Below are positions 1 through 64,000 of a stretch of DNA of 64,000 nt, piece after piece. This DNA is from Actinomycetospora lutea (GTDB lineage Bacteria; Actinomycetota; Actinomycetes; Mycobacteriales; Pseudonocardiaceae), in the NCBI RefSeq assembly GCF_028737205.1, contig NZ_JAQZAL010000009.1:62001-126000 (forward strand), given 5' to 3'. The notes under the pieces are model-generated. The model worked only from the letters and a program-made list of their open reading frames with translations. It was not told the DNA's origin and did not search any database. The position numbers and the translations under genes are program-made. Within the stretch, counting starts at the first letter, position 1. Each line of letters opens with the position of its first letter.

Positions 1-109
1 GGGCGGAGCCGACCATCCGGTAGCAGTGCGCCAGCAGCTCCCGCCGGAAGCGTTCGGTCTCGGCGGCGAAGCGCTCCGGCTCCAGCACGGCCCCCGCGCC
101 CGAGGTCAC
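1..109 (-). CDS. ECF-type RNA polymerase sigma factor, N-terminal fragment (gene runs off the left edge)
   Basis: Only the first 36 codons lie in the window. They read a short variable leader and then FRRELLAHCYRMVGSA, which is the start of region 2 in actinobacterial ECF sigma-70 factors of the SigG/SigJ type (usual form RRELLAHCYRMLGS). I chose GTG at 109 because an in-frame TAG closes the frame just upstream and because a TAGGCT -10 box at 121-116 ends six bases before it, as expected for a leaderless mRNA. GTG at 112 is the only other choice. The rest of the protein, including any C-terminal SnoaL-like domain typical of this group, cannot be seen. Confidence 0.7.
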   Translation of the reverse strand, partial: MTSGAGAVLEPERFAAETERFRRELLAHCYRMVGSA

Positions 110-115
110 CACGGC

Positions 116-121
116 AGCCTA
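116..121 (-). promoter_or_regulatory. -10 box TAGGCT of a leaderless sigma-factor transcript
   Basis: On the minus strand TAGGCT is followed after six bases by the GTG at 109. This spacing puts the transcript start on the start codon. No Shine-Dalgarno sequence is present. Confidence 0.45.
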
Positions 122-134
122 CGGCGGGGCCCGC

Positions 135-1120
135 TCACGGCAGCAGCGCGAGCTTGCCGACGGTGCTGCGCGCCTCCAGGTCAGTGAGCGCCCGCGCGCC
201 GTCGGCGAGGTCGTAGACGGTGGGCCGACCCGGGGTCAGCACCCCGCCGGCCAGGAGCGCGGACAGCTCGGCCATGACCTCGCCGAGGACCTGCGGCGCG
301 GCGCGGATCAGGACGCCGAGGTTGAGGCCGATGACGTGGACCTGGTGCTCGTACACGAGCCCCCAGTTGCTGAGCGAGGCCTCGCCGCCCGCCAGGCCGA
401 ACACGACGACCCGCCCCGTGACCCGCTTGGCCGCGGCGAGGCTCGCCGCGAAGCCGGCGCCGCCCGCCGACTCGAGCACGAGGTCGACGCCCGCGCCATC
501 GGTCAGCGCCCGCACCTCGCGGGCGATGTCGTCGCCGCGGGAGTCCAGGACGTGGTGGGCGCCGCGCGCCAGCACGGTCGCGTGCTTGCCCGGCGACGCG
601 GTGGCGATCACCGTCGCGCCGACGTGCCGCGCGATCGTGACCGCGGCCTGGCCGGTGGCGCCCGCCGCGGCGTGGACAAGCACGGTCCGCCCGGCGGCGA
701 CGCCGCCGAGGCGCAGGGCGGCGAGCGCGGTCGGCCGGTTCACCACCAGGCCCAGCGCCTGCTCGTCGGTCCACCCGTCGGGCACCGGCATCGCCGCGGC
801 CGCGGGCAGCACCACGTACTCGGCGAAGGCGCCGTCCCCGACGCCGACGACGCGGTCGCCGAGCCGCGGTGCGGCGACCCCCTCGCCGCGCGCGACGACC
901 TCGCCGGCCGCCTCGAAGCCGGCGAGGTAGGGCGCGGGCCGTCGCGGAACGTGCCGCGCGCCCGGGAGACGTCGGCGAGGTTCACGCCCGCGGCCCGCAC
1001 CCGGACCAGGAGCTCGCCCGGCCCGGGCCCCGGCACCGGCGCGTCGTCGATCAGCCGCATGTCCTGCGTGCCCGCGAGCGAGGTCTGCTGCAGCGCGCGC
1101 ATGGTGGTCGGAGTGCTCAT
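135..1120 (-). pseudogene. zinc-independent quinone oxidoreductase (MDR family), single-base frameshift
   Basis: The protein is an NAD(P)H:quinone oxidoreductase-like member of the medium-chain reductase superfamily. The N-terminal GroES-like part (MSTPTTMRALQQTSLAG.., then VRAAGVNLADVSRARGTF) reads from the ATG at 1120. The Rossmann part (AAAGATGQAAVTIARHVGA) and C-terminus read in another frame down to the stop at 135. Switching frames near 930, in a run of three G on the plus strand, restores the family sequence (R-P-Y-L-A-G-F-E-A-A-G-E). One base is therefore missing, and the restored length is 328 residues, normal for the family. Either the gene is broken or the assembly lost a base in a G run. 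It lies 97 bp downstream of the MFS exporter on the same strand. Confidence 0.75.
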
Positions 1121-1217
1121 CGGTGCATCGGCCCTTCCTCGGCGTCGGCGGGCGTGCCCCGGCGTGGGACCGCCCCGGTGGTCGGACCGGTGCCGGCGCG
1201 GAAAGGAATCGGTCGGG

Positions 1218-2831
1218 TCAGCGGGTGTCGGCCGCGCTCGCCTGCCGGGCCGGCGTGGCGGGCAGGGCGCTCGTCGCCAGCAGGCTCGCCGCGGCGATCG
1301 CGGCCGTCGCGAGCATCCCGGCGCGCAGGGCCTGCAACTGGGCGTCCGCGTAGGCCTCGAGCACCGGGGCGGCCTGCTCGGGCGGGACACCGGCCTGCGC
1401 GAGCGCCGCCTGCGCCTGGCCGAGGGAGACGAAGTCGAGCCCGCGCGAGATCGCGACCCCGACCTGGCCCGCGAGGTCGGCGGAGATCCGGGCGTCGCTG
1501 CCGATCCCGCGCGACGCCGCCGCGCCGAGGGCGCCGATGAGCACCGATCCCACGAAGGCGGTACCGAGGGAGGAACCGAGGTTCTGCGCGGTGTACTGCA
1601 GCCCGCCCGCGGCGCCGCGGTCGTCCTCCCCCACGCTGGACTGGGCGACGTTGCCGAGCTGGGCCGCGAGCAGGCCCATCCCCACGCCGAGCAGGGCGGT
1701 CGCCCCGGCGAAGGCGGCGTCGTCGAGCTCCGGCTCGACGGTCGCGAGCAACCAGAGGATGGCGACCACGAGGATGCCGAAGCCCAGCCGCACGGCCTGG
1801 CGCGGCGCCAGGAACCCGGCGAGCCGGGGAGCGGCGAGCGCGGTGACCAGCATGGTCGCCGAGATCGGCAGCAGCCGCAGTCCGGTCTGGAACGCGTCGA
1901 GTCCGAGGACGACCTGCAGGTAGAGCGGGATCGAGAAGAACAGCCCGAGCAGCACGAGGTTCTGGGCGAGCAGGCACCACAGCGCCGCCCGCAACGGGGG
2001 GACCGCGGTCAGCGACCAGCGCAGGAGCGGGTCCCGCCCGATCGCCTCCCGGTGGCGGACCCAGGCGCGGAGACCGGCCAGCACGGCCAGGCCGGCGGCG
2101 ATCACGAACAGCGTCGGGGCGAACCCGAGCACCGTCACCTCCGGGTCCCGCGGACGCAGCCAGCCCCATGTCGTGCTCTGGAGGACCCCGAGGACGACGA
2201 GGGCGATCCCGAGCACCGAGAGCGCCGCGCCGACGAGGTCGAGGCGGGGCCGGGGCCCGTCGAGCGGAGCGTCCGCCACCCAGCGCAGCCCGAGCAGGAT
2301 GAGCAGCACCACGACGACCTCACCGGCGAACACCAGGCGCCAGGTCAGGTAGGTGGTCACCCAGCCACCGAGCAGGGGCCCGACCGCGATGCCCGCCCCC
2401 GCCAGGGCCCCGACCACGCCGTAGGCGAGCGTGCGCTCGCGGCCCGCGGCGAAGTTCCCGCCGACGAGGGCGGCGAGGGCGGGCAGCACGAGGGCGCCCC
2501 CGAGTCCCTCGATGATCGACCAGCCGAGGGTCAGCACGGCGACGGTCGGGGCCAGCGCGGTGAGCAGCGAGCCGACCGCGTAGACGCAGAGACCGACGGC
2601 GAAGGTCCGCCGGCGGCCCCAGGCGTCCCCGAGCGTCCCGCCGGTGAGCAGGAACGCCGCCATGACCATCGTGTAGACGGTGATGACGCGCTGGATCGTC
2701 GTGACGTCGGTGTCGAAGTCCGCCACCAGCTGGCTGATCGACACGTTCATGACCGACGTGTCGAGCACGACCAGGAACTGCGCGGCCCCCAGGGTCAGCA
2801 ACGGCATCGTGCGCGACCCGCTCGCGGTCAT
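1218..2831 (-). CDS. MFS drug/proton antiporter, DHA2 (EmrB/QacA) family
   Basis: A 537-residue polytopic membrane protein with the 14-helix pattern of DHA2 exporters. TM1 reads AQFLVVLDTSVMNVSI, carrying the D-T/S motif typical of EmrB/QacA proteins. Motif A appears as GDAWGRRR after TM2, and the TM5 antiporter motif as AGAGIAVGPLLGGWVT. Expected function is proton-driven efflux of hydrophobic drugs or metabolites; the substrate is unknown. The ATG at 2831 follows a GGGGAGGGG stretch. A longer frame to 2912 is open but starts without a ribosome site. The frameshifted oxidoreductase follows on the same strand. Confidence 0.85.
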   Translation of the reverse strand: MTASGSRTMPLLTLGAAQFLVVLDTSVMNVSISQLVADFDTDVTTIQRVITVYTMVMAAFLLTGGTLGDAWGRRRTFAVGLCVYAVGSLLTALAPTVAVLTLGWSIIEGLGGALVLPALAALVGGNFAAGRERTLAYGVVGALAGAGIAVGPLLGGWVTTYLTWRLVFAGEVVVVLLILLGLRWVADAPLDGPRPRLDLVGAALSVLGIALVVLGVLQSTTWGWLRPRDPEVTVLGFAPTLFVIAAGLAVLAGLRAWVRHREAIGRDPLLRWSLTAVPPLRAALWCLLAQNLVLLGLFFSIPLYLQVVLGLDAFQTGLRLLPISATMLVTALAAPRLAGFLAPRQAVRLGFGILVVAILWLLATVEPELDDAAFAGATALLGVGMGLLAAQLGNVAQSSVGEDDRGAAGGLQYTAQNLGSSLGTAFVGSVLIGALGAAASRGIGSDARISADLAGQVGVAISRGLDFVSLGQAQAALAQAGVPPEQAAPVLEAYADAQLQALRAGMLATAAIAAASLLATSALPATPARQASAADTR

Positions 2832-2970
2832 CCTCGGCCCCTCCCCCCGGTCGTGACTCCCCCCGGCGCGACCAGCCTGGGACGGGAAGCCCCGGCGGGG
2901 CTCATCCCGCACGGATGACCCGTCGGCTCACCTCCGCCGCGCGGCACCTCGAGGTCCGGGGACGAGCTGG

Positions 2971-5388
2971 TCAGCGCCGCGGGTCGTCCGGCCACGCGTG
3001 CTTCGGGTAGCGGGCCCGCAGTTCCGCGCGCACCTGCGGGTAGCCCGAGTCCCAGAACGACGCCAGGTCCGCGGTCACCGCCGCCGGGCGTCCCGCCGGG
3101 GAGAGCAGGTGCACGACGACCGGGACGCCGGCCAGCACCGGCGCCCGCTCCCACCCGAACGCCTGCTGCACCGTGAGGGCGACGACCGGGGCCGCGGGGT
3201 CGGTGTAGTCGACGCGGACGGTGCGCCCGGACGGGGTCGTGACGGTGGTCGGCGCGAGCTCGTCGAGCCGGCCGGCCTCCGACCACGGCACGAGGTGGCG
3301 CAGCGCGGGCGCGACCCGCACCCGCGCGAGGTCGGCCCGGCGGCGCACCCGGGTGAGGTCGAGCCACGCGTCGAGACGGGCCAGCAGCGCCGCGTCGTCG
3401 ACGGCCGGCCACGGGTCGCCCCGCGCGGCGTGCAGGAAGGCGAGCCGGGCCCGCAGCGCCGTCGCCGCCTCGTCCCAGCGCAGCAGCCCGAGCCCCTCGG
3501 CGGCCAGGCCCTCGCGCACGGCGGCCGCCACCGCCGCCGGGTCGGGGTGGGCCAGCGGCCGGCGGGCCAGCACGATCGCGCCGAGGCGCTCGCGGCGCTC
3601 CGCCACGACGTCGCCGTCCTCCCAGGCCACCACCGCGTCGTCGCGCCACCAGCCCGCCGCGGCCTCGCGGGCGATCGCCTCGTCGATCGGCACGGCGAGC
3701 CGCACCCGCGCCACGCGGTCGCCCGGGCCGCGCACGGCGTCGGCGACGGCGAGCCACGGGCTGCCCCGGAGCCGCGACCCCGCCGCGAGCTCGACCCCGG
3801 TGCCACCGGTCGTCAGGTACTCGCGCGCGTCCTCGCCGCGGGCCCGGGCGAGCCGGTCGGGGTAGGCGAGGGCGACGACGACCGCCGCGCCGCCCGCGCG
3901 GGAGCCCCGGCGGGGCAGCCCGTCCACCCCGCGCAGCCGGCGCACCTCCGCGCGCCACCGCGGGTCCGGCGTGGCCCGGGCCGCCCGCAGGCGCTCGTCG
4001 AGGTCGTCGGCCTCGCCCGGCACGTCGGCGGCGAGCAGCGCCACCACCTCGGTCGCGGTGTCCGTCCCGACGGCCTCCGCGCCGTCGAGCAGGGCGCGCC
4101 CGAGGCGGGGGTGCACCCCGGCCGTCGCCACCGCGCTCCCGCGCCCGGTGATGCGCCCGTCGTCGTCGGTGACGCCGAGCCCGCGCAGCACCGCCCGCGC
4201 GGCCCCGAACGCGGTCGCCGGCGGCGGGTCGAGCAGCGCGAGCCCCGCGCCGTCCGGCGTGCCCCACCGCGCGAGCTGCAGCGCGAAACCGGCGAGGTCG
4301 GCGTGCGCCACCTCGGGGGCGTCGTGGCGGTCGCGGTGGGCGTGCTCGGCCTCCGACCAGCAGCGGTGCACCGTGCCCGGCGCCTCCCGGCCCGCGCGCC
4401 CGGCGCGCTGGGTCGCCGAGGACTGCGACGCGAGCACCGTGACCAGCGCGTCGAGGCCCCGCGCGTGGTCGGTCCACGGGCGCCGGGAGAGCCCGGCGTC
4501 GACGACGACCCGCACCCCGGGCACCGTCAGGCTGGTCTCGGCGATCGACGTCGCCAGCACCACGCGACGCCTGCCGGTCGGGCCGGCCAGCACCGCGTCC
4601 TGGTGCGCCGCGTCCTGCCCGCCGTGCAGCGTGAGCACCTCGGCGTCGACGGCACCCAGGCGGCGGGCGACGTCGTCGATCTCCCGGCGCCCGGGCAGGA
4701 ACACGAGCGCGTCCCCGGCGCTCCCGTCCAGGGCGCCGCGCACCACCGCGGCGACGTGGTCGAGCAGCGCCGGCTCCACCCGCATCCCGCGCGGCGGCGG
4801 CACGGGACGCGGCGGTGGGCTCCAGACGACCTCGACGGGGTGCATCGGGTCGGGCGCGGTGACGACGGGGCCGGCGAGGGCGGCGGCGAGGTCGTCGGCC
4901 GCGGCCGTCGCGGACGTCGCGAGCAGGCGCAGGTCCGGGCGGAGGCCGGCGCGGGCGTCGACGGCGAAGGCGAGCGCGAGGTCGGTGTCGAGGTGGCGCT
5001 CGTGGCACTCGTCGAGGACGACGGCGTCGACGCCCGCGAGCTCCGGGTCGCGCTGCAGCCGGGCCACGAGCAGCCCCGTCGTCACGACCTCCACGCGTGT
5101 CCGCGGGCCGGCGCGCCGCTCGCCGCGGATCGCGTACCCGACCCGCTCGCCCACCGGCTCGCCGAGCAGCCACGCCATCCGCTGGGCCGCGGCGCGGACG
5201 GCGACGCGGCGGGGCTCGGCGACGAGGACCCGTGCGCCGACCGTCCCGGCGAGCGCGAGCGGCACCAGCGTCGTCTTGCCGGTGCCGGGCGGGGCGACGA
5301 GGACGGCCGCCCCGCGGTCGTCCAGCGCGGCCGCGAGCTCGGGCAGCGCCGCGCGCACCGGCAGGTCGAGGTCGACCTCGTCGATCAC
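2971..5388 (-). CDS. hrpB: ATP-dependent RNA helicase HrpB (DEAH-box)
   Basis: An 805-residue DEAH/DExH-type helicase. Walker A is APPGTGKTT near residue 30, motif II reads DECHERH, and motif III is LATSAT. After the two RecA domains come the HA2 region and the HrpB C-terminal domain ending LRARYPKHAWPDDP, the typical HrpB tail. Length fits the family (about 800-850). Its cellular role is not settled in most bacteria; it is a cytosolic RNA-dependent ATPase. I take the GTG at 5388 (reading VIDEVDLDLP). The frame stays open upstream to 5529, but that part is low-complexity and overlaps a 17-bp tandem repeat. Confidence 0.9.
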   Translation of the reverse strand: MIDEVDLDLPVRAALPELAAALDDRGAAVLVAPPGTGKTTLVPLALAGTVGARVLVAEPRRVAVRAAAQRMAWLLGEPVGERVGYAIRGERRAGPRTRVEVVTTGLLVARLQRDPELAGVDAVVLDECHERHLDTDLALAFAVDARAGLRPDLRLLATSATAAADDLAAALAGPVVTAPDPMHPVEVVWSPPPRPVPPPRGMRVEPALLDHVAAVVRGALDGSAGDALVFLPGRREIDDVARRLGAVDAEVLTLHGGQDAAHQDAVLAGPTGRRRVVLATSIAETSLTVPGVRVVVDAGLSRRPWTDHARGLDALVTVLASQSSATQRAGRAGREAPGTVHRCWSEAEHAHRDRHDAPEVAHADLAGFALQLARWGTPDGAGLALLDPPPATAFGAARAVLRGLGVTDDDGRITGRGSAVATAGVHPRLGRALLDGAEAVGTDTATEVVALLAADVPGEADDLDERLRAARATPDPRWRAEVRRLRGVDGLPRRGSRAGGAAVVVALAYPDRLARARGEDAREYLTTGGTGVELAAGSRLRGSPWLAVADAVRGPGDRVARVRLAVPIDEAIAREAAAGWWRDDAVVAWEDGDVVAERRERLGAIVLARRPLAHPDPAAVAAAVREGLAAEGLGLLRWDEAATALRARLAFLHAARGDPWPAVDDAALLARLDAWLDLTRVRRRADLARVRVAPALRHLVPWSEAGRLDELAPTTVTTPSGRTVRVDYTDPAAPVVALTVQQAFGWERAPVLAGVPVVVHLLSPAGRPAAVTADLASFWDSGYPQVRAELRARYPKHAWPDDPRR

Positions 5389-5463
5389 ACCGCCCGGTCT
5401 ACCACCCGCGGCGCCCTCCCCCTCGTCGCGGCCGCTGCTCGGACCGTCCGGCCCCCGGAGTCG

Positions 5464-5497
5464 TCGAGGACGTCGGATCGTCGAGGACGTCGGATCG
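5464..5497. repeat. 17-bp tandem repeat, two copies
   Basis: The unit TCGAGGACGTCGGATCG occurs twice head to tail and begins a third time. It lies in the gap between hrpB and the methyltransferase gene and inside the unlikely N-terminal extension of hrpB. Confidence 0.6.
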
Positions 5498-5569
5498 TCG
5501 ACGCGCCCGGCGGCGCTTGGCAGGCTCACCGCCGGGACCGACGGCGGGGACCGACGGAGGGGGCCGGGG

Positions 5570-6403
5570 ATGGACGATCGCGCGGGCTACACGATCGCGG
5601 GCGGGGCGACCGACGCCGACCGGCTCGCCCGCATGTCGACGGTGATGGCCGACTCGACCCTCGCCTTCCTGCGGGGCGCCGGCCTCGCCGCCGGTGCCTC
5701 GTGCCTGGACGTCGGCTGCCGCGACGGCCAGGTCGCCCTCGACATGGCGCGCGAGGTCGGGGCGTCGGGCCGCGTGGTGGGGGTCGACGCCGACGGGGAC
5801 GCGCTCGAGATCGCCCGCCGCGCCGCCCGGGACGCCGGGGTCGAGGCCACGTTCCTCCACGCCGACGCCTCCCGCGAGCAGCTCCCGGTCGCCGACGTCG
5901 ACCTCGCCTACGCGCGGCTGCTGCTGAGCCACCTGGTCGAGCCCATGGCGGCCCTGCGCGCGATGGTCGCGGCGGTGCGCCCGGGCGGGGTGGTCGCGGT
6001 CGAGGATCTCTTCACCCCGACGCTGCACGCCGAGCCGCATGAGCCCGCGCTCGACGACCTGGTCGAGATCTACAGCAGGACCGTGCGCTTCCACGGCGGC
6101 GATCCGACGATCGGACCGCGGCTCGGGGCGCACCTCGGCGCGGCCGGACTGGTCGACGTGCGCGAGCAGACCGTCGAGAACCGGATGATCACCGCGGTCC
6201 AGAAGATGTTCCTCGCGGAGCTGCTCGACAACATGCACGACGCGATCGCCTCGGCCGGCGCGGCGACTCCCGACGAGGTCAGCGCCGTCCGGACGGCCGT
6301 CGCGGCCGGCGCCGAGCGTCCCGGCACCGTGTTCGTCCAGGCCCGCATGCACCAGGTCCGGGCCCGGCGGCCCGACCCCGGCGACGACGACGCCCGGGGA
6401 TGA
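5570..6403 (+). CDS. class I SAM-dependent methyltransferase
   Basis: A 277-residue cytosolic protein with a Rossmann methyltransferase core. Motif I is LDVGCRDGQVALDMA (about residues 44-58), followed by VGVDADGDALEIARR (motif II acid) and the post-I motif VDLAYARLLLSHL. The small-molecule acceptor cannot be told from sequence. The ATG at 5570 follows GGAGGGGGCC. It is convergent with the AAHS transporter, only 12 bp apart, and has no evident link to the aromatic locus that follows. Confidence 0.8.
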   Translation: MDDRAGYTIAGGATDADRLARMSTVMADSTLAFLRGAGLAAGASCLDVGCRDGQVALDMAREVGASGRVVGVDADGDALEIARRAARDAGVEATFLHADASREQLPVADVDLAYARLLLSHLVEPMAALRAMVAAVRPGGVVAVEDLFTPTLHAEPHEPALDDLVEIYSRTVRFHGGDPTIGPRLGAHLGAAGLVDVREQTVENRMITAVQKMFLAELLDNMHDAIASAGAATPDEVSAVRTAVAAGAERPGTVFVQARMHQVRARRPDPGDDDARG

Positions 6404-6415
6404 CCCGGTGGTGCG

Positions 6416-7729
6416 TCACGACCGCGCCGCGGCCCGTCCGGGCACCAGCGCCATCAGCACCGCCCCGATCACGGCCGGGATCGCGAAGGCCAGGAAGTTG
6501 GCCTGGAAGCCCCACCCGACCGACATGATCAGACCGCCGTAGAGGGGGCCGGTGATCGCGCCGATGCGCCCGACGCCGAGCGCCCAGCTCAGACCGACGG
6601 CGCGCAGGTGGTCGGGGTAGTAGGTCGCGGTGAAGGAGTTGACGATGATCGTCGTGCCGATCGTGCACGCGCCGGCGATCGCGACCAGCGACAGCAGCAG
6701 CACGGTGGGCAGCTCGACCATGAGCAGCAGGATCGAGCCGGCCGCGGCGAGGAACATCCCGGTCACCACGGGGCGGGGGCCGATCCGGTCGGCCAGCGTC
6801 CCGAACAGCGGTGCGCCCAGGATCGCCCCGAGGTTGAGCGCGAGCAGGAAGCCCAGCGCCCCGCCCAGCGGGTAGCCGGCCTGCCGCATGATCTGCGCCA
6901 GCCAGGTGTTGAGCCCGTAGACCAGCAGCAGCCCCGCGGCCGTCCCGCCCCAGAACAGCAGGGTGCCGGCGCGGTGCTCGGGGCGCAGCAGCTGGCGCAG
7001 CCCACCGGTGCGTGCCCCGGTGTCCCCGGCGGGCTCGGGCACGTCCATGCCGTACCGGCGGGCGACCGCGGTCGCCTCCCGGTGCCGTCCGCGGCCGACC
7101 AGGTAGACCACCGACTCGGGCATCAGGGCCCACACCACGACGACCAGCACGGCGCCGACGAGCGCGCCGGTCCAGAACATGGACCGCCAGCCGAACGCCT
7201 CGATCATCACGATGCCGCCGAGGGCGGCCAGCACCCCGCCGACCGAGTAGCCCGAGAACATGAGCGCGTTCGACGCGTTCCGCCGCCCCGGAGGGGCGAA
7301 CTCGACGGTGAGCGCGATCGCGGTGGGGACCACGCCGCCGAGGCCGATGCCGGCCACGAACCGCGTCACGCCGAACAGCTCCGGGGTGGGCGCGAGCGCC
7401 GAGACGGCCATCGCCGCGGAGAACCACGCGATGCACAGCACCATCAGCCGTCGCCGCCCGATGCGGTCGGTGAGGAAGCCGGCGACCAGGGCGCCGAGCA
7501 GCATCCCGACGAGGGCGGCCGCGCCGATGCGCCCGCCCGCGGCGGGGGTGAGCTGCCACTCGCTGCTGATGAGGGTCGGCAGCACCGTGCCGTAGACGAT
7601 CAGGTCGTAGCCGTCCACGACGATCGCGAGCCAGCACAGGCCGATCACCGTGGCGCGGGACCGGACCCTGGCCGGTGCGTCGCCGTCCTCGACGGCCGGG
7701 CCGGGGCGGGCTGTGGCGGGGTCCTCCAT
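6416..7729 (-). CDS. MFS transporter, aromatic acid:H+ symporter (AAHS) type
   Basis: A 437-residue, 12-helix permease. TM1 carries the AAHS hallmark DGYDLIVYG, and the loop after TM2 reads GFLTDRIGRRR. A second motif-A copy follows TM8 (GTLADRIGPRP). Members such as PcaK, BenK and MhbT import benzoate-type acids with protons. Here it stands back to back with a PaaX-like regulator and the CoA-ligase/monooxygenase genes, so uptake of the aromatic acid degraded by that locus is the likely job. The exact acid is inferred, not shown. The ATG at 7729 follows a GGAGCACTCC-type leader. Confidence 0.85.
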   Translation of the reverse strand: MEDPATARPGPAVEDGDAPARVRSRATVIGLCWLAIVVDGYDLIVYGTVLPTLISSEWQLTPAAGGRIGAAALVGMLLGALVAGFLTDRIGRRRLMVLCIAWFSAAMAVSALAPTPELFGVTRFVAGIGLGGVVPTAIALTVEFAPPGRRNASNALMFSGYSVGGVLAALGGIVMIEAFGWRSMFWTGALVGAVLVVVVWALMPESVVYLVGRGRHREATAVARRYGMDVPEPAGDTGARTGGLRQLLRPEHRAGTLLFWGGTAAGLLLVYGLNTWLAQIMRQAGYPLGGALGFLLALNLGAILGAPLFGTLADRIGPRPVVTGMFLAAAGSILLLMVELPTVLLLSLVAIAGACTIGTTIIVNSFTATYYPDHLRAVGLSWALGVGRIGAITGPLYGGLIMSVGWGFQANFLAFAIPAVIGAVLMALVPGRAAARS

Positions 7730-7880
7730 GGAGTGCTCCTCGGAGTCCGACGAATGCTGCGATCATGACGCCCGTCAGGGGAGCGCAACGCTAACGCCGC
7801 GCCCGTTGCGGGGGCAAGGTCCGGTTCGCCGGGTTCGGCGACGGGACGTGCGAGGTCGAGCCCGCCGGTGCCGGGAGGAT

Positions 7881-7886
7881 TAGCCT
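7881..7886 (+). promoter_or_regulatory. -10 box TAGCCT of the leaderless PaaX-like gene
   Basis: TAGCCT ends eight bases before the ATG at 7895, so the mRNA probably starts at or just before the start codon. Confidence 0.45.
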
Positions 7887-7894
7887 CGCTGGCC

Positions 7895-8734
7895 ATGGAC
7901 GAGAGCGACGAGGGGGTCGTCGGCTCGAGGGCCCCGCGGGCGCTGATCGTCACGCTGTACGGCCTCTACGGCCGGGAGCGCGGCGGCTGGATGTCGATCG
8001 CGGACCTCGTCGCCCTCATGAGCGACCTGGGGGTCGACCAGCAGGCCGTCCGGTCGTCGATCTTCCGCCTCAAGAAGCGCGGGCTGCTCGAGGCCGAGAA
8101 GGTCGGGCGCGCGGCGGGCTACCGGCTCTCGCCGGACGCCGAGGCGATCCTCGCCGAGGGCGACACGCGGATCTTCCAGCGCACCCGCGCCGCGGTCGGC
8201 GACGGATGGCTGCTGGTGGTGTTCTCCGTCCCGGAGGCCGAGCGCGACAAGCGGCACACGCTGCGCACCACGCTGACCCGCCTCGGGCTCGGCACGGTCG
8301 GACCGGGCACCTGGGTGGCGCCGGCGCACCTGGAGCCCGCCGTCGTCGGGGCGCTGGAGCGGGTCGGGCTGCGCGGGTTCGCCGACCTGTTCGTCGGCGC
8401 GCACCGCGGCGCGGAGTCGGCGTCCGAGACGGTGGCCGCCTGGTGGGACCTCCGCGCGATGGAGAAGCTGTACGCCGAGTGGCTCGACCGCTTCGCCCCG
8501 GTCCGCGCCCGTTGGCGGTCGGGCGAGGGGGACACCGGGGACGCGCAGGCGTTCGTCGACTGGGTCGGCATCGTCACCGCATGGCGCCGCCTGCCCTACC
8601 TCGACCCCGGGCTGCCGCTGGAGTCGCTGCCGCCCGACTGGACGGGCGTGCGCGCGGAGGACCTCGTCATGGAGCTCCGCGAGCTCCTCGCGCCGCTCGC
8701 GCGGCGCCACGTCGACCGCGTCGTCGCGCCGTGA
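7895..8734 (+). CDS. PaaX-family transcriptional regulator
   Basis: A 279-residue protein with the PaaX layout. The N-terminal winged helix covers about residues 12-75 (RALIVTLYGLYGRERGGWMSI..QQAVRSSIFRLKKRGLL). A central PaaX domain follows (DGWLLVVFSVPEAERDKRHTLR) with a C-terminal segment ending in MELRELLAPLARRHVDR. PaaX proteins repress aromatic catabolic genes and release DNA when they bind the aryl-CoA made by the first enzyme. The next gene is a PaaK-type aryl-CoA ligase, which fits that logic. A longer start at 7868 is open, but the TAGCCT box would then lie inside the gene. Confidence 0.85.
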   Translation: MDESDEGVVGSRAPRALIVTLYGLYGRERGGWMSIADLVALMSDLGVDQQAVRSSIFRLKKRGLLEAEKVGRAAGYRLSPDAEAILAEGDTRIFQRTRAAVGDGWLLVVFSVPEAERDKRHTLRTTLTRLGLGTVGPGTWVAPAHLEPAVVGALERVGLRGFADLFVGAHRGAESASETVAAWWDLRAMEKLYAEWLDRFAPVRARWRSGEGDTGDAQAFVDWVGIVTAWRRLPYLDPGLPLESLPPDWTGVRAEDLVMELRELLAPLARRHVDRVVAP

Positions 8735-8738
8735 GGGG

Positions 8739-8766
8739 TTGACCGGCACCGGACACGTCGTAGTGT
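8739..8766 (+). promoter_or_regulatory. predicted sigma-70-type promoter of the CoA-ligase operon
   Basis: TTGACC at 8739-8744 and TAGTGT at 8761-8766 are separated by 16 bp. They begin four bases after the PaaX stop and stand 57 bp before the ligase ATG. An AT-rich GCAATATAGAC at 8782-8792, unusual in this DNA, lies just downstream where a repressor could bind. Confidence 0.45.
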
Positions 8767-8822
8767 GTCGTCGTGACCGCCGCAATATAGACGCAATACA
8801 GGCCGACGGAGTGTGGCCCGCC

Positions 8823-10196
8823 ATGGCCGACGAGCACTTCTGGAACCCCAAGACCGAGACCCTCCCCCGCGAGCAGCTGCGCGAGCTGCAGCTGGCCAAG
8901 CTGCGCCGGCAGGTGGCGTGGGCCCGGTCCCGCAGCCCGCACTACCGGCGCACGCTGCGCGACGTCGACCCCGACCGGCTGCGCACCTGGGCCGACCTGG
9001 ACCGTCTCCCCTTCCTCACCCGGGAGGAGTGGATGGCGGGCCAGGAGGCCCACCCGCCGTTCGGTGAGCTGCCGGTGGTCGGTCCGGAGGCCGCCATCCG
9101 GGTGCACACCACCAGCGGCACCTCCGGGAGGACGCCGCTGCGGGCCCTCGACGGCCGCAAGGACTGGTCGTGGGCCGCGGACATGTGGTGCTACGCGCTG
9201 TGGGGCGCCGGCGTGCGCCCGCACGACGTCGGCTACGTCGCGTTCGGCTACGGCTCCTTCATCGGGTTCTGGGGCCTGCACGGCGGGCTCGAGAAGATCG
9301 GCGCGCTCACCGTGCCCGGGGGCGCGCAGACCACCGCGAGCCGCGTGCAGCAGATCGTCGACTTCGGCGCCACGGTCGTCGCGTCCACCCCGACGTACGC
9401 GCTGCGGCTGGCCCAGGAGGCGGAGTCCCTCGGCGTCGACCTCCCGCGCAGCGCGGTGCACACGCTGATCCTCTCCGGCGAGCCGGCCGGCTCGATCCCG
9501 GAGACCAAGGCCCTCATCGAGCGGGCCTGGGGCGCGAAGGCGTTCGACACCGCGGGGATGACCGAGGTGTCGACGATCGTGATGTTCGAGCCCGCGAACC
9601 AGCCCGGCGGGTGCCACGTCATCGAGGACCACTTCATCGAGCAGGTCGTCGACCCCTCCACCGGCCGCGAGGTCGACTACGGCGAGCGCGGCGAGCGGGT
9701 GTGCACGTCGTTCGGCCGCAGCACCACCCCGCTGATCCGCTACCGGACCGCCGACCTCGTGGTGAAGGTGCCGGGCGAGACCGCCGGCAACGGGCGCACC
9801 TTCGATCTCTACGAGGGCGGCATCATCGGCCGCGTCGACGACATGAAGCTGGTCCGGGGCACCAACGTCTACCCCGGCGCGATCGAGGCGATCGTGCGCG
9901 GGCACGAGGGCATCGAGGAGTTCCAGGTGCGCCTCGAGCACCTGGAGGGTCGCGACGAGGTCATCCTCCTGGTGGAGCCGCACCCCACCCTGGCCGACGA
10001 CGGCTGGGCCGCCCTCGCCCGCGACCTCACCACCGACCTCGCCGACGCCCACGAAGGGCTGCGCTTCCTGGTCCGGCGCGCCGAGACGGGGTCGCTGCCG
10101 CGCTTCGAGCTCAAGGCGAAGCGCCTCACCGACCTGCGCGCCGAGCAGCGCGCCGCGGCGGGCACCCCGGCCGGCATCTCCGAGCTCTCCGTCTAG
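8823..10196 (+). CDS. aryl-CoA ligase, phenylacetate-CoA ligase (PaaK) family; probable anthranilate-CoA ligase
   Basis: A 457-residue adenylate-forming enzyme. It has the PaaK-type P-loop VHTTSGTSGRTP (about residues 94-105), the motif FDTAGMTEV in place of YG-TE, and the hinge GRVDDMKLVRGTNVYPGAIE typical of PaaK C-termini. It should activate an aromatic acid to its CoA thioester through an acyl-AMP. The genes after it encode a monooxygenase/reductase fusion and a Rid protein, so 2-aminobenzoate is the preferred guess. Salicylate or phenylacetate analogues are alternatives. The ATG at 8823 begins MADEHFWNPKTE, a usual PaaK-like start; an open extension to 8739 overlaps the promoter. Confidence 0.8.
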   Translation: MADEHFWNPKTETLPREQLRELQLAKLRRQVAWARSRSPHYRRTLRDVDPDRLRTWADLDRLPFLTREEWMAGQEAHPPFGELPVVGPEAAIRVHTTSGTSGRTPLRALDGRKDWSWAADMWCYALWGAGVRPHDVGYVAFGYGSFIGFWGLHGGLEKIGALTVPGGAQTTASRVQQIVDFGATVVASTPTYALRLAQEAESLGVDLPRSAVHTLILSGEPAGSIPETKALIERAWGAKAFDTAGMTEVSTIVMFEPANQPGGCHVIEDHFIEQVVDPSTGREVDYGERGERVCTSFGRSTTPLIRYRTADLVVKVPGETAGNGRTFDLYEGGIIGRVDDMKLVRGTNVYPGAIEAIVRGHEGIEEFQVRLEHLEGRDEVILLVEPHPTLADDGWAALARDLTTDLADAHEGLRFLVRRAETGSLPRFELKAKRLTDLRAEQRAAAGTPAGISELSV

Positions 10197-10206
10197 AGGA
10201 ACAGCC

Positions 10207-10413
10207 ATGTCCGACGACACCGACCTGCTCGGCACGCCCCTGACCGAGGCCGAGCGCTCGCTGCTGACCGCGTACGACGACCTCCACGCGCTGCTGGCCT
10301 CGGACCTCGCCCCGTGCGCCGCGTCCGGCGTCCGGGCCGCGCTCGCCCACCTCGGCGTGGTCGTCACGGATCTCGGCCTGCGCTACGACCACCTGCTCGA
10401 CGACGGGGTCTGA
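10207..10413 (+). CDS. hypothetical 68-residue protein in the aryl-CoA operon
   Basis: Not recognised. An acidic, all-helical-looking protein (MSDDTDLLGTPLTEAERSLL..) with a single Cys in DLAPCAASGV and a C-terminus LRYDHLLDDGV. It has a GAGGAA ribosome site, starts 10 bp after the ligase and stops 2 bp before the monooxygenase ATG, so it is plainly translated as part of the operon. It could be a small accessory or stabilising subunit of the monooxygenase. Nothing in its sequence proves that. Confidence 0.65.
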   Translation: MSDDTDLLGTPLTEAERSLLTAYDDLHALLASDLAPCAASGVRAALAHLGVVVTDLGLRYDHLLDDGV

Positions 10414-10415
10414 CC

Positions 10416-12734
10416 ATGACGAGCTCGTCGCTCCGGACGGTCGCCTCGATCGGCGGCGGCCCCGCGGGTCTGTTCACCGCGATCCTGCTCAAGAAGACCC
10501 ACCCCGACCTCGGGATCACCGTCTACGAACGCAACGCGGCCGACGACACGTTCGGGTTCGGGGTGGTCTTCTCCGAGGAGACCCTGCAGAACATCGCCGA
10601 CGCCGACCCCGAGTCGATCGACCGCATCCAGGCCGAGTTCCGGCACTGGAGCGCCATCGACGTCGACTTCCTGGGCACCACCGAGCGCTCCGACGGCCAC
10701 GCGTTCGCCGCCCTCGAGCGCAAGCGCCTGCTGCAGATCCTCGGCGAGCGCGCCCGCGAGCTCGGCGTCGACGTCCGCTACGAGACCGAGGCACCGCCGC
10801 TGGCCGAGCTGCGGCGGCGCCACGACGTCGTGCTCGCCGCGGACGGCGTCAACAGCCCCACCCGCCGCGCCCTGGCCGACGAGCTCTCGCCGCGCACCGA
10901 GGGCCGGACCGCGCGCTACGCCTGGTTCGCCACCGACCGCCCGTTCGACTGCTTCACGTTCCTCATCGTCGACACCCCGCACGGGCTGTTCTGGGCGCAC
11001 ATCTACCCCTTCGACGACACCCGCTCGACGTTCATCGTCGAGACCGACGAGGCGACCTGGCGGCGCGCGGGCCTCGACGCGAACGCGGCCGTGCCGCGGC
11101 GGCCGGGCGAGAACGACGAGGCGTCGATGCGGTTCTGCGAGGAGGTCTTCGCCGAGCACCTCGACGGCCACCGGCTGATCGGCAACAACTCCGGCTGGCT
11201 CGCCTTCACGGTGATGCACAACGAGCAGTGGTCGACCGGCAACGTCGTGCTCCTCGGCGACGCCGCGCACACCGCGCACTTCTCGATCGGCTCGGGCACC
11301 AAGCTCGCCCTCGAGGACGCGATCGCGCTGGCCGGCGCGCTGGACCGGGAGCACGACGTCGAGGCCGCGCTCAAGAGCTACGCCGACGAACGCAAGCCGG
11401 TGGTGGCGTCGCTGCAGCGGTCCGCGCAGACGAGCCTCGAGTGGTTCGAGGGGCTGCCCCGCTACCGCCACCTCGCGCCCGAGCAGTTCGTGTTCCAGCT
11501 GCTCACGCGCAGCCAGCGCATCACCTACGACAACCTGCGGCTGCGCGACCCCGACTACGTGGCCCGGCTCGACGCCTGGCTGGTCGGCCGGACCCGCGCG
11601 GCCGGCCTCGAGGTCGCCGACGGCACCCCGCCGATGTTCCACCCCTTCCGGCTGCGGGACCGCGTCTTCCCCAACCGCATCGTGGTCTCGCCGATGGCGC
11701 AGTACTCCGCGGTCGACGGGGTGCCGACCGACTGGCACCTCGTGCACCTGGGCGCCCGGGCCACCGGCGGGGCCGGCCTCGTGATGGCCGAGATGACGTG
11801 CGTGACGCCGCAGGGCCGCATCACCCCCGGCTGCCCGGGCCTGTGGAACGACGCCCAGCAGCAGGCCTGGACCCGCATCGTCGACTTCGTCCACGGCAAC
11901 AGCGCCTCGCTGATCGGCATGCAGATCGGCCACTCGGGCCGCAAGGGCTCGACCAAGGTGATGTGGGAGGGGATCGACGACCCGCTCGAGTCGGGCGGGT
12001 GGGAGGTCCTCGCCCCGTCGCCGCTGCCCTACCGCCCGGACAGCCCGGTGCCGCGGGAGATGACCCACGACGACATCGCCGCCGTGGTCGCCGCCCACGT
12101 CGCGTCGGCGCGGCGCGCCGCGGAGGCCGGCTTCGACCTGCTCGAGCTGCACTACGCCCACGGCTACCTGGTCTCGAGCTTCCTGTCCCCGCTCTCCAAC
12201 CGGCGCACCGACGCCTACGGCGGGTCGCTGGAGAACCGCGCGCGGCTCGGCCTGGAGATCCTCGACGCGGTGCGCGGGGTGTGGCCCGACGACCGTCCGA
12301 TCAGCGTGCGCATCAGTGCCACGGACTGGGTCGAGAGCCTGGAGGGAGTCGGCCCGGGGTTCACCGGGGACGACGCCGTCGCGCTGGCGAGGATGCTCGC
12401 CGCGCACGGCGCGGACGTCGTCGACGTCTCCACCGGCCAGACCTCCACCGACGCGGCGCCGAAGTACGGCCGGCTCTACCAGACCCCGTTCGCCGACCGC
12501 ATCCGTCAGGAGTGCGGCGTCCCCACCATCACCGTCGGCGCCGTCGCCTCGGTGGAGGACGCCAACACGATCGTCGCGGCGGGCCGGGCGGACCTGTGCG
12601 CGATCGCGCGCCCGCACCTCGTCGACCCGTCCTGGACGTGGAACGCCGCGCTCGACCAGGGCTTCGAGGGCGTGGCGGTGCCCAAGCAGTACCAGGCCGG
12701 GCTCTCGGCGCGGCGCCGGGAGCAGCACCCCTAG
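10416..12734 (+). CDS. bifunctional aryl-CoA monooxygenase/reductase (FAD monooxygenase fused to Old Yellow Enzyme); probable 2-aminobenzoyl-CoA monooxygenase/reductase
   Basis: A 772-residue fusion. Residues 1 to about 395 are a class A FAD monooxygenase: dinucleotide motif SIGGGPAGLFTAILLKK near residue 10, then the FAD motif VVLLGDAAHTAHFSIGSGTK. From about residue 405 follows an OYE-type FMN domain (MFHPFRLRDRVFPNRIVVSP, ending near ADLCAIARPHLVDPSW). This is the architecture of 2-aminobenzoyl-CoA monooxygenase/reductase of Aromatoleum (Azoarcus) evansii, which hydroxylates and then reduces the ring. Database names for relatives include salicylyl-CoA 5-hydroxylase. The reductase half and the Rid gene next door favour the anthranilate route. 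Its TAG shares a CTAG with the stop of the convergent Rid gene. Confidence 0.85.
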   Translation: MTSSSLRTVASIGGGPAGLFTAILLKKTHPDLGITVYERNAADDTFGFGVVFSEETLQNIADADPESIDRIQAEFRHWSAIDVDFLGTTERSDGHAFAALERKRLLQILGERARELGVDVRYETEAPPLAELRRRHDVVLAADGVNSPTRRALADELSPRTEGRTARYAWFATDRPFDCFTFLIVDTPHGLFWAHIYPFDDTRSTFIVETDEATWRRAGLDANAAVPRRPGENDEASMRFCEEVFAEHLDGHRLIGNNSGWLAFTVMHNEQWSTGNVVLLGDAAHTAHFSIGSGTKLALEDAIALAGALDREHDVEAALKSYADERKPVVASLQRSAQTSLEWFEGLPRYRHLAPEQFVFQLLTRSQRITYDNLRLRDPDYVARLDAWLVGRTRAAGLEVADGTPPMFHPFRLRDRVFPNRIVVSPMAQYSAVDGVPTDWHLVHLGARATGGAGLVMAEMTCVTPQGRITPGCPGLWNDAQQQAWTRIVDFVHGNSASLIGMQIGHSGRKGSTKVMWEGIDDPLESGGWEVLAPSPLPYRPDSPVPREMTHDDIAAVVAAHVASARRAAEAGFDLLELHYAHGYLVSSFLSPLSNRRTDAYGGSLENRARLGLEILDAVRGVWPDDRPISVRISATDWVESLEGVGPGFTGDDAVALARMLAAHGADVVDVSTGQTSTDAAPKYGRLYQTPFADRIRQECGVPTITVGAVASVEDANTIVAAGRADLCAIARPHLVDPSWTWNAALDQGFEGVAVPKQYQAGLSARRREQHP

Positions 12735-13156
12735 CCGGACGGGGCGGGCACGCAGGCGGTGCCCTGCACCTCCACCAGGGCCTCGGCGTCCCAGAGCCGG
12801 GTCACGCCGATCCCGGCGACCGCCGGGTAGGCCTCGCCGATGAGGTCGCGCCACACCCGCCCGAGCTCGCGGGAGTGCGCGCGGTAGTCGTCCACGTCGA
12901 CGATGTAGATGGTGAGGCTGACGAGGTCGGCGGGCGTGCCGCCGGCGGCGCGCAGCGCGGTCACGAGGTTGCCCAGCGCCTGCGCGAACTGCTCGACGAC
13001 GGTCTCCCCGACGATCACGCCGTCGGTGTCCAACGCCGTCTGCCCCGCCAGGTGGACGTTCTCGCCGCCGGTCGTCCGCACGGCGTGCGAGAACCCCGAC
13101 GGCTTGCCGAGCTCGGGCGGGTTGATGTGGGCGATGCGCCCGGCCGGTTCGGTCAC
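12731..13156 (-). CDS. Rid family (YjgF/YER057c/UK114) protein
   Basis: A 141-residue chorismate-mutase-fold protein that should form trimers. It shows the family's GGENVHLAGQTALDTDGVIVG, VEQFAQALGNLVTALRAAGG and IYIVDVDDY. RidA enzymes hydrolyse enamines and imines. That reaction is what a 2-amino-5-oxocyclohexene carboxyl-CoA intermediate would need, so the protein fits an anthranilate pathway. However the RidA catalytic Arg (PAR-x-x-V) is replaced: the segment here is YPAVAGIGVTRL. It may belong to a Rid subfamily without classical deaminase activity or use another residue. GTG at 13156 overlaps the SDR stop by four bases (GTGA), so translation is coupled. Confidence 0.85.
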   Translation of the reverse strand: MTEPAGRIAHINPPELGKPSGFSHAVRTTGGENVHLAGQTALDTDGVIVGETVVEQFAQALGNLVTALRAAGGTPADLVSLTIYIVDVDDYRAHSRELGRVWRDLIGEAYPAVAGIGVTRLWDAEALVEVQGTACVPAPSG

Positions 13157-13941
13157 GACTGCACGGCTCCTCCGTCGACGTTGATGCCCTGCCCGGTCAC
13201 CGCACCGTTCTCGACGCAGAACCCGACGGCGTCGGCGACCTCGTCGGTCGTGATGAGCCGCCCGATGGGCTGCCGGCGCGCCAGGGTGTCGCGCGCCTCG
13301 GCGAGGGTGCGCCCGGAGCGGGCGCTGATCGCCCGGACGGTGTGGTCGGTCATCGGCGTGTCGACGTACCCGGGGCAGATCGCGTTGACGGTGACGCCGG
13401 TGGCCGCGAGCTCCGCGGCGGCCGAGCGCACCAGCCCGAGCACGCCGTGCTTGCTGGCGGTGTAGGCCGCGACCTGCGCCTCGCCGCGCTTGGCGACCAC
13501 CGAGGCGATGACCACCACGCGCCCCCACCGGCGCTCGAGCATCGCCGGCAGCGCCCGGCGCAGGCAGCGGAACGGTGCGGTCAGGTTGAGCTCCAGCGCC
13601 CCGCGCCACTCCTCGTCGGTGGTGTCGACGAGGGCCTTGCCGAACCCCGTCCCGGCCGCCGCCACCAGCACCTCGACCGGCCCCCACCGGTCCTCGACCG
13701 CGCGGTACATCGCCTCGACGTCCCCGTCGTCGGTGACGTCGGCGGTGACGGGCAGGACCTCCGCCTGCGGGGTCGTCGCGCGGATCGACGCGGCGACCGC
13801 GTCGAGGGCGTCCCGCGAGCGCGCCGCCGTCGCGACGCGGTGGCCCCGGGCGGCGAGGCGCCCGGCCACCGCGGCGCCGATGCCGCTGCCGGCGCCGGTG
13901 ACCAGGCAGACCCGCCCCGGCGTCATCCGCTCCGGGGTCAT
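13153..13941 (-). CDS. short-chain dehydrogenase/reductase, probably a 3-hydroxyacyl-CoA-type dehydrogenase of the ring-product pathway
   Basis: A 262-residue classical SDR. The cofactor motif TGAGSGIGAAVAGRLAARG is near the N-terminus. The family's NAG site reads AAAGTG, the active site has the catalytic Ser region VVVIASVVAKRG and the YTASK pair, and the C-terminus ends VTGQGINVDGGA. It probably oxidises or reduces a hydroxy/keto-acyl-CoA made after ring reduction. Its ATG at 13941 overlaps the hydratase stop by four bases, and its stop overlaps the Rid start, so the three genes are translated as one unit. Confidence 0.85.
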   Translation of the reverse strand: MTPERMTPGRVCLVTGAGSGIGAAVAGRLAARGHRVATAARSRDALDAVAASIRATTPQAEVLPVTADVTDDGDVEAMYRAVEDRWGPVEVLVAAAGTGFGKALVDTTDEEWRGALELNLTAPFRCLRRALPAMLERRWGRVVVIASVVAKRGEAQVAAYTASKHGVLGLVRSAAAELAATGVTVNAICPGYVDTPMTDHTVRAISARSGRTLAEARDTLARRQPIGRLITTDEVADAVGFCVENGAVTGQGINVDGGAVQS

Positions 13942-14771
13942 CGCCCCGTCCAGCGCGGCTCGCGCTTCTCGGTGAAGGCGGCGTGGAACTCGGCGTGGTC
14001 GTGGGTCGTCATGAGCAGCGCCTGGGTCATGGCGTCCAGCTCCATGGCGGGGCCGATCGGCATGTCCATCTCGCGGGTGATGAGCGACTTGGTCTGCGCG
14101 TAGGCCAGCGTCGGGCCGTCGGCGAGCCGGCGGGCCAGGCGGGAGCACGCGGCGTCGAGCTCGTCGTCGGCGACGAGCTCGCTGACCAGGCCGTACGAGT
14201 GCGCGGTGGTCGCGTCGACGGTGTCACCGAGCATCAGCATCTGGGTGGCGCGCCCGGCGCCGACCACCCGCGGCAGGAGGTAGGCCGCGCCCATGTCGCC
14301 GCCCGACAGACCGACCTTGGTGAACAGGAAGGCGAACTTCCCGGAGTGGGCCACGACCCGGAAGTCCGACGCGAGCGCCACGACGGCACCGGCCCCCGCG
14401 GCGACGCCCTGGATGCCCGAGATGATCGGGATCGGGCACTCGCGCATCGCCTTGATGACGTCGCCGGTCATCTTGGTGAAGGCCATGAGGTCGCGGGCGC
14501 CCATCGTGATCAGCTCGCCGATGATCTCGTTGACGTCGCCGCCCGCGCAGAACGCCTTGCCCTCGCCGCGGATCACCAGCACCCGGACGTCCCCGCGCTG
14601 GGGCAGCTCGTGGAGCAGGTCCCGCAGGTCGGCGTAGCTGTCGAAGGTCAGCGGGTTGTACTTCTCCGGGCGGTCGAGCCGGACGGTGGCGACCCCGTCG
14701 TCGACCGAGAACGCGAAGTGCTCCCACGCGGTGGTGAGGGGCGCCGAGGCGCGGAACGGGCTGGCCAGCAT
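13938..14771 (-). CDS. enoyl-CoA hydratase/isomerase (crotonase) family protein
   Basis: A 277-residue crotonase-fold enzyme. The oxyanion-hole region reads GEGKAFCAGGDVNEII (about residues 66-81) and the second region GIQGVAAGAGAVVALASDFRV. The LSGGDMGAAYLLPRVVG segment is the usual hydratase/isomerase signature around the catalytic acids. As first gene of the hydratase-SDR-Rid operon it likely handles the unsaturated ring or ring-opened CoA intermediate of the aromatic pathway. The ATG at 14771 has a strong GGGGAGGA site. The promoter TTGACG/TACGCT lies 40-69 bp upstream. Confidence 0.85.
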   Translation of the reverse strand: MLASPFRASAPLTTAWEHFAFSVDDGVATVRLDRPEKYNPLTFDSYADLRDLLHELPQRGDVRVLVIRGEGKAFCAGGDVNEIIGELITMGARDLMAFTKMTGDVIKAMRECPIPIISGIQGVAAGAGAVVALASDFRVVAHSGKFAFLFTKVGLSGGDMGAAYLLPRVVGAGRATQMLMLGDTVDATTAHSYGLVSELVADDELDAACSRLARRLADGPTLAYAQTKSLITREMDMPIGPAMELDAMTQALLMTTHDHAEFHAAFTEKREPRWTGR

Positions 14772-14810
14772 GAAGGGTCCTCCCCGGATGGCCGTCGTCC
14801 ACCGCCGCGG

Positions 14811-14840
14811 AGCGTATGACGGCTGATCCACGACCGTCAA
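14811..14840 (-). promoter_or_regulatory. predicted promoter of the hydratase-SDR-Rid operon
   Basis: Reading leftwards, TTGACG (complement of 14835-14840) and TACGCT (complement of 14811-14816) are 18 bp apart. An AT-rich GCACTATATGC (14845-14855) stands just upstream. It resembles the GCAATATAGAC in front of the ligase operon. Confidence 0.45.
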
Positions 14841-14889
14841 CACAGCACTATATGCGCCGCCGACGCCGGGCCGGTGGAACACTGCGGCC

Positions 14890-15225
14890 ATGAGTGCGGT
14901 GTATGCGCTGAACCTCTTCGACCTCGCCCCGAACGACGACTACAAGGCCTACTCGAAGCGGTCCGCCGCCGCCGTCGGCAAGCACGGCGGCCGCGTCGTC
15001 GCACTCGGCGGCCTGAGCAGCAGCGCGCCCAGCACGGGCGGCTCGCCCCGCCAGGTGCTCGTCCTGGTCGAGTGGCCCTCGCCCGAGGCGTTCCAGGCGT
15101 TCAAGGACGACCCGGACCACGTCGACCTCCATCCCCTCCGGGAGGGCGGGACGGAGAACTACCTCTGGTGGGCCTACGACAAGCTCGAGGACCTGCGTCC
15201 GGTGCTCAACGACCGGGACCGGTGA
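14890..15225 (+). CDS. DUF1330-like ferredoxin-fold protein
   Basis: A 111-residue protein with the DUF1330/antibiotic-monooxygenase-like pattern: MSAVYALNLFDLAPNDDYKAY at the start, a central VLVLVEWPSPEAFQAFKDDP strand-helix, and a C-terminal YLWWAYDKLEDL. Such proteins form small dimeric alpha/beta barrels; their chemistry is mostly unknown. It is divergent from the hydratase operon and shares its 118-bp upstream region, so it may belong to the same regulon. A role in the aromatic pathway is only suggested by position. Confidence 0.7.
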   Translation: MSAVYALNLFDLAPNDDYKAYSKRSAAAVGKHGGRVVALGGLSSSAPSTGGSPRQVLVLVEWPSPEAFQAFKDDPDHVDLHPLREGGTENYLWWAYDKLEDLRPVLNDRDR

Positions 15226-15249
15226 GGGCCGGCCGCTCGGCGCGGGGCG

Positions 15250-16305
15250 CTACGAGGCGTCGGCCAGCCACTTGCGCAGCTTGGGGCGGGTGTAGGCCGT
15301 GACGGCGCCGGCCAGGGCCTCGTCGGCGGCCTCCCGGCGGGCGGTGGCCTCCGCGTGGAGCACGCCGTAGCTGAAGCTCGGCTCCCCCGCGCGGTGGGCG
15401 AGGTCGGCGAGGTCGACCAGCCAGTGGGTCACCGACCCGCTGCGGCGGCACTCCTCGGTGGTGGTGGCCAGCGCGGCGGCGGCGTCGCCGAGCCGGCGGG
15501 CCTGCTTGCCCAGGACCCCGCGGGCGACCCGGGCGGTCGCCGCGACCGTGTGGGCGGCCGCCGCCACCGGGTCGAGGCGGGTCGCGCCCGCGCGGTCGGC
15601 TCCCTCCGTGTCCGGGACGGCCGCCGCGGCCGCCTCCCGCGCCGCGGCGTCGGCGTCGGCGAGCGCGCGGGCCAGGACGCGGGGGGCGTTCTTCGGCTTG
15701 CGGCCGCTGATCGGCGCGGTGAGCACGAGCTGGTCGGCGTGCGCGACCAGGCTCGTCCACTCGGGCCGGGCGAGCATCGCGGTGACGGCGTCGCGGCGCT
15801 CGGCCGCGCGCGCGGTGACCACGATCCCGATCCGGGCCTCCACCGGACCCTGGCGCAGCGAGGGGTCGAGGTCCTCGACGAGGTCCTCGAGGAGCTCGAT
15901 CGTGCCGTCGAGGGCCCGGGCCTCCTCCACCGTCGAGCGCGCCCACGACAGCTCCGCCCGCAGCGCGGGGAGCTCGCCGCCCTCGATGAGCGACGCGAAG
16001 CCGGTCAGGACCGCGTCGAGGTCGGCGAGCGCCTCGGCGAGGCGCTCGACGTCCGGCCCGCCCGGGCCGTCCGGCCCGCCCGCGGCACGGACGGGCTCGT
16101 CGTCGGGGGTCTCGTCCTCCGCGGCCGGCACCGTCACCGACGAGCCGCCGTCCGCCCCGAGGTCCGACCCGGCCTCGCTCCCGGTCCCGGCGGGCACGTC
16201 GTCGACCGCGGGAGCACTCTCGGGCTCGGTCGCGGTGTGGAGGGCGGCCACCCGCTCGCGGATCGCGGCGAGGACCAGGGTGGAGGCGGAGACGGTGTTC
16301 GACAC
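15250..16305 (-). CDS. CHAD-domain-like protein (diverged)
   Basis: A 351-residue, helix-rich, Ala/Asp-rich cytosolic protein. An acidic linker near residues 25-75 precedes a helical repeat region (LPALRAELSWARSTVEEARALDGTIELLEDL), followed by RIGIVVTARAAERRDAVTAML. The spacing and the C-terminal TRPKLRKWLADAS recall CHAD domains, which bind polyphosphate or other anions through conserved His/Arg residues. The first CHAD signature (HxxRVxxRRLR) is largely lost here, so anion binding is doubtful. The GTG at 16305 overlaps the divergent gene's start by 11 bp; an internal GTG near 16247 is possible. Confidence 0.5.
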   Translation of the reverse strand: MSNTVSASTLVLAAIRERVAALHTATEPESAPAVDDVPAGTGSEAGSDLGADGGSSVTVPAAEDETPDDEPVRAAGGPDGPGGPDVERLAEALADLDAVLTGFASLIEGGELPALRAELSWARSTVEEARALDGTIELLEDLVEDLDPSLRQGPVEARIGIVVTARAAERRDAVTAMLARPEWTSLVAHADQLVLTAPISGRKPKNAPRVLARALADADAAAREAAAAAVPDTEGADRAGATRLDPVAAAAHTVAATARVARGVLGKQARRLGDAAAALATTTEECRRSGSVTHWLVDLADLAHRAGEPSFSYGVLHAEATARREAADEALAGAVTAYTRPKLRKWLADAS

Positions 16306-17005
16306 GGAGGCCCTGTACCCGAGGATCGCCCGCGCGATCGTGCGCCGGCTGCCGATCTCGGGCGCCGCGGTCGTCGCCGGCGCCGTGGTGCTCACCGCCG
16401 GTCGACTGGTGGCCTCGGTGCAGCGCCGGTGGCCGTCGCTGCAGGGCCCCGCCCGGCCCCTGACGGCCGGGGAGCGCGCGATCCTGCAGCTCGTCCTCGA
16501 CGATGCCGTGGCGCTGGACGACCTCCGGATCGTCGACGGTCGGGCGGGGCTGTTCGACCTCGTGCCGCACCCCTTCACGCTCGGGACCACGATCTACCTC
16601 AAGGGCCGGTGGTCGCCGGGCCTGCTCGTGCACGAGGCCGTGCACGTGTGGCAGTACCGGACCCGCGGGGCGCGGTACACCGTGGACGCGCTCGCGGCGC
16701 AGGCCCGCTCCGGGACGGCGCGGGTCGGTGGCGCCTACGACTGGCGCGCCGAGCTCCGGCGCGGCCGCACCCGGTGGCGCGACCTCAACGCCGAGGCACA
16801 GGCACAGTTCGTCCAGGACCTGTGGGACGAGGGCGTCCTCGTCGTCGACGGCCGGGTCGTGCGCGGTGGCGGCGCCTTCTTCCGGGCGGGCGACGACCGC
16901 GCCGCCGCGCGCTTCCACGACGGCCCGATCGATCGCTCCGCCCTCGCCCGGGATGCCGTCGCCGCGCTGCGCGCGGGACGACCGGCCCGCGTCAGCCCCC
17001 GCTGA
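16295..17005 (+). CDS. small membrane-anchored protein with an HExxH zinc-peptidase motif (DUF4157-like)
   Basis: A 236-residue protein. One hydrophobic segment (ISGAAVVAGAVVLTAG, about residues 17-32) could anchor it. Near the middle LLVHEAVHVWQYRTRG carries HEAVH, the zinc-binding HExxH motif, followed by Trp-Gln as in DUF4157 proteins. No obvious third ligand or full protease domain is seen, so activity is uncertain. The start is GTG 16295 or GTG 16340; the first overlaps the divergent CHAD-like gene. Its 3' end overlaps the convergent DHFR-like gene by 14 bp. Confidence 0.6.
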   Translation: MFDTEALYPRIARAIVRRLPISGAAVVAGAVVLTAGRLVASVQRRWPSLQGPARPLTAGERAILQLVLDDAVALDDLRIVDGRAGLFDLVPHPFTLGTTIYLKGRWSPGLLVHEAVHVWQYRTRGARYTVDALAAQARSGTARVGGAYDWRAELRRGRTRWRDLNAEAQAQFVQDLWDEGVLVVDGRVVRGGGAFFRAGDDRAAARFHDGPIDRSALARDAVAALRAGRPARVSPR

Positions 17006-17585
17006 CGTGCCGGGTGGGCCGGTAGACGAGCTCCTGGATGTCGCCGTCGAGCGTCCGGTGCTCGAGCAGCTGGAGGTCGAAGTCGTCCGCGCCCCGCAGC
17101 ACCGGCTCCGTACCGGTCCGGCCCGTGATCACGGGGAAGATGGTGATCTGGAGACGGTCGACGAGCCCGGCGGCCATCAGCGCCCAGTTCATCGACAGGC
17201 TGCCGTGCGAGCGCAACGGGACGTCGGACTCCTGCTTGAGCCGGGTGACGACGTCGACGGCGTCCCCGCCCACGACGGTCGCGTCCGGCCAGTCCAGCGG
17301 GCCCTGCAGCGTGGACGACACCACGGTCATCGGCATGCTGCGCATGCGGTCGACCCACGGGTCGCGCACCTCGGACTCGTCGGTGCTCTCGGCCAGCATC
17401 GCCACGAACTGGCGGAACGTGGTGGCGCCGAAGACCATCCGGTGCTCGGTGGCGAACGACGCGAGCCGGTGCTCGAGCAGCTCGGGGCCCTGCTTGCCCC
17501 AGTAGCCGCCCCAGTCGCCGTCACCGCCGTACGAGCCGTAGCCGTCGAGGCTGGAGAAGACGTCGAAGGTGTAGGTGGCCGTCAT
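16992..17585 (-). CDS. dihydrofolate reductase family protein (RibD C-terminal fold)
   Basis: A 197-residue protein of the DHFR/RibD-C fold. The start MTATYTFDVFSSLDGYGS is the first strand and loop. VVSSTLQGPLDWPDATV and the late FPVITGRTG mark the cofactor-binding core. These YyaP/YwjB-like reductases bind NADPH; their substrates are mostly unknown. A clear paralogue lies at 44161-44721 and shares the W-G-Y/F-W-G insertion after the first loop. It is last in its direction and overlaps the 3' end of the HExxH gene by 14 bp. Confidence 0.8.
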   Translation of the reverse strand: MTATYTFDVFSSLDGYGSYGGDGDWGGYWGKQGPELLEHRLASFATEHRMVFGATTFRQFVAMLAESTDESEVRDPWVDRMRSMPMTVVSSTLQGPLDWPDATVVGGDAVDVVTRLKQESDVPLRSHGSLSMNWALMAAGLVDRLQITIFPVITGRTGTEPVLRGADDFDLQLLEHRTLDGDIQELVYRPTRHVSGG

Positions 17586-17672
17586 GGCTCGCCCTCCGTC
17601 GGACCGGGGACCGACCCGCTGCCGGCCCCTCGTCTCCGCGACGAACGGGCCGGCTCCCGTTCGACACGCCGC

Positions 17673-18848
17673 TCAGTCGTCGTCGGGGCGGAACTCGGCG
17701 CGGACCGCGTCGGTGTGCTCCCCGAGGGCGGGGACGGGTCCGCCCCGCACGGCCCACCCGCGCCCCAGCGCAGGGGGCAGCAGCGCGTGGACGGGCCCCA
17801 CGGGCGACGCGACCTCCCGCCACCGGCCGCGCTGCGCCAGCTGCGGGTGCCCGGCCAGGTCCCGGACGCCGTTGAGGCGCGCGTTGCCGATCCCCGCGGC
17901 GTCGGCGCGCTGCTGGACCGCGTCGAGGTCGCGGGCCGCGCACCAGGCCGCGACGATCCCGTCGAGCTCGTCGCGGCGCGCCACCCGGTCGGCGTTGCGC
18001 GCGAAGCGGGGATCGGCGACCAGCTCGGGGCGCTCGAGCAGGTCGCGGGCGAAGCGCTGCCACTCGCGGTCGCTCGACGTCCCGAGCACCACCGTCTGCC
18101 CGTCGGCGGTGTCGTAGGCCCCGTAGGGCGCGACCATCGGCGAGCCCATCCCGACGGGCTGCGGTTCCGGTCCGCCGTAGAGCACCTGGTTGAGCGCGAA
18201 CCCCATGGTCTCGGCGACGACGTCGAGCATCGCGATGGGCACGACCGTCCCCCGCCCGGTGCGGTGGCGGTCGTAGAGGCCCACGAGCACCGCCGAGTAC
18301 GCGTACAGCGCCGTGGCCACGTCCGCGACCGGGATCCCGGACTTCGCCGGCGTCCCGGGCGTGCCCGTGAGCGCGCACGACCCGCCCTCGGCCTGCACGA
18401 GCAGGTCGTAGGCGCGCTTGTGGTCGATCGGCCCGCCGACGCCGTAGCCGGAGATGTCCACCACGACCAGGCGCGGCAGCCGCTCGGCGAGGGCGTCCGG
18501 CGCCAGCCCGAGACGGCCCAGCGCACCGGGCGCGAGGTTGCTGATCAGCACGTCGGCGCCCGCGAGGAGCCGGTCGAACACCGCCCGGTCGGCCGGGTCG
18601 GTGAGGTCGAGCGCGGCCGACTCCTTGCCGTGGTTGAGCCACACGAAGTGCGCGGCCATGCCGTGCACCGCCCCGTCGTAGTGCCGCGCGGTGTCGCCGA
18701 CCCCGGGGCTCTCGACCTTCACCACGCGCGCGCCGAGGTCCGCGAGGTGACGGGCCGCGAGCGGGGCGGCGATCGCCTGGCCCAGCTCGACCACGAGCAC
18801 GCCGGCCAGTGGCCCCTCGCCCGACGGGGTGTCGCTCTCGGCGGGCAT
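17673..18848 (-). CDS. CaiB/BaiF family acyl-CoA transferase
   Basis: A 391-residue family III CoA transferase. It begins GPLAGVLVVELGQAIAAPLAARHLADLGARV, the usual opening of the family. ISGYGVGGPIDHKRAYDLLVQ and VADVATALYAYSAVLVGL include the conserved Asp region of the active site. The enzyme should move CoA between carboxylic acids (formyl-CoA/oxalate, mesaconyl or similar pairs). The substrates cannot be read from sequence. It stands alone on its strand between two unrelated genes, 87 bp upstream of the DHFR-like gene. Confidence 0.85.
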   Translation of the reverse strand: MPAESDTPSGEGPLAGVLVVELGQAIAAPLAARHLADLGARVVKVESPGVGDTARHYDGAVHGMAAHFVWLNHGKESAALDLTDPADRAVFDRLLAGADVLISNLAPGALGRLGLAPDALAERLPRLVVVDISGYGVGGPIDHKRAYDLLVQAEGGSCALTGTPGTPAKSGIPVADVATALYAYSAVLVGLYDRHRTGRGTVVPIAMLDVVAETMGFALNQVLYGGPEPQPVGMGSPMVAPYGAYDTADGQTVVLGTSSDREWQRFARDLLERPELVADPRFARNADRVARRDELDGIVAAWCAARDLDAVQQRADAAGIGNARLNGVRDLAGHPQLAQRGRWREVASPVGPVHALLPPALGRGWAVRGGPVPALGEHTDAVRAEFRPDDD

Positions 18849-18908
18849 CGGTGCTCCTCGGGGCTCGCTCGGCAGCGCGGGCGGCGCCGCTGACCGGGCC
18901 AGGATCCC

Positions 18909-20084
18909 TCAGATCGTCGCGTCGCCCGTCCCGGTGTCCGTCACGTCGTCCATCAGCGCGTCGGACAGGTCGGGCGCCGCGGGCGCCTCGTCCTGCTGTT
19001 CCTCCGGTTCCGCCTGCTCCGCGGGCGGGTCCGTCGGCGGGTCCGTCGGCCCGGACGGCGGGCGGTCGAAGCTGAGCATCGAGGGCTCCGGCGACCCGAC
19101 CTCGTCCGCGGAGGGCTCGGGCTCACTCGGGGGCTCACTCGGGGGCTCACTCGGGGACGCGACGGCCGCGATGCGCGCCACGGGGCTCTCGACGACGTCG
19201 CTCGCCTCCAGCGCACCGGTCCCGGCGTCCGCGGACGGCGCCGGTGCCGCCGCGACGTCGGTGGACGACGAGGTCGCCGCGACCACGGTGTCGGCGGTGT
19301 CCACGGTGTCCACGGTGTCAACGGTGTCCGCGACCCCTCCCGACACCGCCGACACCGCCGGGGCGACGGGCACGCCCGCCCGCTCGACGGCCGGCGACGT
19401 CACGGCGGCCAGCGCGAGGGTCACGGTGTCGACGGCCGACCCCGACCGCGGCGCCCCGCCGCCGCTCGATCCGGGGATCGCGTCGTCGCGGACGAGGCGC
19501 AGCACGGCCGCCTCGACCGGGTCGCCGAGCTCCCCGCGCCCGGAGGCCAGCGACCGCAGCAGGTCCTGCGCCGCGCGCAGCTGCGGCCAGGCGATCACCA
19601 GCGCCGACTCCGAGCCGGGCGCCGAGCGGACCGCCGCCATCGCGCCGCGCAGGACGTCACGGTGGTGCACCAGCTCGGCGCGGCGCTCGACCAGCGCGAC
19701 GACCACGCCCGGCGGCGACGGGTCGCGGCGCGCGAGGGTCGAGCCGTCCCACCGCTGCCGGACCTCGTCGGTCCGGCGGAGCTCGGTCTCGATCGACGCC
19801 AGCACCGGCGTCGCCTCGCGCGTCCACGCCGAGGTCCGGGCGAGGGCGGACGCGGCGTCGTCCGCCGTGCCCGGCGACGTGCCGGGCGGCCCGTCGGGCC
19901 GGGTCCCGATCGCGGCGCCGGCCGCGACGGCGCAGGCCGCGAGCGCACCGAGCGCCACCATCCGGCGCGGGCCCGGGCGCAGGACGGCCGAGCCGCGGCG
20001 ACCCGACCGCGCGGCGCGGTCGATGCCCTCCGGGAGGTACCCGCGCCATCCCGGCATCTCGTGTCGGCCATGGTGAACAGGCAT
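18909..20084 (-). CDS. hypothetical membrane-anchored protein with repeat-rich C-terminus
   Basis: A 391-residue protein of unknown function. A basic N-terminus precedes one membrane segment (MVALGALAACAVAAGAAIG, about residues 42-60). A helical, charged region follows to about residue 190 (LVERRAELVHHRDVLRGAM). The C-terminal half is low complexity: a DTV-D-T-V-D-T type run, then PSEPPSEPPSEP, then an acidic end. The order suggests a single-pass protein with a wall-spanning tail. The start at 20084 has GGAGGT nine bases upstream. It resembles the anchored unknowns seen beside anti-sigma genes, but no anti-sigma motif is visible. Confidence 0.55.
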   Translation of the reverse strand: MPVHHGRHEMPGWRGYLPEGIDRAARSGRRGSAVLRPGPRRMVALGALAACAVAAGAAIGTRPDGPPGTSPGTADDAASALARTSAWTREATPVLASIETELRRTDEVRQRWDGSTLARRDPSPPGVVVALVERRAELVHHRDVLRGAMAAVRSAPGSESALVIAWPQLRAAQDLLRSLASGRGELGDPVEAAVLRLVRDDAIPGSSGGGAPRSGSAVDTVTLALAAVTSPAVERAGVPVAPAVSAVSGGVADTVDTVDTVDTADTVVAATSSSTDVAAAPAPSADAGTGALEASDVVESPVARIAAVASPSEPPSEPPSEPEPSADEVGSPEPSMLSFDRPPSGPTDPPTDPPAEQAEPEEQQDEAPAAPDLSDALMDDVTDTGTGDATI

Positions 20085-20242
20085 CCCCGCCGGACCTCCC
20101 CCGGATCGCACGGCGGGGCCACCCTCCCCTCGTCGGCTCCCCCGGGAAAGGCCGGGCGACGAATTCCGTGACTATTTTCGTCAGATCACGAAGCTATTAC
20201 GCCAGCTGATCGAACGACGGCCCGGCAACCGGGTGTGGACAG

Positions 20243-20650
20243 TCAGGCGCCGTCCAGGAGGGGCCGCACGTGCCGCCGGAAGAAGCGGCCGTCCGCGGGG
20301 TTCGACAAGGTCCCCGCGACCGCGTCCGGGGACACCCAGCGCGCCTCCGGGTTGGCCGGGTCGAGGGGCTGCAGGGTCGTCGCGGGGGCACGGAAGAGGT
20401 ACAGCGTGATCGTCTTCGCCTCGGGGAGGCCGTGGCGGAAACCCGGCCGGGTGTACGACCCCAGCTCGCGCACCAGCTCCAGGTCGGTGAGCCCGGTCTC
20501 CTCGTGGATCTCGCGCCGGGCCGCGTCGAGCACGTCCTCGCCGTCCTCGACGTGCCCCTTGGGCAGCGACCACGTCCGGGCCCGCTGGCGGACCACGGCC
20601 ACGCACCCGCGCGGATCGACGACCACGCCGCCCGCCGCCCGGCTCCGCAT
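20243..20650 (-). CDS. NUDIX hydrolase
   Basis: A 135-residue NUDIX-fold enzyme. The box is complete: GHVEDGEDVLDAARREIHEE followed by TG, fitting G-x5-E-x7-REUXEE-x-G. The preceding VVRQRARTWSLPKGH is typical of MutT/diadenosine-type members. It should hydrolyse a nucleoside diphosphate linked to another moiety with a divalent metal. I place the start at ATG 20650 (MRSRAAGGVVV); GTG 20653 adjoins it, and the frame is open to 20734 without a ribosome site. It is divergent from the DUF1254 gene. Confidence 0.85.
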   Translation of the reverse strand: MRSRAAGGVVVDPRGCVAVVRQRARTWSLPKGHVEDGEDVLDAARREIHEETGLTDLELVRELGSYTRPGFRHGLPEAKTITLYLFRAPATTLQPLDPANPEARWVSPDAVAGTLSNPADGRFFRRHVRPLLDGA

Positions 20651-20786
20651 CACACCGGAGGGTGCCCCGTGGGGCGGGGCGCGACGCCGGGAGTGCGCCG
20701 CGAGGGCGTCATCCTCCTCGGGTGAGGCCCCCACGGCCGTCGGCGGAGATCGTCGCCTCGGACCCGCCGTGTCGAGGAGTGAGCCG

Positions 20787-22112
20787 ATGATCGAGCTGTC
20801 GCCGGACGAGGTACGGAACGTGGCGGCGGAGGCCTACGCCTACCTCTACCCGCTGGTGACCATGGACGTCACCCGCATGCAGCTCACCGACACCTCCACC
20901 CCCGCCACCGGGCACACCACCCCGAACACGATCACGCACCTGCGGGAGTTCCCCTCCGCGGAGTTCCGCACGGTCGTGGCGCCGAACTTCGACACGCTCT
21001 ACTCCAGCGCCTGGATCGACCTGGCGGACGGGCCGCTGCTGCTCGAGGTCCCCGACAGCGGCGGGCGGTACTACCTGCTCCCGATGCTGGACATGTGGAC
21101 CGACGTGTTCGCCGCGCCGGGGTGGCGCACCACCGGGACCGAGGCGTCCCGGTTCGTCATCGCTCCGCCGGGGTGGACCGGGCAGGCACCCGATGGCGCG
21201 CAGGTGCTCCGCGCGACCACGTCGGTGGCCTGGATGATCGGGCGGACCCAGACGAACGGCCCCGCCGACTACGCGGCCGTCAACGCCTTCCAGGACGGCC
21301 TCGTCCTGACGGCCCTCGACGGCACGCCGCCGACGACCCGGGTCCGCCCGTCGGTCGCGCCGGCCGGCCTCGACCTCGCCCACGAGCCGCTGGCGGTCGT
21401 CAACGGGCTCGAGGGCGTCGAGTTCTTCACCTACGCGGCGCGGCTCCTGGCCGTCCACCCGCCGCACGCGACGGACTTCTCGGTGCTCGCCCGGATGGCG
21501 GCGATCGGCATCGTCCCCGGCGAGGAGTTCGACGCCGCCGCGCACGACCCCGACCGGATCGCCGCGATCGACGAGGGCGCGAAGGCGGCGCTCGAGCTCC
21601 AGCACGCGGCCGTGGCCCGGCTGGGGCGGATCGTCAACGGCTGGACGATGAACACCGAGACGATGGGCGTCTACGGCAACGACTACCTCAAGCGCGCGAT
21701 CATCACGATGATCGGCCTGGGCGCCAACGCGGCCGAGGACGCCGTCTACCCGATGGCGCTGGCCGACGCCGACGGGGCGCCGATCGTCGGCGAGAAGGAC
21801 TACGTGCAGCACTTCGCCGCCGAGGAGCTCCCGCCGGTCAAGGCGTTCTGGTCGGTGACGATGTACGACGACGACGGCTTCCAGGCGCCGAACGCGCTCG
21901 ACCGCTTCGCCCTCGGCGACCGCGACCCCCTGCACCGCAACCCCGACGGCTCGATCGACCTGTACTACGGGCCCACCGACCCCGGCGGCGAGCGGACCGC
22001 GAACTGGCTGCCCGCCCCGGCCGGCCCCCTGCGCATCATGCTGCGCCTCTACGCGCCGGGCCCGACCGTGCTCGACGGCACCTGGGCGCCGCCGCCGGTG
22101 ACCGTCCGGTGA
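20787..22112 (+). CDS. DUF1254/DUF1214 domain protein
   Basis: A 441-residue protein. DUF1254 covers about residues 45-165 (FRTVVAPNFDTLYSSAWIDL..YYLLPMLDMWTDVFAAPG). DUF1214 lies near the C-terminus (PPVKAFWSVTMYDDDGFQAPNALDRFALGDRD, shown as parts). Homologues in proteobacteria are often exported; this one has no signal peptide or membrane segment. The biochemical role of the family is unknown. The ATG at 20787 has GAGGAG eight bases upstream. The gene stands alone, followed by a relic region. Confidence 0.8.
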   Translation: MIELSPDEVRNVAAEAYAYLYPLVTMDVTRMQLTDTSTPATGHTTPNTITHLREFPSAEFRTVVAPNFDTLYSSAWIDLADGPLLLEVPDSGGRYYLLPMLDMWTDVFAAPGWRTTGTEASRFVIAPPGWTGQAPDGAQVLRATTSVAWMIGRTQTNGPADYAAVNAFQDGLVLTALDGTPPTTRVRPSVAPAGLDLAHEPLAVVNGLEGVEFFTYAARLLAVHPPHATDFSVLARMAAIGIVPGEEFDAAAHDPDRIAAIDEGAKAALELQHAAVARLGRIVNGWTMNTETMGVYGNDYLKRAIITMIGLGANAAEDAVYPMALADADGAPIVGEKDYVQHFAAEELPPVKAFWSVTMYDDDGFQAPNALDRFALGDRDPLHRNPDGSIDLYYGPTDPGGERTANWLPAPAGPLRIMLRLYAPGPTVLDGTWAPPPVTVR

Positions 22113-22133
22113 CGACGGGCCCCGGGAGGGCGG

Positions 22134-22524
22134 TCAGGTCGTGCCCTCCGCGCCGTCGGCACCGGTCTCGCGCCGGACGGTCTGCATCGCCCGGCGGAGC
22201 GCCGCGATCGCCGGCGTCCGGTCGTCGACGCGGGTGCCGAGCGAGATCGGGCAGGGCTCGGCGTCGGTGATGGGGAGGAACGCGACCTCCGGGTGGCGGT
22301 AGCTGTCGGCCACCGAGCCCCCGGTGATCGCGATCGCCTCGCCGGCGGCGACGACCTCGAGCAGCTCGTCGAGCGTGTGCACCGTGGGGCCGTGGCGCAC
22401 GGGCCGCCCGCTGGGCCGGGGGTCGCACGCCCACCAGCGCACCACTGCTCGTCTGTCTCGTCGTCGACGACGGGGCGCTCGTCGTCGAGGTCGGCCAGCG
22501 CGACGGCCGACCCGGTCGACATCA
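22134..22524 (-). pseudogene. LysR-type regulator, C-terminal remnant with frameshift
   Basis: The minus strand reads the end of a LysR effector domain: RWWACDPRPSGRPVRHGP, then TVHTLDELLEVVAAGEAIAI, then VAFLPITDAEPCPISLG, ending at the stop near 22134. Just upstream the frame shifts: VALADLDDERPVVDDETDEQW lies in another frame (about 22440-22520). No N-terminal helix-turn-helix is present. About two thirds of the gene are missing, so this is a relic. Confidence 0.6.
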
Positions 22525-22600
22525 GCAACGCCGTCGCGTGGCTGGCCTCCGACGAGGCGCTTCGTCACCGGCGTCGCGCTGCCGGTCGACCGTGCCGTCA
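22509..22600 (+). pseudogene. short-chain dehydrogenase, C-terminal remnant with frameshift
   Basis: From 22509 the plus strand reads DPVDISNAVAWLASDE. After a shift at 22557 it continues RFVTGVALPVD, the two final motifs of a classical SDR. Two bases are missing between them and the catalytic part is absent. The piece abuts the LysR remnant head to head, as if a divergent LysR/SDR pair had lost both 5' halves. Confidence 0.55.
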
Positions 22601-22703
22601 CGGCACACTCCAGGGCGGGTCGCGCAGATCACAGCCCGGCTAGGGTGCAGGCGCCGCGCTCGTCGTCACCCGGTGCGACGGGCCCTGGGGAGGAGGCGCG
22701 GGG

Positions 22704-24359
22704 ATGGACGACGACGCCGGGCACGCCCTGGACGACCCGCTGCGCACGAAGGGCACGTCGTTCACCCACGAGGAGCGCCGCGAGCTCGGCATCCTGGGGC
22801 TGCTGCCCCACGCGGTGACGACGCTCGACGAGCAGGTCCGGCGCTCCTGGGGCGAGGTGCGACGCCAGGCCACCGACCTCGACCGCTACATCTACCTGCG
22901 CGCGCTCCAGGACCGGAACGAGCGCCTGTTCTACGCGGTGCTCGCGGCCGACGTGCCGACCGCGCTGCCGCTGGTCTACACCCCGACCGTCGCCGAGGGC
23001 TGCCGGCGCTTCTCCGAGATCTGGCGCCGCCCGCGGGGGCTGTACCTGTCGTGGCCCGACCGGGAGCACCTCGTCGAGGCGCTGCGCAACCGGCGGCAGC
23101 GCGAGGTCGACGTCATCGTGGTGACCGACGGCCAGCGCATCCTCGGCATCGGCGACCAGGGCGTGGGCGGCATGGGGATCCCGGTCGGGAAGCTCTCGCT
23201 GTACACCCTCATCGGCGGCATCGACCCGGCCCGCACCCTGCCGGTGCTGCTCGACGTCGGCACCGACAACCCGACGCTGCTCGACGACCCCTTCTACCTG
23301 GGCTGGCGCCACCACCGCATCGACGACGACGCCTACCGGGAGTTCGTCGACGCCTTCGTCGCCGCGGTGCAGTCCGAGCTGCCCGAGGTGCTGCTGCAGT
23401 GGGAGGACTTCGCGACGCCCCACGCGCACCCGATCCTCGAGCGCTACCGCGACCGGCTGCTGACGTTCAACGACGACATCCAGGGCACCGCCGCGGTGGC
23501 GCTCGGCGCGCTGCGGGGGGCGACCGAGGTGGCCGGCGTGCCGCTGCGCGACCAGCAGGTCGTGATGCTGGGGGCGGGCTCGGCGGGCATCGGCGTCATG
23601 GAGATGGTCCGCCAGGAGATGGTCGACGAGGGCCTGTCCCCCGAGGAGGCCCGGGCGCGCTGCTGGGTCGTGGACGTCCGCGGCCTGCTCACCACCGACC
23701 GGGACGACCTCTCCGACGCCCAGCGGGCCTTCGCCCACGACCCGGCCGACGTCGCCGGGTGGGGCGTCGCGGGCCTGCCGGGGCTCGACGATGTGGTGGC
23801 GCACGTGACCGCGGGCGTGCTCGTCGGGCTGTCCACCGCCCAGGGCGCGTTCACCGAGGACATCGTGCGGACGATGGCGGGCCGGGTCGACCGGCCGATC
23901 GTGTTCCCGCTGTCCAACCCCACCGAGAACGCCGAGGCCCGTCCGGCGGACCTCGGCGAGTGGACCGGCGGGCGGGCGCTCATCGCCACGGGGTCGCCGT
24001 TCCCGCCGCTGCACCGTGACGAGGGCGACGACATCCCCGTCGCCCAGTGCAACAACGTCTACATCTTCCCGGCGGTGGGGCTCGCGGTGACCGCGGCGCG
24101 GGCCACGCGGGTCACCGACGGCATGATGCGTGCCGCGGCCGGGGCGCTCGGCGACGCGTCGCCGGCGCTGACCGACCCGCGCGCACCGCTGCTGCCGCGC
24201 TGGTCGGACGTGCGCGAGGTCGCCGACGACATCGCCCTCGCCGTGGCCCGGCGGGCCGTGGCCGAGGGCGTCGCCCCCGCCGCGTCGGACGAGGAGCTGC
24301 GCGACGCCGTGCGGCGCACCCGCTGGGAGCCCTCGTACCGCGACGGCGGCACGCCGTAG
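22704..24359 (+). CDS. maeA: NAD-dependent malic enzyme (oxaloacetate-decarboxylating)
   Basis: A 551-residue large-type malic enzyme. The N-terminal domain has LPLVYTPTVAEGC with the catalytic Tyr and GIGDQGVGGMGIPVGKLSLY. The metal-binding LTFNDDIQGTAAV follows, and the cofactor domain has VVMLGAGSAGIGVMEM. Length and the SfcA-like N-terminus indicate the MaeA class. It converts malate to pyruvate, CO2 and reduced cofactor in the cytosol, linking the TCA cycle to gluconeogenesis and lipid synthesis. The ATG at 22704 follows GGGGAGGAGGCGCGGGG. A TAGGGT -10 candidate at 22641-22646 lies in the relic region. Confidence 0.92.
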   Translation: MDDDAGHALDDPLRTKGTSFTHEERRELGILGLLPHAVTTLDEQVRRSWGEVRRQATDLDRYIYLRALQDRNERLFYAVLAADVPTALPLVYTPTVAEGCRRFSEIWRRPRGLYLSWPDREHLVEALRNRRQREVDVIVVTDGQRILGIGDQGVGGMGIPVGKLSLYTLIGGIDPARTLPVLLDVGTDNPTLLDDPFYLGWRHHRIDDDAYREFVDAFVAAVQSELPEVLLQWEDFATPHAHPILERYRDRLLTFNDDIQGTAAVALGALRGATEVAGVPLRDQQVVMLGAGSAGIGVMEMVRQEMVDEGLSPEEARARCWVVDVRGLLTTDRDDLSDAQRAFAHDPADVAGWGVAGLPGLDDVVAHVTAGVLVGLSTAQGAFTEDIVRTMAGRVDRPIVFPLSNPTENAEARPADLGEWTGGRALIATGSPFPPLHRDEGDDIPVAQCNNVYIFPAVGLAVTAARATRVTDGMMRAAAGALGDASPALTDPRAPLLPRWSDVREVADDIALAVARRAVAEGVAPAASDEELRDAVRRTRWEPSYRDGGTP

Positions 24360-24511
24360 GCGCGGTCCCGGTCCGACCAGCGTCCGGCGGCCAGCCCCGC
24401 GCAGGTCAGCACCAGCAGGGCCGTGAACGCGGCCTGCTCGCCGACGACGACGGCCGCGCCGAGGGCGGCCGTGCCGACCGCGAATCCGGCGGTGACGTTC
24501 CTGGTGATCAT
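24059..24511 (-). CDS. small two-helix membrane protein, reading antisense into the malic enzyme gene
   Basis: Starting at ATG 24511 with a strong GGAGGAGG site five bases upstream, the frame reads MITRNVTAGFAVGTAALGAA, then VVVGEQAAFTALLVLTCAGLAAGRW, cited here as parts: two hydrophobic helices and a charged tail. The first 50 residues fill the gap after malic enzyme. The frame then stays open for a further 300 bp antisense to the malic enzyme 3' end. Either the tail is real (150 residues in all) or a stop was lost. It is divergent from the Asp23 operon 174 bp away and resembles the small membrane partners in such loci. Confidence 0.5.
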   Translation of the reverse strand: MITRNVTAGFAVGTAALGAAVVVGEQAAFTALLVLTCAGLAAGRWSDRDRAYGVPPSRYEGSQRVRRTASRSSSSDAAGATPSATARRATARAMSSATSRTSDQRGSSGARGSVSAGDASPSAPAAARIMPSVTRVARAAVTASPTAGKM

Positions 24512-24685
24512 CGCGCCCTCCTCCGGGCTCGACGGCGTCTCTCCCCGTGGGACACCGGCCGTGCCCGATCGGCACGGTGACCGTGATCACGGGGTTCGCG
24601 GCGTGAGGATCGGCGGTCGGTCGTGTCCAACCGAATGAGCTCGACGGAAACAGCCCGCCGAGCCGTCGACAGGAAGGACCCGACG

Positions 24686-25192
24686 ATGAGCACCCCGACC
24701 AGCCCGACCGGCACCCCCACCCCGTCGCCCGCGCCGCGCAGCAGCGTCACCCCCGCCACCACCGGAGGGTCGCCGCTCGAGAGCACGCAGGGCCGCACGA
24801 CGGTCGCCGACGGCGTCGTCGCGAAGATCGCCGGCCTCGCGGCCCGCGAGATCGACGGCGTGCACGGCTTCGGCAGCAGCGCCGCACGCGCCTTCGGGGC
24901 CATCACCGACCGCATCCCCGGCGGCCGCTCGTCCACGACGCAGGGCGTGTCGGTCGAGGTCGGCGAGCGCCAGGCGGCGGTCGACCTGACCATCGTCGTG
25001 GACTACGGCGTCGCGATCGCCGACCTCGCCCGCGCCATCCGCCGCAACGTGATCTCGGCGGTGCAGCAGATGACCGGGCTCGAGGTCGTCGAGGTCAACG
25101 TCAACGTCGTCGACCTGCACCTGCCCGGCGACGACGACGGCGACGGCGACGGCGACGAGGCCGCCACCTCCGCGCCGGCCCGGGTCCGGTGA
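24686..25192 (+). CDS. Asp23/Gls24 family envelope stress protein
   Basis: A 168-residue protein. A Ser/Thr/Pro-rich leader (about residues 1-35) is followed by the Asp23 domain: TTVADGVVAKIAGLAAREIDGV, AAVDLTIVVDYGVAIADLA and VISAVQQMTGLEVVEVNVNV (each given in part). Asp23 of Staphylococcus is held at the membrane by AmaP and modulates envelope stress. Here an AmaP-like protein and DUF2273 follow in the same operon. The C-terminus is an Asp/Gly run. The ATG at 24686 follows AGGAAGGA. It is the first of six tightly packed genes. Confidence 0.85.
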   Translation: MSTPTSPTGTPTPSPAPRSSVTPATTGGSPLESTQGRTTVADGVVAKIAGLAAREIDGVHGFGSSAARAFGAITDRIPGGRSSTTQGVSVEVGERQAAVDLTIVVDYGVAIADLARAIRRNVISAVQQMTGLEVVEVNVNVVDLHLPGDDDGDGDGDEAATSAPARVR

Positions 25193-25524
25193 CCAGGCCC
25201 GCCGGACCCGGTCGACGCGACACGGCCGACCAGGCCGTGGTGGCCGGGGTCGACGTCGACCTGGTCGCGGCGGCGGTCACCACGTGCCCGCTGGTCGCCG
25301 GCCTGCACGCCGGCGCCCACGGCACCGCCGCGACCCTGCTGCCCGGCCGCCGCGTCCCCGGGGTCCGGGTGACCGCGACGGCGGGCGAGCCCGCCCGGGT
25401 CACGGTCACCGTCGTCGCCCGCTACGGCGCGCCCCTGCCACGCCTCGTCGAGCAGGTGCGCTCCGCGGTCGCCGTCCGCGCCCCCGGCCACCCCGTCGAC
25501 GTCGTCGTCGGCGACGTCTCCTGA
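25189..25524 (+). CDS. hypothetical Asp23-operon protein (Asp23-like half domain)
   Basis: A 111-residue protein. The pattern VAAAVTTCPLVAGLHAGAHG, VRVTATAGEPARVTVTVVARYG and LPRLVEQVRSAVAVRAPGHPVDVVVGDV mirrors the strand-strand-helix-strand order of Asp23 domains, but the first motif is degenerate. It is probably a diverged paralogue acting with its neighbours at the membrane. GTG at 25189 overlaps the preceding stop by four bases. Confidence 0.65.
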   Translation: MTRPAGPGRRDTADQAVVAGVDVDLVAAAVTTCPLVAGLHAGAHGTAATLLPGRRVPGVRVTATAGEPARVTVTVVARYGAPLPRLVEQVRSAVAVRAPGHPVDVVVGDVS

Positions 25525-25544
25525 CCCCCTCCCTGGAGGTTCCC

Positions 25545-25757
25545 GTGTTCACCACCAACACCGTGCTGGGCCTCGCCCTCGGCGTGGCCCTCGGGTTCGC
25601 CGGCGCGTTCGGCGGGTTCGGCGCCTTCCTGCTGGTGCTCGTGCTCGGCCTCGCCGGCCTGCTCGTCGGCCGCTGGGCCGACGGCCGGCTCGACCTCACC
25701 GAGCTCGCCGAGCAGCTGCGCGGCGCCGGCTCCGACCGAGAACGGGCCCGGCGATGA
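25545..25757 (+). CDS. DUF2273 small membrane protein
   Basis: A 70-residue protein with two membrane helices (VLGLALGVALGFAGAFGG and GAFLLVLVLGLAGLLVGRW) and the C-terminal DGRLDLTELAEQLRG, the DUF2273 signature. Such proteins sit beside Asp23 genes and may help anchor the complex. The start is GTG 25545 with GGAGG six bases upstream; the ATG of the next gene overlaps its stop. Confidence 0.85.
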   Translation: MFTTNTVLGLALGVALGFAGAFGGFGAFLLVLVLGLAGLLVGRWADGRLDLTELAEQLRGAGSDRERARR

Positions 25758-26143
25758 CCCCGGCGACGACCCCGGCGACCGGCGACCCCGGCACGCTGAC
25801 CATCGCCGACGGCGTCCTCGAGAAGCTGGTGGCCGTGGCCGCCGGCGAGGTCGACGGCGTCACGGTCCCCGGGGCCGGCGGCCTGGCCGGCGTCGGCGGC
25901 ACCCGCCGCGCGACCGCCCGGGTCCGGCGCACGCCGGACCGGCTGGACGTCGGCCTCGCCCTCGCGATCGCCTACCCCGCGCCGGTCGCCGCCGCGGCCG
26001 ACGCCACCCGCCGGCACGTCAGCGCGCGGGTGGCCGAGCTCGCCGGGCTCACCGTGGGCCGCGTCGACGTCGACGTGACCGGCCTGCCGCACGGTGACGC
26101 GGGCGGGGACGCGGGCCGCCGCACCGGGCGGGTGGTCGCGTGA
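25754..26143 (+). CDS. Asp23/Gls24 family protein, second copy
   Basis: A 129-residue Asp23 domain with little leader: LTIADGVLEKLVAVAAGEVDGV at residues 15-36, then LDVGLALAIAYPAPVAAAA and VSARVAELAGLTVGRVDVDVTGL. It overlaps the DUF2273 stop by ATGA and its own stop overlaps the next start, so translation is coupled through the operon. Two Asp23 copies plus a half domain suggest a hetero-oligomeric layer under the membrane. Confidence 0.82.
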   Translation: MTPATTPATGDPGTLTIADGVLEKLVAVAAGEVDGVTVPGAGGLAGVGGTRRATARVRRTPDRLDVGLALAIAYPAPVAAAADATRRHVSARVAELAGLTVGRVDVDVTGLPHGDAGGDAGRRTGRVVA

Positions 26144-26685
26144 TCCGCCGCTCCCGCCGGACGCTCCCGGCGGCCCTCACCGCTCTCGTGCTCCTCGCGG
26201 CGGGCGCCCTGGTGGCCACGAGCGCGATCCAGGTCCTGCTCGGACGCACCCCGCTGCTGCCCGTCGACACCGTCACCGACGTGCTGGGACGCACCACCTG
26301 GCAGGCCCCGGCCGTCCTGGTGGCCGCCGGCGTCGCCGCGGCGCTCGGCCTGGTGCTGATCGTCGCCGGCCTGTGGCCCGGCCGCACCCACGTCCTGCCG
26401 CTGCTCGCCGACCCCGCGGTCCCCGAGCTCGTCGCCGCCGGTTGGCACCGCCACGACCTCGCGGCGCGGCTGCGCCACCGCGCGCTGGGCGTCGAGGGCG
26501 TCGAGCGCGCCACCGCCCGGGTCCGGCGCCGCAGCGTGCGCGTAGCGGCCCGGACGCACCGCAGCAGCACCCCCGGGCTGCGCGAGGCGGTGGCGACCGC
26601 GGTCGGCACCGACCTCGACACGCTCGGGCTGGCGCGCCGTCCCCGCCTGCGCGTGACGGTGACCTCCGACCGGAAGGAGCGCTGA
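26140..26685 (+). CDS. DUF6286 membrane protein
   Basis: A 181-residue protein with two membrane helices (ALTALVLLAAGALVATSAIQV and APAVLVAAGVAAALGLVLIV) and a cytosolic C-terminal domain (GVEGVERATARVRRRSVRV..REAVATAVGTDLDTLGL). The C-terminal part has the beta-alpha-beta feel of Asp23-like folds and is what databases call DUF6286 in actinobacterial Asp23 loci. GTG at 26140 overlaps the preceding stop. Confidence 0.75.
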   Translation: MIRRSRRTLPAALTALVLLAAGALVATSAIQVLLGRTPLLPVDTVTDVLGRTTWQAPAVLVAAGVAAALGLVLIVAGLWPGRTHVLPLLADPAVPELVAAGWHRHDLAARLRHRALGVEGVERATARVRRRSVRVAARTHRSSTPGLREAVATAVGTDLDTLGLARRPRLRVTVTSDRKER

Positions 26686-26690
26686 TCCCC

Positions 26691-27266
26691 GTGGCCCGCG
26701 CCACCAACCCGCCCGCCCGCCTCAACCGTTCGCTGCTCGCCGTCGCCGGGCTCGTGCTGCTCGCCGTCGCGGCCCTCGTCGCCGGCATCGCCACGGGGCG
26801 CCTGCCCCTCGTCGCGACCGACGCCGCGCTGGTCGGGGGCGCCCTGCCGTCGTGGTGGCCGTGGGTCGCGGCCGCCGCGGGCGTCGTCGTCGGCCTGGCC
26901 GGGCTGCGCTGGCTGCTCGCGCAGGCGCGCCGCCGGCCGCCCGGGGACACCTGGACCGTCCCCGCCGGCGGCCCCGTCCCCGGCAGCACGAGCGTGTCCG
27001 GCGGCGTCACCGCGGCAGCCGTGCGCGAGGACCTGACCGGTCACGCCGCGATCGCCGACGCCCGCGTCCGCCTGACCGACGGGGCGCCCCGGCCGACCCT
27101 GTACGTCGAGCTCGACCTCGCCGCGGACGCCGACGCGCGCGACGCGGTCGGGCACCTCGAGCAGCACGCCCTGCCCCGGCTGCGCCGCGCCCTCGGCGCC
27201 GCCGCCGTCCCGACCCGACTCGTCCTGCGCACCGGCCGCACCCGCACCAGCGACCGCGTCGCCTGA
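26691..27266 (+). CDS. AmaP-like alkaline shock response membrane anchor
   Basis: A 191-residue protein with two membrane helices (LLAVAGLVLLAVAALVAGI and WVAAAAGVVVGLAGLRWLL) joined by a short loop, then a soluble domain (GGVTAAAVREDLTGHAAIADARVRLTD..LRRALGAAAVPTRLVLRTG in part). This is the AmaP layout: a membrane hairpin that recruits Asp23. The GTG at 26691 follows AAGGAGCGCTGATCCCC, whose ribosome site overlaps the previous stop. Confidence 0.78.
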   Translation: MARATNPPARLNRSLLAVAGLVLLAVAALVAGIATGRLPLVATDAALVGGALPSWWPWVAAAAGVVVGLAGLRWLLAQARRRPPGDTWTVPAGGPVPGSTSVSGGVTAAAVREDLTGHAAIADARVRLTDGAPRPTLYVELDLAADADARDAVGHLEQHALPRLRRALGAAAVPTRLVLRTGRTRTSDRVA

Positions 27267-27292
27267 TCCCGCACCGCCGAAGGAGCACCACG

Positions 27293-28240
27293 ATGTCCGA
27301 CCGTCACGTCACCCCCACCGACGAGGGCTGGGCCGTCGAGAAGCCCGACGCCCAGCGCCCCAGCGCCAAGACCCCGACCCAGGCGGAGGCGATCAAGCGC
27401 GCCGTGGAGATCGTCGCCAACGACGGCGGCGGCGAGGTCGTCGTCCACGGCACCGACGGTGTGGTCCGCGAGACCCGCCGCGTCGGGTCCGGCGCCGGCG
27501 ACACCGACCGCATCGCGGCCGCGCTGGCCGCGAGCGCGGCGGGCACGGGGGCCCGCGTCACCGCGCAGGCCGCCGCGGCCGAGGTGTCCGACGCCGCGGA
27601 CGACGTCGCCGACGACGCCGCGGTGACCGCGAAGAAGGTGGCCGGTCAGACGCGCACGGGCGCCGAGCGCGCCGGGGCCACCGCCGCCGCGGCCGCCGCC
27701 GGCCTCGGCGATAAGGTCGAGGCCGCGCGCCGGGGCGACAAGGACGTCGCGGCGGCCGCGCAGGACGCCGCGAGCATCGCGCGGACCACCGGCGAGCAGG
27801 TCGCCGACCAGGCCGGGCGCACCGGCCGCCAGGTCGCCGACCAGGCCGGGCGCACCGGCCGCCAGGTCGCCGGCGAGGCCCGCGCCGCGGGGCGCCGGGC
27901 CGCCGCCCGCGTGGACGCGACCGCCCGCGGGGCCGGCGAGCAGCTGGCCGCGGGGGCTGACCGCGCCGCCACGATCGGCGCCGGGGTCGGCGAGGAGGTC
28001 GGCGAGGAGGTCGGCGAGGAGGCCGAGAACGCCGCCGACCGCGTCGGGAAGCGCATCCACGCCGTCACCGAGGCCGCGGCCGCCCCGCTCGACGGGCTGG
28101 CGAGGGCCCTCAACCCGGTGCGCCTGACCGGACGCGTCGTCGGTGCGGTCGCCGCGGGCGGCCTGCACCTGATCGGCGTCGGCGCGACGCGCGGCAGCGC
28201 CGCCGCCCGCGAGCGCGTGCGCGGGACCGCCCCGCGCTGA
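27293..28240 (+). CDS. DUF2188 domain protein with LEA-like 11-residue helical repeats
   Basis: A 315-residue protein. Residues 1-65 are a DUF2188 domain (MSDRHVTPTDEGWAVEKPDA..EAIKRAVEIVANDGGGEVVVH). From about 70 the rest is Ala-rich amphipathic helix. Residues 169-201 are three 11-residue units, QVADQAGRTGR twice exactly and QVAGEARAAGR, as in group 3 LEA or apolipoprotein-like helices that lie on membranes. GEEV repeats follow, then a weakly hydrophobic C-terminus (RVVGAVAAGGLHLIGVG). It is the last gene of the Asp23 operon with its own AAGGAG site. A role in coating or protecting the membrane is inferred. Confidence 0.75.
   Translation: MSDRHVTPTDEGWAVEKPDAQRPSAKTPTQAEAIKRAVEIVANDGGGEVVVHGTDGVVRETRRVGSGAGDTDRIAAALAASAAGTGARVTAQAAAAEVSDAADDVADDAAVTAKKVAGQTRTGAERAGATAAAAAAGLGDKVEAARRGDKDVAAAAQDAASIARTTGEQVADQAGRTGRQVADQAGRTGRQVAGEARAAGRRAAARVDATARGAGEQLAAGADRAATIGAGVGEEVGEEVGEEAENAADRVGKRIHAVTEAAAAPLDGLARALNPVRLTGRVVGAVAAGGLHLIGVGATRGSAAARERVRGTAPR
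27797..27895 (+). repeat. 33-bp tandem repeat encoding the 11-residue helical unit
   Basis: Units at 27797-27829 and 27830-27862 are identical at the DNA level; the third, 27863-27895, has diverged. Each encodes one 11-residue helix turn set. The identity points to recent duplication. A second repeat, GTCGGCGAGGAG, follows three times at about 27988-28023. Confidence 0.85.
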
Positions 28241-28259
28241 CCCGGGTCGGCGCTCCCGC

Positions 28260-30863
28260 TCAGCCGGTGTCGAGTCCCTGCGCCGACGCCGCCGCGACCG
28301 CCTCGCCGCGGGTGGAGACGCCGAGCTTGGCGAGCACCGCGGAGACGTGGTGGTCGACGGTGCGCACCGACAGCACCAGCTCCGCGGCGATCTGCGCGTT
28401 GGTGCGCCCGCGGGCGAGCCGGCCGAGGATGTCGAGCTGCCGCTCGGTGAGCCCGAACGGGTTGGCCCGGGTCGCCGGGACCGGGCCGCGAGGCACGGCG
28501 TTCACCCCGAGCTCGCGCAGCCGGCGGCGGACCCGCGCGGCGGCGGGGACGGCGCCGAGGTCGTCGAGGAGGGTCAGCGCGCGCCGGGTGGCGTCGACGT
28601 CGCCGGAGCCGGCGAGCTCGAGGGCCTGCTCGTAGGGGTCGCCCAGCCGCTCCCAGGCCGCGGCCGCACCGGCCCAGTCCCCGCGCAGCCCGGACGCGAA
28701 CGGCTCCGGGCACGCCGCGTCCGGCGTCGCCGCCGCGCCGCAGCGGGCCCGCCAGCGCAGGACCTCGGCCCGGTCGCGCCGCGGGCCCGGGGCGGCGGTG
28801 CGCTCGTCGAGCCGGGTCAGGGCGCGCTGCGCGCGGTCGGGGTCCCCGGTGAGCCACGCCTGCTCGGTCTCGGCGAGCAGTGCCGGGACCAGCAGGAGGC
28901 GGCTGTCGGCGCGGGCGGCGTGGTCGAGGGCCCACGCGAGCACGTCCTCCGCGTCGTCCGCCCCGCGCCGGACGAGCAGGCGGGCGAGCCACGGCAGGCT
29001 GTACCGGGTCGCCATCGTCTCGCCCCCGTCGGGCCGCCCGACGACCTCCCGGAGCCCGCGCTCCGCGGCGTCCCACTCGCCGCGTATCGCGAGCCACCGG
29101 TGGCGGTGGGCGAGCAGGTGGTCGGCGTAGACGCCGAGCTCGCGCTCGCGGGTGTGCGCCAGGCCCTCCTCGACCGCGCCGACGACCTCGGTCCAGCGCC
29201 CGAGCAGCGCGAGGTGCTGCGCGGCGAGGACGTGGGTGTACATGACGAACACGTGCTGGCCGGCGGTCTCGGCGAGGCGCCGGGCGGCCACCACGTCGGC
29301 CATCCCGTCGGGGTCGTCGAGCTGCACGCGCAGGGCGCCGCGCAGCATGCGGGGCAGCGCCTCGACCACGGCGACACCGACCCGCTGCGCCGTGGCGAGG
29401 GCGGCCTCGGCCATCGCGAGACCCTCCTCGCGCCGGTCGGTGTCGGCGGCGATCCACGCGTTCCAGCTCAGGGCGACGGCGAGCGCGGGGCCGTCACCCG
29501 CGGGCTGGAGCAGGTCGACCGCGCGCCGGACGGCCCGGAGCGCCTCGTGCGGGCGCAGCAGCGACCAGAGGACGGGACCGAGCGGGACCATCGCCTCGCC
29601 GAGCGCGACGGGGTCGCCGAGCTCCTCCCGCAGGCGCACGGCGGCCTCGGTGGCGGCCAGGGCGGGCGCCTGCTGGTCCATGCTCTGGTGGGCGGTGGAG
29701 CAGGCGAGGAGCACCGCGGCGTGCTCCGCGGGCGAGAGCAGGTGCGAGCGCGCGAGGACGTGCTCGTGCAGCGCGACCTCCTGGGCGTAGCTGCCCACCC
29801 GGCTCGCCTCCCGTGCCGCGGCCGGCCCGTGCCGGACGACCGCCGCGTCGTCGCCGGCTCCCGCCGCGTGGTGCACCATCCGCGCGGGGTCGGCGTCCGG
29901 GCGGGCCGCGAGCGCGGCGAGGGCGTGCGCGTGCTGCGTCATCCGCCGGCTCGCCGGGAGCGCGTTCTCCAGCGCGTGGCGGGCCAGCTCGTGGCGGAAC
30001 GCGACGGCGTCGGCGCGCACCTCGACCATCCCGGCCCGCTCCGCCGGCTCCAGCACGTCGAGGTCCCCCAGCAGGGTGCGCGCCAGGGACAGCTCCACCG
30101 CGCCGGGCACCACGGCCAGCTGGTCCAGCGCGCCGCGGGTCCGCTCGTCGAGCCGGTGGGCCCGGGCGAGGACCGCGTCCACCACCGTGGCCGGCACGGC
30201 GACGTCGGCGCCGGCGTCGGCCGTCGCGAGCACCTCGGAGACGTAGAACGGGTTGCCGCCGGTGAGCCGGTAGAGCGTCGCCGACGTCAGCGTGGTGCCC
30301 CCGGCCCACCGCGCGACCGCCCCGCGCGAGAGCCGGTCGAGCGCCACCCGCTGCACCCACGGCCCGGCGAGCGCGCCGAGGACCCGGCGCAGCGCCTCGC
30401 CGACCTCCTCGTCGCGGAAGGTCAGCACCAGCACCGAGGGCAGCTCCGCGACGCGCCGGCCCAGGTAGCGCAGGACGTCGAGGGTGGCGTCGTCGGCCCA
30501 GTGCACGTCCTCGACGACGAGCACCGTCGGCCGCGACGGGTCGGCCAGCTCGGCGAGCGCCCCGGCGAGGACCGCGTCGCGGTCCCCGTCGCGCAGGGCC
30601 TCCTCGAGCGCGTCGGCGCCCGCACGGGCGATGTCGCGCAGCGGGCCCAGCGCGCGCGGCGTCAGCAGGTCGTCGCACGCCCCGAGCAGCACCCGGACGT
30701 CGCCGCGCGCCGGCGCGGTGAACGCGCGCACGAGGCTGGTCTTGCCGACGCCGGCCTCGCCGCTGATCAGCACGACCGCACCGCCCGTGCCCGCGACGGC
30801 CCGGTCGAGGGCGGCGGTGAGGAGGGCCAGTTCGTCGTCCCGCTCCAGCAGCGCCACCGGCAT
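28260..30863 (-). CDS. LuxR-family regulator with AAA ATPase domain (LAL type)
   Basis: An 867-residue cytosolic regulator. The N-terminal ATPase has Walker A SGEAGVGKTSLVRAF (about residues 34-48) and Walker B TVLVVEDVHWADD. A long TPR-like helical middle follows. The C-terminal GerE/LuxR domain reads FGLTERQLDILGRLARGRTN and VRTVDHHVSAVLAKLGVSTR. Such proteins switch on target genes after sensing a small molecule or sugar and ATP. It ends 19 bp from the Asp23 operon end (convergent), and its promoter region faces oleA, so control of the ole operon is possible. The start at 30863 gives MPVALLERDDEL, the usual opening. Confidence 0.85.
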   Translation of the reverse strand: MPVALLERDDELALLTAALDRAVAGTGGAVVLISGEAGVGKTSLVRAFTAPARGDVRVLLGACDDLLTPRALGPLRDIARAGADALEEALRDGDRDAVLAGALAELADPSRPTVLVVEDVHWADDATLDVLRYLGRRVAELPSVLVLTFRDEEVGEALRRVLGALAGPWVQRVALDRLSRGAVARWAGGTTLTSATLYRLTGGNPFYVSEVLATADAGADVAVPATVVDAVLARAHRLDERTRGALDQLAVVPGAVELSLARTLLGDLDVLEPAERAGMVEVRADAVAFRHELARHALENALPASRRMTQHAHALAALAARPDADPARMVHHAAGAGDDAAVVRHGPAAAREASRVGSYAQEVALHEHVLARSHLLSPAEHAAVLLACSTAHQSMDQQAPALAATEAAVRLREELGDPVALGEAMVPLGPVLWSLLRPHEALRAVRRAVDLLQPAGDGPALAVALSWNAWIAADTDRREEGLAMAEAALATAQRVGVAVVEALPRMLRGALRVQLDDPDGMADVVAARRLAETAGQHVFVMYTHVLAAQHLALLGRWTEVVGAVEEGLAHTRERELGVYADHLLAHRHRWLAIRGEWDAAERGLREVVGRPDGGETMATRYSLPWLARLLVRRGADDAEDVLAWALDHAARADSRLLLVPALLAETEQAWLTGDPDRAQRALTRLDERTAAPGPRRDRAEVLRWRARCGAAATPDAACPEPFASGLRGDWAGAAAAWERLGDPYEQALELAGSGDVDATRRALTLLDDLGAVPAAARVRRRLRELGVNAVPRGPVPATRANPFGLTERQLDILGRLARGRTNAQIAAELVLSVRTVDHHVSAVLAKLGVSTRGEAVAAASAQGLDTG

Positions 30864-31065
30864 GACACGCACCCCCGCACCCGACGTTAGGGGACGGCGG
30901 CCGGTGCGCACCACCGTCGGAGAAGGCTCCGTGCCCGGACGGGTTCCGCGGTCGCTCCGAGCCGTCCGGCGATTGTCGGATGGATCGCACGACGATCGAG
31001 CCGATTCCCGTCCGGGAGCCAGTATGATCGTGGATCATCGAATGCACCGGCGCCGTTGAGGCATC

Positions 31066-31085
31066 GGCAGGAATGGCATTCTGCC
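31066..31085. promoter_or_regulatory. inverted repeat upstream of oleA (possible operator)
   Basis: GGCAGGAATG faces CATTCTGCC around a G, a near-perfect palindrome with one bulged base. A smaller one, TGATCGTGGATCA, lies at 31025-31037. They are in the 341-bp gap between the LuxR-type gene and oleA, which is less GC-rich than its surroundings and holds no credible ORF. Confidence 0.45.
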
Positions 31086-31204
31086 GGGTGGCGCAGTTCC
31101 GGACAGGATGTGCCTGTTACCGGGATTCGTAGGACTCACGGTAGCCGAATTCACGCCGTCCCCGCATTCCTGCACGGAGCCGCGTCGTACCGCATCGTCA
31201 GGGC

Positions 31205-32233
31205 ATGAGATCCGCGCGGCGCTTCGACGATGTGGTGATCGCCGGTCTGGCGCACCTCGATGCTCCCCACGTCGTCACCTCCTCCTTCCTCGAGGACCAG
31301 CTCGCGGACACGTTCGGGCGCCTGCGCATCGGCCCCGGCCTGCTCGAGCGCCTGTCGGGCATCCGGGAACGCCGGATCTGGGACGAGGGCACGATGCCCA
31401 GCGAGGTCGCCGCCCGCGCCGGGGAGCGCGCGCTGGCCGACAGCGGGCTCTGCCGGGACGAGATCGGCGCGCTCATCAACACCTCGGTGAGCAGGGACCA
31501 CCTCGAGCCCTCCACCGCGAGCATCGTGCACGGCCTGATGGAACTGCCGCCCGAGGCCGTCAACTTCGACGTCGGCAATGCGTGTCTCGGATTCCTCGAC
31601 GGCATGAACCTGGTGGCGACGATGATCGAGGCCGGGCAGATCGACCACGGCCTCGTGGTGGCCGGCGAGACGAGCCGTTTCGCCATGGAGGGCACGGTGG
31701 CCCGGCTCGCCGGCGAGGCCGCGACGCGGCGGATGTTCCACGAGCAGTTCGCGACGCTGACCGTCGGCTCGGGCGCGGTGGCGATGGTGCTCTCCCGCGC
31801 CGACGGCCCCGGCGGGCACCGGTTCGTCGGCGGTCTCGGGCGCGCGAGCACCAGGGGCAACGCCGGGCTCTGCGTCGGCCAGGGCGACGAGATGCGCACC
31901 GACAGCAAGGGCCTGCTCGAGGCGGGGATGGAGCTCGCCGGGCGGGTGTGGAAGGAGGCCGTGGCGTCGTTCGACTGGGACGCCACCGGCTACGACACCT
32001 ACTGCCTGCACCAGGTGAGCAAGGTCCACACCGGCGCCGTGGTCGACCAGCTCGGGCTCGACGCCGACCGGTTCCCCTCGCTGTACCCGGAGTTCGGCAA
32101 CATCGGCCCGGCCGGCGTGCCGACCGTGCTGAGCAAGGCGGTGGCCGATGGCACGGTCACCGACGGCTCGCGGGTGATGCTCATGGGCGTCGGCAGCGGC
32201 ATCAACGCGGCGGCCGCCGAGGTGCGCTGGTGA
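31205..32233 (+). CDS. oleA: OleA, acyl-CoA head-to-head condensing enzyme (thiolase fold)
   Basis: A 342-residue KAS III-like thiolase. The active-site Cys is in VGNACLGF (C127), the His in YCLHQVSKVH and the Asn in FGNIGPAG. The loop SRDHLEPSTAS carries the Glu typical of OleA rather than FabH. OleA condenses two long-chain acyl-CoAs to a 2-alkyl-3-ketoacid. The next three genes are oleB, oleC and oleD in the classic order, each overlapping the previous by four bases, which fixes the assignment. The start ATG at 31205 has only a weak ribosome site. Confidence 0.9.
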   Translation: MRSARRFDDVVIAGLAHLDAPHVVTSSFLEDQLADTFGRLRIGPGLLERLSGIRERRIWDEGTMPSEVAARAGERALADSGLCRDEIGALINTSVSRDHLEPSTASIVHGLMELPPEAVNFDVGNACLGFLDGMNLVATMIEAGQIDHGLVVAGETSRFAMEGTVARLAGEAATRRMFHEQFATLTVGSGAVAMVLSRADGPGGHRFVGGLGRASTRGNAGLCVGQGDEMRTDSKGLLEAGMELAGRVWKEAVASFDWDATGYDTYCLHQVSKVHTGAVVDQLGLDADRFPSLYPEFGNIGPAGVPTVLSKAVADGTVTDGSRVMLMGVGSGINAAAAEVRW

Positions 32234-33135
32234 GCGCCCCGACGACCGCGACCGGGCTCGCGGGCTACCCCTTCGCGCCGCGCACCGCCGACGTCGGCGG
32301 CCACCGGATGTCCTACGTGGACGAGGGCGACCGCGACGCGCCGCCGGTGCTGCTCGTGCACGGCAACCCGACCTGGTCGTTCTACTTCCGCACGCTGCTG
32401 CGCTCGCTGCCCGCCCGCGGCCGGCGCGTCCTCGCCCCCGACCACATCGGGATGGGCCTGTCGGACAAGCCGTCGCGCCACGACCACCCGCACACGCTCG
32501 CGCAGCGGGTCGCCGACCTCACCGCGTTCGTCGACGGCCTCGACCTCACCGAGCCCGTCTCGCTCGTCGTCCACGACTGGGGCGGGCCGATCGGGCTGGC
32601 GTGGGCCGCCGAGCACCCCGACCGCGTCGCCGAGATCGTCGTCATGAACACCGGCGCGTTCCCGCTGCCTCCCGACCACGGGCTGCCGTGGATGCTGCGC
32701 GCCGCGCGCCTCCCGGTCGTCAGCGACGTGCTCGTCCGCCGCCTCGGGGCGTTCTCCCTCGGCGCGCTCGTGCTGGGCACCGGGCGGGCGTGGCTGCCCG
32801 CCGAGGCCCGCCGCGGGCTGCTCGCGCCCTACGACCGCCCGGAGCACCGGGTCGCCGTGCACGCCTTCGTGCAGGACATCCCGCTCGGGCCCGCCGACCC
32901 CGCCCACCCGGTGCTCGCGCGCCTCGAGGAGCGGCTCCCGCTGCTCGACGCCCACCCCGTGCAGGTCCACTGGGGAATGAAGGACCCCGTGTTCGACGCC
33001 GACATCCTCGCCCACGTCGAGCGCCGGCTCCCCCGCGCCGAGGTGTTCCGCTACCCCGACGCCGGCCACTACGTGCTCGAGGACGAGCCGGAGGCGATCG
33101 GCGCGCGGGTCGACGCGTTCCTGGACCGGCGATGA
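32230..33135 (+). CDS. oleB: OleB, beta-lactone decarboxylase (alpha/beta hydrolase, haloalkane dehalogenase-like)
   Basis: A 301-residue alpha/beta hydrolase. LLVHGNPTWSFYFR supplies the oxyanion residues, VHDWGGPIG the nucleophilic Asp, and DAGHYVLED the catalytic His. These are haloalkane-dehalogenase motifs, and in an ole operon the enzyme removes CO2 from the beta-lactone to give the cis-olefin. In some actinobacteria (Micrococcus) OleB and OleC are fused; here they are separate. GTG at 32230 overlaps the oleA stop (GTGA). Confidence 0.9.
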   Translation: MSAPTTATGLAGYPFAPRTADVGGHRMSYVDEGDRDAPPVLLVHGNPTWSFYFRTLLRSLPARGRRVLAPDHIGMGLSDKPSRHDHPHTLAQRVADLTAFVDGLDLTEPVSLVVHDWGGPIGLAWAAEHPDRVAEIVVMNTGAFPLPPDHGLPWMLRAARLPVVSDVLVRRLGAFSLGALVLGTGRAWLPAEARRGLLAPYDRPEHRVAVHAFVQDIPLGPADPAHPVLARLEERLPLLDAHPVQVHWGMKDPVFDADILAHVERRLPRAEVFRYPDAGHYVLEDEPEAIGARVDAFLDRR

Positions 33136-34781
33136 CCGGCACCGCCGTCGCCACGCTCGACGCGATGCTCGCCGACCGGGCGCGGGCGGACCCGGACCGG
33201 GCGGCCCTGGTCCTGCCGGCGCCCGGACGTGCCGTGCTCGAGCCCGTCCTCGGCGAGCACGCCACCCGCACCGTGACCTTCGGCGCGCTCGACCGGCGCG
33301 TCGACCACGTCGCCGCCGGGCTGCACGCCGCCGGCCTGGGACCGGGCGCGCGGGTCGCGCTGCTGGTCCCGCCGATCGCCGACTTCTTCGTCCTCGCCTA
33401 CGCGCTCATGCGGGCCCGCGCCGTGCCGGTCGTGGTCGACCCGGGGATCGGGCTGCGCCGCGTCCGCAGCTGCCTGGGCGAGGCCGCGCCCGACGCGTTC
33501 GCCGGCGTCGCGAAGGCCCACCTCGCGCGCCGCGCCCTGGGCTGGTGCCCCGACGCGCGGCTGGCGATCACCGCCGGCGGGCTGCCGGTCCCGGGCACGA
33601 CGCCCCTGCGCCACCTCGAGCGCCACGGCGCGCGTGACGGTGCCGACCGGCCCGCGGAGCGCCCCGCGGGCTCCCCCGCCGCGATCGTCTTCACCAGCGG
33701 TAGCACCGGCCCGCCCAAGGGCGTCGAGCACCACGATGACGGCCTCGTCGCCCAGGCCGCGCTGGTCCGCGATCTGTACGGGCTCGGGCCCGGCGACGTG
33801 AGCCTCGCGACCTTCCCGCCGTTCGCCCTGTTCGGGCCGGCGCTGGGGATGACCACGGTCGTGCCGCGCATGGACCCGACCCGCCCCGCGCGCGTCCGCG
33901 CCGGACGGCTCGTGCGGGCGGCGCGGCGCACGGGCGCGACGACCATGTTCGGTTCGCCCGCCGTGCTCGACCGGCTCGGCCGCGACGCCCCTGCCGGCAC
34001 GGTCCTCCCGGAGCTGCGGACCGTGATCTCCGCCGGCGCGCCGGTCCCCCGCGACGTCCAGCGCCGGGTGCTCACGCTGCTCGGCGCCGGCGCCCAGGTG
34101 CACACCCCCTACGGCGCGACCGAGGCGCTGCCCGTCGCGACGATCGGCAGCGACGAGCTGCTCGACCTGCCCGACGACGGCATCTGCGTCGGCCGCCCGG
34201 TGCCCGGTGTCGACGTGACCCTGATGCGGGTCGTCGACGGCCCCGTCGAGGCCCTGACCCCGGAGCTCGCCGTGCCCGCGGGCGAGGTCGGCGAGGTGGT
34301 GGTCCGCGGCCCGGTCGTCAGCCGGCGCTACGCCGACCGGCCGGAGGCCACCGCGGCGACGCGGGTCGACTGGGACGGGGTGCCGGCGCACCGCATGGGC
34401 GATCTCGCCTCCCGGGACCCCGCCGGGCGGCTGTGGTTCGCCGGGCGGGTGTCGCACGTCGTCCCCACCACGAGCGGACCGCTCTACAGCGTGCCGTGCG
34501 AGGAGGTGCTCAACCGGGACCCGGCGGTGCGGCGCTGCGCGCTCGTGGGTCTCGGCACCGGACCGGTCCGCCGGCCCGTCCTCGTCGTCGAGCCCGCCCC
34601 GGGCACCGACCCCACCGACGACCTGCGGGCGCGGCTGCTCGGCGTCGCCGGCGCGGACGACCGCACGCGCGCCGTCGAGGACGTCGTGTTCCACCCCGCG
34701 CTGCCGGTGGATCCCCGCCACAACTCGAAGATCGACCGGGAGGCGCTGGCCCGCTGGGCGGGCGGGGAGCGGGCGTCGTGA
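33132..34781 (+). CDS. oleC: OleC, beta-lactone synthetase (AMP-dependent)
   Basis: A 549-residue ANL-superfamily enzyme. The P-loop is IVFTSGSTGPPKGVEHHDDG (about residues 178-197), and TPYGATEALPVATI and RMGDLASRDPAGRLWFAGR are the adenylate motifs. OleC closes a beta-hydroxy acid to a beta-lactone using ATP. The family's extended N-terminal binding region and the missing CoA-transfer function agree with the long form here. ATG at 33132 overlaps the oleB stop; the oleD GTG overlaps its own stop. Confidence 0.9.
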   Translation: MTGTAVATLDAMLADRARADPDRAALVLPAPGRAVLEPVLGEHATRTVTFGALDRRVDHVAAGLHAAGLGPGARVALLVPPIADFFVLAYALMRARAVPVVVDPGIGLRRVRSCLGEAAPDAFAGVAKAHLARRALGWCPDARLAITAGGLPVPGTTPLRHLERHGARDGADRPAERPAGSPAAIVFTSGSTGPPKGVEHHDDGLVAQAALVRDLYGLGPGDVSLATFPPFALFGPALGMTTVVPRMDPTRPARVRAGRLVRAARRTGATTMFGSPAVLDRLGRDAPAGTVLPELRTVISAGAPVPRDVQRRVLTLLGAGAQVHTPYGATEALPVATIGSDELLDLPDDGICVGRPVPGVDVTLMRVVDGPVEALTPELAVPAGEVGEVVVRGPVVSRRYADRPEATAATRVDWDGVPAHRMGDLASRDPAGRLWFAGRVSHVVPTTSGPLYSVPCEEVLNRDPAVRRCALVGLGTGPVRRPVLVVEPAPGTDPTDDLRARLLGVAGADDRTRAVEDVVFHPALPVDPRHNSKIDREALARWAGGERAS

Positions 34782-35773
34782 AGGCGCTGGTGACCGGGGG
34801 CGGCGGCTTCCTCGGCGGCGCGGTGGTGGATGCCCTGCTCGCGCGGGGCGACGAGGTCACGAGCCTCGCCCGCGGCGAGTACCCCGATCTCGCGGCGAAG
34901 GGCGTGCGCACGCTGCGCGGCGACCTCGCCGACCCGTGCGCCGCCCGCGACGCCGTGGCCGGCCAGGACGTCGTCGTGCACGTCGCGGCGAAGGCGGGCC
35001 TGTGGGGACGGGACGCGGACTTCCACCGCAGCAACGTGGAGGGCACCCGCGTGCTGCTCGACGCCTGCCGCACCGCGGGCGTGGGGCGCTTCGTCTTCAC
35101 CAGCACGCCCAGCGTCGTGCACGCCGGCGGCGACATCGTCGGCGGCGACGAGTCGCTGCCCTACGCCGAGCGCTACGACTCCGCCTACCCGCGTACCAAG
35201 GCGCAGGCGGAGCGCCTGGTGCTCGCGGCCGACTCCCCGGACCTCGCGACCACGGCCCTGCGCCCGCACCTCATCTGGGGGCCGGGCGACACCCAGCTCG
35301 TCCCCCGCATCCTCGCCCGGGCCCGCGCCGGCACCCTGCGCCTCGTGGGCGACGGCTCCGCGCTGATCGACACGACCTACATCTCCGACGCCGCGACCGC
35401 GCACCTCGACGCCGTCGACCACCTCCGCCCCGGGGCGCCGTGCGCGGGGCGCGCGTACTTCGTGACCTCCGGCGACCCGCGCCCGGTGCGCGAGCTCGTG
35501 GACGGGATCCTCGCGGCGGGCGGTCTCCCCCCGGTGCGCGGCACCGTGCCCCGCCCCGTCGCCGTGGCCGCCGGTGCCGCGGTCGAGGCGGCGTGGTGGA
35601 CCCTCGGGCGGATCACCGACCTCGGCGAACCGCCGATGACCCGGTTCCTGGCGCGCCAGCTCGCGACCACCCACTGGTTCGACATCTCGGCGGCCCGCCG
35701 CGACCTCGACTACCGGCCGCGGGTCGACGTCGACGCCGGCCTCGACCGCCTGGCCCGCGCGCTGGCGGCCTGA
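34778..35773 (+). CDS. oleD: OleD, NADPH-dependent 2-alkyl-3-oxoalkanoate reductase
   Basis: A 331-residue extended SDR of the 3-beta-HSD/epimerase type. The nucleotide motif ALVTGGGGFLGGAVV is at the N-terminus and the YPRTK pair near residue 143 supplies the catalytic Tyr and Lys. It reduces the beta-keto acid from OleA before OleC acts. The chain of overlaps oleA-B-C-D implies one polycistronic mRNA. A 49-bp palindrome 27 bp after its stop ends the operon. Confidence 0.9.
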   Translation: MKALVTGGGGFLGGAVVDALLARGDEVTSLARGEYPDLAAKGVRTLRGDLADPCAARDAVAGQDVVVHVAAKAGLWGRDADFHRSNVEGTRVLLDACRTAGVGRFVFTSTPSVVHAGGDIVGGDESLPYAERYDSAYPRTKAQAERLVLAADSPDLATTALRPHLIWGPGDTQLVPRILARARAGTLRLVGDGSALIDTTYISDAATAHLDAVDHLRPGAPCAGRAYFVTSGDPRPVRELVDGILAAGGLPPVRGTVPRPVAVAAGAAVEAAWWTLGRITDLGEPPMTRFLARQLATTHWFDISAARRDLDYRPRVDVDAGLDRLARALAA

Positions 35774-35800
35774 CCGTCCGGTCCGCGACACGAAGCTGGC

Positions 35801-35849
35801 GCGCATGCCCGGAGGTGTGGCGGGGCCCGCCACACCTCCGGGCGTGCGC
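35801..35849. terminator. 49-bp palindrome, strong hairpin after oleD
   Basis: Two 24-base arms (35801-35824 and 35826-35849) match with one G-T mismatch around a single G. The RNA would form a very stable stem of about 22 pairs. No U-run follows, as is usual for terminators in high-GC actinobacteria. It separates oleD from the 104-residue unknown gene. Confidence 0.75.
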
Positions 35850-35994
35850 GCACCGCTCGTCACCCTCGCCGCCGTCGTCCTGGCGCAGTGGTCGGACCTC
35901 CGCCGCCCGCCGCGGTGCGTCGGGTGGCGGGGATCGCGGCGTCCGTGGGGTACTCCACGCCCGACAGCGCCGCCGAACCCTCCCGGAGAGCCCC

Positions 35995-36309
35995 ATGTAC
36001 CTCGCGATCGAGAGCCACAGCGTCGAGCTCAAGCTGCCCGAGCACACGACCGACCTCTACGCGTCCTACTGGGAGCGCCTGGGACCGGACACGATCGCGA
36101 AGGTCCTCGCGGACAACGACGCCGGCGAGCTCTCCGAGGACCGCCAGAGCGTCATGATCCCCGTGGCCACGCTGCGGCGCCTCGCCGCCGGCCGCGTCCC
36201 CGAGGGATGGGACGCCGACTTCGAGGCCATGCTCGCCAAGGCCCGCGAGCGGGGGTGGCTCAACGAGGCCGGCGACGCCGTGCAGGCGCACCTCGAACGG
36301 GAGCGTTGA
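35995..36309 (+). CDS. hypothetical 104-residue protein upstream of Ku
   Basis: Not recognised. A charged, soluble protein: MYLAIESHSVELKLPEHTTD at the start, helical YWERLGPDTIAKVLADND, and AMLAKARERGWLNEAGDAVQ near the end. GGAGAG stands seven bases before the ATG. Its stop is five bases before the Ku ATG, so the two are probably cotranscribed. A role in DNA end repair is only suggested by that pairing. Confidence 0.65.
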   Translation: MYLAIESHSVELKLPEHTTDLYASYWERLGPDTIAKVLADNDAGELSEDRQSVMIPVATLRRLAAGRVPEGWDADFEAMLAKARERGWLNEAGDAVQAHLERER

Positions 36310-36314
36310 CGGTG

Positions 36315-37280
36315 ATGGCACCCCGTTCGGTCTGGAGCGGAGCGATCACCTTCGGACTCGTGACGATCCCGGTCGGGCTCTACAGCGCCACCGAGGACCA
36401 CACGGTCCACTTCCACCAGTACGTCCGCGGCACGTCGGACCGCGTCCGCAACCAGCGCATCAACGAGCGCACGGGCGAGGCGGTGCCGACCGAGGACGTG
36501 GTCAAGGGCCGCGAGGTGGAGGGCGAGATCGTCGTCGTGGAGCCCGACGAGCTCCGCGAGATCGCTCCCGGCCGCTCGCAGGCCATCGACGTCATCGAGT
36601 TCGTCGACCTCGCCGAGATCGATCCCGTGTACTTCGACCGCACCTACTGGGTGGCGCCGAGCGACCAGCGCTACGAGCACTCCTACGGCCTGCTCTGCCG
36701 CGCGCTCGCGCAGAGCGGGCGCGCCGGGATCGCCACGATGACCATGCACGGGAGCGAGCACCTCACCGCGCTGCGCGCCGACGGCGACGTGCTGGCGCTG
36801 CAGACCCTGTTCTGGGCCGACGAGGTCCGCGACCCGGCCGAGCAGCTCTCGTCGCTGCCGGTGCAGGAGGACCCGAAGCGCCAGGAGCTCGACACGGCGA
36901 TCCAGCTCGTCGCCGCGATGACGACCACCTGGAAGCCCGACCAGTACGAGGACACCTACACCCGGCGGGTCGAGCAGCTCGTCGCCGACAAGCGCGAGGG
37001 GCGCGAGGTCGTGCCCGCCGAGGCGCCCGAGGACGCCACCGAGGTCAGCGACCTCCTGGAGGCCCTGCGCCGCAGCGTGGACGCGGCCGGTGCGGGCGAG
37101 CAGGGCGAGCAGGGCGAGCAGGGCGAGCAGGGCGAGCAGGGCGACGATCTCTCCGGCCTAAGCAAGGCCGAACTCACCGCCCGGGCGCGCGAGCTCGACA
37201 TCTCCGGCCGCTCGAGGATGAACCGCGACGAGCTCGCGCGCGCCGTCGCCGACGCGAGCGGGGCGTCCCGGGCGTCGTGA
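36315..37280 (+). CDS. ku: Ku protein, non-homologous end joining
   Basis: A 321-residue bacterial Ku. It starts MAPRSVWSGAITFGLVTIPVGLYSATE, the family signature (cited in part). The core bridge domain continues through PVYFDRTYWVAPSDQ and GIATMTMHGSEHLTALRADG. Ku binds DNA ends as a homodimer and recruits ligase LigD; no ligD is in this window. The C-terminus has five EQG repeats as a linker to a small SAP/Rho-N-like tail (LSKAELTARARELDISGRSR), which could add DNA binding. The start is ATG 36315; GTG 36312 precedes it. Confidence 0.93.
   Translation: MAPRSVWSGAITFGLVTIPVGLYSATEDHTVHFHQYVRGTSDRVRNQRINERTGEAVPTEDVVKGREVEGEIVVVEPDELREIAPGRSQAIDVIEFVDLAEIDPVYFDRTYWVAPSDQRYEHSYGLLCRALAQSGRAGIATMTMHGSEHLTALRADGDVLALQTLFWADEVRDPAEQLSSLPVQEDPKRQELDTAIQLVAAMTTTWKPDQYEDTYTRRVEQLVADKREGREVVPAEAPEDATEVSDLLEALRRSVDAAGAGEQGEQGEQGEQGEQGDDLSGLSKAELTARARELDISGRSRMNRDELARAVADASGASRAS
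37098..37142 (+). repeat. 9-bp repeat GAGCAGGGC, five perfect copies
   Basis: It encodes Glu-Gln-Gly five times in the linker of Ku. Perfect copies in frame suggest slippage-prone length variation between strains. Confidence 0.85.
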
Positions 37281-37341
37281 CGGCTCCGACGCACCGACGC
37301 ACCCACGCACCGACGCGGCGTGGGACAGCGGACGTGCACGA

Positions 37342-37360
37342 CCGGAGGAGCCGCCTCCGG
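37342..37360. terminator. hairpin after ku
   Basis: CCGGAGG and CCTCCGG pair around AGCCG, 62 bp after the Ku stop and ahead of the convergent TetR gene. A modest terminator candidate. The gap also holds short CACCGACGCA-like repeats. Confidence 0.4.
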
Positions 37361-37439
37361 ACGGTCCGGCTCAGGGGCCGGTGAGCTCGCGGGCGTGGGC
37401 CGTGACGTGGGGGACCCGGGCAGGCGCGCCGACCGCGGC

Positions 37440-38024
37440 TCACCCCCGGGCGATCCCGCCGAGCAGCGTGTCGACGATCCGCGCCGGCATGTCGGGGTCG
37501 ACCGGCTCGCGGGTGAGCACGACCCGGAAGTGCACGGGACTCACGAGCATCTCGATGACCAGGCGGGGGTCGACGGTGTCCGGCAGGTCCCCGCGCTCGA
37601 TCGCGCGGGTGACGATCTGCCGCGAGCGCGCGGAGCGCGTGTCCCAGTAACGGTCGCGGGCGCGCTGCGCGTCGGGGTCGTCGCCGGCGGCCGCGAGCGC
37701 GTGCTCCAGCGCGTGGCCCAGCGGGGTGGCCAGGAACGCGGCCAGGTCGCGGGCGTAGGCGGTGAGGTCCTCGCGCAGGTCGCCGGTGTCGGGCACGCGG
37801 AGTCCTTCGGTGACCTCGAGGAGCGCGTCGAGCAGCAGGTTCTCCCGGTTGCCCCACCGGCGGTAGATCGACGTCTCGTGCACCCCGGCGCGCTCGGCGA
37901 CCTCGGCGATCTTCAGGCCCTCGAGACCGCGGGACCGCAGGAGCGCGAACGTCGCATCGAGGACGGCGGCCCGGACCCGCGCCGACCGGCCCCCGGGTCG
38001 CCGCTTCACCTCCGGTCCGCCCAT
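37440..38024 (-). CDS. TetR-family transcriptional regulator
   Basis: A 194-residue regulator. The N-terminal helix-turn-helix reads LLRSRGLEGLKIAEVAERAG and VHETSIYRRWGNRENLLLDAL; the rest is the helical ligand domain. It is divergent from the CocE-type hydrolase, and a GCAAG/CTTGC operator lies between them, so it probably represses both. A TAGAGT -10 box ends six bases before its ATG, so the mRNA looks leaderless. Confidence 0.87.
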   Translation of the reverse strand: MGGPEVKRRPGGRSARVRAAVLDATFALLRSRGLEGLKIAEVAERAGVHETSIYRRWGNRENLLLDALLEVTEGLRVPDTGDLREDLTAYARDLAAFLATPLGHALEHALAAAGDDPDAQRARDRYWDTRSARSRQIVTRAIERGDLPDTVDPRLVIEMLVSPVHFRVVLTREPVDPDMPARIVDTLLGGIARG

Positions 38025-38030
38025 GCCGGC

Positions 38031-38036
38031 ACTCTA
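38031..38036 (-). promoter_or_regulatory. -10 box TAGAGT of the leaderless TetR gene
   Basis: Complement of ACTCTA; six bases separate it from the ATG at 38024. It abuts the GCAAG/CTTGC operator, fitting autorepression. Confidence 0.45.
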
Positions 38037-38038
38037 AC

Positions 38039-38052
38039 GCAAGCGGACTTGC
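38039..38052. promoter_or_regulatory. TetR operator candidate
   Basis: GCAAG-CGGA-CTTGC, a perfect inverted repeat with a 4-base centre, in the 88-bp space between the TetR gene and the hydrolase gene. It touches the TetR -10 region, so the regulator could block its own promoter. Confidence 0.6.
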
Positions 38053-38112
38053 TTTTCGCGCCCCACCGGCCGCACACTGCTGACGCAGGTCGACTGGACT
38101 TTAGGAGCAGCC

Positions 38113-39624
38113 ATGCAGATCGATCGCGACGTCGCGGTCCCGACCCGCGACGGGTCCCCGATCGTCGTGGACGTCTTCCGCCCCGAGGGCGACGGACCGT
38201 TCCCGGTCATCGCCTCGATCAGCCCCTACGGCAAGGACGTGCACTGGCCCGACCGCTACCCGCTCTACGACCTCGTCCCCCAGAACGAGCACATGGTCTG
38301 GGAGACCCCGGACCCCGTGTGGTGGACCGCGCGCGGCTACGCCCTGCTGCGGGCCGACACGCGCGGCACCGGCGGGTCCCCCGGTCGGCTGGATCTCTAC
38401 GGGCCGCAGGACGCCGAGGACTTCTACGACGTCGTCGAGTGGGCGGCCGGCCGGCCCTGGAGCAGCGGCCGGGTGGCGTCCAGCGGCATCTCCTGGCTGG
38501 CGATGATGGGCTGGCGCGTCGCGGCGCTCCGCCCGCCGCACCTGGCCGCGGTGATCGCCTGGGAGGGCGCCACCGACTTCTACCGCGAGATGGCCTACCA
38601 GGGCGGCCTGTACGCCAACGGGTTCGTCGACTTCTGGTGGGACCGCCAGATCGAGCCGCAGCGCACCGGCCGCGAGGGCGACGACTGGCGCGAGGTCCTC
38701 CCGCAGCACCCCCTGCTCGACGACTATCACCGGGCCCGCACCACCGACCTCGATCGCGTCACCGTGCCGGTGCTCTCCGCGGCCAACTGGGGCCCCCTGC
38801 ACCTCCACCTGCGCGGCAACATCGAGGGCTGGCGCCGGGCCGCCTCGACCGACAAGTGGCTCGTGGTGCACACCGGCACCCACATCGACCCCTATTACGC
38901 CGACTGGGCCCAGGAGCTGCAGCTGCGGTTCCTCGACCGCTTCCTCCGGGACCGGCCCGAGCGCATGGACGGCGTGCCCCCGGTCCAGCTCGCCGTCCGC
39001 CACGGCCGCGACGTCGTGTGGCGCGAGGCCACCGACTTCCCGCTGCCGGGCACGCGGTGGCGCGAGCTCTACCTCGACACGGAGCAGCTCGACTGGACGC
39101 CGCCCGGCGCCGCCGGCGAGATCGACCACCCCGCCACCCTGGAGACGGCCCCGGTCGACGAGCCGCTCGAGCTGACCGGGCCGGCCGCCCTGCGGCTGTG
39201 GGTGTCGAGCGACCAGGACGACCTCGACGTCTTCGTCCGCCTGCAGCACCTCGACGCCGCGGGGGACCCGATCCCGGCGATCGGCCCGCAGGGCGGGCCG
39301 CTGCCGATGGCCATGGGGTGGCTGCGGGCCTCGCACCGCGAGACCGACGCGGAGCTCTCCGAGCCGCACCGACCGTGGCACCGCCACGACCGCGAGACGC
39401 CGCTCGTCCCCGGCGAGCCGACCCTGCTCGAGATCGAGATCTGGCCGACCAGCATCACGCTCGCCCCGGGCGAGCGGCTGCGCCTGGAACTGCTCACCGA
39501 GGACGCCGACATGGGGATGATGGCGCACACCCATCCCGGGCTCCGCCGCCCCGCGGCCGCGACGATCCACGTCGGCGGCGAGCACGCCTCGCACCTGCTG
39601 GTGCCGGTCATCCCCGCCGGGTAG
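38113..39624 (+). CDS. CocE/NonD family hydrolase (X-Pro dipeptidyl-peptidase-like)
   Basis: A 503-residue serine hydrolase. The alpha/beta domain contains SSGISWLAMM with Ser127 in the nucleophile elbow. The C-terminal jelly roll (PLELTGPAALRLWVSSDQDD..ERLRLELLTEDAD) is the CocE/NonD domain. Relatives cleave esters and amides such as cocaine or acyl-amino acids. In classic CocE the acid lies in a G-W-Y-D segment; here the equivalent reads SAANWGPLHLH without Asp, so the acid must come from elsewhere. The His is probably in VVHTGTHID. A GGAGC site precedes ATG 38113. It is under the divergent TetR gene. Confidence 0.82.
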   Translation: MQIDRDVAVPTRDGSPIVVDVFRPEGDGPFPVIASISPYGKDVHWPDRYPLYDLVPQNEHMVWETPDPVWWTARGYALLRADTRGTGGSPGRLDLYGPQDAEDFYDVVEWAAGRPWSSGRVASSGISWLAMMGWRVAALRPPHLAAVIAWEGATDFYREMAYQGGLYANGFVDFWWDRQIEPQRTGREGDDWREVLPQHPLLDDYHRARTTDLDRVTVPVLSAANWGPLHLHLRGNIEGWRRAASTDKWLVVHTGTHIDPYYADWAQELQLRFLDRFLRDRPERMDGVPPVQLAVRHGRDVVWREATDFPLPGTRWRELYLDTEQLDWTPPGAAGEIDHPATLETAPVDEPLELTGPAALRLWVSSDQDDLDVFVRLQHLDAAGDPIPAIGPQGGPLPMAMGWLRASHRETDAELSEPHRPWHRHDRETPLVPGEPTLLEIEIWPTSITLAPGERLRLELLTEDADMGMMAHTHPGLRRPAAATIHVGGEHASHLLVPVIPAG

Positions 39625-39630
39625 CGCCCC

Positions 39631-40479
39631 TCAGCCCTGCTCGGCCACCCGCGCGTCCCGCGGGTCCGGCGGCACGACGATCACGGGGCACCGGGCGTGC
39701 GCGGCGAGGCCGCGGCGGGTGCTGTGGCGGGGGTGGCGCCAGCCGTGCTCCCCCACCCCGAGCACGACGAGCCCGGCGTCGCGCGCCTGGTCGGCGAGCA
39801 CCCGGTCGGCCCGGTCCTCGGCGAGCACGACCTGCAGCGTCGCCGGACGCGCGGGACCGACGTCCGGGAGCACGTCCGAGAGCAGGCGGGCATCCGGACC
39901 GGCGCGCACCACGACCAGCGGGGCCCCGCGCGCCGCGGCCCGCTGCGCGGCGAAGCGCAGGGCACCGCGGCAGCCCGCCGTGCCGTCGTCGCCGACCACC
40001 ACGACGTCGCCGCGCGTCGCGGTCGAGGTGGCAGTGGAGGTCGAGGGCACGACGGCCACCGGCACGTCGACGTGGCCGACGAGACCGCGGGCGACGCCGC
40101 CCAGGGTGAGCTCGCCGATCAGCCCGAACCCGTCCGTGCCGACGACGAGCACCGACGCCGCCGGGGCCTGGGCCCGCAGCACCCCGATCACGTCGCCCTC
40201 CACCACGGCCTCCTCGACCGCGAGCCCGGGAGCGGTTTTTCGCGCGACCGCGGCCATGGCGGCGAGCTCGCCGCGGGCCAGCCCGACCAGGCCCTGACGG
40301 ACGTCGACACCGACCACGGCCCGGCCCGGGTAGCTCCCGACCGGGATCGTCAGCGCGTGCACCAGCCGCAGACCGACGCCGCGGTCGCGCGCCTCGGACG
40401 CCGCCCACCGCACCGCCGCCTCGCCCAGACCGTGGAGGGGCACGCCGACGACGACGGGCTCCTCTCCCTCGCCGGTCAC
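39631..40479 (-). CDS. universal stress protein, tandem UspA domains
   Basis: A 282-residue protein of two UspA domains (about residues 7-145 and 158-275). Each starts with a hydrophobic strand (PVVVGVPLHG; DVVVVGDDGTAG) and ends near VDVPVAVVP and ARCPVIVVP with Gly-rich loops as in ATP-binding Usp proteins. In mycobacteria such tandem Usps belong to the hypoxia (DosR) regulon. A divergent Acg-like nitroreductase with DosR-like boxes supports the same here. Its GTG at 40479 overlaps the stop of a nine-residue leader frame that carries the strong ribosome site. Confidence 0.87.
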   Translation of the reverse strand: MTGEGEEPVVVGVPLHGLGEAAVRWAASEARDRGVGLRLVHALTIPVGSYPGRAVVGVDVRQGLVGLARGELAAMAAVARKTAPGLAVEEAVVEGDVIGVLRAQAPAASVLVVGTDGFGLIGELTLGGVARGLVGHVDVPVAVVPSTSTATSTATRGDVVVVGDDGTAGCRGALRFAAQRAAARGAPLVVVRAGPDARLLSDVLPDVGPARPATLQVVLAEDRADRVLADQARDAGLVVLGVGEHGWRHPRHSTRRGLAAHARCPVIVVPPDPRDARVAEQG

Positions 40480-40505
40480 GCGACGACCTCCAGGACCCGG
40501 GACAT
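40476..40505 (-). CDS. possible nine-residue leader peptide coupled to the universal stress gene
   Basis: ATG at 40505 with GGAGGAGGT four bases upstream reads MSRVLEVVA and stops at TGA 40478-40476, overlapping the GTG of the Usp gene. The main gene has no ribosome site of its own in the right place. Ribosomes probably load at the leader and re-start, or the leader is a chance frame and the site serves GTG 40479 poorly. Confidence 0.35.
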   Translation of the reverse strand: MSRVLEVVA

Positions 40506-40584
40506 GGCCACCTCCTCCGTGGTCTCCCCATGGTCGTCCCGGAGGCGGACCGAGCCCCAGGGCCGAACGACCCGGACCCGCCCC

Positions 40585-40621
40585 GGGACCTCCGGCGACG
40601 CCGGACGGGACCTGCGGACCT
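40585..40621 (+). promoter_or_regulatory. two DosR-box-like motifs upstream of the Acg-like nitroreductase
   Basis: GGGACCTCCGGCGAC (40585-40599) and GGGACCTGCGGACCT (40607-40621) resemble the mycobacterial DosR/DevR box GGGACTTNNGGCCCT. They are spaced 22 bp, two helical turns, as paired DosR boxes are. They stand 68-104 bp before GTG 40689 and could serve both divergent genes. Confidence 0.5.
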
Positions 40622-40688
40622 CGTCCCGGCGCGCGGGACGGACTGGACTCCTCCCGGGGGGACGAGGACCAGTCACGGAGGACGCGCG

Positions 40689-41693
40689 GTGGGCACCCCT
40701 ACGGTCGGTACGGAGCGCGCCGCGCTGCGCGACGCGGTGGCCCGCGCGCTGCGGGCACCCTCGGAGCACAACGCGCAGCCCTGGCGGTGGGTCCTCGGGC
40801 CCGACCACCTCGATCTCCACGTCGACCCGACGCGTCGGCTGCCCTTCACCGACGAGCGGGGCCACGGCGTGCTGCTCGGCTGCGGTGCCGCCCTGCACCA
40901 CCTGCGGGTCGCGCTCGGCGCCCGGGGGTGGCACGCCGACGTCCGCCACCAGCCCGAGGACCCCTCGGGCCGCCCGCTCGCCCGCGTGCGGATCCGGCCA
41001 GCGACCGACGGCCCAGGGCCGTGGACCCTCCGGCACGCGGCCGCGATCGACCGGCGCCACACCGACCGTCGCCGGTTCTCCGGGGGCTCGGTCCCCGTCA
41101 CCGCCCTGCAGGAGCTCGACGACGCGGCGCGGCCCTTCGGCGGGGTCCTCCACCTCGCCTACGGCGGCCACCGCGCCGTGGTCGCGGACGCCATGCGCGA
41201 GGCCGCGGAACGGCAGCCCACCCACGAGGGCTACGTCGCCGAGCTGGACCGGTGGACCCACCGCTACGCCGGCGGCCACGACGGCATCCCGGCGAGCGCC
41301 CGTCTCGACGGACCCCCGCCGGACTACCGCGACCTCGTGCTGCGCTGGTTCCCGCGCGGCACGCTGCGCCAGCCGCGCGGCGGCGCGGACCACGACGACG
41401 CGTCGGTGCTGGCGGTGCTCACCGCGGTCGACGAGAGCCCTGTGTCGGTGCTGCGGGCCGGCGAGGCCCTCAGCGCGATCCTGCTCGAGGCCACGGCCCA
41501 GGGGCTCGGGACCACGCCGATCACGCAGGTCCTCGAGGTTCCGGAGACGCGGGAGCGCGTGCGCCACCGGGTCGTGGGGGCGCACCGGCCGCCGGTCTGC
41601 GTGCTGCGCCTCGGCCGCCCGGACCCGCTGAGCCCGCCCCTGGTCCCGACACCGCGGCGCCCCCTCGCGGAGGTCCTGAGCGAGACGGGGTGA
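40689..41693 (+). CDS. Acg-family nitroreductase-like protein
   Basis: A 334-residue protein of the Acg (Rv2032) family, a double nitroreductase fold that binds FMN but lacks classical nitroreductase activity. Signature stretches are RALRAPSEHNAQPWRWVLGP near the start, AAIDRRHTDRRRFSGG in the middle, and SAILLEATAQGLGTTPITQVLEVPE (in part) toward the end. In mycobacteria acg is hypoxia-induced and linked to FMN storage. Here it is divergent from a universal stress gene across two DosR-like boxes. GTG 40689 has GGAGG seven bases upstream. Confidence 0.85.
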   Translation: MGTPTVGTERAALRDAVARALRAPSEHNAQPWRWVLGPDHLDLHVDPTRRLPFTDERGHGVLLGCGAALHHLRVALGARGWHADVRHQPEDPSGRPLARVRIRPATDGPGPWTLRHAAAIDRRHTDRRRFSGGSVPVTALQELDDAARPFGGVLHLAYGGHRAVVADAMREAAERQPTHEGYVAELDRWTHRYAGGHDGIPASARLDGPPPDYRDLVLRWFPRGTLRQPRGGADHDDASVLAVLTAVDESPVSVLRAGEALSAILLEATAQGLGTTPITQVLEVPETRERVRHRVVGAHRPPVCVLRLGRPDPLSPPLVPTPRRPLAEVLSETG

Positions 41694-41696
41694 GCG

Positions 41697-42641
41697 TCAG
41701 GACGCCTCCGGGACGACGACGACCCTGCCGCGCAGCGTGCCCGCGGACGCCTCCGCGTGCACCGCCGCCAGCTCCGCCAGCGGGACCCGCCGGTCGACGT
41801 GGACCCGCAGCTCGCCGCGGTCGACCATCGCCACGAGCCGCGCCAGCTCGTCGGCGTCGCTGCGGACGAAGACGTCGACGGCGCGCACGCCGCGGGCCTC
41901 GTCGGCGGGCGCCGGCGTCCGCGGCACCGTGTTGACGACGACGCCGCCGTCACGGACCAGGGCGACGAGCGCGGCGAGCTGCTCCGGGGTGATCGTGGCG
42001 AGGTTGAGCAGGACGTCGACGGGCTCCCCCACCGCGGCCACCACGTCGGTGGCCGTGTGGTCGACGACCTCGTCGGCACCGGCCGACGTCAGCCGCTCCC
42101 GGCTGCGGGGGGTGCCGGTGGCGATGACGTACGCCCCGGCGTGCTTCGCGAGCTGCACGGCGTAGCCGCCCACGCCGCCGCTCGCCCCGTTGATCAGCAC
42201 GCGCTGCCCGGCGGTCAGCTTCGCGTCGTCGAGCAACGCCTGCCACGCGGTGAGCCCCACCATCGGCAGCGCGGCCGCGTCGGGCAGGGGGATGCTCGTG
42301 GGCGCCGCGGCCAGGACCTCGGCCGGCGCGATCGCGTACTCCGCGGCGGCGCCGTCGGGCACCATCGGCAGGAAGCCGACGACCGCGTCGCCGACCGCGA
42401 GGCCGTCCACCCCGGCGCCGAGCGCGTCGACCGTGCCGGCGACCTCGATGCCGGGGATGTGCGGCAGCGTCACCGGGAAGGGGCCCTGGAGCCAGCCGCC
42501 GCGGATGCCGTCGTCGACGAGGTTGACCGTCGTCGCGGCGACCCGCAGCCGGACCTCGCCGGCGCCGGGATCCGGACGGTCCACCTCCTCGTGGCGCAGG
42601 ACGTCGGCCTCGCCGAACTCGTGGAACCGGATCGCCTTCAT
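41697..42641 (-). CDS. NADP-dependent quinone oxidoreductase-like protein (MDR family)
   Basis: A 314-residue medium-chain reductase without zinc ligands. The start MKAIRFHEFGEADVLRHEEV, the segment VNLVDDGIRGGWLQG, and the cofactor motif INGASGGVGGYAVQLAKHAG are typical of YhdH/quinone-oxidoreductase relatives. It probably reduces quinones or enones with NADPH. It is divergent from a MarR gene across two copies of a TGCTTC-type operator, so it is the likely target of that regulator, perhaps in an electrophile response. The ATG at 42641 has a poor ribosome site. Confidence 0.87.
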   Translation of the reverse strand: MKAIRFHEFGEADVLRHEEVDRPDPGAGEVRLRVAATTVNLVDDGIRGGWLQGPFPVTLPHIPGIEVAGTVDALGAGVDGLAVGDAVVGFLPMVPDGAAAEYAIAPAEVLAAAPTSIPLPDAAALPMVGLTAWQALLDDAKLTAGQRVLINGASGGVGGYAVQLAKHAGAYVIATGTPRSRERLTSAGADEVVDHTATDVVAAVGEPVDVLLNLATITPEQLAALVALVRDGGVVVNTVPRTPAPADEARGVRAVDVFVRSDADELARLVAMVDRGELRVHVDRRVPLAELAAVHAEASAGTLRGRVVVVPEAS

Positions 42642-42668
42642 CGGGGGGCCTCGCTCTCGATCACCAGA

Positions 42669-42723
42669 TGCTTCCAACTCGAAGCACTGGACCCGACGCT
42701 AGACGTGCTTCGATTTCGAAGCA
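42669..42723. promoter_or_regulatory. twin MarR operators
   Basis: TGCTTCCAACTCGAAGCA (42669-42686) and TGCTTCGATTTCGAAGCA (42706-42723) share TGCTTC-N6-GAAGCA; the second is almost a full palindrome. They start 37 bp apart and fill the gap between the divergent genes. The second touches the -10 box of the MarR gene. Confidence 0.75.
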
Positions 42724-42725
42724 AG

Positions 42726-42731
42726 TAGACT
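42726..42731 (+). promoter_or_regulatory. -10 box TAGACT of the leaderless MarR gene
   Basis: It ends six bases before ATG 42738 and directly follows the right operator copy, so the regulator can shut its own promoter. Confidence 0.5.
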
Positions 42732-42737
42732 CGGTCC

Positions 42738-43238
42738 ATGCCCGACCCGACGCACTCCGTCGATCCCGTGCAGCTCGGCGCCTACTTCGCCCTCATCGAG
42801 GTGTCCGGCCTGCTGCGCCACGCGATCGACCAGCAGCTGCGCGAGGACGGCGACCTGACGTTCGTGCAGTTCCAGGTCCTGATGCGCCTCGACCAGTCGC
42901 CCACGGGCAGCCACCGCATGACCGACCTGGCCGACGCGATCGTGCACAGCCGCAGCGGGCTGACCTACCAGGCCGGCCTGCTCGAGAAGGCGGGCCTGAT
43001 CACCCGCGCACCCTCCCCCGACGACGAGCGGGGCGTCACGGTCTCCGTCACCGAGGCAGGACGCGCACTGATCGGCCAGGTGCTCCCCGGCCACGAGGCG
43101 GTCGTCGGCCGGATGCTCTTCGACCCGCTCTCGCGCGACGACGCCCGCACCCTCGCCCGCCTCCTGACCCCGGTGCGCGACCACATGCGCGCCTCCGCGC
43201 CCCGGTCCGCGACGCCGCGGCGCCGGCGGGGCACCTAG
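42738..43238 (+). CDS. MarR-family transcriptional regulator
   Basis: A 166-residue winged-helix protein. The recognition region reads MTDLADAIVHSRSGLTYQAG and LLEKAGLITRAPSPDDERG, the latter the MarR wing with DER-G. It likely represses itself and the divergent oxidoreductase through the two TGCTTC-N6-GAAGCA sites. Its TAG lies in a CTAG shared with the stop of the convergent LLM gene. Confidence 0.87.
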   Translation: MPDPTHSVDPVQLGAYFALIEVSGLLRHAIDQQLREDGDLTFVQFQVLMRLDQSPTGSHRMTDLADAIVHSRSGLTYQAGLLEKAGLITRAPSPDDERGVTVSVTEAGRALIGQVLPGHEAVVGRMLFDPLSRDDARTLARLLTPVRDHMRASAPRSATPRRRRGT

Positions 43239-44056
43239 CGCACCCAGCGCTCCGCGATCGCGTCCAGGCGGTGCAGGACGTCGCGCTCGGCGACCGGGTC
43301 CACCCAGAAGGCGACGCGGTCGACGCCGACCTCGTCGAGACCGGTGGGGTCGAAGGTGTCGGGGTCGGCGCCGAAGGCCGTGAACGGGACGTCGGGGCGC
43401 CCCTCGTCGGCGAGCCACGACCGGACCCGGCGGAACGTCTCGAGGTCGAAGCGGTCGCGCAGCCAGGCGTCCCCGTGGTCGCGCAGGCGCCGCAGCGCGG
43501 CGTCGCTCTCCCCGCCGACGTAGATCGGCGGGTGCGGGCTCTGCACGGGCTTGGGCCAGCACCACATCGGGTCGAAGTCGACGTACTCGCCGTGGAACTC
43601 GGCCTGCTCCTCGGTCCAGATGCGGGCCATCGCGGCGAGCTTCTCGTCGAGCACCTTGCCGCGCCTGCGCGGGTCGATGCCGTGGTCGGCGGCCTCCTCG
43701 CGGTTCCAGCCGACGCCGACCCCGAACAGCGCGCGCCCGCCGGAGACCAGGTCGAGGCTCGCGACCTGCTTCGCGGTGTGGATGACGTCGCGCTCGGCGG
43801 GCAGCGCGACCCCGGTACCGAGCCCGAGCCGGGTGGTCGTCGCGGCGACCACCGCGAGCGTCACGAAGACGTCGATCGTGCGCAGGAAGTGCCGCGGCAG
43901 GTCGCCGCCGTCGGGGGCGGGACTCTCGCGCCGCACCGGGATGTGCGAGTGCTCGGGGACGAACAGCGCGTCGAACCCCCGCTCCTCGAGCGCGGGCCCC
44001 AGCACGGCCGGAGCGATGGTCTCGTCGGTGGCGAACAGCACGACCCCGTACTTCAC
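43235..44056 (-). CDS. LLM-class F420-dependent oxidoreductase
   Basis: A 273-residue TIM-barrel of the luciferase-like family (TIGR03619-type). It shows KYGVVLFATDETIAPAVLGP at the start, FVPEHSHIPVRR after the first strands, and FGVGVGWNREEAADHGIDP, the common F420-binding signature. It probably transfers hydride to or from F420 on an unknown substrate. I take GTG 44056, giving M-K-Y-G; GTG 44074 is the longer choice. Neither has a ribosome site. Confidence 0.83.
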   Translation of the reverse strand: MKYGVVLFATDETIAPAVLGPALEERGFDALFVPEHSHIPVRRESPAPDGGDLPRHFLRTIDVFVTLAVVAATTTRLGLGTGVALPAERDVIHTAKQVASLDLVSGGRALFGVGVGWNREEAADHGIDPRRRGKVLDEKLAAMARIWTEEQAEFHGEYVDFDPMWCWPKPVQSPHPPIYVGGESDAALRRLRDHGDAWLRDRFDLETFRRVRSWLADEGRPDVPFTAFGADPDTFDPTGLDEVGVDRVAFWVDPVAERDVLHRLDAIAERWVR

Positions 44057-44099
44057 GCCGGCATGATCGCGCACAACCGAACGGACCGGCTACCGCGAC

Positions 44100-44129
44100 T
44101 TGCCGTTCAACTCCTCAGTTGAGTACTGT
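44100..44129 (+). promoter_or_regulatory. promoter with operator in the spacer, DHFR-like gene
   Basis: TTGCCG (44100-44105) and TACTGT (44124-44129) are 18 bp apart. Between them TCAACTCCTCAGTTGA (44107-44122) is a perfect inverted repeat with 6-bp arms, a likely repressor site. No regulator gene adjoins it. Confidence 0.5.
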
Positions 44130-44160
44130 TCTAGGACCAACAGCGACGGGAGGACGTCCC

Positions 44161-44721
44161 ATGCAGACCCTCATGGTCGACTTCATCATCTCGCTCGACG
44201 GCTACGGCAGCGGCGAGGGCTGGCCCGGCTTCTGGGGACTGGAGGGGCCGGAGTACCTCGGCTGGCTCGACGACCAGCCGCAGCACACGGCCCTGCTCGG
44301 GGCGCGGACCTACCGCCTGATGTCGGGGTTCGCCGCCGAGATGCCCGACGAGCTCGCGAGCATGACCGCGCAGCCCAAGGTCGTGTTCTCCTCGACGCTG
44401 TCCACGCCGCTGACCTGGGCGAACACCGAGCTGGTCGCCACCGACCCCGTCGAGGCCGTGCGCGCCATGAAGCAGGACCACCCGCGGCCGCTGCACACCG
44501 TCGGGAGCCTCGCGCTCACCCGGGCCCTGCTCGGCGCCGGCCTGGTGGACCGGTTCCGGGTCGTCGTCTTCCCCGTGATCACCGGCGTCACCGGCCGCGA
44601 GCGGGTCTTCGACCACTACCCCGACATCGCCCTCGAGCTGGTCGAGAGCCGCCTGTTCGACGGCCGGCTCCAGCTGCTCGAGTACGTCCCGACGGTCATC
44701 GACGGGCCGCCGGCCGGCTGA
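44161..44721 (+). CDS. dihydrofolate reductase family protein (RibD C-terminal fold)
   Basis: A 186-residue reductase of the same subfamily as the protein at 16992-17585: MQTLMVDFIISLDGYGSGEG, GWPGFWGLEGPEYLGWL, and the late VVVFPVITGVTGRERVF. NADPH binding is expected; substrate unknown. GGGAGGA stands eight bases before ATG 44161. The promoter holds a palindromic operator in its spacer, so it is probably inducible. Confidence 0.82.
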   Translation: MQTLMVDFIISLDGYGSGEGWPGFWGLEGPEYLGWLDDQPQHTALLGARTYRLMSGFAAEMPDELASMTAQPKVVFSSTLSTPLTWANTELVATDPVEAVRAMKQDHPRPLHTVGSLALTRALLGAGLVDRFRVVVFPVITGVTGRERVFDHYPDIALELVESRLFDGRLQLLEYVPTVIDGPPAG

Positions 44722-44846
44722 GACGCGCGGCGCACACCGGGCACGAGCCGGCGGGACCGGTCGGCGGCCCGTCGCCGGAGCGGGCCCGAACCGGTATCGA
44801 TGTCAGCCACGCGGCGACCCCGCCGCGCGTCGAGAACGGAGCGCCC

Positions 44847-45998
44847 GTGACCCGCATCCGCACGACCCACGTGGGCAGCCTCGTCCGCACCCCCGAGCTG
44901 GTCGAGGTCGTGCGCGCCCGCGAGTACGGCGAGCCGGTGGACCCCGACCGGCACGCCGCGGTCCTCACCGCGGCGGTCGCCGAGGTCGTCCGGCGCCAGG
45001 TGGAGATCGGGCTCGACGTGGTCAGCGACGGCGAGTACGGCAAGTCCGACAGCTGGTCGCGCTACATCCGAGAGCGCCTGGGCGGCTTCACCGCCACGGC
45101 GGCGGCCGATCCCACGGGCGGCCGCTCGAACGTGCCGCCCGGCACCGACAAGCACCTCTTCGGCGAGTTCTACGCCGAGTACGAGGCGGGCCAGGGGTTC
45201 GTCGGGGGCGGCGGCGAGTGGCGCGCGACGGGCCCGGTGCACTACACCGGCGCCGACGCGGTCGGCCGCGACATCGCGAACCTCACCGCCGCCCTGCAGG
45301 GCACCCCGGCCGAGGGCTTCCTGCCCGTCGTGGCCCCGGCCAGCGCGGTGCCCCGCCCCACCCACGACCACTACGCCACCGACGAGGAGCTGCTGTTCGC
45401 CGTCGCGGACGCGCTCAACGAGGAGTACCGCGCGGTGGTCGACGCCGGGCTCGTCGTGCAGATCGACGACGCGCACTTCGCCATCGCCTACGACACGATG
45501 CGCGGCGACCTCGCCGCCTACCGGCCCTGGGCCGAGCTGCGCACCGAGGCGCTCGTGCGCGCGCTCGACGGCATCCCCGCCGAGCGCGCCCGCTACCACG
45601 TCTGCTGGGGCAGCTGGAACGCGCCGCACGTCGGCGACGTGCCCCTGCGCGACATCGTCGACCTGATCCTGCGGGTGCCCGTGCGCACCTACTCGCTCGA
45701 GCAGGCCAGCCCGCGCCACGAGCACGAGTGGCGCGTCTGGGAGGACGTCGCGCTGCCCGACGACAAGGTGCTGATGCCGGGCCTGATCAGCCACGCGACC
45801 AACGTCGTCGAGCACCCCGAGCTGGTCGCCGAGCGCATCGTCCGGCTGGCGCGGCTCGTCGGCCCCGAGCGCGTCGTGGCCAGCAGCGACTGCGGGTTCG
45901 CGCAGGGCCCGCTCGTGCGCCGCGTGCACCCCAGCATCCAGTGGGCCAAGCTCGAGGCCCTCGTGGCGGGCGCCCGGCTCGCCGAGCAGCGGCTCTGA
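44847..45998 (+). CDS. cobalamin-independent methionine synthase (MetE C-terminal)-like protein
   Basis: A 383-residue TIM barrel equal to the catalytic half of MetE. Zinc ligands can be seen: His and Cys in YHVCWGSWN, Glu in YSLEQAS, Cys in ASSDCGFAQ. It starts RIRTTHVGSLVRTPELVEVV. Stand-alone forms use varied methyl or alkyl donors and thiol acceptors (methionine synthesis, epoxyalkane:CoM transfer). The true substrates are not evident. The GTG at 44847 follows CGGAGC. A distant paralogue is at 62643-63815. Confidence 0.82.
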   Translation: MTRIRTTHVGSLVRTPELVEVVRAREYGEPVDPDRHAAVLTAAVAEVVRRQVEIGLDVVSDGEYGKSDSWSRYIRERLGGFTATAAADPTGGRSNVPPGTDKHLFGEFYAEYEAGQGFVGGGGEWRATGPVHYTGADAVGRDIANLTAALQGTPAEGFLPVVAPASAVPRPTHDHYATDEELLFAVADALNEEYRAVVDAGLVVQIDDAHFAIAYDTMRGDLAAYRPWAELRTEALVRALDGIPAERARYHVCWGSWNAPHVGDVPLRDIVDLILRVPVRTYSLEQASPRHEHEWRVWEDVALPDDKVLMPGLISHATNVVEHPELVAERIVRLARLVGPERVVASSDCGFAQGPLVRRVHPSIQWAKLEALVAGARLAEQRL

Positions 45999-46001
45999 CG
46001 G

Positions 46002-46970
46002 TCAGCGATCCGCGACGACCGCCACCGCGTGCACGGCGTTGCGCGCGCCGTCGGCCGGTTGGACACGGCCCGCCGCGTCGGTGGCCCGCGCGGCGAGCAC
46101 GTGCTCTCCCGGGGCGAGGGTGACGTCGAGGGCGAAGCGCTGCCACGTGCGGTGCTCGCCCCGCGGCTCGAGGACCGCCGTGCGCCACCGCCCGTCCACC
46201 GCGACCTCGACCGACGTCACCGGGTGCGCGCCCCACGCCCACCCGGTGACCGTGACGTCGGCGCCGGTCCGGGCGCCGTCGGGCGGGGTGGTGACCACGC
46301 TGGTGACGTCGAGGTCGCGCACCGGCTGCGGCCCCGGGTCGCCCGGCAGCGTGCGCTGGTAGAGGCGGGTGGTGAACAGGTGCTCGGGACGCCGGTCGGC
46401 GACGGTGAGCTCCCGGAGCCACTTGACGTTGTTGGTGCCGAAGTACCCGGGCACCACGAACCGCGCGGGCGCCCCGTGCTCATCGGTCAGTGGCGCGCCG
46501 TTCATGCCCAGCGCCACGACGGCGCGCTCGCGGGCGACCGCGAGCGGGACGTCCTTGCGGTACTCCGTGCACGCGGTGCCGGCGAAGACCCCGGCGTCGG
46601 ACCCGGTCGCCCACAGCGCCGAGGACGGCGCCGCGCCCGCGGCCTCGAGCAGCGCCGCGACGGGGACGCCGTGCCACACCACGTTCGCGGCCCGGCGCAC
46701 GAACACGCCCGGCTCGAGCGGGTTGCCGAAGCACTCGAGCACGGCCGGCACGTCGACCGCGGGCATCGCGCGCAGCGCGGGCAGGTCGAGCTCGAGCGGG
46801 GTCGCGACGTCGCCGCCGACCCGCAGCCGCCAGGTCGCGGGGTCGACGTGGGCGATGCCGAAGTGCCCGATCACGTAGACGTCGTCGACGCCGGTGACCC
46901 GCGCGTCGAGGCGCTCGGGTCCGGGGATCCACTTCGTCGTCGACGCGGGGTCCATGCGCGGCGCGGGCAC
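46002..46970 (-). CDS. sulfite oxidase-like molybdopterin enzyme
   Basis: A 322-residue protein of the sulfite oxidase family. The Moco domain spans about residues 25-205 with the probable Mo-ligand Cys in AVLECFGNPLEPG, then VVWHGVPVAALLEAAG and FVVPGYFGTNNVKWLREL. A C-terminal Ig-like dimerisation domain follows (GADVTVTGWAWGAHPVTSVEVAVDG in part). No signal peptide is seen, unlike many bacterial members. The start is GTG 46970 or ATG 46955. It is third in a TetR/aldo-keto reductase/this gene operon with gaps of five bases. Confidence 0.83.
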   Translation of the reverse strand: MPAPRMDPASTTKWIPGPERLDARVTGVDDVYVIGHFGIAHVDPATWRLRVGGDVATPLELDLPALRAMPAVDVPAVLECFGNPLEPGVFVRRAANVVWHGVPVAALLEAAGAAPSSALWATGSDAGVFAGTACTEYRKDVPLAVARERAVVALGMNGAPLTDEHGAPARFVVPGYFGTNNVKWLRELTVADRRPEHLFTTRLYQRTLPGDPGPQPVRDLDVTSVVTTPPDGARTGADVTVTGWAWGAHPVTSVEVAVDGRWRTAVLEPRGEHRTWQRFALDVTLAPGEHVLAARATDAAGRVQPADGARNAVHAVAVVADR

Positions 46971-46975
46971 CGGGA

Positions 46976-47839
46976 TCAGCCCGTCGCGCCGGGGTCGTCG
47001 GGGACCGGCCCGATCCGCCCGGCCTCGTCGGGGACGTGCAGCGCGGCGATCGCGGCGAGGTCGTCGTCGGTGAGGTCGAGGTCGGCGGCCGCACGGTTCT
47101 CGGCGATGCGCTGCGGGGTGTCCGACTTCGGGATGACGATGTGGCCCCGGGCCAGGTGCCAGCGCAGCACCACCTGCGCGGGGGTCGCGTCGAGGCGCTC
47201 GGCGATGCGCCCCAGCACGGGCTCCTGCAGCACCGAGCCCCGGCCCAGCGGGCTCCAGGCCTCGGTGCGGATGCCGTGCGCGTCGTGCAGCGCGCGCATC
47301 TCGTGCTGCTGGAGGTGCGGGTGCAGCTCGATCTGGTTGACCGCCGGCACCGTGCCGCCCAGCACGAGGATCCGCTCCAGGTGCCCGGCCCGGAAGTTCG
47401 ACACCCCGACCGCCCGGGCCCGCCCCTCGTCGTACAGCTGCTCCATGCCCGACCACGTCTGCACGCACTCGGCGAACGCGTCGGTGGGCCAGTGCACGAG
47501 GTAGAGGTCGACGTGGTCGAGCCCGAGGCGCTCGAGGCTCGCGGCCGCGCAGTCCAGCGCGTGCTCGCAGCCCTGGTGGCCGTTCCACACCTTGGTGGTG
47601 ACGAACAGGTCCTCGCGCGCGATGCCGGAGGCGGCGATGGCGCGGCCGACGCCCTCCTCGTTGCCGTAGACCGCGGCGGTGTCGATGCTGCGGTAGCCCT
47701 GGGCGAGCGCCTCGGACACCGAGGCCTCGGCGTCACGGGCCTCGGACACCCCGAAGCCGAGCTGGGGCATCCGCACGCCGTTGTTGAGCGTCACCGTGAG
47801 GTCGGCGCGGTCCAGCGTCGGGGGCGGTCCGAAGTCCAC
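46976..47839 (-). CDS. aldo/keto reductase
   Basis: A 287-residue AKR of the 5-type (2,5-diketogluconate reductase-like). The catalytic tetrad is visible: Asp and Tyr in SIDTAAVYGNEEG, Lys in FVTTKVWNG, His in YLVHWPTD. The NADPH-binding end reads HIVIPKSDTPQRIAENR. It reduces aldehydes or ketones in the cytosol. GTG 47839 stands five bases after the TetR stop, so both share a message with the sulfite oxidase-like gene. Confidence 0.88.
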   Translation of the reverse strand: MDFGPPPTLDRADLTVTLNNGVRMPQLGFGVSEARDAEASVSEALAQGYRSIDTAAVYGNEEGVGRAIAASGIAREDLFVTTKVWNGHQGCEHALDCAAASLERLGLDHVDLYLVHWPTDAFAECVQTWSGMEQLYDEGRARAVGVSNFRAGHLERILVLGGTVPAVNQIELHPHLQQHEMRALHDAHGIRTEAWSPLGRGSVLQEPVLGRIAERLDATPAQVVLRWHLARGHIVIPKSDTPQRIAENRAAADLDLTDDDLAAIAALHVPDEAGRIGPVPDDPGATG

Positions 47840-47844
47840 GGCTG

Positions 47845-48423
47845 TCAGCGCCTCTCACGGGTCAGGGTGGCGAGGGCGAGCTCCACGTGGCGCAGCGGCG
47901 CAGTGTGGTCCCCCGTCGCCTTCGCGAGCAGGGCGGCTCCCTCGAAGGTCTCGATGAGCAGCTGCGCGATCTCCTCGGCCGCCGGGGAGGCCACGACCTG
48001 CCCGGCCTCCTGGCCCTCGGCGACCGTCGCGGCCACAGCCTTCGTCCAGACCTCCAGGCCCTCGCGCACCGCCTGCTGCACCCGCCCGCCCGGTGAGGTG
48101 GGCGCCTCGGCCGCCGCGGTGCCGAGCAGGCACCCGAACTCCATGCCGGTCTCGAGCCGCTCGCTGCACGCCGCGAAGTGCGCCCGCAGCCGCACCGGGG
48201 CGGGGTCCGGCCCGGCCAGGGCGGACAGGTCGGTCGCCCGGCAGAACCGCGTCACGATCTCGGCGAGCAGGGCTTCCTTGCTCTCGAAGTGGTTGTAGAA
48301 CGAGCCCTTGGGCACGCCGGCGGCCCGGGTGATGTCGCCGACGCTGGCGGCCACCAGTCCCTTGCGACGCAGCAACGCCTCGGCGTTCTCCACGATCGCG
48401 GCGCGGTGGCTCCTCTGCGGCAC
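47845..48423 (-). CDS. TetR-family transcriptional regulator
   Basis: A 192-residue regulator. HTH: LLRRKGLVAASVGDITRAAG and VPKGSFYNHFESKEALLAEI. The C-terminal part (ACSERLETGMEFGCLLGTAAAE) matches the TetR_C subgroup with a conserved GCLLG, seen in AcuR/NemR-like sensors of reactive electrophiles. It heads the operon with the aldo-keto reductase, which fits an aldehyde response. An operator candidate lies 9 bp upstream of its GTG. Confidence 0.87.
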   Translation of the reverse strand: MPQRSHRAAIVENAEALLRRKGLVAASVGDITRAAGVPKGSFYNHFESKEALLAEIVTRFCRATDLSALAGPDPAPVRLRAHFAACSERLETGMEFGCLLGTAAAEAPTSPGGRVQQAVREGLEVWTKAVAATVAEGQEAGQVVASPAAEEIAQLLIETFEGAALLAKATGDHTAPLRHVELALATLTRERR

Positions 48424-48431
48424 GCCTCCAA

Positions 48432-48445
48432 GATGACCGGTCGTC
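48432..48445. promoter_or_regulatory. TetR operator candidate
   Basis: GATGACCGGTCGTC, a 14-bp near palindrome centred on GACCGGTC, between the TetR operon and the divergent dehydrogenase gene. It is placed to act on both. Confidence 0.6.
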
Positions 48446-48470
48446 TCAACACTGTCAACCGCACGCTGGC

Positions 48471-48476
48471 TAGCCT
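48471..48476 (+). promoter_or_regulatory. -10 box TAGCCT of a leaderless dehydrogenase transcript
   Basis: Seven bases separate it from GTG 48484. The surrounding GGCTAGCCT is identical to that before the RNase H gene. Confidence 0.5.
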
Positions 48477-48483
48477 CGCGGCC

Positions 48484-49449
48484 GTGCAGATCGTGATCGG
48501 CGGCGCCGCCGGGTTCGACGACGTGCCCGAGCTCGCCGGCATGGCCGGGCGCCACGACATCGCCTTCGCGCCCGACGACGCGGCGCTCGCCCGGCACCTC
48601 CCCACCGCGGAGGTGTTCGTCAGCTGGACCTTCCGCGGCTCCGGGCTCGCGCGGCACTGGCCGCTCGCGCACCGCCTGCGCTGGGTGCACTGGTGCGGGG
48701 CGGGGGTGCGGCCGGCGCTCTTCCCGGAGCTGGTGGCGAGCGACGTCGTGCTCACCAACGCCCGCGGCGTCTTCGACCGCGCGATGGCCGAGTACGTGCT
48801 CGGCACGGTGCTGGCCTTCGTCCTGCGCCTGCCCGAGGCCCTGGAGGAGCAGCGCGCCGGGCGGTGGACCTACCGGCACTCCGAGCGCCTCGACGGCACG
48901 ACCGCGGTGGTGTTCGGCGTCGGCGGGATCGGCCGGCGGGTCGGCGAGCTCCTCGCCGCCGCGGGCGTGACCGTCCACGGGGTCGGGCGCACCGCCCGCG
49001 ACACCGACACCGTGTTCGGGCGCGTCCACGGGCGCGACGACCGGTTCGCGCTGGTCGGGCAGGCCGACTGGGTCGTCGCGGTCCTGCCCGACACCCCCGA
49101 CACCGAGGGCTACTTCGGCGCCGCGGAGTTCGCCGCCATGCGGTCCACGGCCCGGTTCGTGAACGTCGGGCGCGGCAGCACGGTCGTCGAGCCCGAGCTC
49201 GTGGAGGCGCTGCGGACCGGGCGGATCGCCGGCGCCGCGCTCGACGTGTTCGCCGAGGAGCCGCTCCCCCGCGACAGCGCGCTGTGGACGCTGCCCGGCG
49301 TGATCGTCACCCCGCACGTCTCCGGCGACTACCGCGGCTTCGAGGACGACCTGTGCCGACAGTTCCTCGACCTCCTCGCGCGCTACGAGGCGGGCGCGCC
49401 GCTGGAGAACGTCGTCGACAAGCAGGCCGGCTACGTGGCGACGTCCTAG
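48484..49449 (+). CDS. D-2-hydroxyacid dehydrogenase
   Basis: A 321-residue NAD(P)-dependent dehydrogenase. The cofactor motif VVFGVGGIGRRVGELLAAAG (about residues 139-158) is typical. The active-site Arg lies in NVGRGSTVVEPELVEAL, the Glu in FAEEPLP, and the His in VTPHVSGDYRG. GhrA-like enzymes reduce glyoxylate or hydroxypyruvate and related 2-keto acids. It is divergent from the TetR-AKR operon, with the TetR operator in front of its -10 box. Confidence 0.86.
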   Translation: MQIVIGGAAGFDDVPELAGMAGRHDIAFAPDDAALARHLPTAEVFVSWTFRGSGLARHWPLAHRLRWVHWCGAGVRPALFPELVASDVVLTNARGVFDRAMAEYVLGTVLAFVLRLPEALEEQRAGRWTYRHSERLDGTTAVVFGVGGIGRRVGELLAAAGVTVHGVGRTARDTDTVFGRVHGRDDRFALVGQADWVVAVLPDTPDTEGYFGAAEFAAMRSTARFVNVGRGSTVVEPELVEALRTGRIAGAALDVFAEEPLPRDSALWTLPGVIVTPHVSGDYRGFEDDLCRQFLDLLARYEAGAPLENVVDKQAGYVATS

Positions 49450-49468
49450 ATGGCCCGGGCGGGGCCGG

Positions 49469-50455
49469 TCAGGGCGCCGTCGCCGGCAGTTCCCGCGTGC
49501 CCCCGAGCACCTCCTGCAGCCGCACGGGGACGTCGGCGAGACCGGCGCCGTCGAGGGCGCTGCGCAGTGCGGCAGCGTCGGCGGCCGGGGGCGGGCCGGC
49601 CGCGACCACCTGCAGCACCCCCTGGCTCCAGGTCAGGTCGACGACCTGCCACGAGCGCGCCCCGGCCCACTGCGCCACCGCCGGCTGCGCGGCGGCGATC
49701 ACCCGCTGCCCCTGGAAGGTCTGGTAGCTCCCGACGCCGAGCGGGACCGCGACCGCCACGAGCAGCGCCCCGACGACGATCACCGTGGCGGGACGGAACC
49801 GGCCGACCGGCCGACCGGCCGCGACGGCGCCGGCCCGCACCCGGTAGCCGAGGAGGACCGCCGTCCCGGTGGCGATGATCGCGGCGACGTTGGTGACGAA
49901 GAGCAGCAGCGCCCCGGCGGCCTGGTCGGGCGCCCCGGACTCCAGCGTGAGCCCCACGACCGCCAGCGGCGGCACCAGCGAGATCGCGATCGCCACCCCG
50001 GGCAGCGTGTCCGACACGTCGGACCGCACGAGGGCGAACGCGCCGACCGCGCCGGTGGCCAGCGCCGAGACGAGGTCCACCACCTTCGGCGCCACCCGCG
50101 AGGCGACCTGCGAGTTGGTCGCCGCGACCTCGGGGACCGGGCTCAGCAGTCCCGAGAGGAACCCGATCACCACCACCACGACCGCGCCGCCGAGGACGAG
50201 GGCGACGCTCAGGAGCACCATCCGCCGGTCGGCCAGCACCAGCGCCAGCGCGGTGCCCAGGATCGGGGTCATCAGCGGGGCGACGATCATCGCGCCGATG
50301 ACGGTGGCGGTGGAGTCGGCCACGACCCCGGCGCTCGCGATCACCGCGGCCAGCGTGAGCAGCACCCAGAAGGCCGACAGCCCGGAGCGGTCGGTGAGGA
50401 AGAGCTTGCCGGTGACGCGGTCCAGGTCGTCCTCCGTCACCGGCCCCAGCGGCAT
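49469..50455 (-). CDS. DUF389 membrane protein
   Basis: A 328-residue membrane protein with the DUF389 core: FWVLLTLAAVIASAGVVADSTATVIGAMIVAPLMTPILG (parts), then VSDTLPGVAIAISLVPPLAVVGLTLESG. Six or so helices are followed by a C-terminal soluble domain (VVDLTWSQGVLQVVAAG). The family is of unknown function, possibly transport. A TAGCGT -10 box ends seven bases before ATG 50455 with no ribosome site, so the mRNA appears leaderless. Confidence 0.85.
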   Translation of the reverse strand: MPLGPVTEDDLDRVTGKLFLTDRSGLSAFWVLLTLAAVIASAGVVADSTATVIGAMIVAPLMTPILGTALALVLADRRMVLLSVALVLGGAVVVVVIGFLSGLLSPVPEVAATNSQVASRVAPKVVDLVSALATGAVGAFALVRSDVSDTLPGVAIAISLVPPLAVVGLTLESGAPDQAAGALLLFVTNVAAIIATGTAVLLGYRVRAGAVAAGRPVGRFRPATVIVVGALLVAVAVPLGVGSYQTFQGQRVIAAAQPAVAQWAGARSWQVVDLTWSQGVLQVVAAGPPPAADAAALRSALDGAGLADVPVRLQEVLGGTRELPATAP

Positions 50456-50462
50456 GGCCCCG

Positions 50463-50468
50463 ACGCTA
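50463..50468 (-). promoter_or_regulatory. -10 box TAGCGT of the leaderless DUF389 gene
   Basis: Complement of ACGCTA; seven bases before ATG 50455. Confidence 0.45.
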
Positions 50469-50578
50469 GGAACACCCACCCCCGTCCGGCTCACCCGCAC
50501 GAGGTGAGCGGACGCGGGGACCGGTGGCGTCGCGCCTGGGCCGCCCCCGCGGTGCCGAGGGCCGCGCGGCCCGCTGGC

Positions 50579-50584
50579 TAGCCT
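50579..50584 (+). promoter_or_regulatory. -10 box TAGCCT of the leaderless RNase H gene
   Basis: Six bases before GTG 50591, within GGCTAGCCT as at 48469-48476. Confidence 0.5.
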
Positions 50585-50590
50585 GGCCGG

Positions 50591-51238
50591 GTGCCGATGA
50601 CCGCGAAGTACGCCACCACGTGCGGGGTCTGCGCCTCCCCCGTCTCCCCCGGCGAGGAGATCGCGCGCGCCGGCGAGCGCTGGGCGCACGCGACGTGCGC
50701 CGGGTCGGCCGGCGCGGCCACGGCCCCGAAGAAGGCCACGACGGCCACGAAGGCCACGAAGGCCGGGGCCAGGGCCACGCCCGCGCGCCCGGACATGCCC
50801 GCCGCCGACGGCGCGCTCGAGGTCTGGACCGACGGCGCGTGCTCCGGCAACCCCGGCCCCGGCGGCTGGGCCTGGGCCACCCGCGACGGACGGCAGGACA
50901 GCGGCGGCGAGGCCGGCACCACCAACCAGCGCATGGAGATCCGCGCCGCCCTCGAGGCCGTGCGCGCCCTCGACGGCCCGCTCGTCGTCGTCAGCGACTC
51001 GACCTACGTCGTGAACTGCTTCCGCGACGGGTGGTGGAAGGGCTGGATCGCGCGGGGCTGGACGACCAGCGCGAAGAAGCCCGTGGTCAGCCGGGACCTC
51101 TGGGAGCCGCTGATCACCCTGGTCAACGACCGCGGCGACGTGTCCTTCCGGTGGACCAAGGGCCACTCGGGCGACGAGATGAACGACCTCGTCGACCGGC
51201 TCGCCGTCGAGCAGTCGAAGGCCGTCGCCGCGACCTAG
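50591..51238 (+). CDS. rnhA: ribonuclease HI with N-terminal zinc knuckle
   Basis: A 215-residue protein. Residues 10-40 hold CGVC..HATC in TTCGVCASPVSPGEE and GERWAHATCAG, a treble-clef-like zinc site. A Lys/Ala-rich linker (residues 44-72) follows, then RNase HI. Catalytic residues are Asp in WTDGACSGNPGPGG, Glu in NQRMEIRAAL, Asp in VVSDSTYVV and Asp after KGHSGDEMNDLVDR. It cuts RNA in RNA:DNA hybrids. The extra zinc domain may aid substrate binding; it is not part of the E. coli enzyme. GTG 50591 fits a leaderless message; ATG 50597 is the alternative. Confidence 0.9.
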   Translation: MPMTAKYATTCGVCASPVSPGEEIARAGERWAHATCAGSAGAATAPKKATTATKATKAGARATPARPDMPAADGALEVWTDGACSGNPGPGGWAWATRDGRQDSGGEAGTTNQRMEIRAALEAVRALDGPLVVVSDSTYVVNCFRDGWWKGWIARGWTTSAKKPVVSRDLWEPLITLVNDRGDVSFRWTKGHSGDEMNDLVDRLAVEQSKAVAAT

Positions 51239-51364
51239 CCGCGGCGCCCACGAGCGATCCTCGGGTTGACCCCCGCCGTCCGGGGGCGCGCACCCTGCCC
51301 GCCACCGCGCCGTCCGAGCACTCTCGTGTCCACACCCGAGAGTCCCCCGGAGGAGGCGAGCACC

Positions 51365-51547
51365 ATGACCACCACCGTCATCGCACCGCAGCAGGCCACG
51401 CGGATCGACTGCGACCGCTGCGGGGTGCGCGCCCTGTCGCTCGCGATCCTCCCCGGCGGTGGCGAGCTCGCGTTCTGCGGCCACCACGGCCGGGCCCACG
51501 AGGAGCACCTGGCCGCGGCCGGCGCGCAGATGGTGCCCCTGCCGTGA
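51365..51547 (+). CDS. DUF7455-type small zinc-ribbon protein
   Basis: A 60-residue protein with DCDRCGVRALS and, later, FCGHHGRAHEEHL. Two Cys of the first knuckle plus Cys and His of the second could bind one zinc. It matches the small actinobacterial DUF7455 family of unknown role. GGAGGAGG is nine bases before ATG 51365. Confidence 0.75.
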   Translation: MTTTVIAPQQATRIDCDRCGVRALSLAILPGGGELAFCGHHGRAHEEHLAAAGAQMVPLP

Positions 51548-51607
51548 GGTGACCGGCGCCCTCCCGTTCATTGTCCCGGGCGAACTACCCTGAGGGCGTG
51601 ATGCGGC

Positions 51608-52822
51608 GTGGCGGGACGGTCTGAGCCGGTGCTGCGCCCCAGCACCCGCCGCTCGGCCACCACCTTCACCACGGCGTCCTTCGCGTTCGTGGCCGCGTGC
51701 GCCGCGGCCGGCGTGCCCGCCCCGCTCTACGTCGTCTACCAGCAGACCTACGGCCTCTCGACGGTCGTGCTCACCGGCGCGTTCGCGATCTACATCCTCC
51801 CGCTGCTCGCCGCCCTGCTCTGCTGCGGCGGCCTCTCCGACCACCTCGGCCGCCGCTGGATGGCCGTGCCGGCGCTGCTGGCGGGCGCGGCGGGGAGCCT
51901 GGTCCTCGCGACCGTGGACTCGGCGGCGCCGCTGCTCGTCGGGCGGGCGGTGCAGGGGCTCTCGGTGGGGCTCGCGCTCAGCGCGCTGGGTGCGTTCGTC
52001 GTGGACCTGGTCCCGCCCGCGCGGCCGGGGCTCGCGGGCGCGGTGACCAGCGGCGCGCCGCCCGGCGGTATCGCGCTCGGCGCGCTGACCTCGGGGATCG
52101 CGGTCCAGCTCGCGCCGGCGCATGCGCCCGTCCTCGCCTTCGTCGTGACCGCCGCGGTGCTCACGGCCGCCGCGGTGGCGGTGGTGTTCCTGCCCGAGAC
52201 CGTCGCCGGCCGCCCGGGTGCGCTGCGGTCGCTGCGCCCGGTGGTCCGCGTCCCGTCGACGGCCCGCCGGGTGTTCCCCGCGGTCTGCCTGCTCGTGGCC
52301 GGCACCTACGTCCTCGGCGGCTTCACCCAGGCGCTGGCCCCGTCGCTGACGGTGTCCGTGCTCGACGGCGACGGCCTGTTCAGCGGCGCGCTCGCGGTCG
52401 CCGTGTACCACCTCGTCGGGCCCGTGGCCGGGCTCGCCGCGAACCGGACGACCGCGATGCGGGCCCTCGCCGGCGGGGCGGTCGGGCTGGTCGTGGGGAT
52501 CGGCGGCTACATCGCGGCGATCGCGGTGGGCAGCTTCGCCGCGTACCTCGTCGCCGCGGTGGTGGCCGGCGCCGGGTTCGGGGTCGCGTTCGCCGGGGCC
52601 ATGCGGATCCTGCTCGACCGCAGCCCGGAGGGCACGCACGCCGGGACCCTCGCCGCGATCTACCTGTACTGCTACCTGGCGGCCGCGGTGGCGAACCTCC
52701 TCGCCGGCGTGGCGGTCGAGGTCTGGGGCCTCGCGCCGGTCGCGGTCGGCCTGTGCGGGGTCGTCGTCGTGATGGTGGCGGTCGGCGCGCTCGGGGCGGT
52801 GCTGCGGATGCGCCGCGGCTGA
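51608..52822 (+). CDS. MFS transporter
   Basis: A 404-residue, 12-helix permease: TM1 FTTASFAFVAACAAAGVPAP, loop 2-3 GGLSDHLGRRWMAV (motif A), and GAVTSGAPPGGIALGALTSG in TM5. It resembles the YnfM/Bcr-like group; substrate unknown. The start is GTG 51608. A TACCCT -10 box at 51586-51591 would start the mRNA at about 51598, where GTG-ATG opens an eight-codon frame that overlaps this start. Confidence 0.83.
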   Translation: MAGRSEPVLRPSTRRSATTFTTASFAFVAACAAAGVPAPLYVVYQQTYGLSTVVLTGAFAIYILPLLAALLCCGGLSDHLGRRWMAVPALLAGAAGSLVLATVDSAAPLLVGRAVQGLSVGLALSALGAFVVDLVPPARPGLAGAVTSGAPPGGIALGALTSGIAVQLAPAHAPVLAFVVTAAVLTAAAVAVVFLPETVAGRPGALRSLRPVVRVPSTARRVFPAVCLLVAGTYVLGGFTQALAPSLTVSVLDGDGLFSGALAVAVYHLVGPVAGLAANRTTAMRALAGGAVGLVVGIGGYIAAIAVGSFAAYLVAAVVAGAGFGVAFAGAMRILLDRSPEGTHAGTLAAIYLYCYLAAAVANLLAGVAVEVWGLAPVAVGLCGVVVVMVAVGALGAVLRMRRG

Positions 52823-52864
52823 GCGCCCCTGGACGGCGCCCGGGGACCCGGGCAGCCTCTGACC

Positions 52865-53326
52865 ATGGTCGAGGAGCAGGACGCCGGGAGCACGGTCGCG
52901 AGCACCGGCACGGAGGACAGCGTCGCCGTCGCCGGCAGCGTCGACACCTCGCGCAGCGTCGCGGTGGCCGGCAGCGTGGCGACCGTCGGCAGCGTCGGCG
53001 TCGCCCGCAGCGCCGGGACCGCCGGCAGCGTCGCGGTCGCCGGCAGTGCCGCGACCGCGGGCAGCGTCGCGGTCGCCGGGAGCGCGGCCACCGCGGGCAG
53101 CGTCGCGGTCGCCGGCAGCGCGGGCACGGCCGGCAGCGTCGCCGTCGTCGGCAGCGTGCTGACCGTGCTCGGCGCGCGCCTGCGGCTGTGCCTGGCCACG
53201 CTCGCCTGCGTCGACTGCACGCGCTGCGTGGCCTGCGTCGGCTGCGTGGACTGTGTCGACTGCGTGGGGTGCGTCGGGTGCGTCGGCCTGCGCGGCGCGG
53301 TGGGCCTGCGCGGCGTGACCGCCTAG
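52865..53326 (+). CDS. unknown repeat protein: SVxVxG hexapeptides followed by a Cys-x-x ladder
   Basis: A 153-residue protein I do not recognise. Residues 19-103 are 14 consecutive hexads of the form S-V/A-x-V/T-x-G. Odd hexads are mostly SVAVAG and even ones SAATAG-like with Thr at position 4, so the real unit is 12 residues. Residues 115-139 have Cys at every third position (nine in a row, C-V/T-x), with one more at C109. A short LRGAVGLRG tail closes it. A beta-solenoid (Val and Thr ladders) capped by a stack of thiols, for metal or disulfides, is a plausible fold. ATG 52865 lacks a clear ribosome site. The plus-strand frame alone gives such order, which argues that it is coding. Confidence 0.6.
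   Translation: MVEEQDAGSTVASTGTEDSVAVAGSVDTSRSVAVAGSVATVGSVGVARSAGTAGSVAVAGSAATAGSVAVAGSAATAGSVAVAGSAGTAGSVAVVGSVLTVLGARLRLCLATLACVDCTRCVACVGCVDCVDCVGCVGCVGLRGAVGLRGVTA
52919..53173 (+). repeat. imperfect 36-bp/18-bp repeat array encoding the hexads
   Basis: GGCAGCGTCGCGGTCGCCGG-like units recur every 36 bp with synonymous and conservative changes. The periodicity is kept in frame throughout. Confidence 0.8.
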
Positions 53327-53370
53327 TCCTCCCCCCTCAGTCCTCCCTCGGTCCTCCCTCAGTCCTCCCG
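53325..53370. repeat. 11-bp repeat GTCCTCCCTCA, four degenerate copies
   Basis: It spans the end of the hexad/Cys gene and the stop of the acyl-CoA synthetase. Read leftwards it repeats the end of that gene (GGGAGGACTGA), giving extra stops just after the real one. Confidence 0.6.
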
Positions 53371-54969
53371 CAGCGCCCTGCGCAGGATCTTGCCGGTGGT
53401 GGTGCGGGGCAGCTCGTCGAGGAACTCGATGGCCGCCGGCACCTCGTGGGCGGCCAGGCGCGACCGGACGTGCGCGCGCAGCTCGTCGGCCAGCTCCTCG
53501 GACGCGGTGACGCCCGGGCGCAGCACGACGAACGCCTTGGGCACCTGCCCTCGCCGCTCGTCGGGCACCCCGACCACCGCGGCCATCGCGACGGCCTCGT
53601 GCCCGCCGAGGCTCTGCTCGATCTCGCCGGGTCCGATCCGGTAGCCGGCGGAGATGATGACGTCGTCCTTGCGGGACTCGAACCACACGTAGCCGTCGGC
53701 GTCCTGCCGGGCGAGGTCGCCGGTGAGCAGCCAGGTGCCCCGGTACTTCGCGGCGGTCGCCTCCGGGTTGCGCCAGTACTCGAGCATCGTCGAGGGGGTG
53801 CGGCGGTCGAGGGCGAGCTCGCCGACGGTGTCGATCACCGGCTCGCCGTCGTCGTCCAGCACGACGGGCGTGAACCCGGGCAGGCCCTTGCCCAGCGAGC
53901 CCGGGCGGACCGGGTAGACCGAGGCGCAGTTGCCGATGCAGGCGTTGAGCTCGGTCTGCCCGTAGCCTTCGTTCACCGTCGCGCCGAAGAACTCCTCGCT
54001 CCACTTGAGCAGGTCCGCGCCCAGGGCCTCGCCGCCCGAGCAGATGGCGCGGAACGCGAACCCGCCGCCCTCGATCCCCGACGCGCGGATCATCCGCAGC
54101 GCGGTGGCCGGCAGCAGGGTCAGCGTCAGCCCGAACTCGCGCATCAGCCACACCGCCCGCTCGGCGGTGAACGCCGGCTCGCGGTCGACCACCACGGGCA
54201 GGCCGTGGAACCAGGCCGGCACGAGGATGTCCATGATCCCGGCGATCCAGGCCCAGTCGGCCGGCGACCAGATCACGTCGTGCGCCTGCGGGAAGAACTC
54301 GTAGACCGCCTCGAAGGCCGGCAGGTGCCCGAAGACGATCCGGTGGGCGTGCAGCGCGCCCTTCGGGTCGCCGGTCGTGCCCGAGGTGTAGATGAGGAAC
54401 GCCGGGTCCTCGGCCGCGGTGTCCACCGGCGTGAACTCCGGCGACGCCGCGGCGAGCGCGTCCTCGTAGGACTCCGGCCCCTCGCCCCCGATGACCAGCA
54501 ACGGGACCGGCTCGCCGCCGTCGTCGAGCGCCTCGCGCACCCGGTCGGCGTTCGCGGCCGCCGTCACCACGGCCGTCGCGCCGGCGTTGCGCAGCCGGTA
54601 GCGCAGCGCGTCGGGCCCGAACAGCGAGGACAGGGGCAGCGCGATCGCGCCCATGCGGAACATCGCGACGAAGCCCACGCCGGTCTCGAACGAGGCCGGG
54701 CTGACGAGCCCGACGACGTCACCCCGCCCGACGCCCAGCGCCGTCAGCGCGTTCGCGAGCCGGTTCGACGACGTCGTGACCTCGCCGAACGTGTGGTCGT
54801 GCGCGCTGCGGTCCGCCTCGACGATCGTGAGCGCGCGCGCCTGCGGGTCCTGCCGGTCGGCGCACGCCACCCCGAGGTTGAAGCGCTCGGGGATGGCCAG
54901 CGTGGCGAAGTCGACCTGACGCCAGAGCTCGTCGTAGCTCGCGGCCGGACGCAACATCGGCGGTTCCAT
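53359..54969 (-). CDS. AMP-dependent acyl-CoA synthetase (medium-chain type)
   Basis: A 536-residue ANL enzyme. P-loop LIYTSGTTGDPKGALHAHR (about residues 164-182), then NEGYGQTELNACIGN, LTGDLARQDADGYVWFESRK, and the C-terminal lysine in LPRTTTGKILRRALRED. These fit medium-chain or short-chain acyl-CoA synthetases that charge carboxylic acids with CoA. ATG 54969 reads MEPPMLRPAASYDELWRQV and follows a G-rich stretch. The open extension to 55080 overlaps the upstream promoter region. It is divergent from the MHS transporter 201 bp away. Confidence 0.88.
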   Translation of the reverse strand: MEPPMLRPAASYDELWRQVDFATLAIPERFNLGVACADRQDPQARALTIVEADRSAHDHTFGEVTTSSNRLANALTALGVGRGDVVGLVSPASFETGVGFVAMFRMGAIALPLSSLFGPDALRYRLRNAGATAVVTAAANADRVREALDDGGEPVPLLVIGGEGPESYEDALAAASPEFTPVDTAAEDPAFLIYTSGTTGDPKGALHAHRIVFGHLPAFEAVYEFFPQAHDVIWSPADWAWIAGIMDILVPAWFHGLPVVVDREPAFTAERAVWLMREFGLTLTLLPATALRMIRASGIEGGGFAFRAICSGGEALGADLLKWSEEFFGATVNEGYGQTELNACIGNCASVYPVRPGSLGKGLPGFTPVVLDDDGEPVIDTVGELALDRRTPSTMLEYWRNPEATAAKYRGTWLLTGDLARQDADGYVWFESRKDDVIISAGYRIGPGEIEQSLGGHEAVAMAAVVGVPDERRGQVPKAFVVLRPGVTASEELADELRAHVRSRLAAHEVPAAIEFLDELPRTTTGKILRRALRED

Positions 54970-55170
54970 GACGCCCCCCGAGGCTTCCACGGCGATGTGA
55001 CCGTCCTCACGGTAGGGGGAGGCGCGCGGCGTCGGTAGCTCCGCGCGGTGGCGCCGGGTGCCCTCGATCGGCCGGGCCACGCACCTTCTGGTGATTTGGC
55101 GAAGCGCTCCGTATGGTGTCGGTCACACACGGCGACCGATTCCGCATGGCGGAAAGGCAGGGGTCCACCC

Positions 55171-56502
55171 ATGCATCCTGCTCCGAGTGCACCGCAGGTC
55201 CCGACGGCGAAGGAGACCCGCCGCGTGGCGGGCGCGACGTTGATCGGCACCTCCATCGAGTGGTTCGACTTCTTCGTCTACGGGGCCGCGGCCGCGCTGG
55301 TGTTCGGGAAGCTCTTCTTCCCGACCGCGAACCCGCTCACCGGCACGCTGCTCGCCCTGTCGACGTTCGGCGTCGGCTTCGTTGCCCGACCGTTCGGTGG
55401 GGTGATCTTCGCGCACTTCGGCGACCGGATCGGCCGCAAGTCGATGCTGGTCCTGTCGGTGGTGCTGATGGGCGGCGGCACCTTCCTCGTCGGGCTGATG
55501 CCGACCTACGCGACGATCGGCATCGCCGCCCCGATCCTGCTGGTGCTGCTCCGGATCGTGCAGGGCATCGGCCTCGGCGGCGAGTGGGGCGCCGCCGCGG
55601 TGATGGCGGTGGAGTACGCGCCGCCGCAGCGCCGCGGCTTCTTCGGGAGCTTCCCGCAGACCGGGGTGCCGGCCGGCATGCTCACCGCGAACCTCTCGCT
55701 GCTGATCATGTCGGCGCTGATGTCCGACGAGGCGTTCCTGGCCTGGGGCTGGCGGGTGCCGTTCCTGGCCTCGATCGTGCTGGTCGCCGTCGGGATCGTG
55801 ATCCGGCTGCGGGTGGCCGAGTCGCCGGTCTTCGAGCAGGCCAAGTCGGCCGGGAAGATCGAGCGGCAGCCGATCGTCGCGGTGCTGCGCCGCCAGCCGC
55901 TCAACGTGCTGCGCGCCGCGGGCCTGCGGTTCGCCGAGAACAGCACGTTCTACATCCACACCACGTTCGTGCTGACCTACGGCACCGTGGTGCTCGGGCT
56001 GGCCCGCAGCGACCTGCTGCTCGCGGTGATCGTGTCGTCGGCGCTCGGCCTGCTCAGCATCCCGTTCTACGGCTGGGCCGCCGACCGCTTCGGGCGACGC
56101 CCGGTCGTGCTCTGGGGCTCGCTGGTGCTGCTGCTCATGAGCTGGCCCTACTTCTGGGCGCTCGACACGCGGTCGCTGCCCTGGATCATCCTCGCCACCG
56201 TCATCGCGGTGAACGTCGGCAACTCCGCGGTCTACGCGCCGCAGCCCGCGTGGTTCTCCGAGCTCTTCGAGCCCGAGGTGCGCTACAGCGGGGCGTCGAT
56301 CGGCGCGCAGGGCGCCAGCGTGTTCGCCGGCGGGCTCGCCCCGGTGATCGCCACCGCGCTGCTCGACGCGACCGGCGGCTGGGGCTGGATCGCGGTCTAC
56401 ATGTCGGCGATGGTGCTGATCACGATCGTCGCGGCGCTGTTCTCCCCCGACCCCTACCGGACCTCGTCGCGGCGGACCGAGGAGGCGGTCGCGGCGGCCT
56501 GA
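55171..56502 (+). CDS. MFS transporter, metabolite:H+ symporter (MHS) family
   Basis: A 443-residue permease of the ProP/ShiA/KgtP type. TM1 reads GTSIEWFDFFVYGAAAALVF, the MHS signature, loop 2-3 HFGDRIGRKSMLV, and IGLGGEWGAAAVMAVEYAPP the family's central motif. It imports an organic acid or compatible solute with protons. The divergent acyl-CoA synthetase suggests a carboxylate that is then charged with CoA. GGAAAGGCAGGGG precedes ATG 55171. Confidence 0.88.
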   Translation: MHPAPSAPQVPTAKETRRVAGATLIGTSIEWFDFFVYGAAAALVFGKLFFPTANPLTGTLLALSTFGVGFVARPFGGVIFAHFGDRIGRKSMLVLSVVLMGGGTFLVGLMPTYATIGIAAPILLVLLRIVQGIGLGGEWGAAAVMAVEYAPPQRRGFFGSFPQTGVPAGMLTANLSLLIMSALMSDEAFLAWGWRVPFLASIVLVAVGIVIRLRVAESPVFEQAKSAGKIERQPIVAVLRRQPLNVLRAAGLRFAENSTFYIHTTFVLTYGTVVLGLARSDLLLAVIVSSALGLLSIPFYGWAADRFGRRPVVLWGSLVLLLMSWPYFWALDTRSLPWIILATVIAVNVGNSAVYAPQPAWFSELFEPEVRYSGASIGAQGASVFAGGLAPVIATALLDATGGWGWIAVYMSAMVLITIVAALFSPDPYRTSSRRTEEAVAAA

Positions 56503-56614
56503 CCGACACCCTTCGGGGTCCGTCTCGTTGGACTCACCGGACCGCTGCCCTGTACTGCGCGTGACCGAGGGACGCTCGCTCACCGACCGGGTGGACCGTC
56601 GCGGGGAGGACAGC

Positions 56615-57943
56615 ATGCCGGTGGGGACCTCGGTGGGGACCTCGGTGGGGATCGGTGCCCGCCCGCGGGCTCGGCCGGACGCGGCGCTGCGGGTCCTGCT
56701 GCCCGTCGTCGTGGTGGTGGGGACCGTGCCGCCGGCGCTCGTCGCGCCGGCCGTCCCGGCGGCGTCGTCGTCGCAGCTGGTCATCGCGGGGAGCGCGGTG
56801 GTGCTCGCCGGCGTGGGTCTCACCGCGGTGGGCGTCTGGCGCCTGCTCGCCCTGGGGGCCCGCGTCGCGCCCGTGATCGGCCTCCTGGGCGCCGGTGTCC
56901 TGCTCGGCCAGGGCCTCGCGATCGGCGGCGAGCTGGCGCCCACCGGATCGACCGGGCTGGTGATCGGGGCGGCGGGCGGCGCGCTCGCCGGCGCCGGGCT
57001 GCTCGGCGTCCTCGTGCGGTGGCGGCACCGGTCGCTCGCGGGCGCGCCGACCCCGCGCAGGGTGCGCGGGCCCCTGATCGCCGCGGGGATCGCCCTGCTC
57101 GTGCTCGCCGTGGCGCGGGCGTCGGTCCCGGCGTGGCTGGTCGCGGTCGGCGTCGTCGCGGTCGTCCTGACCGGGCTGCCGCTGCTCGTCGGGCACGTCC
57201 GCGCCGGCACGCCGCGCGCCGCGCTGGCCGTCGACCCCGTGGTGGCGCCGAGCGCCGACCCCGCTCCACGCGCGTCGGACGACCCGTACGCGACGATCGA
57301 GGTGGACCCGCCGGCACCGGCCCGCCCCGGCCCGTGGGGCCCGACCCTGCGGGTCCTGCACCTCGCCGGCGCCGACCCGGACGGCGCGGCCGAGCTCCAC
57401 CGCCGCCTCGCCGCCGCCGGGCACGAGATCACGGTGCTGAGCCCGCGGTCCCCCGGCGTCCACGACCGGATCGAGCAGCACGGCGCGGGCATGGTGCGCT
57501 GGACCCACCCCGTGCGCCGGAGCTGGACGCGGTCCGGGCGGCTGCTGTCCTACATCGCGGCCGCGGTCGTCGCGGCCCGCCACACCCGCGCCGACGTGGT
57601 CGTGGAGGAGCTCACCGCCTCGCCGGGCCCGCTGGCGGTGCCGCGCTGGACGACGCGTCCGGTGGTGGCCCTCGCGTCGTGGCTGCCCGACCCGGTGCCC
57701 GCCGACCGGTCGGGGTCCGGACGCGAGGAGCACCTGCTCCGCCTGCGGTGGTGGGCGATCCGCAGCCACCGCTCGGTCGTCGTCCGCTCCCCCGCCGCGG
57801 CGGACACCCTCGCCGTGGGACGCTGCCGCGCCGACGTCGCGGTCGCGCGCGCCGACGACCCCGACGTCCTCGCGGGCCAGGTCGCCGACGTCTACCTGGC
57901 GGCGGTCCGGCGGGGGTCGATGGGGCGGCTCCCGGGGACGTGA
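56615..57943 (+). CDS. polytopic membrane protein with C-terminal half glycosyltransferase (GT-B N-domain)
   Basis: A 442-residue protein. About six membrane helices fill residues 20-200 (e.g. VLLPVVVVVGTVPPALVAP; PLIAAGIALLVLAVARASV). From residue 245 it reads TLRVLHLAGADPDGAAELHR and LAAAGHEITVLSPRSPG, the first Rossmann half of a GT4-type glycosyltransferase, and ends soon after VALASWLPDPVPADR. The donor-sugar half is absent. It may be a non-catalytic partner or act with another subunit. GGGGAGGA precedes ATG 56615, and the N-terminus carries a GTSVGTSVG repeat (12-bp DNA unit). Confidence 0.65.
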   Translation: MPVGTSVGTSVGIGARPRARPDAALRVLLPVVVVVGTVPPALVAPAVPAASSSQLVIAGSAVVLAGVGLTAVGVWRLLALGARVAPVIGLLGAGVLLGQGLAIGGELAPTGSTGLVIGAAGGALAGAGLLGVLVRWRHRSLAGAPTPRRVRGPLIAAGIALLVLAVARASVPAWLVAVGVVAVVLTGLPLLVGHVRAGTPRAALAVDPVVAPSADPAPRASDDPYATIEVDPPAPARPGPWGPTLRVLHLAGADPDGAAELHRRLAAAGHEITVLSPRSPGVHDRIEQHGAGMVRWTHPVRRSWTRSGRLLSYIAAAVVAARHTRADVVVEELTASPGPLAVPRWTTRPVVALASWLPDPVPADRSGSGREEHLLRLRWWAIRSHRSVVVRSPAAADTLAVGRCRADVAVARADDPDVLAGQVADVYLAAVRRGSMGRLPGT

Positions 57944-57997
57944 GCACGCGCCGGTCACGGCGCCGGCGCGAGCGGACGCGAGACGGACCGAGCGGCT

Positions 57998-59044
57998 CTA
58001 GCCCGCGAGCCAGGACAGCATGCGGCCCCGCGACCAGCAGCGGCCGAGGGCCTCGGCGCGCATTACCCGGTGCTCGAGGACCACCAGACCGAGGATGCTG
58101 TGCCCGGAGGCGGGGCGGTCGCCCAGGGTCGGGACCGCCGGCGCGACCCCGACGCCCTCCGCCGACACCCAGGCCACCGGCCGGTCGGTCGCCGCGGCGT
58201 CGAGGCGCTGCAGGAAGCGCAGGCGGCGCTCGAGCGGGAGGGCCGACAGGGTCCAGGTCGTGGTGACGACGGGCAGCGCGTCCGCCGGCACGTGCGCGAG
58301 GGCGTCCGGGAGCAGGTCGACGGGGTCGCCGCGGAGCAGGACCTTCCCGGTCGCTCCCGCCAGGGTGATCTCGGCGTCGAGCGCGGCCGCCCGCTCGTGG
58401 TGGTCCGGGGGCACGGCGGCCCGCAGCCGTCGGGCCTGGTCGGTGTCGGTGACGTCGACCGGGTCGTCGTCGACCCCGATGCGGGCGACGACCGGGGGCA
58501 GCGCCCGCGCGGGCAGGGGTCGCTCCCCCACCACCGACGCCGACCGCTGCACCGGTGACGACGGGTCGCCCAGCGTCGGCCCGCCGTCGTAGGTGACGCC
58601 GACCCGGTCGACGACGAGGTCGAACCCGGCCGAGCACCCGACGTCGACGAGCCCGACGGCGGCCGCGCCGACGCGCTGCGTGGCCTCGGCGATCGCGGGG
58701 AGGAGGACGGGGGCGCGGCCGGTCTCGCCGGGGCGCGGCGTGGTGGCCGCGCCGTCGGCGACCGCCTCGGGCATCTCCCGCAGCGTGGCGACGGCGGCCC
58801 GCGCGGCGGCGTCGTGATCGCCGGCGGCGTAGGCGGCCGCGAGGGCCGGGGCGCGGCCGGCGAGGGCGAGGTCGTGCAGCGCGGCGAGGACCCGGTCCGG
58901 CGATCGCCGGCGTGCGGGCAGCGTCCCGAGCGCGCGCAGCGCCTCGTCGGACTCGCTCAGGGCCAGCGCGACGCGCTGGTGGAGGAACCCGGCGGCCTCG
59001 ACCTCACCGGCGTGCCGGTACCGCTGCGCCAGCGTCCTGCCCAC
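57998..59044 (-). CDS. DUF2332 family protein
   Basis: A 348-residue cytosolic protein of the actinobacterial DUF2332 family. It shows ALSESDEALRALGTLPARRR near the start, VGLVDVGCSAGFDLVVDRVG in the middle (a methyltransferase-like motif I), and VVTTTWTLSALPLERRLRFL later. The middle motif suggests a SAM-like binding core, but the family is uncharacterised. It starts with GTG 59044 and has no operon partner. Confidence 0.8.
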   Translation of the reverse strand: MGRTLAQRYRHAGEVEAAGFLHQRVALALSESDEALRALGTLPARRRSPDRVLAALHDLALAGRAPALAAAYAAGDHDAAARAAVATLREMPEAVADGAATTPRPGETGRAPVLLPAIAEATQRVGAAAVGLVDVGCSAGFDLVVDRVGVTYDGGPTLGDPSSPVQRSASVVGERPLPARALPPVVARIGVDDDPVDVTDTDQARRLRAAVPPDHHERAAALDAEITLAGATGKVLLRGDPVDLLPDALAHVPADALPVVTTTWTLSALPLERRLRFLQRLDAAATDRPVAWVSAEGVGVAPAVPTLGDRPASGHSILGLVVLEHRVMRAEALGRCWSRGRMLSWLAG

Positions 59045-59079
59045 GGGTCAGTCGTACCAGCACTCGTCCCGACCAGGTC

Positions 59080-59919
59080 TCAGGGCATCGCCTGCGCGCC
59101 GATCACCGACAGCAGCTGCAGCTTCTCGTGGCTCTCGCTGCCCGGGACCGCCGTGTAGACCAGCAGCGACTGCGCCTGCTGCGGGTCGAGCAGCGACTGG
59201 CAGGTGAGGTCCAGCCGCCCGAGCTCGGGGTGGACGAAGCGCTTGACGTCGTGCGGGCGGATGCCGACCTCGTGCTCGTCCCACACGGCCCGGAACTCCT
59301 CGTTGTCGGCGAGCAGGAGGTCGGCGAGGTGTCCCGCGCGCGACGCGCGGCCGCGCCGTCCGATGACCTCGCGCAGCCCCGAGGCCCACATGCGCGAGAG
59401 GAACGCGTGGTCCTCGGGCGCGTAGAGCGACCGCGTGGCCGGGTCGGCGAACCACCGGTACCCGATGCTGCGCCACGGCCCCGTGTAGCTCGTGAGGTCG
59501 CCGGTGAGCGCGACGCCGAGCGGGGTCTGGCGCAGCGTCTCGCCGAGCTCGGTGACGATCTCGGCGGGCGTGTCGTCGAGGCGGTCGAGGATGCGCAGCA
59601 TGCCCGGGCTGACGTGCTCGCTCGCGGCGCCCCGCGCGGGCGGGTGCTGGCCGGCGAGCCGGAACAGGTGGTCGCGCTCGTCGAGCGCGAGGTGCAGGCC
59701 CTGCGCGATCGCGGCGATCATCTGCTCCGAGGGCTGCGGCCCGCGCTCGCGCTCGAGGCGCGCGTAGTAGTCGGTCGACATGTGGCACAGCGCGGCCACC
59801 TCCTCGCGCCGCAGCCCGGTGGTCCGGCGCCGCTGCCCGCGCGGGAGGCCGACGTCCTCGGGCTGCAGCGACTCGCGGCGACGCCGCAGGAACTCCGCCA
59901 GCCCGGCCCGATCGATCAC
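59080..59919 (-). CDS. XRE-family regulator with MmyB-like ligand domain
   Basis: A 279-residue regulator. HTH at residues 10-75 (LAEFLRRRRESLQPEDVGLP; TTGLRREEVAALCHMSTDYY; ARLERERGPQPSEQMIAAIA). A PAS-like MmyB ligand-binding domain follows (IVTELGETLRQTPLGVALTG; FVHPELGRLDLTCQSLLDP). MmyB-type regulators often sit beside the dehydrogenase or transporter they control and may bind fatty acids. The divergent BASS transporter is a likely target. The start is GTG 59919 after AGAGAGGACC. Confidence 0.87.
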   Translation of the reverse strand: MIDRAGLAEFLRRRRESLQPEDVGLPRGQRRRTTGLRREEVAALCHMSTDYYARLERERGPQPSEQMIAAIAQGLHLALDERDHLFRLAGQHPPARGAASEHVSPGMLRILDRLDDTPAEIVTELGETLRQTPLGVALTGDLTSYTGPWRSIGYRWFADPATRSLYAPEDHAFLSRMWASGLREVIGRRGRASRAGHLADLLLADNEEFRAVWDEHEVGIRPHDVKRFVHPELGRLDLTCQSLLDPQQAQSLLVYTAVPGSESHEKLQLLSVIGAQAMP

Positions 59920-60144
59920 GGTGCGGTCCTCTCTGGATGGGTGCCTCGTTCGTACCGCCTGTCCGGCGCCGCAACCACGGTCCGTCGATCCCCCCGTGCG
60001 TGGCCGCCCGCCCGCGCAGCAGCAGCTGCGAGCCTTGTCCGGAACGTCCCGCCTGTCCGACCATGGGCGCGCCCGCCACCGACGCCCCGGGAGTGCCGAT
60101 GGACACCGCGCTGACCACCGGTCGGCCTGCCCCTGGCGCTGGCC

Positions 60145-60981
60145 GTGGTGATGTTCGGGCTCGGGCTCTCGCTGACCGTCGGCGACTTCGCGCGGATCGC
60201 CCGGGAGCCGCGCGCCGTCGGGGTCGCGCTCGCGACGCAGATCCTGCTGCTGCCGGCGGTGTGCTTCGCCCTGGTCGTGGGCTCCGGTCTCGACCCGGTG
60301 CTCGCGGTCGGCATGATGCTGCTGGCGGCCTCGCCGGGCGGCACGACGGCCAACCTGTTCAGCCACCTCTTCCGCGGCGACGTCGCCCTGAACATCACCC
60401 TCACGGCGGTCAACTCGGTGATCGCGGTGGTGACGCTGCCGGTGGTGGTCAACCTCGCCGTCGGCTGGTTCGCGCCGCCGCTCGGCTCGTCGGTCGGGCT
60501 GCAGTTCGACAAGATCCTGCAGGTGTTCGCGATCGTCCTGGTGCCGGTCGTGCTCGGGATGCTGGTCCGGCGCCTGTCGCCGGCGGTCGCGGCGCGTGCC
60601 GAGCGCCCCGTGCGCATCCTGTCGGCGGTGGTCCTCGTCCTCGTGATCGCCGGAGCGCTGCTCGCCGAGCGGGAGGACCTGGGCAGCTACCTCGCCGACG
60701 TCGGCCTCGTCACCACGCTGTTCTGTCTGCTCAGCCTGGGGGCGGGCTTCCTCGTGCCCCGCCTCTTCCGGGTCGGATACCGGCAGTCGGTCGCGTCGGC
60801 CTTCGAGATCGGCATCCACAACAGCACGCTGGCGATCGCCGTGGCGCTCACGGTGCTCGGCGACGAGCGTCTCGCGGTGCCGGCGGCGGTCTACGGCGTG
60901 CTCATGTTCCCGCTCGCGGCGGGGGTGGGCTTCCTGCTCTCGCGCCGGGCGCCGACGCGGGAGCCGACCGTCACCGCCTGA
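60145..60981 (+). CDS. bile acid:sodium symporter (BASS) family transporter, N-terminus displaced by a frameshift
   Basis: A protein of 278 residues from GTG 60145. Eight or nine helices with the BASS signatures LLAASPGGTTANLFSHLFRG and VASAFEIGIHNSTLAIAVAL. The first helix is cut: the family start is found upstream at ATG 60099 (MDTALTT) in another frame. Removing one G near 60120 would join it to VGLPLALAVVMFGLGLSL. An in-frame TGA blocks any longer native start. The gene is either N-terminally damaged, restarts at 60145, or reflects a base-call error. Substrates are organic anions with sodium. Confidence 0.78.
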   Translation: MVMFGLGLSLTVGDFARIAREPRAVGVALATQILLLPAVCFALVVGSGLDPVLAVGMMLLAASPGGTTANLFSHLFRGDVALNITLTAVNSVIAVVTLPVVVNLAVGWFAPPLGSSVGLQFDKILQVFAIVLVPVVLGMLVRRLSPAVAARAERPVRILSAVVLVLVIAGALLAEREDLGSYLADVGLVTTLFCLLSLGAGFLVPRLFRVGYRQSVASAFEIGIHNSTLAIAVALTVLGDERLAVPAAVYGVLMFPLAAGVGFLLSRRAPTREPTVTA

Positions 60982-61113
60982 GCCGGGGAACGGCCCGGGT
61001 CCCGCGGCGACTCCGGTGTCCAGCACCGCCGGACGCCGCCCTGGACCGTCCCCGCGGGTCGCGCTGCGATCGGGCCCGGGACGGGGGGCGTCCGCACCGG
61101 TGGAGGCCGCCGC

Positions 61114-61980
61114 ATGCCCGACTACTCGATCCGCCCGCTCTGCTTCTCCCACGTCGACCTGCCCCGCGAGTTCTTCGGCGGGGTCCCCATCCACAGCGGC
61201 GAGGGCGTCTCGGCGTCGCCGATGATCTACGTGCTGGTCAGCGGGCAGGACGCCGACGGCACGGTCCACCACTACCTCGTCGACGCCGGGTTCCACGCCG
61301 ACAAGTGGATCCACCGCTTCGGGTTCTACGACTGGGAAGCGCCGGAGACCGTGCTGGACAAGGTCGGGGTGCGCCCGGCGCAGATCGAGAAGATCTTCCT
61401 GACCCACATGCACTTCGACCACGCCAACAACGTCGGGGCGTTCCCGAACGCCCAGGTCTACGTGCAGTGGGACGAGTACCAGGGCTGGCTCCAGGCCCTG
61501 GCGCTGCCCGACCTGTACACCCCGCTGGGCGAGGAGAGCTGGATCACCTCGTCGTTCGACCGCGACGACGCCCGCGTCTTCGGCGAGCTCGCCCGCGACC
61601 ACCGCCTGCTGTTCGTCGGCGACGACGAGGAGCTCGCCCCCGGCATCCGCGGCCACCTGTCGAAGGACGGCCACACCTTCGGCACGCAGTGGATCTCCGT
61701 GGATACCTCCGGCGGTCGCTACGTCGTCGCCGGGGACGCGGTCATGTGGTACTCGAACGTCGAGGAGATGTGGCCGAGCGGGTACACCAACGGCAACACG
61801 TACTCGATGCTGATGACCTACGGCGACATCCACCGGCACCTCGGCGGTGACCTCGACCGGATCGTGCCGGGCCACGACACGCTGCTCTTCGACCGCCACC
61901 CCAGCTGGAAGGTCGGGCCGAACGAGGTCGCGGAGGTGCACGTCGCGGGGTGGGACACGTCGCGGCGCCCGGCGTCCTGA
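61114..61980 (+). CDS. metallo-beta-lactamase-fold hydrolase (AHL lactonase-like)
   Basis: A 288-residue MBL protein. Metal ligands: FLTHMHFDHANNVG (HxHxDH), the Asp in VVAGDAVMWYSN, and the His in IVPGHDTLLFDRHP. Layout and N-terminus (MPDYSIRPLCFSHVDLPREF) resemble the N-acyl homoserine lactonase family, though such names cover many lactone and ester hydrolases. It ends 28 bp before a stem-loop and 90 bp before csbD. The start is ATG 61114; the ribosome site is weak (GGAGGCCGCC). Confidence 0.83.
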   Translation: MPDYSIRPLCFSHVDLPREFFGGVPIHSGEGVSASPMIYVLVSGQDADGTVHHYLVDAGFHADKWIHRFGFYDWEAPETVLDKVGVRPAQIEKIFLTHMHFDHANNVGAFPNAQVYVQWDEYQGWLQALALPDLYTPLGEESWITSSFDRDDARVFGELARDHRLLFVGDDEELAPGIRGHLSKDGHTFGTQWISVDTSGGRYVVAGDAVMWYSNVEEMWPSGYTNGNTYSMLMTYGDIHRHLGGDLDRIVPGHDTLLFDRHPSWKVGPNEVAEVHVAGWDTSRRPAS

Positions 61981-62007
61981 GCACGTCCGGACGGAGTCAC
62001 TTCGCCG

Positions 62008-62033
62008 CGCAACCGGCCTCTTTACCGGTTGCG
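62008..62033. terminator. stem-loop between the MBL gene and csbD
   Basis: CGCAACCGG and CCGGTTGCG pair perfectly around an 8-base loop (CCTCTTTA). GGTTGCG recurs at 62041-62047. Either a terminator of the MBL gene or a regulator site of csbD. Confidence 0.55.
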
Positions 62034-62070
62034 GACGACTGGTTGCGCACGACCGGGGCATCTCGATCAC

Positions 62071-62223
62071 ATGAGTGCCGACAAGACCGCCAAGAACCGG
62101 ACGCAGCAGGTGAAGGGGAAGGCGAAGGAGGTCACCGGGCAGGCCACGGGCAACAAGAAGCTCGAGTACAGCGGCAAGAAGGACATGGCCGCCGGTGAGG
62201 TCAAGCAGCGCAGCGGGAAGTGA
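62071..62223 (+). CDS. CsbD family stress protein
   Basis: A 50-residue hydrophilic protein with the CsbD core: RTQQVKGKAKEVTGQATGNK and the end AAGEVKQRSGK. CsbD-like proteins are induced by general stress factors in many bacteria; their function is unknown. A typical ribosome site is missing in front of ATG 62071. Confidence 0.85.
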   Translation: MSADKTAKNRTQQVKGKAKEVTGQATGNKKLEYSGKKDMAAGEVKQRSGK

Positions 62224-62235
62224 CCCGCCCGCGGG

Positions 62236-62508
62236 TCACGCCCGGCGGCGACGGTAGACGTTGCCGCCGGCGTGGCTCGCGATGTCGGCGAACAGCGCCA
62301 GCGCGAGCCAGAGGAAGTCGAGCCCGACGACCCCGCCGGGCACCACGAGCACGTACATCAAGGTCGTCCACGGCAGGATCAGGAAGCCGAGGATCGGCAG
62401 GAGCAGCGTGCCGCCGAAGGCGACGCTCCAGGTCAGGGGAGCGAGCAGCCACCAGACGACGATGACGGCGCGGGGCCCGAGGATCAGCAGCAGGATGAAC
62501 AGGCACAC
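62236..62508 (-). CDS. small three-helix membrane protein, unknown
   Basis: A 90-residue protein: MCLFILLLILGPRAVIVVWW, then SVAFGGTLLLPILGFLILPW and LDFLWLALALFADIASHAGG, ending in a basic tail. Similar short proteins are common in actinobacteria, without a known role. GTG 62508 is preceded at six bases by TAGGAC (complement of 62515-62520), compatible with a leaderless transcript. Confidence 0.7.
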   Translation of the reverse strand: MCLFILLLILGPRAVIVVWWLLAPLTWSVAFGGTLLLPILGFLILPWTTLMYVLVVPGGVVGLDFLWLALALFADIASHAGGNVYRRRRA

Positions 62509-62514
62509 GCGTCG

Positions 62515-62520
62515 GTCCTA
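62515..62520 (-). promoter_or_regulatory. -10 box TAGGAC of a leaderless small membrane protein gene
   Basis: Complement of GTCCTA, six bases from GTG 62508. It departs from TANNNT in the last base, so it is the weakest of the set. Confidence 0.3.
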
Positions 62521-62556
62521 GCCGTGGTCCCGGGCCCGCGTCCCCACCCGCGGAGG

Positions 62557-62598
62557 ATGATGTGCACCGTTGACGTGATCTGGGCCACATCATAGCGT
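62557..62598 (+). promoter_or_regulatory. promoter of the second MetE-like gene, bracketed by an inverted repeat
   Basis: TTGACG (62570-62575) and TAGCGT (62593-62598) are 17 bp apart, the best consensus promoter in the window. ATGATGTG (62557-62564) and CACATCAT (62586-62593) form inverted arms on both sides of the -35 box, the right arm ending on the -10 box. A dimeric repressor could cover the promoter. Confidence 0.6.
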
Positions 62599-62642
62599 CG
62601 GCGACAGGCTCCCCCGATCACCGAGGAACTGGAGCATTCGCC

Positions 62643-63815
62643 ATGGTCGACTACGACCCCCGTACGAGTACCGGCATCCCGACCGAGCCGGTCGGTTCGA
62701 TGCCGCGGCCCGCGAAACTCCAGGAGGCGTACGCCGCGTACGACGAGGGCAAGATCGACAAGGCAGCCCTCGAGGCGGAGCAGGAGGCCGCCGTCGACGA
62801 CACCCTCGCCCGCTACGAGGCGACCGGTGCACCGATCATCTCCGACGGCGAGCAGCGGTGGTCGTCGTTCGCGACCTACCCGATCACCGACACCCTCGCC
62901 GGCACCGGCCTCGCGCCCTCGCTCGGCCCCGGCGGGCAGTTCTTCGCGATCTTCGCCGACGGGCACGGCCGCCAGCTGCCGAAGCTCGTCAAGGGCCCCT
63001 TCGAGTACGTCAACTACGCCGCCGACTCGCTGAAGAAGTCGATCGGCAAGACGCGGACGCCGATGAAGCAGGCGGTCATCGCGCCGTCGATGCTCGCCCT
63101 GCTCTACCCGCTGCGCGACCCGGTGGAGGGCTACAGCCGCGAGGACTTCGAGGCGAAGCTCATCGACGAGTGCGAGAAGGACATCCGCCTCGCCTTCGAC
63201 GCGGGCGCCGCCCGGGTGTCGGTCGACTTCACCGAGGGCCGTCTGGCCACCCGCGAGGATCCGCGCAACCCGTGGACCGGCGCGGGCCTGCTGCCCCACT
63301 TCATCGAGCTCATCAACGGCGTGATGGCCCGGTTCTCCCCCGAGGAGCGCACGAAGATCGGCATCCACACCTGCCCCGGCGGCGACCGCGACTCGGTGCA
63401 CTCCGCCGATGTGCCCTACAACAACCTGCTGCCGGAGATGTTCAAGATCAACGCCGGCTACTTCCTCATCCAGCTCGCCAGCGAGCGGGAGAAGGACCCG
63501 GTCTACGAGTCGATCGGCGAGCACCTGCGCACGGACGCCGACGGCGTGAGGCAGATGGCGTACCTCGGGGTGATCAACCCCGGCAACCCCCGCGTGGAGA
63601 GCGCCGAGGAGGTCGCCGACCGGCTCGTCCGCGCCGCCGACTTCATCGACCGCCAGCAGATCGGCTCCACCGACGACTGCGGCTTCTCCCCCTTCTCGAT
63701 CGACGAGAAGCCCAACCACGGCTCGCCGGACTACGCCCGCGAGGTGGCCTTCCAGAAGATCACCAACCGGGTCGCCGGGACGCGGATGGCGGCCGAACGG
63801 CTCGGGGTGTCCTGA
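62643..63815 (+). CDS. cobalamin-independent methionine synthase-family protein
   Basis: A 390-residue TIM barrel of the MetE C-terminal family. Zinc-ligand candidates are His and Cys in GIHTCPGGDRDSVHS and Cys in STDDCGFSPFS. The start IPTEPVGSMPRPAKLQEAY is the family opening. It is distant from the protein at 44847. Relatives include epoxyalkane:CoM transferases and unassigned methyltransferases. GGAGC stands eight bases before ATG 62643. The operator-flanked promoter suggests it is inducible, so a catabolic role is as likely as methionine synthesis. Confidence 0.82.
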   Translation: MVDYDPRTSTGIPTEPVGSMPRPAKLQEAYAAYDEGKIDKAALEAEQEAAVDDTLARYEATGAPIISDGEQRWSSFATYPITDTLAGTGLAPSLGPGGQFFAIFADGHGRQLPKLVKGPFEYVNYAADSLKKSIGKTRTPMKQAVIAPSMLALLYPLRDPVEGYSREDFEAKLIDECEKDIRLAFDAGAARVSVDFTEGRLATREDPRNPWTGAGLLPHFIELINGVMARFSPEERTKIGIHTCPGGDRDSVHSADVPYNNLLPEMFKINAGYFLIQLASEREKDPVYESIGEHLRTDADGVRQMAYLGVINPGNPRVESAEEVADRLVRAADFIDRQQIGSTDDCGFSPFSIDEKPNHGSPDYAREVAFQKITNRVAGTRMAAERLGVS

Positions 63816-63822
63816 GCCGCCG

Positions 63823-64000
63823 GTGACCCTGGAGTTCCGCGCCGAGCGGGCCGACGCCCCGCCGGGCCGGGAGCTGCTCGCCGACCTCAACGCGCTGCTC
63901 GACGCCCAGTACCCCGGGCGCTCCGCGCGCCCGGGGTCGGTGACCACCCCGGACGAGCTGGCGCCGCCGCGCGGCCGGTTCCTGGTGGGCTACGACGACG
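63823..64000 (+). CDS. GNAT-like acetyltransferase, N-terminal fragment (runs off the right edge)
   Basis: Fifty-nine codons from GTG 63823: TLEFRAERADAPPGRELLAD at the start and PPRGRFLVGYDDD at the edge, which looks like the first strands of a GNAT domain. The acetyl-CoA motif is beyond the window. It lies seven bases after the MetE-like stop and is probably cotranscribed. Confidence 0.55.
   Translation, partial: MTLEFRAERADAPPGRELLADLNALLDAQYPGRSARPGSVTTPDELAPPRGRFLVGYDD

Follow-up and report, generated by a model that had tools for sequence, protein, structure and literature searches.

The window, a 64,000-nucleotide stretch of the Actinomycetospora lutea genome, contains a short gene for a repeat protein whose parts are listed in Table 1. 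The gene lies 42 bases from its upstream neighbour, which encodes an MFS transporter (PF07690, E 3.2e-24), and 32 bases from a convergent downstream neighbour encoding an AMP-binding acyl-CoA synthetase (E 4.2e-64). Two genes upstream, an ORF with an RNase H domain (PF00075, E 1.1e-32) was observed at window positions 50591-51235 (+). The start codon of the repeat-protein gene is backed by relatives with a similarly acidic N-terminus (MAEDQD.., MTEPEG.., MDEHDA..). Because no basic residue precedes R30, no Sec signal was evident in the N-terminus of the window protein when the sequence was inspected by eye.

Table 1. The gene and the parts of its product, in window coordinates
Feature	Position	Strand	Description
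Whole gene	52865..53326	+	153 aa, ATG start, TAG stop
Residues 1-18	52865..52918	+	Acidic, variable N-terminus; first basic residue of the protein is R30 (by eye)
Residues 19-102	52919..53170	+	14 hexads S-V/A-x-(V or T)-x-G; 12-residue Val/Thr unit
Residues 97-114	53153..53206	+	Uncharged hydrophobic belt joining array to ladder with the phase kept; includes C109 and T112
Residues 115-139	53207..53281	+	Ladder: nine Cys, every third residue
Residues 140-153	53282..53323	+	Conserved C-terminal cap VGLRGAVGLRGVTA

Translation bore out the earlier note on this DNA, which had described 14 hexads followed by nine Cys residues exactly three apart; the hexads span residues 19-102. The motif that it gave, SVxVxG, captured real hexads but simplified them slightly: position 2 of the window protein is Val or Ala, and position 4 is Val in seven hexads and Thr in seven, in strict alternation. 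The ladder Cys are residues 115, 118, 121, 124, 127, 130, 133, 136, and 139; a tenth, C109, shares their phase, with Thr112 standing between C109 and C115. When residues 103-153 were shuffled 100,000 times, the longest run of Cys at a step of three was seven, obtained once, against the nine observed.

An alignment of 79 sequences was built from the window protein and 78 distinct relatives, which came from 80 loci. The results revealed that C115, C118, C124, C127, C133, C136, and C139 were invariant, that C121 was Cys in 78 of the 79 sequences, and that C130 was Cys in all 77 sequences having a residue there; the Cys spacing is thus kept in homologues, one of the checks that the earlier note had proposed. 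The cap residues G141, L142, R143, and G147 were also invariant. Total Cys per member ranged from 9 to 15, being odd in 38 members and even in 41. Across the alignment, column entropy was lowest at positions 7, 1, 10, and 4 of the 12-residue unit (0.18, 0.21, 0.43, and 0.45), followed by position 6 (0.57), the others ranging from 0.83 to 1.80. In 11 comparisons with relatives, dN/dS was 0.15-0.45 for the whole gene and 0.14-0.52 for residues 103-153 alone. The ORF is under purifying selection at the protein level, and codon statistics, the other check run, support translation of the frame. A spurious frame in low-complexity, high-GC repeat DNA would suit the repetitive sequence and the GC3 of 0.99, but it is refuted for practical purposes by the purifying selection, the invariance of cap residues outside the repeat, and a frame that stays open in relatives down to 54-60% identity.

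The window protein stayed below every curated Pfam and NCBIfam cut-off, which upholds its earlier designation as an unrecognised protein, and no paper naming the family was found in the open-access literature searched. A profile search of PDB sequences returned two chains at E <= 10, the best at E 0.042 and reflecting repeat composition. The ladder alone returned three chains at E <= 10, the third of which was the Tenebrio molitor antifreeze protein (TmAFP) at a nonsignificant E of 6.9. In an hmmscan of the 79 members, 10 Pfam families were matched at E <= 1, and the sole widespread matches were collagen-like and compositional; no antifreeze or metallothionein model was among the 10. The collagen family PF01391 matched 29 of the 79 members at E <= 1 (best 1.4e-6), the window protein scoring 18 bits against a cut-off of 27.2, although some other member may pass that cut-off on composition. 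Collagen, a streptococcal collagen-like adhesin, and HxsA all remained below the cut-off for the window protein, and Gly/Ala/Ser composition explains these matches. A collagen-like identity was rejected, as glycine does not recur at every third residue: it occupies positions 3, 6, 9, and 12 of the 12-residue unit in 82/487, 393/487, 81/515, and 312/515 cases, respectively. A match to the NCBIfam thiocillin model in one of the 79 members (E 0.0051) was likewise taken as composition.

The phase of the repeat was then compared between the array and the ladder. The ladder Cys were in phase with the array Ser at period 3 in 79/79 sequences and at period 6 in 78/79, and the ladder continued the hexad phase in 17/17 further divergent loci. 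The 12-residue Val/Thr unit seen in the window protein proved general, with Thr in phase in 455/467 cases and Val/Ile in antiphase in 438/473 (79 sequences). At the residue 103 column, Ser (36 sequences), Cys (26), and Gly (17) replace one another, and the residue 112 column holds Cys in 59/79 and Thr in 17/79. Judged from the aligned sequences, the Cys ladder is the same array with Cys replacing Ser at position 1 and Val or Thr at position 4; the description of two halves joined in one protein is thus not supported. An extra triplet ahead of the cap is common in mycobacteria (CVNCSGLRN versus CVGLRG), so the repeat unit of the ladder can be three residues there.

Charged residues were then counted in each phase on unaligned sequences, over a span beginning 72 residues ahead of the ladder and ending 8 residues beyond it. 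They made up 2/2917 of the class containing Ser, Val, Thr, and Cys, compared with 217/2919 and 316/2919 of the other two classes. This exclusion of charge, together with the highest conservation falling on the every-third class, makes a buried core probable rather than an exposed thiol ladder. The thiol ladder of the rod that had been suggested is therefore unlikely to be exposed, given that the Cys column belongs to the class from which charge is excluded and that conservation peaks at the matching sites of the Ser array. The thiols probably form a buried core, with four core sites per 12-residue coil. The array is nearly uncharged (23/4255 residues in columns 43-96), and the belt is without charge at residues 97-104 (0/632) and 109-116 (0/632); R107 is shared by 46/79 sequences, more than any other residue in that column, and column 108 is often charged. 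Outward mean hydropathy was 2.07 for the belt, 1.58 for the Ser array, and 0.77 for the ladder. The outside of the Ser array was more hydrophobic than its inside (1.58 vs 0.68), and this order was reversed in the ladder (0.77 outside, 2.50 inside). Our reading is that this hydrophobic outer side serves for packing; alternatively, it could mean that the Ser array packs differently.

To examine the fold, we modelled two members using AF2. The model of the window protein, computed from the 79-row alignment, had a pLDDT of 76.9 and a pTM of 0.60 (the five models ranged from 56 to 77); almost every hexad contained a strand, and each ladder Cys was followed by a bridge residue. The model of a Mycolicibacterium relative reached a pLDDT of 64.6 and a pTM of 0.43, with ladder blocks at 71-81. 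The same strand pattern was present in both models, which were made from different members. In VIA-align searches, the model of the window protein matched TmAFP first (1ezg_A, Z 8.9, rmsd 2.4, 81 aligned residues, model 15-96). The next row had Z 7.5, and for the second model TmAFP was first of 12 chains (1l1i, Z 6.3, rmsd 3.6, 84 aligned residues, model 55-145, ladder included), a Z under 8 being one that may mark merely a common arrangement. The endpoints of the VIA-align alignment imply an offset of 13, which would set Ser1 against a Ser of TmAFP and Val4/Thr10 against its Cys. This register was not relied on, since the identity at that offset (9/82) disagrees with the 9% over 81 residues given by the tool and since other offsets (11, 12, and 14) were similar. 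Foldseek returned no match at E <= 0.001 for the first model against the PDB or for the second model against BFVD. AF2 is reported to over-predict beta-solenoids for perfect repeats, yielding confident but unrealistic models (PMC11795689). That both models come from repeats which are imperfect and divergent, and which have no charge in the core, eases this worry without removing it. The chain is therefore described here as a predicted beta-solenoid whose nearest solved fold is the beetle antifreeze protein with 12-residue coils. The earlier likeness to 12-residue antifreeze solenoids is thus borne out in prediction, TmAFP being nearest for both models, whereas the likeness to bactofilins was at chance level by sequence.

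Relatives were present in 14/18 Actinomycetospora genomes; the four genomes without a match are >95% complete, indicating that presence is patchy. They were also found in 110/248 genomes of a genus taken to be Mycobacterium, two of which (G637 and G653) match the C-terminal part only, and in 18/200 genomes of the family of the window organism, where 14 matches reach the ladder and four cover hexads only. Across the phylum, 9/396 genomes had a relative, one of them (G430) being the repeat without the ladder, and one distant actinobacterial family had relatives in 17/50 genomes. In the named collection, 138 of the 267 pattern matches encode a relative. Of these, 80 loci were kept: 48 are titled Mycobacterium, Mycolicibacterium, or Mycobacteriaceae, 12 Actinomycetospora, 11 Pseudonocardia, and 9 other. 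The genus with 110/248 was taken to be Mycobacterium because the protein of one of its members (L118, genome G418) is identical to that of Mycolicibacterium rhodesiae (L075). A tblastn search of plasmids and phages gave no match, a weak negative since the low-complexity filter of BLAST was on, and among 259 plasmid blastn matches to window positions 52000-54500 the best 20 lie in the neighbouring acyl-CoA synthetase gene and not in the ORF.

Several variants were observed among the relatives. Divergent members of the distant actinobacterial family (L267, L268, L272, and others of L266-L282) carry basic, Trp-rich tails after the cap (e.g., ...KRRIWKLWRR) and have a longer uncharged Phe/Ala/Val belt ahead of the ladder. 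A mycobacterial/actinobacterial clade (L091, L095, L088, L106, and L115) has a hydrophobic N-terminus with an early Lys (e.g., MLMKLLLAPLSV.. in L091 and L095) that may serve as a signal or anchor; the window protein has an acidic N-terminus instead. Another genus of the order encodes a distinct short repeat protein (L018, G060:C117:21125-21373), which has SIGSVASAG hexads and no Cys ladder.

We further analyzed the surroundings of the gene at 81 loci by using simple gene calls of our own, with cluster names judged by eye. No neighbour was constant: the widest clusters occurred at 18/81 loci, reflecting mycobacterial synteny, and the acyl-CoA synthetase stood at +1 in 3/81. This inconstant neighbourhood fits a stand-alone protein, and metal-related neighbours were not enriched over the 81 loci. 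A RiPP precursor, raised by the Cys-rich C-terminus and conserved tail, was dropped because no neighbour is constant in these loci. We also compared 80 upstream regions of the family with those of 960 other genes for eight patterns in consensus form, six of which sought metal, thiol-stress, or CRP sites. None was enriched; every pattern gave 0/80 except a loose CsoR pattern (2/80 versus 20/960 in other genes).

On the basis of these findings, we propose that the protein is a solenoid rod with a Cys core for metal or thiol handling, a reading to which we assign a probability of about 0.42 and in which the fold is modelled and the metal or thiol function and self-association are what we infer. 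The chain would wind about ten times, with 12 residues per coil, into a short beta-solenoid rod, and hexad positions 1 and 4, that is, every third residue, would face the core. The core of the N-terminal coils would be Ser-Val-Ser-Thr, the same four sites would be Cys in the last three or so coils, and the conserved Gly/Leu/Arg cap would close the rod. Through their nearly uncharged Ala/Val outside, rods could pack laterally with one another or against a membrane. In the Cys core, the closely packed thiols might either coordinate soft metal ions (Zn, Cu(I), or an Fe-S-like cluster) or serve as a redox-active store of thiols, and the gene would work alone in an accessory stress or homeostasis function.

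This reading is the best fit because the protein is stand-alone, patchy, and small, has 9-15 Cys, and, in the case of the window protein, is probably cytosolic, as judged from the lack of an evident signal sequence. It is favoured by the single continuous array (79/79 sequences and 17/17 divergent loci), the Ser/Cys and Thr/Cys exchanges at the equivalent columns 103 and 112, the exclusion of charge from the Cys/Ser class only, the strand pattern shared by two models both nearest TmAFP, and a neighbourhood as inconstant as expected for a stand-alone protein. Odd Cys totals are common, and they count mildly against complete disulfide pairing. Against it stand the over-prediction of solenoids reported for AF2 (PMC11795689), the moderate to low confidence of the models, the failure of Foldseek by itself to find a PDB match at E <= 0.001, and the lack of an enriched metal-related neighbour or regulator motif. 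A Ser array more hydrophobic outside than inside would also be odd for a free soluble protein.

We rank metal or thiol handling ahead of a disulfide-stapled rod, a scaffold or filament, and a membrane-associated protein, in that order. The first of these alternatives, possible though doubtful, holds that the Cys core pairs across coils to stabilise the C-terminal end, with the rod itself as the functional part. The core Cys of TmAFP, the nearest fold, pair across the coil, and the Cys total is even in 41/79 members. Disulfide caps are also reported on the beta-solenoids of fungal ice-nucleating proteins (PMC13288671). The odd totals in the other 38 members, the probable location of the window protein, which has no evident signal, in the reducing cytosol, and the provision of four Cys per coil, more than a simple staple needs, argue the other way.

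Stacking or lateral packing of rods into a bactofilin- or silk-like filament or scaffold, whose assembly the Cys would link or tune, appears rather unlikely. The almost uncharged array with its hydrophobic outside, the wholly uncharged belt (columns 97-104), and the lack of a partner gene at 81 loci are consistent with assembly of this kind; yet conservation is strongest in the ladder and cap rather than on the outer face, and the bactofilin model matches one member in 79. An envelope or membrane-associated protein, its belt embedded in the membrane or resting on it and its tail acting as an anchor, is improbable. The absence of charge from the belt at residues 97-104 and 109-116, its outward mean hydropathy of 2.07, the basic, Trp-rich tails of several divergent members, and the hydrophobic start of the L091/L095 clade point towards a membrane, but R107 and the often charged column 108 break a membrane helix, and the window protein has no evident signal.

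A further reading, which we hold to be speculative and unlikely, is a new kind of metalloprotein: the solenoid interior, and not its surface, would stack about three coils with four Cys each and template a linear thiolate-metal or metal-sulfur chain, with the Ser-core coils as a handle. Such a protein would be found widely in Pseudonocardia, Actinomycetospora, and mycobacteria, and the phage Cys-ladder proteins would be longer relatives or convergent forms. From the models, we rate the family as a putative beta-solenoid with a novel all-Cys core segment. It is an undescribed family present in a large share of the sampled genomes of the genus Mycobacterium (110/248) and in most of Actinomycetospora, and its sequences offer a clean natural experiment: a single solenoid phase is kept while Cys takes over every core site from Ser/Val/Ser/Thr. 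Should the Cys prove to bind metal within the coil, the protein would represent a new route to a metal site and a ready-made scaffold for design; should they prove to be disulfide-bonded, it would be a thiol-capped rod of bacterial origin.

Among known systems, the modelled rod is closest to TmAFP (1ezg, 1l1i), whose Pfam family we take to be PF02420: TmAFP has, and the rod is predicted to have, a 12-residue coil with core residues at every third position and Cys within the core, and TmAFP was the best VIA-align match for both models. In contrast to TmAFP, the 79 members gave no Pfam AFP match and have no Thr-x-Thr ice face, Thr standing at position 9 of the 12-residue unit in 10/515 hexads and at position 11 in 35/515; in most hexads, Ala occupies the sites on either side of the strand centre. 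The outside of TmAFP is polar, whereas that of the predicted actinobacterial rod is Ala/Val, and only in the rod does the core pass from Ser/Val/Ser/Thr into Cys throughout.

Long CxxCxxC ladders are shared by phage Cys-ladder proteins (phrog_15341). All 16 of the A1 members matched the phrog_15341 profile over the ladder at E <= 0.1, the best of them at 6.9e-7, and the profile also matched two phage proteins (2.9e-9 and 6e-13); its match to the window protein (1.5e-4 over residues 110-139) covers 30 of the 276 profile positions and so may be composition. Ten of the 11 viral loci were inspected (all except L141), L138 and L145 being uninformative in the translated frame. The phage ladder proteins L135, L142, L155, L162, L171, L173, and L196 were observed, some with a WxDxNGNxW-like N-terminus, and L135, L162, and L196 end in a 'WHxC..THCRAGW' domain matching phrog_31265 (shown for L162). 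The phage proteins differ from the predicted actinobacterial rod in their N-terminal domains, and they lack the Ser hexad array: among the 68 ladder ORFs in the 80 loci listed (of at least 120 stretches), none carried it, with at most one chance hexad pair. As judged from sequence, they may be either related to the rod or convergent with it.

Bactofilins and left-handed hexapeptide beta-helices resemble the family in their six-residue unit and in the short, rod-like solenoid that is predicted here. Their coils hold three hexads (18 residues), whereas the Val/Thr alternation here has a period of 12, and bactofilin PF04519 matched 1/79 members (E 0.069) and not the window protein at E <= 10. Metallothioneins are likewise small, Cys-rich, and stand-alone, with CxxC-type spacing, but what sets the present family apart from them is its long Ser array and the regular phase of its predicted solenoid. 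The fungal ice-nucleating proteins are also reported to be beta-solenoids closed by Cys, although they are far larger and act on ice, whereas in the window protein the Cys fill about three predicted coils (PMC13288671).
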